28,491 nucleotides of DNA. It comes from a virus. The stretch lies in the IMG/VR virus record IMGVR_UViG_3300010885_026192, positions 1 through 28,491 of that record. One strand, written 5' to 3'. The notes beneath the pieces were generated by a model. It saw only the letters and a list, made by a program, of their open reading frames with translations. It made no database searches and was not told where the DNA came from. Positions 1 through 28,491 of this stretch are shown in pieces (the stretch's first letter is position 1; each line of letters opens with the position of its first letter). The position numbers and the translations under genes were made by a program.

Positions 1-439
1 CAGTGGCCTGCGCGGCCTGTACCACGGCCACCAGCTCTGCGCGGGTGATGGTATCGATGGCACGCGCGCCCAGCGCCGGGAACACAAAGCGCTCCAGCGT
101 GTTGGTGACCTGCACCTGGTGCTTGCCGTTGCTCAAAGTGGGTAGCTTGAGCTTGAGCCAGGCGCGGGCCACGGCCTCAAAGGTGGGTGCGGCTTTGGCC
201 ACGGGCGCAGCGGCCACCGCGTCACGCGCCGCTGCGTGGGCGCGCCGGGCGTCTGCCAGGCTGAGCGCGGGCCACTGGCCATAGGTGCGCGTGGCTTGCT
301 TGCCCGAGCGCACATAGTTGGCGCGCCAGCTTTTGCCCCCGGCGGGTGTCACAAAAAGGTAAAGCCCCGCGCTGTCGGCCAGTTTGTAGCCCTTGTCGCG
401 TGGCTTGGCGGCCTCTATGGCCCGCACTGTGAGTGTCAT
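1..439 (-). CDS. int: P4-type tyrosine integrase, N-terminal part (runs off window)
   Basis: Site-specific recombinase that would insert and excise the phage at a host attachment site. Translating from the ATG at 439 gives 146 codons still open at base 1, so only the amino-terminal third is present and the catalytic Arg/Tyr residues lie outside. Residues 1-80 fit the arm-type DNA-binding domain (DUF4102) of P4-family integrases: an AIEAAKPRDKGYKLAD start, then GLYLFVTPAGGKSWR, then a LADARR helix. From about residue 85 a SAM-like core-binding domain begins (FEAVARAWLK). A GAGG ribosome-binding site sits 8 nt before the start. It is on the same strand as the late genes but is separated from them by a terminator and probable recombination sites at 502-616. 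Family assignment is confident; the target tRNA is inferred only. Confidence 0.9.
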   Translation of the reverse strand, partial: MTLTVRAIEAAKPRDKGYKLADSAGLYLFVTPAGGKSWRANYVRSGKQATRTYGQWPALSLADARRAHAAARDAVAAAPVAKAAPTFEAVARAWLKLKLPTLSNGKHQVQVTNTLERFVFPALGARAIDTITRAELVAVVQAAQAT

Positions 440-501
440 GGTATCGCCCTCGTCCGTACCATGCGCGGTGCCACACTCTGCGGCGGGCTTGTTTGACACA
501 G

Positions 502-521
502 TTTGGCACGGTTTGAAACAA
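502..521. repeat. Direct repeat copy 1, probable integrase arm site
   Basis: TTTGGCACGGTTTGAAACAA occurs here and again at 576-595 with one difference (19 of 20 identical). Bases 491-520 also read as three 10-bp units (GTTTGACACA, GTTTGGCACG, GTTTGAAACA), so the motif is phased at one helical turn. Position just upstream of int and beside a tRNA-like core fits arm-type binding sites for the integrase amino-terminal domain; this role is inference. Confidence 0.6.
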
Positions 522-542
522 TTATGCAGCAGCCGCCCAATG

Positions 543-578
543 AAAAAGCCCCGAACCGGTCAAGGTTTGGGGCTTTTT
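543..578. terminator. Bidirectional intrinsic terminator
   Basis: Bases 543-557 (AAAAAGCCCCGAACC) pair with 564-578 (GGTTTGGGGCTTTTT) over 15 positions with one G.U pair around a six-base loop. The arms end in A and T runs, so the hairpin has a U-tract on either strand. On the minus strand it would stop late-region transcripts coming from the HTH gene at 635-859 before they reach int. Confidence 0.8.
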
Positions 579-595
579 GGTACGGTTTGAAACAA
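576..595. repeat. Direct repeat copy 2, probable integrase arm site
   Basis: Second copy of the 20-bp repeat found at 502-521, here TTTGGTACGGTTTGAAACAA. It ends 4 bp from the putative attachment core at 600-616. The two copies are 74 bp apart and flank the terminator hairpin. Confidence 0.6.
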
Positions 596-599
596 CTTC

Positions 600-616
600 T
601 GGCGGAGAAGGCGGGA
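600..616 (-). other. Candidate attP core (tRNA-Ser 3'-end-like)
   Basis: The minus strand reads TCCCGCCTTCTCCGCCA. This has the form of a tRNA-Ser 3' end: T-arm 3' strand, a seven-base acceptor strand CTTCTCC, discriminator G and CCA. No tRNA body precedes it. P4-family integrases normally recombine at tRNA 3' ends, with int downstream in the same orientation, which is the arrangement here. Host tRNA identity was not checked. Confidence 0.5.
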
Positions 617-634
617 GCAAAAAATCCTTATAAA

Positions 635-859
635 TCAAGCATCTTTTGTGCCGGTACCACGTTTTATGCCATGGTTGGCGCTCCAAGGTTGCAAGCCTAC
701 GGCCAATGCGGCGCAGGCTAGCGCGGTTTCGCGGGTGATGGGCACTTGGCCTAGCGCCCGCTTTTTGTATCCCGACAGTGTGATGCCTAAACGGTGCGCG
801 GCCTTTTGTTGGGTCAAGCCTTGGTCGGCTTGCCAGGCTCGGAGTTCGTCGGCTGTCAC
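635..859 (-). CDS. Small XRE-like helix-turn-helix protein
   Basis: A 74-aa protein starting with GTG at 859, one base after the stop of the preceding gene. The start is chosen because the sequence then begins VTADELRAWQ, matching MTTAELRAWQ at the start of its paralogue at 1181-1459. The helix-turn-helix covers about residues 1-45 (LRAWQADQGLTQQKAAHRLG followed by a SGYKK recognition-helix region), then a short ALACAALAVGLQPW tail common to both proteins. It is probably a DNA-binding regulator. The palindromic operator in the promoter of this two-gene unit (1108-1124) is a natural candidate target, which is inference. It could also be a directionality or immunity factor given its place beside attP. 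Confidence 0.7.
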   Translation of the reverse strand: MTADELRAWQADQGLTQQKAAHRLGITLSGYKKRALGQVPITRETALACAALAVGLQPWSANHGIKRGTGTKDA

Positions 860-860
860 G

Positions 861-1052
861 CTACAAAATAGCCGCGTAGGCCTCAATCACTTTGCTATTC
901 CAGTCCTGATGCAGTTGGTCTAAATTTTGACCAATGTCAAGTTTATTGTCAGTAGCCCATTTAATAAGAGCTGGTTTTGTTTGCGTGTTATGCCAGTCGG
1001 ATGCGATCTCAAGTTTTTCTTGATTGGATAAATTTACTGTATTGCTTGACAT
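861..1052 (-). CDS. 63-aa protein of unknown function
   Basis: The start at 1052 is preferred over an upstream in-frame start at 1160 because AAGGA lies 8 nt before it, and because a promoter at 1103-1131 would leave the longer version partly untranscribed. The product is polar and probably helical, with no membrane segment (begins MSSNTVNLSNQEKLEIA; later ALIKWATDNKLDIGQNLDQL). I do not recognise the family. It is first in a two-gene unit with the HTH gene that begins one base after its stop. This segment is lower in GC than the late genes, which suggests separate acquisition. The small-protein-plus-HTH layout resembles a toxin-antitoxin or autoregulated pair, but nothing in the sequence proves that. 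Confidence 0.65.
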   Translation of the reverse strand: MSSNTVNLSNQEKLEIASDWHNTQTKPALIKWATDNKLDIGQNLDQLHQDWNSKVIEAYAAIL

Positions 1053-1102
1053 TTTGATTTTCCTTTGTTTAAGGCCTTGCGTTATTGCTTGCCCATGGCT
1101 GT

Positions 1103-1131
1103 ATTGTAGTACCTTTAAGGTACTTTTACAA
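1103..1131 (-). promoter_or_regulatory. Sigma70-type promoter
   Basis: On the minus strand TTGTAA (1131-1126) and TACAAT (1108-1103) are separated by exactly 17 bp, with an A/T-rich run upstream. Transcription would start near 1096 and give a leader of about 45 nt before the ATG at 1052. Confidence 0.75.
1108..1124. promoter_or_regulatory. 17-bp palindromic operator inside the promoter spacer
   Basis: AGTACCTTTAAGGTACT is a perfect inverted repeat with 8-bp arms and one central base. It fills the -35/-10 spacer, so a dimeric repressor bound here would exclude RNA polymerase. The likely ligand is one of the two adjacent HTH proteins, which is inference. Confidence 0.7.
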
Positions 1132-1180
1132 ACGCAAAAAAACAATATTTTTATCACCAACTGCCATCAATAGAAAAATC

Positions 1181-1459
1181 CTATAACCCCACAGAAAACC
1201 AAGTCTGTTGCCGCACCGGTGCCCTGGGCTTGGGCAACGGCTTGACCCGGCGCTGCACCGGGGGCGAGGCGGTGTCTACGCCCCAGGGGTCTAGGCCTGC
1301 GCTCAGGGCGGCGCAGGCCAGGGCCATGCGGCGGTCGGGCAGGCACTCGCCGTATACCAGTTTGCAGTAGCCGCTTGTGCTCATGCCCAGCAGCGCGGCG
1401 GCTTGGCGTTGGGTTAGGCCCATGTGAGCCTGCCAGGCGCGCAGCTCTGCGGTGGTCAC
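1181..1459 (-). CDS. XRE-like helix-turn-helix protein
   Basis: A 92-aa protein with a GTG start overlapping the i-spanin stop (GTGA). The amino-terminal half is a helix-turn-helix (LRAWQAHMGLTQRQAAALLG, then a MSTSGYCKLVYGE recognition segment), followed by RRMALACAALSAGLDPWG. It shares this layout and many residues with the protein at 635-859, so the two are diverged paralogues. The last 35 residues are proline- and arginine-rich and have no match in the paralogue. It is the last gene of the lysis operon, so it would be made late. It may act as a late feedback regulator; the target is unknown. Confidence 0.75.
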   Translation of the reverse strand: MTTAELRAWQAHMGLTQRQAAALLGMSTSGYCKLVYGECLPDRRMALACAALSAGLDPWGVDTASPPVQRRVKPLPKPRAPVRQQTWFSVGL

Positions 1460-1947
1460 TTGGGCCAGGCCTGCAAGAGTGTGGCCGCGTCTACGGCGTG
1501 CCGGTCTGCAGCTTGGGCAATGCCTGCACCCGTGTCCGCAAGTCGATCAATGCCCGCTGCCACTGCACTGAGTAGCTCTCGCTCGGGGGCGCAAGTGTCA
1601 GGGCCGGGGCCGGGGGCGGCGGGGGGCAGATCAGCGGTGGCGGTGGCGAGTGCGTCGCGCAGGCGGTCGCGCTCAGTGCGCACGCCATCAAAATCAGATT
1701 GCAGAGCTTGGAGCGTTTGCGTGCGGTCATGGGTGGCCTTGGTGACGGTGGTGTATTGGCGGGACTGGGTGGCGGCGGCAGCGGTAACGGCCTGGGCGTG
1801 GGCGGCCTCTGCGTCTGCGCGGTAGTTGGCAAAGTCTGCGCGCTCGGACGCGCCGCCTAAGCGGTAGGCCTGCCAGTGGCTGGCGGCCAGGGCCAGGGCG
1901 GCGATGGTGGCTAGGGCGATGCGCAGGGGGCATGAGGCGAGGGTCAT
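1456..1947 (-). CDS. Rz-like inner-membrane spanin (i-spanin)
   Basis: The start at 1947 overlaps the upstream stop (ATGA) and gives 163 aa. A longer in-frame start at 1986 is less likely. Residues about 8-24 form an amino-terminal membrane anchor (LRIALATIAALALAASHW). A long periplasmic helical region follows, rich in Ala, Gln, Arg and Asp (roughly residues 35-105), as in Rz-type spanins that bridge to the outer-membrane partner in the last step of Gram-negative lysis. The assignment rests on topology, position after holin and endolysin genes, and the nested lipoprotein gene at 1491-1730, not on recognisable residues, because spanins diverge strongly. Confidence 0.8.
   Translation of the reverse strand: MTLASCPLRIALATIAALALAASHWQAYRLGGASERADFANYRADAEAAHAQAVTAAAATQSRQYTTVTKATHDRTQTLQALQSDFDGVRTERDRLRDALATATADLPPAAPGPGPDTCAPERELLSAVAAGIDRLADTGAGIAQAADRHAVDAATLLQAWPK
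1491..1730 (-). CDS. Rz1-like outer-membrane spanin lipoprotein (o-spanin), nested
   Basis: A 79-aa ORF lying wholly inside the i-spanin gene in another frame. Starting at the ATG at 1730 it has a basic amino end (MTARKRSK), a hydrophobic stretch (LILMACALSATAC) and a lipobox-type cysteine at about residue 24. A proline-rich mature domain follows (PPPPLICPPPPPAPAL), the hallmark of Rz1 proteins. After processing it would be anchored in the inner leaflet of the outer membrane and pair with the i-spanin. An upstream in-frame start at 1832 would put 34 Pro-rich residues before the signal peptide and destroy it, so I rejected it. Confidence 0.85.
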   Translation of the reverse strand: MTARKRSKLCNLILMACALSATACATHSPPPPLICPPPPPAPALTLAPPSESYSVQWQRALIDLRTRVQALPKLQTGTP

Positions 1948-2288
1948 GCGGCCTCCCGCTTGCGCGATTCGGCAATAAGCAGCCAAAGCTGGGCGAGCGT
2001 TTTTATGGGCGCAACCTTGCCGTCATACCCCGCCTCCATGGCTTTTTTGCCCATGTTGTTTTCTTGCACGTACCACTCTAGCCAATTGCCAAAGTCGCCC
2101 ACCTGAGATTCGAGCAAGGTGGTGTAGGCGTCAAATAGCTCCCACACGGTGGTGTGTAGCGGGCCTTCGACGGCCAGTCCGATAGACTTTTCGACTCCGC
2201 AGAACAGGCGGTCCACGGCTTCGCGGTGGGCTTGCCATTTTGTGAGCATGGCAAGGGTTTGTTTTTTGTCGGGGTATTGTGTGGGCAT
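1944..2288 (-). CDS. Hypothetical phage protein in lysis operon
   Basis: A 114-aa soluble protein, acidic to neutral and probably helical (MLTKWQAHREAVDRLF near the start; LFDAYTTLLESQVGDFGNWL in the middle; LAQLWLLIAESRKREAA at the end). No signal peptide or membrane segment is visible and I do not recognise a catalytic motif. It overlaps the methylase stop at its start (TAATG) and the i-spanin start at its end (ATGA), so it is translated as part of this chain. Similar small proteins occur beside phage methylase or lysis genes; I can give no function. Confidence 0.75.
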   Translation of the reverse strand: MPTQYPDKKQTLAMLTKWQAHREAVDRLFCGVEKSIGLAVEGPLHTTVWELFDAYTTLLESQVGDFGNWLEWYVQENNMGKKAMEAGYDGKVAPIKTLAQLWLLIAESRKREAA

Positions 2289-3415
2289 TACGCTGCTTCC
2301 ATAGCAAATAAATCAGCGGTGCCGGTCACGCGCTCGGGCACGCAATGCGGGCTGCACCACAGCGTTTCACTGGCGCTGTTGGCCACGGCCTCGTCGGTCA
2401 GGGCATAGCCCTTGCGCGCGGTCCAGGTGCGCAGGTGCCAGCCTTGGCCCAGCAGGGCGTCATGCTCACCCGCGTGGCCGCACAGCACGATGCGCAGGGC
2501 GGGGTTAGCGCCATTGGCAGCGCACCAGGCGCGCACGTCGTCGGCAATGCCTAGGCCCATGCCGCCCGCGCTGTAGTCCATGGCGCCCTTGGCGTAGGGA
2601 GGGTCTAAAAACACGCCGGTCAGGCCGTGGCGAGTTGTCACGGAATCCTTGACAACTCGCTGCCAGTCGCCACACGTCACCCGCACATCACGCATGCGCT
2701 CGTGCAGCGCGCCAAACCAGCCGAAAATGAATTGACGGCGGCCCCGCCCGGCGTCGCCCAGGTGCGGAAGTTGCCGGTTGATGCCCCGCCCGGCGTCGCC
2801 CAGGTGCGGAAGTTGCCGGTTGATGCCCCGCCCGGCGTTGCCCAGGTGCGGAAGTTGCCGGTTGATGCCCTGCCCGGCGCTTAGGTGCGGAAGTTGCCGG
2901 TTGATGCCCCGCCCGGCGCTTAGGTGCGGAAGTTGCCGGTTGATGCCTTGCCCGGCGTCGCCTTTGACGATGCGCTCGCCGTCGTGCACCCATGGCCCGG
3001 TGCCGCTGCACCAGCCTGAGCCGATCCAGTTGCAGGCGCCCCAGCACCACCACCCGGCAATTTTGGCGTCAAACCAGTCGGGCTCGGCGTGCAGGCGCTC
3101 GGTGAGGCTTTGGGTTTGGCGCACCAGCCAGCTATGGCGGGCGAACAGGTCAACCTCGTTGCACGGCCAGTCGGCATGATGCGCTACGGCCTCGGGGTCG
3201 GCGGCGATGGCGCGCCAGAAGTTGGCGACAAAGCCGTCAAAGTCGTTAAGCGTTTCGATGCGCTTGCCGTCTGGTGCGCCCAGCAGCATGGCGGCGCTGC
3301 CCGCGAAGGGCTCTACATAGTTGGCCACCTCGCCAAACGCCGCCCACACCGGTTCAACGGCGCCAGACTTGCCGCCAAACCAGGGGAATGGGGCTTGTAG
3401 CGGAGCTTTGCTCAT
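2288..3415 (-). CDS. DNA adenine methylase (D12 class) with internal peptide repeats
   Basis: A 375-aa SAM-dependent N6-adenine methyltransferase of the Dam/D12 type, which would methylate phage or host DNA late in infection. PWFGGK (residues 11-16) and VEPFAGS (34-40) form the SAM-binding elements and DPPY (271-274) is the catalytic motif IV. Between them, where the target-recognition domain is expected, residues about 152-224 hold five near-identical 13-14-residue repeats (GRGINRQLPHLGDA type). The repeats keep frame and the flanking motifs are intact, so the enzyme is probably functional. It sits between endolysin and spanin genes with overlaps on both sides. Protection against restriction is the most likely role; the recognition site cannot be read from the sequence. 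Confidence 0.9.
   Translation of the reverse strand: MSKAPLQAPFPWFGGKSGAVEPVWAAFGEVANYVEPFAGSAAMLLGAPDGKRIETLNDFDGFVANFWRAIAADPEAVAHHADWPCNEVDLFARHSWLVRQTQSLTERLHAEPDWFDAKIAGWWCWGACNWIGSGWCSGTGPWVHDGERIVKGDAGQGINRQLPHLSAGRGINRQLPHLSAGQGINRQLPHLGNAGRGINRQLPHLGDAGRGINRQLPHLGDAGRGRRQFIFGWFGALHERMRDVRVTCGDWQRVVKDSVTTRHGLTGVFLDPPYAKGAMDYSAGGMGLGIADDVRAWCAANGANPALRIVLCGHAGEHDALLGQGWHLRTWTARKGYALTDEAVANSASETLWCSPHCVPERVTGTADLFAMEAA
2745..2960 (-). repeat. In-frame tandem repeat array in the methylase gene
   Basis: A 26-bp core (AGGTGCGGAAGTTGCCGGTT followed by GATGCC on the plus strand) occurs at 2760, 2802, 2844, 2883 and 2922. Spacings are 42, 42, 39 and 39 bp, all multiples of three. The array encodes five GxGINRQLPHL units joined by GDA, GNA or SA linkers. 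Confidence 0.95.
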
Positions 3416-3825
3416 GGATAAAACATCCTCTTGCCCGACTTAGGCGCCCGCGTGCCCCAGTGGCTCCAGCCGTTGGTGGCGTCGGGGTGCTCGATGTACA
3501 GGTCGTGGCACACCAGGGCGTCTGGGTTGAGAAGTAGCCATTTGTCAATTTCGTTGTAGGGGTCGTACAGGTCTACCGCCTGCCCTTGCTTGTGCGCGCT
3601 GTCGGCGGCGCCCTGGGTGCAGGCTTGCGGGCGAAAGCCGCCGTAGGTTTGACCGCTGATTTGAGTGCCAGTTGCCGAATTGCGCAAAAAGACAATTCCG
3701 GCCGCTTGCATCTCAGCGATAAGGGCATTGACGCGCCCCAGCAGCACGGTGGCATTAACGTCGGTCTGCGGCGTGCGGTCTGCGCAGGTCGCATGGGGGC
3801 CGAAGTATTGGGCGAGGGTGATCAT
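3412..3825 (-). CDS. M15-family peptidase, probable endolysin
   Basis: A 137-aa zinc peptidase of the VanY / D-Ala-D-Ala carboxypeptidase-like M15 family, expected to cut peptidoglycan cross-links or stem peptides at lysis. The zinc-site pattern is visible: SAHKQGQAVD supplies His78 and Asp85, and WSHW supplies His122. The length suits a single-domain phage endolysin. There is no signal peptide, so export would need the holin. It lies directly downstream of two holin-like membrane genes and overlaps its neighbours by 4 bp on each side. The bond cut (D-Ala-D-Ala or L-Ala-D-Glu) cannot be decided here. Confidence 0.85.
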   Translation of the reverse strand: MITLAQYFGPHATCADRTPQTDVNATVLLGRVNALIAEMQAAGIVFLRNSATGTQISGQTYGGFRPQACTQGAADSAHKQGQAVDLYDPYNEIDKWLLLNPDALVCHDLYIEHPDATNGWSHWGTRAPKSGKRMFYP

Positions 3826-4181
3826 GCTTTTACCCCCGGCTTGCGCGCTACTTTGGGCACGCCATGCTCCCAGCTTGCCCGGGTGAGCGCCAAATAGGAG
3901 GCGGCCAGCAGGCAGATAAATTGCTCGCGGGTGGTAATCTCATTGGTGGTGAGCAGCAACAGCAGCACCCAAAGCGACAGCGCGGCCAGGCCGACGTACA
4001 TGGCGGCCCAGGTGTAGAGCGTGGTGGTGCGCGGGCAGATGACCGTTAGGCGGCACACGCTGACCACAATCACAAAGGCCGCTGAGGCCACGGCCACTAC
4101 GTAGAGCACGCGGGCGCCTAAAAATGCCCACACAATGCCCAGCTCGGGCATGCTAAATTGGTACATATCGCCCCCCATCAT
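3822..4181 (-). CDS. Small membrane protein, holin-like
   Basis: A 119-aa protein with several hydrophobic stretches: about residues 13-40 (IVWAFLGARVLYVVAVASAAF), 55-77 (TWAAMYVGLAALSLWVLLLLL) and a weaker one near 88-100. The carboxy end is basic (KVARKPGVKA). Location between another membrane protein and the endolysin points to a holin or antiholin. The ATG at 4181 overlaps the upstream stop; an internal ATG six codons in is also possible. I recognise topology and context only, not a specific holin family. Confidence 0.7.
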   Translation of the reverse strand: MMGGDMYQFSMPELGIVWAFLGARVLYVVAVASAAFVIVVSVCRLTVICPRTTTLYTWAAMYVGLAALSLWVLLLLLTTNEITTREQFICLLAASYLALTRASWEHGVPKVARKPGVKA

Positions 4182-4597
4182 TTTGGCAACACCTTGTCAA
4201 GCACGCGCTCTAGTGCTGCGGGTATGCGCGCCAACACGCTGTCAAGCAGCGTGGTCAAAATGCGGCCGATGCCGTAGCCAAAAAACGCGCTTAGGCCGTA
4301 CAAGGCCAGTTGGTCTTCGGTGGCCAGCCAGCGCGCGGCATACGTGGCCAACAGGGCGCCCAACAGGCACGACATGCCAAACGCCAGCAGCGCGCGCAGC
4401 GTAGCCCGGCTGTTGGCGTCTGCCGCAGGCGGCGCGGTGGTGGCAATGTTGTAGGCCGCACCGACGGCGGCCCAGACGATGGGGGGCGTCTCCAAGCCAA
4501 TCCATTGGCTTGTGAGCGCCGTTGCCGCAGCAAAAGTGGTGATGGCGTTGGCGGGCTTGCCCAGCATGGCAAACAAAACGACCGATAGTATTTTCAT
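4178..4597 (-). CDS. Membrane protein, holin or antiholin candidate
   Basis: A 139-aa protein with hydrophobic segments at the amino end (ILSVVLFAML), mid-protein (ALLAFGMSCLLGALLATYAA) and near residue 100 (LYGLSAFFGYGIGRIL). The carboxy end is a basic amphipathic tail (LERVLDKVLPK). It overlaps the hydrolase stop by 4 bp and is followed by another membrane protein and the M15 endolysin, so this pair probably controls inner-membrane permeabilisation. Which of the two is the holin cannot be told from the sequence. Confidence 0.7.
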   Translation of the reverse strand: MKILSVVLFAMLGKPANAITTFAAATALTSQWIGLETPPIVWAAVGAAYNIATTAPPAADANSRATLRALLAFGMSCLLGALLATYAARWLATEDQLALYGLSAFFGYGIGRILTTLLDSVLARIPAALERVLDKVLPK

Positions 4598-5157
4598 TCA
4601 GGCGCCTCCAAGTCAGGTGGGTAAATGGTGTCCCGGCGGGGGTTGCTGACGTGGCGCAGGGGGCTGTACCACTGCATAAGCGCGGCGTCGAGCAGGCCCT
4701 GGGGCGTGACGACCGCAGGCTGTTCGGCAAACTTGATTTGCTTGCAGCGTTGCAGCACAGTGAGCGCGTATTCGGCGCACTGGCCCGCCGCGTCGTTGCC
4801 GATGGTTATGCGACCGATCCCACCCATCACGGCCTGCCAGCGCGAATAACTCCACTCGCCAAACAGGCTTTGGGCGTACCACAGGGCCTCGCGGCTCAGG
4901 GGCTGGGGCGCGGGCGCCCAGGCAAAGTCGCCGGTGAGCGAAAGCAGGCGCGGGGAGCAGCCGCGCGTGGTCATCTCCATTACCCACACCCTGCCACCTT
5001 CGCGCCAGGCCAGGCCGACATGGATGTACGGAGAAAAAGTACCCAAGCGCACGAGCCAGCGCTCGATGATGCGCAGGGGCGCGCCGCCCTTGTGGTTGCG
5101 CCAGAGCAGCAGGTCGCCGGTTTTGATTTGGGTGCGGATGTCGGTGTAGTGGGTCAT
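4594..5157 (-). CDS. Permuted NlpC/P60-like (YiiX type) cysteine hydrolase
   Basis: A 187-aa protein fitting the circularly permuted papain-like fold of the YiiX group. It begins with a KTGDLLLWRN strand (residues 12-21), has the catalytic His46 in SPYIHVGLA followed by an acidic residue in WVMEM, and the nucleophile Cys127 comes later in AGQCAEYALTVL. The order His then Cys is the reverse of classical NlpC/P60 enzymes. Substrate may be peptidoglycan or a lipid or amide bond. It is the first gene of the lysis chain, after a 54-bp gap, and overlaps the holin-like gene, so a second cell-wall activity or a virion-associated role is plausible. Confidence 0.75.
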   Translation of the reverse strand: MTHYTDIRTQIKTGDLLLWRNHKGGAPLRIIERWLVRLGTFSPYIHVGLAWREGGRVWVMEMTTRGCSPRLLSLTGDFAWAPAPQPLSREALWYAQSLFGEWSYSRWQAVMGGIGRITIGNDAAGQCAEYALTVLQRCKQIKFAEQPAVVTPQGLLDAALMQWYSPLRHVSNPRRDTIYPPDLEAPE

Positions 5158-5211
5158 GGGGCAAAAATGCAGTGGTTAAACCTTTGATTATTGCGGGCGT
5201 GTTTTGCAGGG

Positions 5212-5508
5212 TTAAAGCACGCTTTTGATGTGGCTGCGCAGCGGGTCCAGGCGGTTGATCTTGCGGGCCATGCCCACAAAAAGCAGTCGGTCTGGGTGGT
5301 GGTAGTCGGCGCACAAGCGCTCTAGCGTGTCGCTGATGGTGTACTCACCCCGCTGGGGCCAGCCCGCCAGCAGCGGCCAAAAGGTGTGGCACAACACCAC
5401 GTCAATCACCCAGGCCAGCACGGTAATGGGGGCGAAATACCAATAGCGCCGGGGGTTGCTCACACAGACAAGCGCAGGGCGCAGCAGCAGGCAAAGCAGC
5501 TCGGTCAT
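5212..5508 (-). CDS. Small phage membrane protein of unknown function
   Basis: A 98-aa protein with a hydrophobic hairpin-like segment around residues 20-46 (YWYFAPITVLAWVIDVVLCH), then a soluble tail with DTLERLCADYHHPDRLLFVGMARKIN. The start overlaps the stop of the preceding tail gene by 4 bp. It sits between tail-fibre genes and the lysis genes, a position where phages often carry superinfection-exclusion or lysis-timing membrane proteins, but no motif supports a specific role. Confidence 0.7.
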   Translation of the reverse strand: MTELLCLLLRPALVCVSNPRRYWYFAPITVLAWVIDVVLCHTFWPLLAGWPQRGEYTISDTLERLCADYHHPDRLLFVGMARKINRLDPLRSHIKSVL

Positions 5509-5822
5509 AGCAAGGCCCGCAGTGCTGCAATTTGCCTGTCAAAGGCCTTGACCGCTACGTAACCCGGATTGTTGGCCAGCACATCGGCGGGGGCTTGAGC
5601 CTCCATGGCCAAAAGCATAAACTCGCGCGTGGCGCGCGGCATAAGCTGCTGCCGCTCAAGGCTGTCGATTTGCGCTTGGATGGCAACCTTGGGGTCGGGT
5701 AGGTCGGCGGGCTCGGGGGTGTTGCCTGCGGCTAGCCAGTCCGCAATAGCCTCCACAAGACACGAATCCTGGCCGCGCCAAACAATTTTGTTTGTAGTAT
5801 CTGTATATTTCCAATTACTCAT
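5505..5822 (-). CDS. Tail-fibre-associated protein, possible fibre chaperone
   Basis: The start at 5822 (MSNWKYTDTTNKIVWR) overlaps the tail-fibre stop by 4 bp and is preferred over one three codons upstream; the product is 105 aa. The amino-terminal part (a W-K-Y-T-D start, then DSCLVEAIADWLAAGNTPEPAD) is typical of small phage proteins encoded just after tail-fibre genes and annotated as fibre assembly or XkdW/DUF4376-like proteins. The carboxy half is helical (IQAQIDSLERQQLMPRATRE). A role in folding or attaching the fibre is inferred from context. Confidence 0.65.
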   Translation of the reverse strand: MSNWKYTDTTNKIVWRGQDSCLVEAIADWLAAGNTPEPADLPDPKVAIQAQIDSLERQQLMPRATREFMLLAMEAQAPADVLANNPGYVAVKAFDRQIAALRALL

Positions 5823-6691
5823 AACTCGCATCCGTTAAAAATTATTTTTGCTGCACCAGGTGTGCCGTTAAACAATCTTAACGGCGCGCCTGCAGTCATA
5901 CCGCTGGATGTAATATTTAGCGAACTGGAAAAAATACTAGATTCGCTAAATGTCACACTTGCTGAACTTGATGTTCCGTTACCAAACTGCACAGCAAAAG
6001 TGCCAATTGTGGTAATGCCATTACTACCCGTTCTCGCGGGAACCGGAAAATTGCAAGAAACTGAACCAACAGTTGATGAAAAAGATAAACCCATTAAAGA
6101 GCCAATATTGACAACTGGTAAATACCGCTGACACAAAGCCAACTCGGTTGGATACAGCCGATAATCAAACGCCGTGGCCGTGGTACCCCGCTCAAACTGC
6201 GGCAAAGCCAATGTGCCCGTGCCAAACTCCACGCTGGTATTGGTGCCCCCGGTTATCGTGGCAGTCACGCCGCTGGCTGCAAACGCACCGCTTGCGATTT
6301 TTGCCTGTGCACTGCCTGCCCAGCTGAGGCAATAGGTGCCTGTCTCCAAGTTGAGGCCCTCGATTACCTGCACCAAAGACCCTGCCGCAATCGTAAATGT
6401 GGTGACGTTGCCTGACGTGGAGAAGGTATAGGTGCAGCCGGATGCACCGGCTTTAAACCGGTCGTGACCATACACACCCGCAGCGAGGGTAACGGTGCCG
6501 GATACCTCGCGCTGGTTGATAAGACCTGCGGCGTTAATCAGCCGGTTTTTAAAACCAAAGTTTGATATAGAGCCGTCGTTGCCTAGCTTTTCATTTAAAA
6601 AATCGCGCAGTTGGCCGAGCGCGGTTTTCATCGTGCTGGTGGTGGGGGTGGCGGTGCCGTCTAATATATTTCGGGGCGTTAATGCAGTCAT
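5819..6691 (-). CDS. Tail fibre / receptor-binding protein
   Basis: A 290-aa protein rich in Thr, Ser, Gly and Ala. It has a short helical amino end (MKTALGQLRDFLNEKLGN), an FGFKNRLINAAGLINQR segment, beta-rich repeats, and a YPTELALCQRYLPVV motif near residue 185 that recurs in many phage tail-fibre tips. The last 100 residues (coding 5819-6130) are in visibly lower-GC DNA than the gene start, as expected of an exchangeable host-recognition domain. It lies 2 bp after the J homologue, so it is likely attached at the tail tip. The receptor is unknown. Confidence 0.8.
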   Translation of the reverse strand: MTALTPRNILDGTATPTTSTMKTALGQLRDFLNEKLGNDGSISNFGFKNRLINAAGLINQREVSGTVTLAAGVYGHDRFKAGASGCTYTFSTSGNVTTFTIAAGSLVQVIEGLNLETGTYCLSWAGSAQAKIASGAFAASGVTATITGGTNTSVEFGTGTLALPQFERGTTATAFDYRLYPTELALCQRYLPVVNIGSLMGLSFSSTVGSVSCNFPVPARTGSNGITTIGTFAVQFGNGTSSSASVTFSESSIFSSSLNITSSGMTAGAPLRLFNGTPGAAKIIFNGCEL

Positions 6692-6693
6692 AG

Positions 6694-9600
6694 TTAATAT
6701 CCTTGTAAAAATGCGTCGATGGTGGCGGCCACGGCGACGCCGCTTGCGTTTTTGGCAAACACCAGCGGGCCGACTGAGGGGGATTTGTCTGCTATCTCTA
6801 TGTAGCTGGCGGTGCTGCCGCCTTGCAGGGTGAGTTGCACGTTTTGGATGGTCAAGAATTTGCCCACTGCGCCGCTTAGGCGCGTGCCGGTGGCGGCCAC
6901 GGCTACGTTGTTGAGGCGCACATTGATGTCAGGCACGTCAACCGACACCGCAAACGCCGAGAGCGTGCCCAGCGTGGGGCCTGCGGCGGTGCGCACGCGC
7001 CATTGCAGCTCGGCGCCTGTGGCCTTGAGGCTGCCCGGCCAAGTGCGCCAGTCGCTGGGGCCGGTGTAAAAGTAATCGGTGTCGGCGCCGTAAAAGGCGC
7101 TGAGGTCTTGGCCGTAAAAGATACCGGGGCCAGTTTCGCGGTAGTCCACCGCCACGCTGTCGCCCACCAGCTGCCACGCAGCGGTGATTTGCATGTTGGC
7201 GGCGGCTATGCTGGGGGTGTAGCCAGGGCTGATCCACTCCAAGGCCGAGGCTTTGTCGCTGTAAAACGCCGCGCCGTCCAGGGCAAAAAACAATGACTCG
7301 TCGGCGTTGTAAAACAGGTCGGGCTGGGTGGCCTGCAGCACGCCGCCCACCACCGTGGCATTGCTGTAGCTGCCGGGCCAGGCCAGGGCTTGGTAGTCCA
7401 CCGTCTCCAGCACGTTTGCTACCAGTGCGTCGCCTAGGTTGACAATGCAATACGCCACTTTTGCGGACTCAAGGCCTAGCAGGGTCTCTACCGCCTTGAC
7501 CATGATGGTGACCGTGCCCACGGGCCGCACGGCCATGGTGTAGGGGCTCTCGGTAATGAGGCCGGTGTGCAGATCTTGGGCTACTGCCCAATCAAGATTG
7601 CTGCCGTAGTGGTAGCGCAGCTTGTAGCCCGACACATTGCCGCTTAAAAGCGCAGTCCACAAGAGCTTGCCGTCGTTGTAGACCAGGCCGGTGACATTGG
7701 GCGGGGCCTCGATGGTGATGGCCACCTGCGCCCAGGCGCCTTGATACAAGCTGACAGCGGCCACGCGCACCAGGGTGGCTGCGCCGTACAAATTGGCGCA
7801 CTCTAGGCTGGCGGTGGTGCTGGTGCCCACGCGCGTCCAGCTTGTGCCGTCGGCGCTTTGCTCCACCAGGTAGCTGGTGGCCCAGGCGGCGGGCTGCCAT
7901 GTAATCAGCATGCGGGCCTGGTTAAAAGACACAGGCCGCGCGCTGACACCCGTTACCGTGGGCGCGTTGTCAAAGCCCGCAAGCTGAGAGCTTGACTGGG
8001 TGGGCGTGGTGACACCCACGTCGGCGGTGTGAACGTTGTCGTCTTCATTGACGCACTCAATGGCCACGGTGTTGAGCGTGAGCGGCTTGGCCGAGAGCAC
8101 TCGGGCGCGCTGGCGGTAGGTGTTGGCCCAGCCGAAGCTGTAGTGGGTGCGCTCGCCGGTTTCGCCGGTGTACGGCGTAAAGTCTAAGTCCGCGTCTATG
8201 GCTACCTGGTTGCCGCTGATGCCTGCGGGCGTGGCCAAATAGGGGCCAGACACCGAGCCGTCGCGCTTGCGCAGGGCGATGTAGTGGTTGCTGCCGAATT
8301 GAAAAGTAAGCGGCTCGCTGAGCGTGAGGACTGTGGGGGTGCGGGGCTGCGTGGTAGTGGGGATGTAGACACTTGTGCCTTGCACTAAATGGGCGCCCCA
8401 TAAACCAAAAGTCACCGAGTCGGCGGTGGCGCCTAGTGCACCGATGTAGATTACGTTGAATCTTGGTGTGCCAGAGGTCCGGGTTGTGACGGTAATTGCC
8501 AATCGATACCAGCCATTGCCAACATCATTAATACTAGCGCCCAATGCGTCACCAGTAATAGACATGCTTTGCAAGTTAAATACGGCGGCTGCAAACTCTG
8601 CACCAAGGCCTAAGTTGTATTCGAGCGCGATTACCTTGTTGCTTGTTTGCGGAGAAGCAAAAAAACTAAACGTATAAACGGTGTTTAGCTGCAATAAAAC
8701 AAATTGCAGACCGATATAAGATGGGCTGGAAGGCGTGTTGTAAATGAGGTCTGCAGTTAATGACCCATTGGGCGCGGCAATTGCATTTGCCGTAACAGTA
8801 ATATTTATTTTGCTATACACCGCGTTGTCAAACTGCTCGGAATACCGCAACAAATTTTGTGCAGCCGCCACCGCCACCACTTCCCCGCCCTGCCCCCAGC
8901 CCGGCATGTCGTGCTGGATGTTGATGAGGTCCAAAAAGGAGGGGATGAAGCCCTCCATTTCGGTCGTGAACTTGATGATCTTGCGGCGGTAGCGGTTGGC
9001 GGCTGCGGTGTAGAGGCCTTCGCGGTAGGCGTGGGCGCGGTTGGTGACGCCAAACAGATCTATCTTGGAGGGCTTGGCCGATGTGCTGGCGGGCAGCTTG
9101 GCGGTGACGGTGGCGGGTTTCCAGCGCACGTTGTCAAAGTAGGACACCCGCACGTCGTCTGCGGTGTCGTCGGTGGGCATGAGGTACTCCACCGAGAAAC
9201 TGTTTTTGAGTATGTTGCGCATGCCAAACATCGCCACAGGGATAGTGGCCGCTTGGTCGCGGGCAATGCGCAGCACGCCGCCCTGCAAGTACACCTTGGC
9301 GCGCCCGGCCTGGGCGGTTTTGGTGGCGGCCTCCCAAAAACTCAGAAACTGGTCAAAGCGCGCGTCAAAGTAGTCGCTCCGGGCGGACCAGGTGGCGTCT
9401 AGCGTGCGCAGGGCGGACAGGTCTATCTGCGCGTCGGTGAGGCCTACGCTTTTGGCAATGTAGGCCAGCGCCCAGGCTATAGAGCGTGTGGGCTGCAGGC
9501 CCGTCCAGCCGCTGCCGGTGTAGGTGGGCAGCAGGCGGGTGGCGATGACGTTGATCTTGCGGCTGGCCTGCCCGCTGAGCTGGCTGCTGGCGCGCATGCG

Positions 9601-10956
9601 CACAGCCAACAATGTGACGTCGCCGTAGAGGCGCGCGTCGTTCACATAGCCGCGCAGGCCTGCCCACACGGCGTCGTGCCCGGCGCGGGTGCTGGTGTCT
9701 TTGGTGTCAAGGCGTTGCACGCGGCACTCGTAGCGGCCTGCGGCCACGCCAAAGCGCAGGCTGAGGCGCTGCGCGGTGGTGCTGGCAGCGCTGAACACCG
9801 CGCCGGTAGTGACCGTGCGGGTGCACACGTAGACGATGGTGCTGATGAACTCGTTATTTAAGGTTTCGCTGCGGTATTGGGCGCTGGCCGTGTCGGGTGG
9901 CATGGCCACGTCTTGGCCGTAGACTGACCAGTCAGACCAAGCGCCGTATTGCGTGCCGTCGGTGACCACTTGCCAGTCCACCAGCACGTTGCCCACGTCG
10001 TCAATGCGGCGCAGCTCTACCTGCACCTGCACATTTTTTTCGCCCAGGCTGCCGTCGTTGTTGGCGTAGTACAGGCCGCGCGGCATCACAAAATCAAGGC
10101 CCACGTAGTTGACCGTGGTGCCTGCGGGGTTGACGGTAAAGGGGCCGATGTAGCTGGTGTCTACGAGGTCTTGGCCGCCCAGCTCGGGGCTGGTGATGAC
10201 GTTGGCGGGAAAGAGATTGACGCTTTGGCCGGGGCCGATTACCTCATAGGTTACATCGTCAAAATTGGCAATGTTGGTGTCCTCAATGCGGATGGCCTCA
10301 ATGTCGTAATGGCCACGGCCTATACACAGCAGCTGGTACAGGTATTGCTCGTTGCCAGAGTATTCGGCATAGGGCATGGCCGCGTAATCAGGGTAGGCCA
10401 GCATGCGGCCAAAGTGCTCGGGGATAGCTGCCTCAAGCCGGGCGGTGTTGCCCTGGGCTTGCAGGCTGTAGGTGGGGCTAGCTGCGGCCAGGGCGGTGGC
10501 TTGCTGCGGGCTGGTGGGCTTGGCCGGGGGCAAGACGGTGTTAATTAAGGCCATGCCGCCGAGCGTGATGCCTGCGGTGACCAGCGCGGTGGAGTAACCC
10601 GCCAACACGCCAAACTGCGCGCCTGTAAGCGCTGTGCCAAGACCGGGCGCGTAGACCATGAGGGCGATCATGGCCACGGTGCGCAGCGCGTCAGAGCCTC
10701 CACCGCCGCCGCCGCCCTGCGGTATGGCGTGCACGTCCACAAACGCCAAGGCCTGGTCGGCCTGCAGGGGCTGGCCCCACTGGGCGCGCAGGACGGGCAC
10801 GCCGTCAACAAAGGCCACAAACGGGTGAGCCCAGCCGGTTGGCGCCAGGCTGGCAATCGTGGCGCGCGGGGCATGGGGCGCGCTGCTGGGGGCCACTTGC
10901 AGCACTTGGCGGTGCTGGGGGCACAGGGCGTTGGGCAGGTAGATGACGGTGTTCAT
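6694..10956 (-). CDS. Tail tip attachment / host-specificity protein, lambda J-like
   Basis: A 1420-aa protein forming the tail-tip hub and central fibre. After a small amino-terminal domain comes a Gly run (residues 81-87), then long hydrophobic stretches (about 90-140, MIALMVYAPGLG and ITLGGMALI) like the membrane-inserting part of lambda J-type proteins. The middle holds the hub and phage-tail domains (IPEHFGRMLAYPDYA; SVGLTDAQIDLSALR; FWEAATKTAQAGRAKVYLQG). FN3-like modules follow about residue 990 (APTVTGVSARP; MLITWQPAAWATSYLVEQS), then a variable carboxy region. Residues about 698-867 are an extra inserted domain (see 8355-8865). The start overlaps the NlpC/P60 gene stop. Length is greater than lambda J (1132 aa) partly because of the insert. 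Confidence 0.9.
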   Translation of the reverse strand: MNTVIYLPNALCPQHRQVLQVAPSSAPHAPRATIASLAPTGWAHPFVAFVDGVPVLRAQWGQPLQADQALAFVDVHAIPQGGGGGGGSDALRTVAMIALMVYAPGLGTALTGAQFGVLAGYSTALVTAGITLGGMALINTVLPPAKPTSPQQATALAAASPTYSLQAQGNTARLEAAIPEHFGRMLAYPDYAAMPYAEYSGNEQYLYQLLCIGRGHYDIEAIRIEDTNIANFDDVTYEVIGPGQSVNLFPANVITSPELGGQDLVDTSYIGPFTVNPAGTTVNYVGLDFVMPRGLYYANNDGSLGEKNVQVQVELRRIDDVGNVLVDWQVVTDGTQYGAWSDWSVYGQDVAMPPDTASAQYRSETLNNEFISTIVYVCTRTVTTGAVFSAASTTAQRLSLRFGVAAGRYECRVQRLDTKDTSTRAGHDAVWAGLRGYVNDARLYGDVTLLAVRMRASSQLSGQASRKINVIATRLLPTYTGSGWTGLQPTRSIAWALAYIAKSVGLTDAQIDLSALRTLDATWSARSDYFDARFDQFLSFWEAATKTAQAGRAKVYLQGGVLRIARDQAATIPVAMFGMRNILKNSFSVEYLMPTDDTADDVRVSYFDNVRWKPATVTAKLPASTSAKPSKIDLFGVTNRAHAYREGLYTAAANRYRRKIIKFTTEMEGFIPSFLDLINIQHDMPGWGQGGEVVAVAAAQNLLRYSEQFDNAVYSKINITVTANAIAAPNGSLTADLIYNTPSSPSYIGLQFVLLQLNTVYTFSFFASPQTSNKVIALEYNLGLGAEFAAAVFNLQSMSITGDALGASINDVGNGWYRLAITVTTRTSGTPRFNVIYIGALGATADSVTFGLWGAHLVQGTSVYIPTTTQPRTPTVLTLSEPLTFQFGSNHYIALRKRDGSVSGPYLATPAGISGNQVAIDADLDFTPYTGETGERTHYSFGWANTYRQRARVLSAKPLTLNTVAIECVNEDDNVHTADVGVTTPTQSSSQLAGFDNAPTVTGVSARPVSFNQARMLITWQPAAWATSYLVEQSADGTSWTRVGTSTTASLECANLYGAATLVRVAAVSLYQGAWAQVAITIEAPPNVTGLVYNDGKLLWTALLSGNVSGYKLRYHYGSNLDWAVAQDLHTGLITESPYTMAVRPVGTVTIMVKAVETLLGLESAKVAYCIVNLGDALVANVLETVDYQALAWPGSYSNATVVGGVLQATQPDLFYNADESLFFALDGAAFYSDKASALEWISPGYTPSIAAANMQITAAWQLVGDSVAVDYRETGPGIFYGQDLSAFYGADTDYFYTGPSDWRTWPGSLKATGAELQWRVRTAAGPTLGTLSAFAVSVDVPDINVRLNNVAVAATGTRLSGAVGKFLTIQNVQLTLQGGSTASYIEIADKSPSVGPLVFAKNASGVAVAATIDAFLQGY
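8355..8865 (-). other. Inserted lectin-like domain within the J homologue
   Basis: About 170 residues starting NLLRYSEQFDN, passing through GNGWYRLAITVT and FGLWGAHLVQG, and ending near YIPTTTQP. This pattern is common in concanavalin/LamG-like carbohydrate-binding modules of phage and bacterial surface proteins. It interrupts the J sequence between MPGWGQGGEVVAVAA and VLTLSEPL, which are normally continuous in J proteins as I know the family. The DNA here is lower in GC than the flanks. Confidence 0.75.
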
Positions 10957-11414
10957 GCCGCGCGCACCTTGCCAAAATTTGCACCCATACCCACGTGCGT
11001 AAAAAACTCACGCCGGCCAAAGCCGGACACGGCCCAAGCCGCATCATGGGTAAAAACCACGCCCGCGCCGCGCACGCAGTGCAGCACGCCGCCGCCGTCG
11101 ATTTGCAGCCAGGTGCCAATGTGCATGGGCCGGTGCACCAGCACGGCGCAGCCATGCACGGCCCGCTCCGTGCGCGCCCAGCGGCTGCGCTCGGCGTGGC
11201 CCTGAAACAGGCTGACGAGTGCGGTGGGGTCGTCATAGTCGGGCGCGATGATGGGCGAGACCGTAATGCCAAAGTGGCGCCCCTGCACCAGCCTAAAAAA
11301 CGCCATGCAATCAAACGCATCAGGCCCCTGCGCGCCTGCGGCCCAGGGGGTGCCGATGTAGTCTGCAAAGCTGGCGGCTTGCGCCAGAGCTGGGGCTGGG
11401 GCTGCGTGCGTCAT
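10953..11414 (-). CDS. NlpC/P60-type tail-tip hydrolase (lambda K-like)
   Basis: A 153-aa protein with the classical NlpC/P60 order: Cys36 in PDAFDCMAFFR, His98 in RPMHIGTWL, and a third polar position nearby. It occupies the place of lambda gene K, between the DUF1833 protein and J. In such phages this protein helps tail-tip assembly and may cleave peptidoglycan during DNA entry. The short form lacks the Mov34/MPN peptidase domain present in lambda K. It overlaps both neighbours by 4 bp. Confidence 0.8.
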   Translation of the reverse strand: MTHAAPAPALAQAASFADYIGTPWAAGAQGPDAFDCMAFFRLVQGRHFGITVSPIIAPDYDDPTALVSLFQGHAERSRWARTERAVHGCAVLVHRPMHIGTWLQIDGGGVLHCVRGAGVVFTHDAAWAVSGFGRREFFTHVGMGANFGKVRAA

Positions 11415-11932
11415 GTGGCCAAGCCCGCGTAGGTTTCGGCGTCGTATTCCGTGCGCGGAAACCGGTAATTGTTAAGGTTGATAAAGCCTGCTGTGCACTT
11501 GACGCGGTACACGTCGGCGGTGATGGTGAGCACAGTTAAATGGAGCGGCGGATTGTTTTGCGGGCCGCTGAGGTCGGTGCTTATGTACTCGCGGTAGGTG
11601 CACGCGACCAGCGACGTGCTGCCCATGGCGGCCTCAATGTTGGCAACGATGACGCGGTCCGAATTGTCAATCTCAATTTGCACCATGGGCAGGCCGCTGG
11701 CACTGATTTCGGGCTTGGTAAAGTCAAACGCAAAGCCCACAAAGGTAACCGCCTGCCCGGCGTTAAGCGGAGCCGAGGCCTCTAGGGTGGCGACCAGGGG
11801 CGCGCGATCGCGCACCACGCGAATGGGGCTGCTAAACGCGGGGTGGCGCAGCTCAAGTGTGTGGTAGATGATGACCGCAGGCGCGCTGGCGTAGGCCTCT
11901 TTGAGGGCTTGGCTGAGGGTGCTGTCGGGCAT
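11411..11932 (-). CDS. DUF1833-family minor tail protein
   Basis: A 173-aa protein matching the DUF1833 pattern: LSQALKEAYASAP followed by IYHTLELRHPAF near the start, FDFTKPEISASGLPMVQIEI mid-protein and NNYRFPRTEYD at the end. In siphophages this gene lies between the tape-measure-proximal tail protein and the NlpC/P60 protein, in the place of lambda L, and is taken to be part of the tail-tip complex. Position and length both agree. Confidence 0.8.
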   Translation of the reverse strand: MPDSTLSQALKEAYASAPAVIIYHTLELRHPAFSSPIRVVRDRAPLVATLEASAPLNAGQAVTFVGFAFDFTKPEISASGLPMVQIEIDNSDRVIVANIEAAMGSTSLVACTYREYISTDLSGPQNNPPLHLTVLTITADVYRVKCTAGFINLNNYRFPRTEYDAETYAGLAT

Positions 11933-12295
11933 TTAGCGCAGCTCCAGTTCTGCCGACACCATCCAGCGCAGGCCGGGCAGCACGTTGGCCTTAAAAATGC
12001 CGCCGCTAAAGCGCGCCTCGCACGTGACCAGGCCCGTGGTGCCGCGCGCCAGGGTGATGTAAAACCAGTTTGCGCCCGCGTTGGCCCCGGTGGCGCTGTC
12101 AAACCAAGCGCGGAAGGTGGCTAGCTCTGCGTCGGTGTACTTCCACGTGACGGTTATTTTTTCGCAAACAGCGCTGGTGCGCCTGCGCATGCGGGGGGCG
12201 CCGACCTCCATGTCGGTCTCAACAATTTGGGAGGCGGGTGCAATGCTGTAGCCGTCATAAGACGGCACAGGTAGGGTGCTGGGGTAGGCGGCCAT
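11933..12295 (-). CDS. Minor tail protein (lambda M-position)
   Basis: A 120-aa protein starting MAAYPSTLPVPSYDGYSI, with TVTWKYTDAELATFRAWFDS in the middle and a beta-rich end (WMVSAELELR). It begins immediately after the tape-measure stop and ends at the base before the DUF1833 gene start. This position and pattern match the small tail proteins that link the tape measure to the tip complex. I recognise it as a conserved phage tail protein from context and pattern, not from a catalytic motif. Confidence 0.75.
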   Translation of the reverse strand: MAAYPSTLPVPSYDGYSIAPASQIVETDMEVGAPRMRRRTSAVCEKITVTWKYTDAELATFRAWFDSATGANAGANWFYITLARGTTGLVTCEARFSGGIFKANVLPGLRWMVSAELELR

Positions 12296-14578
12296 TTAGT
12301 ACGCTCCGGCCACGCGGTTAAGGCCATAGGTGGCCGCCATGGCGCTAGGCATTGCGCCGCTGCCCATGCGTATGTCTGCGGCAATGGCGCCCTTGATTTG
12401 CTCGACCATGATGTCGATGACGTTGGCCCCGCCCTCGCGGCGCTGGCTGACTTGGCCGCCTTTGCCGGGGGCTTCGATGATGTTGATGATGGGGGCGGCG
12501 CTGGACTGACTGGTGCCGCGCGTGTGGTCAATGACGGTTTCTTGCGGGTGCAGAATGCTTAAAAACCCGCCACGCCCGTCTAGCCCGCCGCTGCGCGAGC
12601 CGTTGCCGGTGCTGCCGCCGCCCTCAAAACTAAACAGGCTGGCCAGCAGGCCGGGGCTTGCGCCGGATTTGCCCGAGCCCAGCAGCTCGGTGGCCATGGA
12701 CTCTGCAAGCGCTGCAGACACGCGGGTGAACACGGTGTTGGCCAGCGCATCGCCGAAGGCTGCCAGCGGGTCCCTGGTGTCCCTAAAAGCGGCGCTGAAC
12801 GCGCCTTTGAGGTCGCTGTGCAAGGTGGCCGCGTAGTCTTTGCTGGCGCGGTCTTGTTCGGCGCGGGTGTCGGCGCTAGCCTGGGCGATTTGACCTTTGG
12901 CGGTAATGCTGCGCTGTTCGCGCAGCAGGGCAATGCGGCGCTCAAGCAGGCGTATGTCTTCGGCGCTGGCTTCGTGGGCGGCCATGGCGGCCAGGGTTTC
13001 GGACTCTTGGGCGATGGTGGCATCAAGGCGCGTCAAGCGCAGGGCGTTGAGCTGCTCGGTGGTAAGGCCTATTTCTTCTACCTGCTGCGCCATGCTGGCA
13101 GTGCTGGCGGCTTGGGCCTCAAGGTCGCGCTGCAGCACGGCGTAATATTTTTCGCGGGCGGCTGTTTCGTTTGCGATAGCCTGAGCTGTCTGGCCTTTAG
13201 CGGTGATGCTGCGTTGCTCACGTAGCAGGGCAATGCGAAGCTCAAGCATGCGTATGTCTTCAGCGCTGGCATCATGAGCTGCCATGGCGGCCATGGTCTC
13301 AGACTCTTGGGCGATGGTGGCGTCTAAGCGCGCCAAGCGCAAGGCGTTGAGATGCTCGGTCGTAAGGCCTATTTCTTCGACCTGCTGCGCCATGCTGGTA
13401 TTGCTTGCGGCTTGCGCATCAAGCTCGTGCTGCAACATGTTGTAATACTTCTGCTTGGCCTCAAGCATTTCTTTTTGAAAGCGCAGCTCCTCTTTTGCAG
13501 CTTCTGTGAGGCCGGTTTTAGCGGTGGTTTTGGGTTTGTGTGTAGGGAAGTTAATCACCACACCCTGCCCTGGGCGCGTGGGCAGCTTGGCGGTAGTTTC
13601 TGGCACCCAGGCGGCTTGGCGCTCGGCGCGCATGCTGTCGTAGATGGCGCGCTGCACCCGCTCTTTAGCGCGCAGTGTGTCAAGGCTGGCCTTGTCGATT
13701 GCGCTCAGGCCCCCGCGCTGGCTTTGCTCAAGCGCGAGCAGCTCGGTTATGCCGCGCTGGGTGTCTTGCAGCTTCTTCGCTTGGTCGATGATGGCGGTGT
13801 TTGCCTGGTTGTCTGCATTGCCAAAGACAAAGGTTTGAGCAGCGTCCAAAAAGCCGCTTTCTTTGTAGGCCTTGGCAGCCGCATTGATGGCGGCCACCAG
13901 GTCGCCAGTGATGTAGCGCGATGCGTCAAGCGCGTTTTTGCCCAGTTGGGACAGGGCATGCCCAAAGCGTTCAGCCTCGTCCGCTTGGGCTGATGTGACG
14001 GTGGCCACCAGCTCGGTTTTTTGCGCCAGGTCCACCAAAAAGGGGGCCACGTCGCGCACACTTTTGCCAAACAGTTCTTGCACCACGCGCGCGCGGTCGC
14101 CGTCGTCGGTAATGCGCTGCAGCGCCATGGACGTGAGGCGCAGCGCCTCGGCGGGGTCCATGGTTTTAAGAGCGTCAAGGCTCAAGCCCAAGCCGTCAAA
14201 AATGGCAGCGGCGTCGCTGCCTGGTTTGGTGTCTTTGAGCACCAGGTTGAACTTGACCAGGGCACCGCCCACAGTGTCTAGGCTGGTGCCGGTGCGGGCG
14301 GCAATGTCTTCAAGGGCACTGAGGTTTTCAATGCTTGCGCCCGTGGCGTCTTTGAGGTCATTGAGCTGGTCGACACCCGCGCTTACAGAGCGCACCATGC
14401 CCGCAAGCCCGGCCAAGCTCACCCCCGCCCCCAGCGCAAGCAGGCCAGTGCGCACACTGCCCAGGGCAGACGCCATGCGGGCGCTGCTTTGCTCTGTGAG
14501 GCGCGCGGCTTGGCCCAAGTCCTCCGAAAAGCGGGCGAGCTTGGCCTCTAGGTCAATCGATAGTGTCGCCAGTGCCAT
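12296..14578 (-). CDS. Tail tape measure protein
   Basis: A 760-aa protein that sets tail length and is ejected with DNA. The amino-terminal 40 residues match tape-measure starts (LSIDLEAKLARFSEDLGQAARLTEQ), followed by a hydrophobic stretch (GLLALGAGVSLAGLAGMV). Long Ala/Gln/Glu-rich helical regions extend over residues 330-600. Residues about 375-469 and 475-569 are a tandem duplication with a 100-residue period. The carboxy end (ANTVFTRVSAALAESMATELLG; SGGLDGRGGFLSILHPQETVID) is typical of betaproteobacterial phage tape measures. The start lies inside the gpGT-like frameshift ORF. At roughly 0.15 nm per residue it predicts a tail near 110 nm, a rule-of-thumb figure. Confidence 0.9.
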   Translation of the reverse strand: MALATLSIDLEAKLARFSEDLGQAARLTEQSSARMASALGSVRTGLLALGAGVSLAGLAGMVRSVSAGVDQLNDLKDATGASIENLSALEDIAARTGTSLDTVGGALVKFNLVLKDTKPGSDAAAIFDGLGLSLDALKTMDPAEALRLTSMALQRITDDGDRARVVQELFGKSVRDVAPFLVDLAQKTELVATVTSAQADEAERFGHALSQLGKNALDASRYITGDLVAAINAAAKAYKESGFLDAAQTFVFGNADNQANTAIIDQAKKLQDTQRGITELLALEQSQRGGLSAIDKASLDTLRAKERVQRAIYDSMRAERQAAWVPETTAKLPTRPGQGVVINFPTHKPKTTAKTGLTEAAKEELRFQKEMLEAKQKYYNMLQHELDAQAASNTSMAQQVEEIGLTTEHLNALRLARLDATIAQESETMAAMAAHDASAEDIRMLELRIALLREQRSITAKGQTAQAIANETAAREKYYAVLQRDLEAQAASTASMAQQVEEIGLTTEQLNALRLTRLDATIAQESETLAAMAAHEASAEDIRLLERRIALLREQRSITAKGQIAQASADTRAEQDRASKDYAATLHSDLKGAFSAAFRDTRDPLAAFGDALANTVFTRVSAALAESMATELLGSGKSGASPGLLASLFSFEGGGSTGNGSRSGGLDGRGGFLSILHPQETVIDHTRGTSQSSAAPIINIIEAPGKGGQVSQRREGGANVIDIMVEQIKGAIAADIRMGSGAMPSAMAATYGLNRVAGAY
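12860..13459 (-). repeat. 300-bp tandem duplication inside tape measure gene
   Basis: Two diverged copies lie exactly 300 bp apart; for example the sequence TAAGGCCTATTTCTT occurs at 13063 and 13363. Both encode MAQQVEEIGLTTE(H/Q)LNALRL followed by LDATIAQESET and IALLREQRSITAKGQ. Scattered substitutions show it is not recent. Confidence 0.9.
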
Positions 14579-15196
14579 TGGTGGTGGACTCCGGTTTGTA
14601 GTGTTTGATGGTCAAAAGGCGCTGCACAAAGGCCTCTATGTCGGTCACGCCCAGCAGCTCTACGGCCATCGGCAGGCCCGCCCAGTCGATGTCTCGCCGG
14701 GCAGTGCCCAGCATTCGCCAGCCTTGAATGGCTTGGCGGTGCAGGGGGTCAAAAGGGGGTGGTTCTTCGCCCTCGTACTGGCCGCTGGCCAGGAGGGCTA
14801 TGAGTTTTTTTCGGCTGCGGCTTTAGCGGTGTGGTGCTCTACGGCGGCTTGCAAAATGGCGCTGGCCAGCAAGCGCACCCAGGCGGCGTGGTCGCTGGCC
14901 AGCTCAGCCCACAGGGGCGCGCTAAAAGGCAGCGGGTCGCTGCTGCCCACGGCGGCGCCCAAGATGGTGGCCTCGGTAAAGCCGCGCCAGTCCACCGTGG
15001 CGCGCAGCACGTCGGCAAACTCGACCGACACGCTGCCGTCTTTGCCCTCTTTGTCGCCGCCCTTAAACAGGTGCTGCGCCACCTCTACCTCGGTAGGCCG
15101 TGCAATGCGCACAGCCAGGCCCGCGTGCTCGGGGTGGGGCAGCTCTACCCACTGCATGCGCGCCTCGCGCAGGCGCTTGATTACAGCGTCGCTCAT
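14553..15196 (-). CDS. Tail assembly chaperone long form (gpGT-like, -1 frameshift)
   Basis: Programmed -1 slippage at A AAA AAC (14810-14804), four codons before the end of the zero-frame ORF including its stop, joins residues 1-131 of the short chaperone to 83 further residues in the -1 frame (begins LIALLASGQYEGEEPPPFD, includes DIDWAGLPMAVELLGVTDIE), stopping at 14555-14553. The 214-aa product matches the lambda gpGT arrangement, in which a minor fusion binds both tape measure and tail tube protein. The extension fills the 220-bp gap between the short form and the tape measure and overlaps the latter's start by 26 bp. Frameshift efficiency cannot be judged. Confidence 0.85.
14798..15196 (-). 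CDS. Tail assembly chaperone short form (gpG-like)
   Basis: A 132-aa acidic protein (MSDAVIKRLREARMQWVELP start; VEVAQHLFKGGDKEG; VEFADVLRATVDWRGFTEA) typical of tail assembly chaperones encoded between tail tube and tape measure. It would coat the tape measure during tail assembly and is absent from finished virions. The ATG overlaps the tail tube stop by 4 bp. The ORF ends EKNS just after the slippery sequence used for the long form. Confidence 0.85.
   Translation of the reverse strand: MSDAVIKRLREARMQWVELPHPEHAGLAVRIARPTEVEVAQHLFKGGDKEGKDGSVSVEFADVLRATVDWRGFTEATILGAAVGSSDPLPFSAPLWAELASDHAAWVRLLASAILQAAVEHHTAKAAAEKNS
14804..14810 (-). promoter_or_regulatory. Programmed -1 ribosomal frameshift site A AAA AAC
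   Basis: In the zero frame the codons are GCC GAA AAA AAC TCA TAG, so AAAAAAC stands in the canonical X XXY YYZ register two codons before the stop. An ORF of 83 codons is open in the -1 frame immediately afterwards. Confidence 0.88.
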
Positions 15197-15843
15197 GCTG
15201 CGGGCAGGCGCAGGGCGCGGCCTTTGACCGTGCAGTTAAAACCGCTGGTGACATTGGCGTCCATCTGTGTGGACATGGTGGGCAGGCTGGGCTGACCACG
15301 GAAGATGACGCGCGCTCCGTTTGCGTAGGTAGCGCGGATCAGAATGTATGCACCCGACACGGCGGCGGCTTCTACCGTGTCAAAAGCGGTGTTGGTGGCT
15401 GATGGCACCAGCGATCCAAAGTTTGCGCTTTGGGCGCTGAGCATGCCATTTTCTTCTTGCTTTACATCGTCTTCTAGCGTGGTGGTGTCAATCTTGGTGG
15501 CCTCGCCGCCGGACAGCTCAAAGCTGGTGACCACGCCAAACGTGCCCCAGGTGGCCACAGGCACAAAGGTGCCGGTGCCGTAGGTGCTGTAGTTGGTAGT
15601 GTTGAGCTTCTCTAACGTAAAACCGTCGGTGGTTTTGGCAGTAACGCTTTGGGCCATGCCTTCAAGCTGGGTCATGCCGGTGACGGCGTCAAAGTAGCCA
15701 ATGGTGCCATCGGTCATGGCATGGGCAGTGCTGGTGGCTACGCCCTGCACTGCCTTGGTTACTGCAGACACCGTTTTGGCGGTACCGTAGGTGAGCGCAA
15801 CTTCGATCTTGACGTTGCGGCCCTTGAGAGTGGAAACACCCAT
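15193..15843 (-). CDS. Major tail tube protein
   Basis: A 216-aa beta-rich protein (STLKGRNVKIEVALTYGTAK start; TKAVQGVATSTAHAMTDGTIGYFD; IDTTTLEDDVKQEENG; RVIFRGQPSLPTMST) matching siphophage tail tube proteins of the lambda gpV / phage_tail_3 type. Hexamers of it would stack around the tape measure. AGGAG lies 7 nt before the ATG. It is the first gene after a strong terminator, so its transcription must depend on readthrough, antitermination or an unseen promoter. It overlaps the chaperone gene by 4 bp. Confidence 0.88.
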   Translation of the reverse strand: MGVSTLKGRNVKIEVALTYGTAKTVSAVTKAVQGVATSTAHAMTDGTIGYFDAVTGMTQLEGMAQSVTAKTTDGFTLEKLNTTNYSTYGTGTFVPVATWGTFGVVTSFELSGGEATKIDTTTLEDDVKQEENGMLSAQSANFGSLVPSATNTAFDTVEAAAVSGAYILIRATYANGARVIFRGQPSLPTMSTQMDANVTSGFNCTVKGRALRLPAA

Positions 15844-15876
15844 GATGAGACTCCTAAAAAATACCGCAAGGCGGCG

Positions 15877-15904
15877 AAAAAAAAGCCCGCTGGTAAGGCG
15901 GGCT
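15877..15904 (-). terminator. Intrinsic terminator between head and tail modules
   Basis: On the minus strand AGCCCGC (15904-15898) pairs with GCGGGCT (15890-15884) around a seven-base loop and runs directly into T residues through 15877. It lies about 34 bp upstream of the tail tube start, inside an otherwise continuous late operon. Confidence 0.85.
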
Positions 15905-15921
15905 GCTGCTGAAAAAAAGTT

Positions 15922-15981
15922 CTCCGTAAAGCCCTCCGGAGAGCCCTCCGGAGAGGCCTCCGGAAGGGCTTCCGGAAAGGC
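15922..15981. repeat. Five 12-bp tandem repeats with TCCGGA palindromes
   Basis: Units CTCCGTAAAGCC, CTCCGGAGAGCC, CTCCGGAGAGGC, CTCCGGAAGGGC and TTCCGGAAAGGC follow one another without gaps. Four carry the palindrome TCCGGA. They sit between the tail terminator stop and the transcription terminator. In RNA, neighbouring units can pair to make tandem GC-rich hairpins. Confidence 0.9.
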
Positions 15982-15994
15982 TGGTTTGACTTGG

Positions 15995-16348
15995 CTACAC
16001 CCACCATTCGACTGTCAAAATCTCGGACTCCAGGTCAAGCTCTTCGTCGTAGCCCGTGGTGCGCCCGGTAACGCGCTGGCCTGCGGCCTCTATGGCCAGC
16101 TCTGCGGCGTCAGCCACGGCCACGGCGGCAAGGCGGTTGTCTGCCCAGCATTGCAGGGCAAAGGGCACGCGGGTGCTGAGCACGTCGCCGCTCAGGCCAC
16201 GGTCCACCGTGGTGTCGCCAGCGGTGTAGACCACAAAGGGGCGCGCGGCGGTGGCCTCTATGCGGTCTTGGGCAACGCGGTCGGCCACCAGGGCTGCCAG
16301 GGGGGCATAGGCCAGCAGTGCGGCGCGCAGGTCGGTTGCAAAACTCAC
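15995..16348 (-). CDS. Tail terminator / completion protein (DUF3168)
   Basis: A 117-aa protein of the DUF3168 family: SFATDLRAALLAYAPLAALVADRV at the start, ARPFVVYTAGDTTVD in the middle and LDLESEILTVEWWV at the end. It would cap the tail tube and bind the head connector side, like lambda gpU-type terminators. The GTG start at 16348 overlaps the gp10 stop (GTGA) and is preferred over a longer in-frame start at 16387 lying inside that gene. It is the last gene before the repeat array and terminator. Confidence 0.85.
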   Translation of the reverse strand: MSFATDLRAALLAYAPLAALVADRVAQDRIEATAARPFVVYTAGDTTVDRGLSGDVLSTRVPFALQCWADNRLAAVAVADAAELAIEAAGQRVTGRTTGYDEELDLESEILTVEWWV

Positions 16349-16890
16349 GGCTCTACCTTTGCTGTTGCGTTGGCCTTGGCAATCCACTTGTTTACGGCCA
16401 CGGTAAATATGTCGAGTGCGTCTTTAAGCCGTGAGGCTGCGTTACGCAAAAACTTTTTGCCCGGTATCTGCGCCGCAGCGCCCCGACGGCGGGCCTGGCG
16501 GCGCTGCACCTTGGTGGCAAAGCCGGCGCGGCTGCTGGCAGGCGTCCAGCCAAATTCTTGAAAGCGCCAGTAAAACGGGTCTTTGCCGCTTTTGGCGCCC
16601 CGCGCTGCGCCAGTGGCAGGCTTGACGTTGACAAACACGCCCACATTGCCCGCCTTGCGCGCGGCCTTGCTGGTGCGCACTTTGATGGCGCCCTTGAGCG
16701 TGCCAGGGCTGCGGTATGGCGCCTTGACGCTTGCAGACAGCACGGGCGCGTTGCGCTTGGCGTCGTCACGCACCAGGCGGGCGCCTGCGGCCAGGGCGTT
16801 GCGCAATACCTTTTTGCGCATGGTGGGCACCAGGGCGCGCAGCTTGGCGGCGGCGTCTTCGGCGCCGGTGATCTTTACGCTAACGTCCAT
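16345..16890 (-). CDS. HK97 gp10-like head-tail / tail completion protein
   Basis: A 181-aa basic protein of the HK97 gp10 family: DVSVKITGAEDAAAKLRALVP at the start, then AAGARLVRDDAKRNAPV and DPFYWRFQEFGW, the conserved Y-x-x-x-x-E-F-G-like region. It takes part in joining head and tail. The ATG at 16890 with GAGG nine bases upstream is preferred over a GTG three codons earlier. It overlaps the head closure gene by 11 bp. Confidence 0.88.
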   Translation of the reverse strand: MDVSVKITGAEDAAAKLRALVPTMRKKVLRNALAAGARLVRDDAKRNAPVLSASVKAPYRSPGTLKGAIKVRTSKAARKAGNVGVFVNVKPATGAARGAKSGKDPFYWRFQEFGWTPASSRAGFATKVQRRQARRRGAAAQIPGKKFLRNAASRLKDALDIFTVAVNKWIAKANATAKVEP

Positions 16891-17212
16891 CGCGCACACC
16901 CTCTAAGCACATGATCTCAAGCATCTCATTGCGGCCCACGGGTATGACGCCGGTAATGTGGTGCTCCACACCTTTGTGCACCAGGCGCAGAGTGGCGTCA
17001 ATGTCGGTGCGGTAGCGGATGCGCACCTTAACGGTTTGCTCTTGCTGCGCCTGTGCGGCTGCAAAAAACTCGCGCCCGCGCACGGCTTGCACTTGCGCCC
17101 ACACGGTGCACACGTTTGTCCAGGTAAAGGCCTGTTGGCCTACGGCGTCTTTGCTGCCGGTGCGGCGCTGCAAGGTAACGCGCTGGTCCATGCTGCCTAT
17201 GTCCATGCCCAT
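16880..17212 (-). CDS. Head closure / head-tail adaptor protein
   Basis: A 110-aa protein of the SPP1 gp16 / phage head-tail joining family: MDQRVTLQRRTGSKDAVGQ, WTNVCTVWAQVQAVRGREFFAA and VKVRIRYRTDIDATLRL are typical. It would plug the connector after packaging and provide the tail docking surface. The ATG at 17212 lies 2 bp after the connector stop; ATGs at 17206 and 17191 are alternatives, and a GTG at 17224 would overlap the connector. Confidence 0.88.
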   Translation of the reverse strand: MGMDIGSMDQRVTLQRRTGSKDAVGQQAFTWTNVCTVWAQVQAVRGREFFAAAQAQQEQTVKVRIRYRTDIDATLRLVHKGVEHHITGVIPVGRNEMLEIMCLEGVRDGR

Positions 17213-17214
17213 GC

Positions 17215-17781
17215 TTAGCCCCACACCTTGTAACGGTCAAGCAGGCGGTCGGCAAAGCCCAGTGCATGCGTCTGCACTTTGCCTTCGGCCTGCCGGTTTT
17301 CAAACATGGCGCCCACTTGCAGCAATATCCAAGACTTGATGAGCTCGGGCACGGCGGCGGCGTTGGCGTAGCCTGCGGTGTAGGTCACGGCCACGGCGTT
17401 GACTTGATCGCGCGTATCGGGCCAGCTCGTGTCGTAGGCGGGCACCAGGTAGGCGTAGCCGGTGGCGTCGGCATTGTCTAGGGTGTAGAGGCTGCTGGCC
17501 AGGGTTTGCAGCACGCCGCTGGTGTCGGTGTATTGCACGCTGGTGATGCCCACGGCTGGCACGCGGGTGAGCTCAAAGGCCTCGGGGAAAGCGTCAAGCG
17601 TGAGCTGCCAGGCCTGCGGCATGAGCACGCGGCCCATGGCGTGCTCTGCGGACTCGGTGGCAGCACCTATCAGCATGGTGATGAGGGCGTCTTCGGTGTC
17701 AACGTCCACGCGCAGGTGGGCTTTGGCCTCGGCCAGGCTGACTGCCAGGGCGCTGGGGGCGACTATGCGTTTAAGGGACAT
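17215..17781 (-). CDS. gp6-like head-tail connector
   Basis: A 188-aa protein of the HK97 gp6 / phage QLRG family: LAVSLAEAKAHLRVDVDTEDALITMLIGAA at the start, QAWQLTLDAFPEAFELTRVP mid-protein, and AVAVTYTAGYANAAAVPELIKSWILL near the end. It would form a dodecameric ring beneath the portal. Its place between the appendage cassette and head closure gene is as expected for HK97-type morphogenesis. Confidence 0.92.
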   Translation of the reverse strand: MSLKRIVAPSALAVSLAEAKAHLRVDVDTEDALITMLIGAATESAEHAMGRVLMPQAWQLTLDAFPEAFELTRVPAVGITSVQYTDTSGVLQTLASSLYTLDNADATGYAYLVPAYDTSWPDTRDQVNAVAVTYTAGYANAAAVPELIKSWILLQVGAMFENRQAEGKVQTHALGFADRLLDRYKVWG

Positions 17782-17787
17782 GGGCGG

Positions 17788-18114
17788 CTACTTTCTGCGC
17801 CCGCCGGTGTTGGCCGGGCGGGTGCTGGTGTGGGTCTGGGCGCTGCGGTGGGCGGCGGTGGTAATGGGTCTGTCGGTGGCTGGGCTGTCTGAGCTGTATG
17901 GGCGAATGCTGTTTTGGGGCTGCGGGCGGTCAACTGCTTGCAGTGCCATGGCGCGGGCGGTGGCTGGGCTGCCTGGGCGCGCGGTGGGCGCTGCGGCTGG
18001 GCGCGCGGTGGTGGCTGCGGGGCGCTGGCCTGCCAGTGCACCGGCAATGCTTGTTATCTGCCCCCATGCGTTGCCCCAAGCCTTGCCCCAGGCCCTGCCC
18101 CATGCGCTGGCCAA
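17788..18114 (-). CDS. Small Trp-Gly repeat phage protein of unknown function
   Basis: A 108-aa protein beginning with four AWG units (MASAWGRAWGKAWGNAWG), followed by a Pro/Ala/Thr-rich, probably disordered, basic tail ending GRRK. Small phage proteins with AWG-type amino ends are common next to head-tail connector genes, but their role is not known to me. The 12-bp DNA periodicity of the AWG region is visible near 18061-18108. Genes abut on both sides. Confidence 0.65.
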   Translation of the reverse strand: MASAWGRAWGKAWGNAWGQITSIAGALAGQRPAATTARPAAAPTARPGSPATARAMALQAVDRPQPQNSIRPYSSDSPATDRPITTAAHRSAQTHTSTRPANTGGRRK

Positions 18115-18657
18115 TTAAGGCCCCCAGGGGTCGATTTCGGTACCGCTGCCGCTGATGGTGTAGTTGTTAACCTTGACCACATTGACGGGCGGCGGGGCGG
18201 CGGCCATTTTTGCCAGCGTGGCCTCTGCTATTTCCTCAGCCGTAGGCCCGGCGCCAGTGGCTACTTCGCGAATCTCGTACTTGGCAAAGTCCACCACGAT
18301 GTTGATCTCTACGCCCACGCTCAAGGGCGCCAGGTCAAAGCATTCGGCGTTGGCGTAGCCGTCATCGGTGTAGGTGTCGCGCACCAGGGTGAGGGTGTGC
18401 GATCCGTTGTAGGGCACCAGGCGGCAACCGCGCAGCAGCTTGGCGGCGGCGGCGGTGTAGGTGAGGCCGGTGATTTTGGGGGCGTTGCCTGCGGCGCTGA
18501 TGATGGGCGTAAAGCGACGCTGGGCGGGCGTGGACTTGCGCAAGGCCAGCACCTCACGGTACACGGCCAAGGTGTCTAGCGTGCTGCCGCTGGCAGCGCT
18601 GGCGGCGCTTAAATAGATGCGGCGCGCGGTGTAGTCCACGCTGGCGACCAGGGCCAT
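18115..18657 (-). CDS. Conserved phage structural protein, appendage-associated
   Basis: A 180-aa protein beginning MALVASVDYTARRIYLSA, with TLDTLAVYREVLALRKS, LRGCRLVPYNGSHTLTLVRD and ATGAGPTAEEIAEATLAKM. I have seen this pattern in small phage proteins that accompany large beta-rich fibre-like proteins. It has no membrane or catalytic motif. Its place directly after the 1070-aa beta-helix-like gene and one other small gene makes it a likely partner of that protein, perhaps an adaptor or virion component. Function is inference. Confidence 0.7.
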   Translation of the reverse strand: MALVASVDYTARRIYLSAASAASGSTLDTLAVYREVLALRKSTPAQRRFTPIISAAGNAPKITGLTYTAAAAKLLRGCRLVPYNGSHTLTLVRDTYTDDGYANAECFDLAPLSVGVEINIVVDFAKYEIREVATGAGPTAEEIAEATLAKMAAAPPPVNVVKVNNYTISGSGTEIDPWGP

Positions 18658-18660
18658 GGC

Positions 18661-18993
18661 TTAGCTGCCTTGCACCACGTCGCCCACGGCGTTGATGGCG
18701 GTGTGGGGTATGTCTTGCACCATCCATCCCTTCACAAACTCGCTGATGGCCAGGCCTACGCCTGCGCCGCTGAGGGTGATCGACTGGCCGGTGATAGGGT
18801 CGGTGATGGTGACGGTGTTTTGCGCAAATTCGTCAAATTTGCGGCTGATGTTCAGCACGCGGTCTATGATTTGCACGGTTTGGTAATCGGCGTCTTTGAT
18901 GACCACTTGCACGGTGACGTTGGTCCACACGGGCAGGCCCTCGCGGGGCATGTCCAGGGTCATGCGCTGGGCGCGGAGTTTTTTGGTGCTCAT
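18661..18993 (-). CDS. Conserved hypothetical protein, appendage cassette
   Basis: A 110-aa protein (KKLRAQRMTLDMPREGLPVW; VQVVIKDADYQTVQIIDRVL; ITLSGAGVGLAISEFVKGWM), predicted mixed alpha/beta, soluble, with no recognised family. The start overlaps the stop of the large beta-helix-like gene by 4 bp, so the two are translationally coupled. Probably part of the same structural unit. Confidence 0.65.
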   Translation of the reverse strand: MSTKKLRAQRMTLDMPREGLPVWTNVTVQVVIKDADYQTVQIIDRVLNISRKFDEFAQNTVTITDPITGQSITLSGAGVGLAISEFVKGWMVQDIPHTAINAVGDVVQGS

Positions 18994-21900
18994 TGGTTGT
19001 AGTCCTGCTCAAGTGCGGGGCTGATGGTGGAGGCCGCGCTGGGCGTGATGAGGGAGGCGCCGTACTCAAGATAGTTGTTTGCAAGGATTTGCAGCCACAC
19101 GGTATTGCCCGCAGCGCCGTAGTAGGTAAAGCTGGCAGCCGGGCACGAGGTGGTGCCCGCAAGCACGGTGCCCAGGTCGCCATTGGCCGCGCTGTCTTGG
19201 TCGTAAATGTGCACCTGCGCGCCCAGCAGGGACACGGTGGGCGCGATGGTGAGCGGGGCGCGAATGCCGGTGCTATCAGACAAGATGCCGGTAAACGCCG
19301 TGGTGTTGCCAGCGGTGATGGCCGCAGTGGACAGCAGGCCGCTGCCCATGGTGACGCCGGGGGCGAAGGCGCTGCCCGCGTTAAGGGTGAGCGTGCCGCC
19401 TGCCAGCGCCCACGGCGCGCCCGTGGTGGCCAGGGTGACGGGGTAGGCACCCACGCTGCAAAAGCTACCGGCCTTGGCAGCCACGCGGGCGGTGGCGATG
19501 CCGCCTGCCGTGGTCTCAAAGTAGGCGGCGTAGTCATACACCCGGTCGGGGTTGCCTAGCACGGTGTACGCGGCCACCGTGGCGGCGGTGGACTGGGTGA
19601 TGTTGGGGTCGGTGGCCAGGGCAGCGGCCACGGTGGTGCTGGCGGTGGCCGGGGTGTGCGTGCCGGTCTGGGCGGTGGTGCCGTAGCGGGCGATCTTAAA
19701 CGCCCAGGTGCCGGTGCCGCCGGTGGTGTCTAGGGTGTAGCTGGTGCCGCTGCTGGCCACAAAGTCCACCTGCGTGCCGCTGGCGTTGGCTACGTAGATG
19801 CTGCTGCCTGCGGTAAGGCCCGTGATGGTGAAACTGGTGACGAGCTGGGTGACTACGTTGGCGCCCACGGTGCCGATGGTGGCGCCGCCTGCCCGGCGCA
19901 CGGTGACTAGGGCGGTGCCGGTGTTGCTGATGGTGCCAGTGACGGTGCCGCCGGTCATGGTGACGGTGGTGGGGCTGTTAGTGGCGTGCGTGAGGTCGCC
20001 ATCGATGGTGACGCCGGTGCGCGCCGTGGGGGTGGCCTGCAGCACATCGCCCACCAGTGCAATATCTGCAAGCGCTGCACTTAGCGTAAAGGCCGGGGCG
20101 GTCAAGGTGCCGCCTGTCAGTGCGCCAACAATGGCCACATTGGCCGCAGTTGTAAAAATCTTGCCGTCGCCTGAGGTCAGGATGGGCGCTAGGCGGTTGC
20201 TGGCCTCGTATTGCTTGGTCCAGTCGTACACCTCACGCAACGTGCGCGCGCCAAAAGTGAACGTTCCGGCGGCGTAGGCGACGTCAGTCAAGGCAGCGGC
20301 GGTCGACTCGGATAGCTGCACCACGGGATCAACTGTAAGCGTTGGGCTGGTGGGCGCATACGTGTAGCCGTAGTGCTGCGACCAGTCAATCCAAGGATTG
20401 ACCGACATGCCCGAAAACCAATAATTGCCCGTGCCAAGTGTGGCCGTTGTCTGGCCGCTTATAGCGACTATCAGCAGGCCGGTGGTCGTGGGCGTGACTG
20501 TAATCGTGCCTTGATAGTCGGTGGCCGCAGTGCCTCCCGCCGTAAAGGTCTGGGGCGTAATGCCAAGGCCCGACACGGTGACGGTAGGCGGCGTGGCCGT
20601 GCCATAGTTGGCATCGTAGCGCAGGCCAAAGCGGAAGATGTAGGCAACCCCTGCCGATGCGGCTACGCTAAATGTGTAGCCGTGGGGCGTGTTTGCAATG
20701 TAAGGAGAAAACCGGATTGAGCTGCGCGAGCGAAGGAGTTGCGCGTTATCTCGGATGATCGAGCCGGTGTTTAGGTAGATTTCCTGTTGTGTTGGATCGC
20801 CGTTTTTGTTAAGTGTCGTAACAGGCTTGTTGACAAGTGCGTTTTGATATGTTGATGGCAATACCACTGGCGTTGCTGGAAGTGCACAGTTATTAAAATT
20901 TAGGGTAGATAAAGAGTTATTACTATTGAAAAGCAATTGCGTACTATTTAAAAATCCATAGGTTTGACCAAAAGAACAATTATCAAATGTGTAATCGCCT
21001 TGCAAAATACCTAGTAAATGGTTTGAACCATCCATAGTGACGCCGTCCATTGAAAAACCAATCATGGATGCTCCATTATTGAGATTATTATTATTAGTAA
21101 TTCGACCGTTAACTATCTTGCAACCCACACCGCCTTGCGAAAATTGACTAAAAATTGCGCCATAAACACCACAAAAAAATGCGTTATTAAAATAGCCTGT
21201 ACCGCCCTGAGATGTGTAAACTGCGCTCAATCCGCTGCTGTATCCCTGCCTTGAATACACAGTTGGATAAGTCCAATTTCCTGAATAACCATATTTAACT
21301 CCTAAAAGTGCGTTAGCCCCTGCTGCGTTTGTACCATCAGGTAGTAAGTCGCAAGCTGCAATATTGTCCAAAATACCTAGTGGTGAATTTGCAACTGTTA
21401 CAGCGTTTGTGCCTGCAATACCAAAACCGCCACTATCACCTTGCCCATAAAGCCCGTGAGTAGCTACATGCTTGATGTTAATTGTTGCCGCAGCTTGCGT
21501 AGTCTGACAAAGAACTAGCACATACGCACCAAACGAGCCGGAGTACGATTGCCACAAAACATTGCTTGATAAGTTTCCGCCCCAAGCACCGGCTAGTCTT
21601 GCGTTTACTAATCCTGTTGTCCAACCGACTACATTGCCGGACACGCTAGTTAAAACTCGATGCTCACGTTGCGTTGCCGTTGTGTTAGTTGCTTCAATAA
21701 AGATAATATCGCCAACAGCCCAACCCGTAGCATTGCTCACTGTAATGCTTGTTGCACCCGCAGAGATTGCCGCAGCAACTTGAAACTGACGATTGCGTGT
21801 CGCACCCACCTCTGACCACTCCGCAAAGCGAGTTGTTGCGCCCCAGCTAATGTTGTATTTGCTGTTGGCGAGCGTGGCTGAATAATTTGTTTTTACTATA

Positions 21901-22202
21901 GATGTAATACCCGATGGTATTGGCGAGGCAATAGTGCCTCTACGCCATACGGCATCTGTACCGCTGTTTACCAAAGTGCCTTTTAACGTCAGGCTGGTGT
22001 TGACAGTTGTTGAGAATATGCAAGAGCCAGCAACCGTCAAAGCTGCTGTTGCTGTGTCATTGCCCCAGATGTGGGTGCCGGTAATCGTGACCGCGTGGCC
22101 TACGGCGATAGTTACGGTATCGCCCTCAACGGGAACTACACCCCCCACCCAAGTGCTGCCCACATTGGACAGGCCCGACTGCGCTGATGTAATTGCTGCC
22201 AT
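18990..22202 (-). CDS. Large G8/beta-helix-like virion protein, possible head fibre
   Basis: A 1070-aa protein rich in Thr, Ser, Gly, Ala and Asn. The first 60 residues resemble a G8 domain (STWVGGVVPVEGDTVTIAVG). Residues about 200-480 are Asn/Gly-rich with short alternating strands, as in right-handed beta-helices (FDNCSFGQTYGFLNS; KIVNGRITNNNNLNNGASMI). The carboxy half has repeated TLTAPAFTLS and GGTVTGTISNTG strands. No signal peptide is seen. It lies in the head module, between the capsid and connector genes, far from the tail-tip genes, which suggests a capsid- or neck-attached fibre. DNA from about 20700 to 22050 is lower in GC than the rest. A polysaccharide-binding or degrading role is possible; no catalytic site is identifiable. 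Confidence 0.75.
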   Translation of the reverse strand: MAAITSAQSGLSNVGSTWVGGVVPVEGDTVTIAVGHAVTITGTHIWGNDTATAALTVAGSCIFSTTVNTSLTLKGTLVNSGTDAVWRRGTIASPIPSGITSIVKTNYSATLANSKYNISWGATTRFAEWSEVGATRNRQFQVAAAISAGATSITVSNATGWAVGDIIFIEATNTTATQREHRVLTSVSGNVVGWTTGLVNARLAGAWGGNLSSNVLWQSYSGSFGAYVLVLCQTTQAAATINIKHVATHGLYGQGDSGGFGIAGTNAVTVANSPLGILDNIAACDLLPDGTNAAGANALLGVKYGYSGNWTYPTVYSRQGYSSGLSAVYTSQGGTGYFNNAFFCGVYGAIFSQFSQGGVGCKIVNGRITNNNNLNNGASMIGFSMDGVTMDGSNHLLGILQGDYTFDNCSFGQTYGFLNSTQLLFNSNNSLSTLNFNNCALPATPVVLPSTYQNALVNKPVTTLNKNGDPTQQEIYLNTGSIIRDNAQLLRSRSSIRFSPYIANTPHGYTFSVAASAGVAYIFRFGLRYDANYGTATPPTVTVSGLGITPQTFTAGGTAATDYQGTITVTPTTTGLLIVAISGQTTATLGTGNYWFSGMSVNPWIDWSQHYGYTYAPTSPTLTVDPVVQLSESTAAALTDVAYAAGTFTFGARTLREVYDWTKQYEASNRLAPILTSGDGKIFTTAANVAIVGALTGGTLTAPAFTLSAALADIALVGDVLQATPTARTGVTIDGDLTHATNSPTTVTMTGGTVTGTISNTGTALVTVRRAGGATIGTVGANVVTQLVTSFTITGLTAGSSIYVANASGTQVDFVASSGTSYTLDTTGGTGTWAFKIARYGTTAQTGTHTPATASTTVAAALATDPNITQSTAATVAAYTVLGNPDRVYDYAAYFETTAGGIATARVAAKAGSFCSVGAYPVTLATTGAPWALAGGTLTLNAGSAFAPGVTMGSGLLSTAAITAGNTTAFTGILSDSTGIRAPLTIAPTVSLLGAQVHIYDQDSAANGDLGTVLAGTTSCPAASFTYYGAAGNTVWLQILANNYLEYGASLITPSAASTISPALEQDYNQ

Positions 22203-22298
22203 CTACGCGCCCTCGTACACCGTGACGGTGCTCACAATGTCGCCCGTGGCGGGGTCGGTGTTGGCGGTGGTGTACATGGTGGGTGCAGTGAGCGGCAT
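22203..22298 (-). CDS. 31-aa ORF upstream of the fibre-like gene
   Basis: Starts with ATG at 22298 and ends with a TAG that directly abuts the next ATG at 22202. The product (MPLTAPTMYTTANTDPATGD, then IVSTVTVYEGA) is soluble and has no recognised family. GAGGG at its 3' end could serve as the ribosome-binding site of the large gene, so it may act as a coupling leader. Its own ribosome-binding site is weak. Confidence 0.5.
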   Translation of the reverse strand: MPLTAPTMYTTANTDPATGDIVSTVTVYEGA

Positions 22299-22314
22299 GG
22301 CAGGTTGATCTGCA

Positions 22315-22346
22315 AATAGCCCTGCGCGCGGGGCGGCAGGGCTATT
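22315..22346. terminator. Perfect 11-bp hairpin, possible attenuator
   Basis: AATAGCCCTGC (22315-22325) and GCAGGGCTATT (22336-22346) are exact inverted repeats around a GC-rich ten-base loop. The minus-strand 3' side has only TATTTG, so termination would be weak. It separates the capsid-adjacent gene from the fibre cassette. Confidence 0.55.
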
Positions 22347-22369
22347 CACGCATCAGGCTGTGGGCAGCC

Positions 22370-22792
22370 TTAAACCGGTGGGTTAACCGTGGGCACCAGG
22401 GCGGGGTGGCCCAGCAGCGCAATGGCGCTGATCAGTGCTGCGGATGCATTGGCGCTGGGGGTAATGGTCAGCCGCACATAGCGCTTGATGCCCCGGTAGC
22501 CGATCTTGCGGGTCTCGTTGTCGTCGTCGAACTGAAAACCGGCCAGCGTGGTGGTGCCCAGCAGCTCGGCAGCAGGCACGGTTGCGGCGTCTGACAAGTT
22601 GGATGCAGAGCCGTGGTCCATGGTGACGGAGAAGGTGGCATCAGCGTCGGCAATGGAGCCCAGCGCGATCAAGAACGTGAGGCTCTCGTAGCCTTGGCGG
22701 TCGATGATGGCGCCAACTTGGGCGGTGTTGTCAGCCACGCTGACGGGGGAGATGGCGCGCACGGGGTGCACCAGGTTGAACAAGTCTTTCAT
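22370..22792 (-). CDS. Capsid-adjacent conserved phage protein
   Basis: A 140-aa protein (DLFNLVHPVRAISPVSVADN; AIIDRQGYESLTFLIALGSI; AAELLGTTTLAGFQFDDDNE; YVRLTITPSANASAALISAI). The beta-rich pattern recurs in small proteins placed after capsid genes of betaproteobacterial and other prophages. AGGA lies upstream of the start. It stands alone between two hairpins (22315-22346 and 22832-22864). A head decoration or stabilising role is possible from position but not shown. Confidence 0.7.
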   Translation of the reverse strand: MKDLFNLVHPVRAISPVSVADNTAQVGAIIDRQGYESLTFLIALGSIADADATFSVTMDHGSASNLSDAATVPAAELLGTTTLAGFQFDDDNETRKIGYRGIKRYVRLTITPSANASAALISAIALLGHPALVPTVNPPV

Positions 22793-22831
22793 GATGGGGT
22801 CCTAGAAAAAAATGGAGGGGTGAAAACAGAG

Positions 22832-22864
22832 CTGGCCCAGGCTGCGGCGTGCAGGCTGGGCCAG
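22832..22864. terminator. Inverted repeat after capsid gene, possible weak terminator
   Basis: CTGGCCCAG at 22832-22840 pairs with CTGGGCCAG at 22856-22864; four more pairs follow an internal mismatch. On the minus strand the stem is followed by CTCTGTTTTC. It lies about 45 bp after the capsid stop and could trim or attenuate transcripts so that capsid mRNA exceeds downstream mRNA. Confidence 0.5.
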
Positions 22865-22909
22865 TGGTTGCGCTGGCGTCTTTGACGGCTGTGGCAGCGG
22901 TGGCGGCTT

Positions 22910-24280
22910 TTAGGCCGAGAACTGCATCAGCTTGACGGCTTCGAAGTTGATGACACCGCCACCAAAGCGGCGGCGGAAGTTGTACTTGGTGACGCCTTTG
23001 CTGGTGACGTTGTCGCGGATAACGACGGTGCCGGTGCGGTTGACCACGGCGTAGGCCTGGGCAATGTCGCCGTAGGCAATGCTGAAACTGGCGCTGGCGA
23101 TGTCTGGCATGTAGTCGTCAAGCTCAACGGGGTTGCCCAAGATGCGGCCGGAAAAGCCGCTCAAGGGGTCCGGCTGCCACAGGTAGTAGGCGCCCGAGCC
23201 GTCCTTCATTTGGCGCACTTTGGCCAAGCTGCTGTCGTTGGTGACAAAGGCGGCGTTACTGCGGTATTGGCGCTTGAGGCTGTGCTGCAGGTCAATGAGC
23301 GCGTCACCAGGGGCTGTGCTGGCAAAAGCGCCGGATGCGCCAGACTTGACAAAGCCGATTTTGCCCCAGGCGTAGCTGGCATTGGCCACCGTGCTGTAGC
23401 CCAGCAGGCCGCGCGCCTCTTGCACACCGGTGCCGCTGACAAACTCGGTGCCAGCCAGGTCGGCGAAGGCCATGCCAGCCTCCATGGACAGGTCGGCCTC
23501 GATGTTGTAGTCGGCATCGTCAAGGGTTTCGTTTTCGACTTGCGGCTCGGTTTCAGCCGTGAACACCGGGATTTCGATGTAGCCAAACTTGGGCGTGTCG
23601 GACTCGCCACCAGTGCCGCCGTTTTTGATGCGGCGCGCGGCCATGCCGCTGGTTTTGACGCGCTTTTTCCACATATCGGTACCGATGGTGACTTGGCGGG
23701 CCAGGTTGGCGATGCCGCTGCTTTTTCGCACCAGCTCAAGAATGGCGGTGTCCATCTCGGTGGTGACAAAGATGCCGCCGTCGGGCACGCTGGAGCTGTT
23801 GTAGGCCTTGACGCCGTAGGCCTTGCGGTGCAGGGCGGTGAGGTCTTCGGTGCTTTTGCCGGTGCGGATGAAGGTGCTGACTGCGGCCTTGTATTCGGCT
23901 TGCTCGGGCGTGATGCCCTTGCCGTCGCCACCCGTGCCGGGGCGGTTGGCTTTTTTGGCCATTTCGACCAGGTCGGCGTTGAACTTGGTGAGGTCGGCGT
24001 TGATTTTGTCAACGGTGGCCTGTAGGTCAGTCAAGGACTTGCCGTCAGCTTTGGCTTTGAGCAGTTCGTCGTTTTTGCGCATGAACTCGCCGTAGGCGTC
24101 GTTATGCTTTTGCAGCATTTCCTGGATGCCTTTGATGTCCATTTCGCCTGCCATACCAACGGCGGCAAGGCCTGCAAACATTTCAGGCGGGATGATGGGG
24201 TTGCCAGCGAGCGCGAACACTGCGGCCACAAAAAGCAGGCTGACCAGCGCCCAGGTGAAGGTCGTTCGAGAGAGTTTCAT
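22910..24280 (-). CDS. HK97-fold major capsid protein with hydrophobic N-terminus
   Basis: A 456-aa phage_capsid family protein. A helical delta/scaffold domain spans about residues 47-120 (MDIKGIQEMLQKHNDAYGEF; DLQATVDKINADLTKFNADL). The HK97 fold follows (SSSVPDGGIFVTTEMDTAIL; NGGTGGESDTPKFGYIEIPV; LQHSLKRQYRSNAAFVTNDS; LDDYMPDIASASFSIAYGDI; FRRRFGGGVINFEAVKLMQF). The adjacent protease should remove the delta domain. Unusually, residues 1-45 form a hydrophobic, signal-like segment (FTWALVSLLFVAAVFALAG). The start at 24280 has AAGGA about 8 nt upstream. A later ATG at residue 47 would give a conventional capsid start but has a poor ribosome-binding site. Confidence 0.92.
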   Translation of the reverse strand: MKLSRTTFTWALVSLLFVAAVFALAGNPIIPPEMFAGLAAVGMAGEMDIKGIQEMLQKHNDAYGEFMRKNDELLKAKADGKSLTDLQATVDKINADLTKFNADLVEMAKKANRPGTGGDGKGITPEQAEYKAAVSTFIRTGKSTEDLTALHRKAYGVKAYNSSSVPDGGIFVTTEMDTAILELVRKSSGIANLARQVTIGTDMWKKRVKTSGMAARRIKNGGTGGESDTPKFGYIEIPVFTAETEPQVENETLDDADYNIEADLSMEAGMAFADLAGTEFVSGTGVQEARGLLGYSTVANASYAWGKIGFVKSGASGAFASTAPGDALIDLQHSLKRQYRSNAAFVTNDSSLAKVRQMKDGSGAYYLWQPDPLSGFSGRILGNPVELDDYMPDIASASFSIAYGDIAQAYAVVNRTGTVVIRDNVTSKGVTKYNFRRRFGGGVINFEAVKLMQFSA

Positions 24281-24313
24281 GGGGGTTTCCTTAGGTGGAT
24301 GAGGTGGGGTTTC

Positions 24314-24967
24314 TCAGGCGGCCTTGCCTTGCAGCAGGGCCGTGTTGCGTTTGATGGCCGCCGCCAGTGCGTCCAGGTCGGCGGCGGAATCACTCCGCGC
24401 TGCACCGGCTGCTTTCACGCGGGCAATAAAGCCCACGGCCTGACTTTTGCTAAGCCCGCCTGCCTCGCGCAGGTAGTCTTCGGCGTCTTTCAGGGTGGTG
24501 ATTTTTTCGAGGGCCGACTTGATGTCGGTGACCCGCGCCGATTCATTGGCCGGGAAGGTGACCAGGGAGACTTCCCACAGGTCGAGCTTTTTAAGGGTGT
24601 TGATGTTGGTGACGCGGTCGTAGCTGTCTTCGCGCGTCATGTAGCCGATGCTTAGGCCGCTGAGGGCGCCCATTTTGAGCAGCTCGTAGGCCTCGGCGCC
24701 GCGCGCGGTTTTGAGGGCCAACTGGCCTTCAACATGGAGGCCGACGTTGTCTTCTTTGACGCTGGTGTACACGCCAATGGGCTCGGCGCTGCGGTGCTGC
24801 CACAGCAGGCTGGGCTGGCGGGTCTTGAGGGACTCGGTAAACGCGCCGGCCACCACTACGTCTTGGTAGCTGTCGACCACGCCAAAGACGCTGCCGTAGC
24901 CGCTGAAAACTCCGCTGTCGGCCACGGCCTTGACGGTGAACGGTACGTCGATGTGTTTGAGTGCCAT
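24314..24967 (-). CDS. HK97-type prohead protease
   Basis: A 217-aa serine protease of the HK97 prohead family (herpesvirus assemblin fold), which matures the capsid by cutting off the scaffold domain. SLLWQHRSAEPIG carries the catalytic His58 and ALSGLSIGY the nucleophile region (Ser103 or Ser106); LWEVSLVTFPAN is the conserved strand after it. The carboxy end (AAAIKRNTALLQG) is a helical tail. It lies between portal and capsid as expected. Confidence 0.92.
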   Translation of the reverse strand: MALKHIDVPFTVKAVADSGVFSGYGSVFGVVDSYQDVVVAGAFTESLKTRQPSLLWQHRSAEPIGVYTSVKEDNVGLHVEGQLALKTARGAEAYELLKMGALSGLSIGYMTREDSYDRVTNINTLKKLDLWEVSLVTFPANESARVTDIKSALEKITTLKDAEDYLREAGGLSKSQAVGFIARVKAAGAARSDSAADLDALAAAIKRNTALLQGKAA

Positions 24968-24979
24968 GGTGGGGTCCTG

Positions 24980-26221
24980 TTAATTTGCATTGCCAGCAGG
25001 CGCGCCGCTGGGGTCGTTGGTCATGTTGGTGGGGGTGAGTGGGTCGTCCAGGCCTTCGATGGGGTTCCTGTCCATCAGGCCGCGCGCTTCGTTGCGGACA
25101 AAAATGCCGCCGTTGACCATGCGATAGAAAAACTCGCCCTGCGTTTTGAGGTCGCCACGGATCAAGCCTGCCTCGACCAGCTTGGTGTAGTAGCCTTGCT
25201 GGCGTTCGGATTGGGTTAGCAGGTTGACATCAGCGCTTTGCTGGATGCGCTCATACCAGGGCATAAGGCAGTGCGTGAGGTGCGCCAGAAACATTTGTTC
25301 GGCGCTGGCGTAGGTCTGCGATTTGTCGGAGTGGCCCACCATGATGGGCATTACGCCAAAAAAGCGGCAGACTTCTTCAATTTGGTAGCGGCGGGTTTCC
25401 AGGTGCTGGGCGTCTACACCGGTCATGGAGTGGGCCGCAAACTTTGCGCCGTTGTCGAGGATGGCTACGGCGTGACGGTTGGCACCCGCGTTGTTTTCTT
25501 CGATGAATTTTTTGAGTTTTTTGTACTGCGCTTCGTCCAGTTTGTCGGGCACGGTGTAGGTGCCGCTGGGCTGTACGCCATTTTTGTGCAGCTTTGCTTG
25601 ACTGTCTTCGGCGGCAACGGCCAGGCCCAGGGCTTCGCGCGCGAGGCTCAGAATGTCAAGGCCGCCCACACCGTTCCACGATGGGCCGCGCAGGTGCCAA
25701 ATGGCTTGCTGCGGGAACTCTTGCACTTGCCCCTGTCTGCCCGTGACTTTGTAGCTGATAGACCAGTCGGTGTTTTGCGTGTAGACCACGCGGCCAGGGT
25801 CGAGGGGGATCAGCTCCACAGTTTGTAGCTGGCCACCGATTTGCACGCGGTTGTTAAACACAAACGCGCTGCCGATAAGCGCAGCGTGGAGCAGCATGGT
25901 TTCGCGCAGCTCAAAGCTGGTTTGCCAGCCGTTGGGGCGACGGTGCAACAGGTCGTAGAGCGCATGGTCCGTGGCGGGCAGGCGCTGGGGGTAGATGCTG
26001 ACGTTGGACTTGCCCTCGCGCATGAGCTTAAAGGGCACTTGCGCGCAGCCCTGGCTGATGACGCGGAGGCAGGCAAACAGCACGCCTACGCGCAAAGCAG
26101 TTTCGCGCGTGAGTTCGACACCAGCTTTAGTGGACAGACGTCCCAGCAGCATGGCATACAGCTGCTCAATCGGGTCGTTTCCGGCGGCTGCCTTGCGTCG
26201 AAAAATATCAGGCAGTTTCAT
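24980..26221 (-). CDS. HK97-family portal protein
   Basis: A 413-aa portal protein forming the dodecameric DNA channel. Family features include VSIYPQRLPATDHALYDLLH, RPNGWQTSFELRE, WHLRGPSWNGVGGLDILSLA, GVDAQHLETRRYQIEEVCRF and FGVMPIMVGH. The length is typical. The start overlaps the terL end by 14 bp. The carboxy end is short and Pro/Asn-rich. Confidence 0.95.
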   Translation of the reverse strand: MKLPDIFRRKAAAGNDPIEQLYAMLLGRLSTKAGVELTRETALRVGVLFACLRVISQGCAQVPFKLMREGKSNVSIYPQRLPATDHALYDLLHRRPNGWQTSFELRETMLLHAALIGSAFVFNNRVQIGGQLQTVELIPLDPGRVVYTQNTDWSISYKVTGRQGQVQEFPQQAIWHLRGPSWNGVGGLDILSLAREALGLAVAAEDSQAKLHKNGVQPSGTYTVPDKLDEAQYKKLKKFIEENNAGANRHAVAILDNGAKFAAHSMTGVDAQHLETRRYQIEEVCRFFGVMPIMVGHSDKSQTYASAEQMFLAHLTHCLMPWYERIQQSADVNLLTQSERQQGYYTKLVEAGLIRGDLKTQGEFFYRMVNGGIFVRNEARGLMDRNPIEGLDDPLTPTNMTNDPSGAPAGNAN

Positions 26222-28079
26222 GGGTTGCTGGTTCGCTTTCGGTGATGGTTTCCCAGAAGGACTTGACTTCTGGCTGGGTACTTACAGCCCGGCTAAGCGC
26301 CATGACCGTGGCCACGATGCCGTCGATGCGTCCGTTTTCTTTGCTTTTCTTTTTGTCTGGCCTGAAGTTGCCGTTGCTGTCAAACAGCAGGGCTACGTTG
26401 CTTGCGCAGTAGCGCAACACCGGGTTGCCGCCGTGGCGCAACTGGCCTCCGTAGACCAGTTCCTCTAACTTTTTGCTGCCTGGGTACATGCCGCCGGTGT
26501 TTTGCGGCACTTCGACCATGGGCAGGCCGTCTTCCAAAAGTTCGTTAATGATTTGCAGTGCGTTCCACCGGTCAAAGCCCAGCTCTTGCAGGGCATAAAG
26601 ACCGGCGACTTCGCGGATTTTTTCTTTGACCGGGCCGTAGTCGGTGACGTTGCCGGGGGTAGCGGTGAGCGATCCGCCGCGCTGCCAGTCTTTGTAGTTG
26701 GCTGCGTCGTCCGCGCTTTCGTTGTCTATCTTGTCTTGCGGGCACCAGTGCCACACCAGCACGTGCCAGGCCGTAATGCCGTCTGACGGCGGAAACACCA
26801 GGGCCAAAGCAGTGAGGTCGCGCGTGCTGGCCAGGTCCAGGCCACCAAAACAGGGGCGGCCTATGAGGCGTTTGGGGTCAAAGCGCTGGCCGCATTTGTC
26901 CCACACGGTCATGTCAAACCAGTTTTCGGCGCCACCGCACCAGATGTTGAGGTCTTTGGTGTAGAAGTTCGCGCGGGCGCTGGGCAGGGCTGCGGCTTTG
27001 CGGGCCATGCTTTGCATGTAGTCCAGGGTCTTGGACTTGCCCAGGCCGGGGTTGGCCTTGATCCAGTTGGCCGGGTCGAAGGGGTCGTCGCCCACGTCGA
27101 GGGTGTAGACGTAGCCAAAGAAGCTGTCGTCTGTGCGCTGGCCCTCAAGGATGGACACCAGGTAGCTGCGCAGCTCGGTGCAGATGCCGTCCAAAATGAA
27201 GCCGGAGGTGGTGATGGCGCTGAGCAGTGGCTGCGCGCGGGCACCGAGGGCGGTTTCCATCACGTCCCAAACGTCGCGGGTTTTTTGCGCGTGCAGCTCG
27301 TCAAACAGGATGGCGCTGGGGTTGAGACCGTCCAAGTTTTCGGCGTTGGCCGGGAGGGGCTGGAAAACGCTGGTGTCGAGGGTGACTTTTTCTTGGTTCA
27401 GGCCGTCAAAAACCTTGAATGATCGGGCTACGCCAGGGCTGCGGCGGCGCCAGCGTTTGATGTTGTCAAACGCGGGCTTGAACACGGTCATGGCCTGGCT
27501 GCGCGTGGTGGCCACGGCATAGACTTCGGCGCCGATTTCGCCATCCATGGAAAACAGGTAGGCGCCTTGCGGGCCTTTCCAGGTGCTTTTACCGTTTTTG
27601 CGGGCTACCTCTTCGTAGCCCCGGCTATAGCGGCGCAGGCCGTTGGACTTGCGCCAGCCGTAGAGCACGGCGGTCCAAAACTTTTGCCAAGGGTCTAGCA
27701 GTATGGGCTGCTGGGCAAGCGGTCCCTTGATGTGGACAAAAAACCGCTCGATGTACTGAATGATGTGCCAGGCTTTGGCGGGGCTGAAAACCAGGCCGCG
27801 CGCGGGGCCGTCCACCAGGTCCACATAGTGGCGCAACACGGCCAAATACACCAAGCGCCCAACCGGTATTTTGCGGGCTAGGACTGGCAGGCCGTAGGCA
27901 ACATCCCATTCGTTAAGCGTGGCAGGCGTTAATTCACGTAGCCGCTTGGCGGTGAGTGCCCACCGTGGTTTGCGTGGTTTACCAGATCGCCGAATAGGTC
28001 GTCCTGCCCGCTCTGGACTCCCGTGTCCTTGCGCACGCGCGCCAGGCTGGGTATCGTCAAGCACGCTTTCGGGAGCCAT
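26208..28079 (-). CDS. terL: Terminase large subunit
   Basis: A 623-aa DNA-packaging motor with ATPase and nuclease. The Walker A region VARKNGKST is at about residues 158-166 and the Walker B ILFDE at about 257-261. The nuclease half begins at CFGGLDLASTRDLTALA, with its last acidic site near GRIDGIVATVMAL. The start at 28079 has a weak GGA upstream; an in-frame ATG at 28121 is the alternative (637 aa). Either version overlaps the small-subunit gene by 150 bp or more. This is longer than usual, and the overlapping part encodes a Pro/Arg-rich leader that is poorly conserved in type. Confidence 0.95.
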   Translation of the reverse strand: MAPESVLDDTQPGARAQGHGSPERAGRPIRRSGKPRKPRWALTAKRLRELTPATLNEWDVAYGLPVLARKIPVGRLVYLAVLRHYVDLVDGPARGLVFSPAKAWHIIQYIERFFVHIKGPLAQQPILLDPWQKFWTAVLYGWRKSNGLRRYSRGYEEVARKNGKSTWKGPQGAYLFSMDGEIGAEVYAVATTRSQAMTVFKPAFDNIKRWRRRSPGVARSFKVFDGLNQEKVTLDTSVFQPLPANAENLDGLNPSAILFDELHAQKTRDVWDVMETALGARAQPLLSAITTSGFILDGICTELRSYLVSILEGQRTDDSFFGYVYTLDVGDDPFDPANWIKANPGLGKSKTLDYMQSMARKAAALPSARANFYTKDLNIWCGGAENWFDMTVWDKCGQRFDPKRLIGRPCFGGLDLASTRDLTALALVFPPSDGITAWHVLVWHWCPQDKIDNESADDAANYKDWQRGGSLTATPGNVTDYGPVKEKIREVAGLYALQELGFDRWNALQIINELLEDGLPMVEVPQNTGGMYPGSKKLEELVYGGQLRHGGNPVLRYCASNVALLFDSNGNFRPDKKKSKENGRIDGIVATVMALSRAVSTQPEVKSFWETITESEPATHETA

Positions 28080-28423
28080 TGGCCTAGTTCCATTTTCAAA
28101 CGGGCCTCGTCTTTGGCCCATGGTGTTTCAGTGGCCCATCCTGTTTTCGAGGTTTGGGTTCGGCCCTTCTCTTCGCACTCTTGAGCTGCTGCGCGCCAGT
28201 CGCTAAAGGTGCGCACAATCACGGCAAGCGGTATGCCTGCGGTGATGTGCTCAATGCCCGCCTCTCGCAAAATTGCGCACAGGCTTTGGTAGCACTCCAA
28301 CTCAGCCGGCGTAAATGCAATCAAGCCGGGCGGTGGTGGCGAGGTCAGGGCAGGTTTTTTGGAGCTGACAGAGCCCGCACCCACAGCGGGCAATGCCGCC
28401 GACAGGTGATTCGGGTCAGTCAC
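27929..28423 (-). CDS. terS: Terminase small subunit (P27-type)
   Basis: A 164-aa protein that would recognise the packaging site and recruit the large subunit. It has a disordered Pro/Ser-rich amino end, a helical core (TPAELECYQSLCAILREAGI; AVIVRTFSDWRAAAQECEEK) and a KACLTIPSLARVRKDTGVQ helix near the carboxy end, as in P27-family small terminases. The GTG start at 28423 has AAGGA six bases upstream. No gene precedes it within the window. Confidence 0.85.
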   Translation of the reverse strand: MTDPNHLSAALPAVGAGSVSSKKPALTSPPPPGLIAFTPAELECYQSLCAILREAGIEHITAGIPLAVIVRTFSDWRAAAQECEEKGRTQTSKTGWATETPWAKDEARLKMELGQWLPKACLTIPSLARVRKDTGVQSGQDDLFGDLVNHANHGGHSPPSGYVN

Positions 28424-28451
28424 ATTGCATCCTTATTGCGCCTTGCGGCAA

Positions 28452-28464
28452 ACCCCCAGGGGGT
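28452..28464. repeat. 13-bp palindrome upstream of terS
   Basis: ACCCCCAGGGGGT is a perfect inverted repeat with six-base arms, 28 bp before the terS start. Bases 28424-28491 otherwise hold only the terS ribosome-binding site. The position would suit a cos or TerS-binding element, but this is a guess from location. Confidence 0.4.
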
Positions 28465-28491
28465 AGTTTTCATTTCCCATAAAAATCCGGC

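Follow-up and report, generated by a model that had tools for sequence, protein, structure and literature searches.

The cyanophage Syn5 carries knob-like proteins on its capsid, and its horn is located on the vertex that lies opposite to the tail (PMC10575957). The Syn5 genes gp53, gp54 and gp55 are adjacent and are located near the terminase gene rather than between capsid genes. By immunogold electron microscopy, Raytcheva et al. in 2014 reportedly assigned gp53 and gp54 to the horn, and Gipson et al. are said to have identified the knobs as gp55 and gp58 in 2014. Antibodies against the horn reportedly failed to block Syn5 infection, so that an adhesive role is putative even for Syn5. The head fibers of phi29-type phages and of phage 7-7-1 offer a likeness of class only (attachment to the head), and family scans of our locus showed no homology to them.

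We analyzed a virus record of 28,491 bp (the window, which means the whole stretch of DNA), in which the genes for TerL, portal, protease, capsid, connector, tail and J protein are all on the minus strand. Judged from sequence comparisons, the four genes at 17788-22202 are probably an adhesin cassette of the horn type that attaches to the head and has exchangeable beta-helix heads. The cassette appears to have been inserted in a slot that is bordered by the capsid-side genes and by the gene for the head-tail adaptor. The features of the locus are, in window coordinates:

17215..17781, minus strand: head-tail adaptor, gp6-like (phrog_442, E 5e-27), right border of the slot
17788..18114, minus strand: WG-repeat protein, 108 aa, TTG start, N-terminus MASAWGRAWGKAWGNAWG
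18115..18657, minus strand: 180-aa protein, Syn5 gp55-like family (tail strong, body weak)
18118..18192, minus strand: C-terminal tail of the 180-aa protein, VNVVKVNNYTISGSGTEIDPWGP (identity to the fiber tails of L141 and L145, pairing with WG)
18661..18993, minus strand: 110-aa protein, in the place held by a gp53-like gene in other loci
18990..22202, minus strand: putative large appendage protein, 1070 aa, with a mobile beta-helix module and a Syn5 gp54-like C-terminal part
19146..19691, minus strand: Syn5 gp54-like region, aa 838-1019 (phmmer E 4e-6)
20307..22202, minus strand: mobile low-GC N-terminal module, aa 1-632 (blastn end and GC3 break)
20373..20825, minus strand: CBM4/CBM16-like jelly roll, aa ~460-610 (Foldseek; approximate, inferred boundaries)
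20823..21815, minus strand: predicted right-handed beta-helix body, aa ~130-460 (model and Foldseek)
21960..22154, minus strand: G8-like segment, aa 17-81 (Pfam G8, E 0.03)
22203..22298, minus strand: leader ORF, 31 codons, MPLTAPTMYTTANTDPATGDIVSTVTVYEGA, its stop abutting the start of the large gene
22370..22792, minus strand: 140-aa protein (phrog_5707), left border of the slot
22910..24280, minus strand: major capsid protein (Phage_capsid, E 4e-55)

As described in an earlier note on this DNA, the ORFs for the 1070-, 110-, 180- and 108-aa proteins are present and are situated between capsid-side and connector genes, with the Phage_capsid gene and the 140-aa gene on one side and the head-tail adaptor on the other. 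Further neighbors were recognized as head closure, portal (phrog_12), protease and TerL. The claimed coupling of the large gene to the three small genes agrees with very tight packing: the 1070-aa and 110-aa ORFs overlap in ATGA, the 110-aa and 180-aa ORFs are 3 nt apart, and the TTG start of the 108-aa ORF is immediately 3' of the TAA of the 180-aa ORF. The proposed 31-codon leader ORF was also found (22298-22203), with its TAG immediately 5' of the ATG of the large gene; as a coding sequence it is putative, and it possibly serves translational coupling with the large gene. Genes directly upstream of large-protein relatives often finish in short hairpin-like strands, to which the 31-codon ORF bears a loose resemblance. 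The search for relatives of the 110-aa protein revealed none. The phage encodes a separate tail-tip J protein and a tail fiber. The late region also harbors a DNA methyltransferase gene (2288-3415, minus strand; phrog_56) and a 187-aa ORF (4594-5157, minus strand) with a weak enoyl-CoA hydratase-like match (phrog_1128, E 1e-6), and an ORF at 2-499 looked integrase-like by eye.

The large gene has a mosaic structure. In codons 1-632 the GC content is 49% and GC3 is 46%; this part is joined sharply to a remainder with a GC content of 67% and a GC3 of 83%; GC3 was 73-82% in all other late genes checked. Blastn similarity to loci L004, L005 and L006 stops at nt 1895-1898 of the large gene, which is the position of the GC3 break. 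The N-terminal module, with the G8-like, beta-helix and jelly-roll parts, is mobile, since copies with 72-87% identity occur in environmental phages that are unrelated. The low-GC interior that had been noted earlier is thus real as a low-GC stretch, but it comprises the first ~632 codons and is therefore N-terminal. The start of the protein had been called G8-like. The window protein reaches 14.6 bits and stays below the gathering cut-off of 22.9 for G8 (PF10162), but 13 of 24 relatives match G8 at E ≤ 0.01 (best 1.6e-6). Many other proteins match only the first 40-90 residues, so that the G8-like start behaves as a portable cap. Members of a ~820-aa family from nine loci have mainly the first ~40 residues in common with the large protein and a different body; judging by this family, the G8-like cap is widely reused.

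An AlphaFold model of the large protein, built on an alignment of 24 sequences, was mostly beta (mean pLDDT 74.8), with poor quality for residues 909-1070. Foldseek matched it to the phage tailspike beta-helices 4ru4, 5w6h and 9k4a (E ~1e-8, best 7e-9), to the G8-containing TMEM2 ectodomain 8c6i (E 7e-6) and to the CBM4/16 jelly rolls 3jxs, 2zez and 1gui (E ~1e-3, target TM 0.4-0.6); since global TM scores were low (0.1-0.2), these matches indicate the fold type only. The model and the tailspike matches bear out the beta-helix body that had been suspected from the sequence. The larger part of this body is swapped in relatives L033 and L044, where conservation (41-46%) covers residues 1-~220/250 and ~465-965, with a replaced middle between them; the jelly roll is kept in relatives. 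A predicted right-handed beta-helix fold is shared, by Foldseek, with the tailspike depolymerases LKA1 gp49, CBA120 TSP4 and Klebsiella phage K64-1 S2-4, but the window protein has no detectable sequence relation to them and its gene is in the head module. Similarly, a G8-like N-terminus precedes the beta-helix as in TMEM2/CEMIP-type proteins, but here the setting is a phage and the G8 copy is a sub-threshold one. A depolymerase role would be compatible with the predicted tailspike-like fold and CBM-like jelly roll. For the 180-aa protein, modeling gave a poor result (pLDDT 60), in which no fold was recognized. The profile search of solved structures retrieved only a tail-tube domain for the large-protein family (profile positions 134-204) and nothing for the 180-aa family. 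The small domain in question (aa ~134-204, window 21591-21803) is similar in sequence to chain 9n71_B, a phage tail-tube protein of solved structure (E 1.6e-4).

A member of the 180-aa family in locus L163 matched Syn5 gp55 with E 3e-10; the best E value between gp55 and this family was 4e-23. In the window's 180-aa protein the tail is clearly common with the gp55-like family, and the tail-less body matched weakly, with 12.4 bits versus a maximum of 6.1 in 1000 shuffles. For gp54, the match to the large protein scored 31.0 bits, whereas 1000 shuffles of residues 826-1035 reached 4.4 at most; the similarity amounts to 25-31 bits and is partly inside the low-confidence model region 909-1070. Fibers of three other loci (L114, L147, L100) matched gp54 with E 1e-21 to 1e-31. 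An iterated gp54 profile gave E 2e-56 and was set aside, because the profile includes the window protein and the value is circular. Among the protein models in BFVD, the Syn5 structural protein A4ZRD5, with 622 aa as long as gp54, was the ninth match of the large protein (E 4e-10). The top match was A0A6J5RNC9 of an uncultured Caudovirales phage, an uncharacterized protein with 78% identity over 1072 alignment columns.

No gp53 homolog was found among the window proteins. Genes of ~450 aa in eight other loci matched gp53 with E 1e-44 to 1e-87, and a partial gene in L148 with E 6e-26. A search alignment of four gp53-like members (a version with nine was too diverse) retrieved 194 relatives; of the 67 non-redundant gp53-like loci in which another gene follows, 64 have a gp55-like gene there. 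On the upstream side of these Syn5-like triads of gp54-, gp53- and gp55-type genes, the products include portals, tail-fiber and collagen-like proteins; on the downstream side they include proteases as well as major head and head-morphogenesis proteins. Many of the fibers upstream of gp53-like genes end in a DRNY-type sequence, as does Syn5 gp54 (LDRQYNNPV); the end of the window protein is looser (LEQDYNQ). The gene order in L042 is portal, large-protein homolog, gp53, gp55, with weaker gp53/gp55 matches in L013/L015, and in L035 a large-protein homolog is fused with a gp53-like part. The window resembles the Syn5 gene set in its gp54-like part, in the gp55-like tail of its 180-aa protein (whose body matches weakly) and in a contiguous arrangement apart from the tail fiber gene. 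It differs in that it lacks gp53, adds the G8/beta-helix/CBM module, the 110-aa protein and the WG partner, and has these genes between capsid and adaptor genes and not near the terminase gene. The cassette is probably a variant form of the horn/knob appendage, a type that is on record but has seldom been described. The large protein would be a two-part fiber: an N-terminal module for receptor binding, acquired horizontally and made up of the G8-like start, the tailspike-like beta-helix and the CBM4/16-like jelly roll, would be placed on a C-terminal assembly part related to gp54. This assembly part and the 180-aa protein would together build the appendage.

The slot itself varies between related phages. 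It is empty in Bradyrhizobium ppBeUSDA76-1, ctuI7215 and Desulfofustis MD02, where capsid and/or 140-aa-type genes are followed by the connector gene, and also in five loci that have the capsid and/or the 140-aa gene in common with the window (L150, L154, L157-L159). Two small genes occupy it in Azospirillum phage Cd. L141 has a different fiber of 1414 aa in the slot and L145 the end of another such fiber (1034 aa, partial); both have the WG gene in common with the window, and their adaptor is 70-76% identical. The last 41 residues of these two fibers are 56-58% identical to the tail of the window's 180-aa protein. The empty relatives and the swaps in L141 and L145 show that the slot is either empty or filled by exchangeable fibers that retain the tail.

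We searched for genes encoding SAWGxxWGxxWG independently of the tail. In 31 of 39 non-redundant cases with an N-terminal WG repeat, the upstream neighbor ends in a GxG..DPWGP-type motif; in three of the rest it has a near variant, and three have no upstream gene in the available stretch. In the reverse search, independent of WG, the motif GxGTExDPWGP was always ≤1 residue from the C-terminus. Of 27 non-redundant cases, 24 were followed by a WG gene, and two of those left have WG/FG variants. The tail on the last fiber-type protein and the WG repeat on its successor are mutually predictive. The proteins preceding the WG gene range from 91 to 1414 aa. Because the frame offset from the tail to the WG gene is variable, we ruled out that the 180-aa and WG proteins are fused by read-through or frameshifting. 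As far as tested, the pair is absent from Pfam and PHROGs: none of 33 WG proteins had a PHROG match, and the 108-aa protein matched no Pfam, PHROG or Tfa family. A direct homolog of Syn5 gp53, gp54 or gp55 is present in 17 of 37 loci with WG and tail. In cultured phages the consensus tail peptide had no match and the consensus WG peptide one marginal match (E 0.4), a possibly WG-like 137-aa protein in ctUtU524 (MW202621, L191, 3562-6438), flanked by the gene of a 720-aa hypothetical protein on one side and by minor capsid/MCP genes on the other. In six loci, tandem virion-like proteins of 170-370 aa with FGWG/YGYG-type ends precede the DPWGP-tailed gene.

The 180-aa protein would be a gp55-type knob or adaptor with a C-terminal docking tail (GxGTExDPWGP), and the 108-aa protein the constant partner of this tail, either as an anchor of the appendage on head or neck or as an assembly factor. 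Tfa-type chaperones are classically encoded by a small gene just downstream of a fiber gene. A WG protein that assists fiber assembly from outside the virion would fit the direct succession of fiber and WG gene and the short, variable WG bodies, but the identical tail/WG pair accompanies many unrelated fiber-type proteins and no Tfa family was matched. We consider a chaperone rather unlikely; it would be compatible with an adhesin cassette as the reading of the remaining genes.

Relatives of the large protein recur in head modules. Its first ~700-800 residues have 72-78% identity to proteins in three IMG/VR contigs, and in a fourth the first 89 residues are 87% identical before the gene is cut by the contig end. 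UZZ64504 of Curvibacter phage PCA1, annotated as hypothetical, shows 31% identity over residues 1-700 and differs in its C-terminal third; its gene is located between portal and protease genes. A profile search yielded 126 matches, of which 80 were kept, and their neighbors were scanned with PHROGs. Upstream we found terminase, portal and head-tail adaptor families, also tail-fiber and endolysin families, and downstream major head protein, protease and scaffold. A portal gene is (nearly) directly upstream in ten loci, one of them with phrog_332 (L027), and downstream of the homolog in L035 and L015, and in L008 at a distance of 6 kb; a capsid gene is a few genes away in six loci. Outside recognized head modules are the homolog in L020, which is beside tail-type genes, and ten further ones without an assignable position. 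The portals beside the relatives belong to phrog_113, 145, 156, 332, 1216, 2662, 3753 and 12082, which with phrog_12 of the window makes nine families. Such different portals mean that the gene was acquired repeatedly at similar places, not within a single lineage. No relatives emerged from bacterial genomes, which were scanned with the alignment of the large protein and with the adaptor, or from cultured phages, for which the queries were the 110-, 180- and 108-aa proteins and the C-terminal third of the large protein. The terminase large subunit gene in L007 (32-2263) has an apparent intein, the insertion starting after GGGGGGK and ending with VTHNTWS. Just upstream of the fiber slot, the C-terminus of portals and small adaptors is often a short, hairpin-like sequence, RDxxGxxxxV, as seen in eight loci, and these ends may be a second docking element.

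A tail-attached fiber or tailspike, with its gene merely located in the head module like an ectopic side tail fiber, would account for the tailspike-like beta-helix, for the homolog of the N-terminal module near tail-type genes in L020 and for the neighbor annotated as 'tail fiber protein' upstream of the PCA1 gene. It is nevertheless improbable: the phage already owns a J protein and a tail fiber, the homologs occur in head modules of phages whose portals differ widely, and gp54, to which the C-terminal part is similar, is distinct from the Syn5 tail fiber gp46. Equally improbable is a neck or collar whisker at the portal/connector in place of a vertex horn or capsid knob. The genes adjoin the portal or head-tail adaptor in many loci, and in the window as well as in L141 and L145 the WG gene is immediately before that of the adaptor, but the homology is to genes of the Syn5 horn/knob region and no known whisker families were matched in the scans. 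A non-structural moron or lysogenic-conversion gene set, suggested by the foreign GC of the N-terminal module and the absence of the set from close relatives, is very hard to reconcile with the head-gene strand, the tight spacing with head genes and the fact that the Syn5 homolog carries a structural annotation.

The suggestion of the earlier note that this is a little-described head or neck adhesin cassette is supported by the gp54 homology, the gp53/gp55 link and the recurrent position in head modules, and the cassette is probably located at the head; the depolymerase part of the suggestion is compatible only. Gene position alone is no proof of the attachment site, which may be the capsid vertex, the capsid surface or the neck. 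In a horn-type cassette the imported beta-helix/CBM module would face outward and bind surface polysaccharide, with the tail-tip J protein as the primary adsorption device. The virion would then carry a second, head-borne carbohydrate-binding device besides J, which may raise encounter with and attachment to polysaccharide-coated hosts. More tentatively, the loci may belong to a general, as yet unnamed head-appendage system, which would comprise a portal/adaptor-linked slot, exchangeable beta-helix fibers related to the Syn5 horn and a portable tail/WG docking pair.

To our knowledge, the Syn5 horn has so far been regarded as a peculiarity of one cyanophage. The occurrence of horn-type gene sets at a head-gene position in many unrelated viruses implies that many phages may carry a gripping structure on the head. 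Since sets homologous to the horn genes are found between portal and capsid genes of unrelated environmental phages, their function becomes testable in culturable prophages. If tail and WG repeat form a docking pair, they would provide a portable mount for foreign fibers on virions and a marker for such appendages, which are unannotated in PHROGs and Pfam. The wide occurrence suggests that head-borne adhesins are common.
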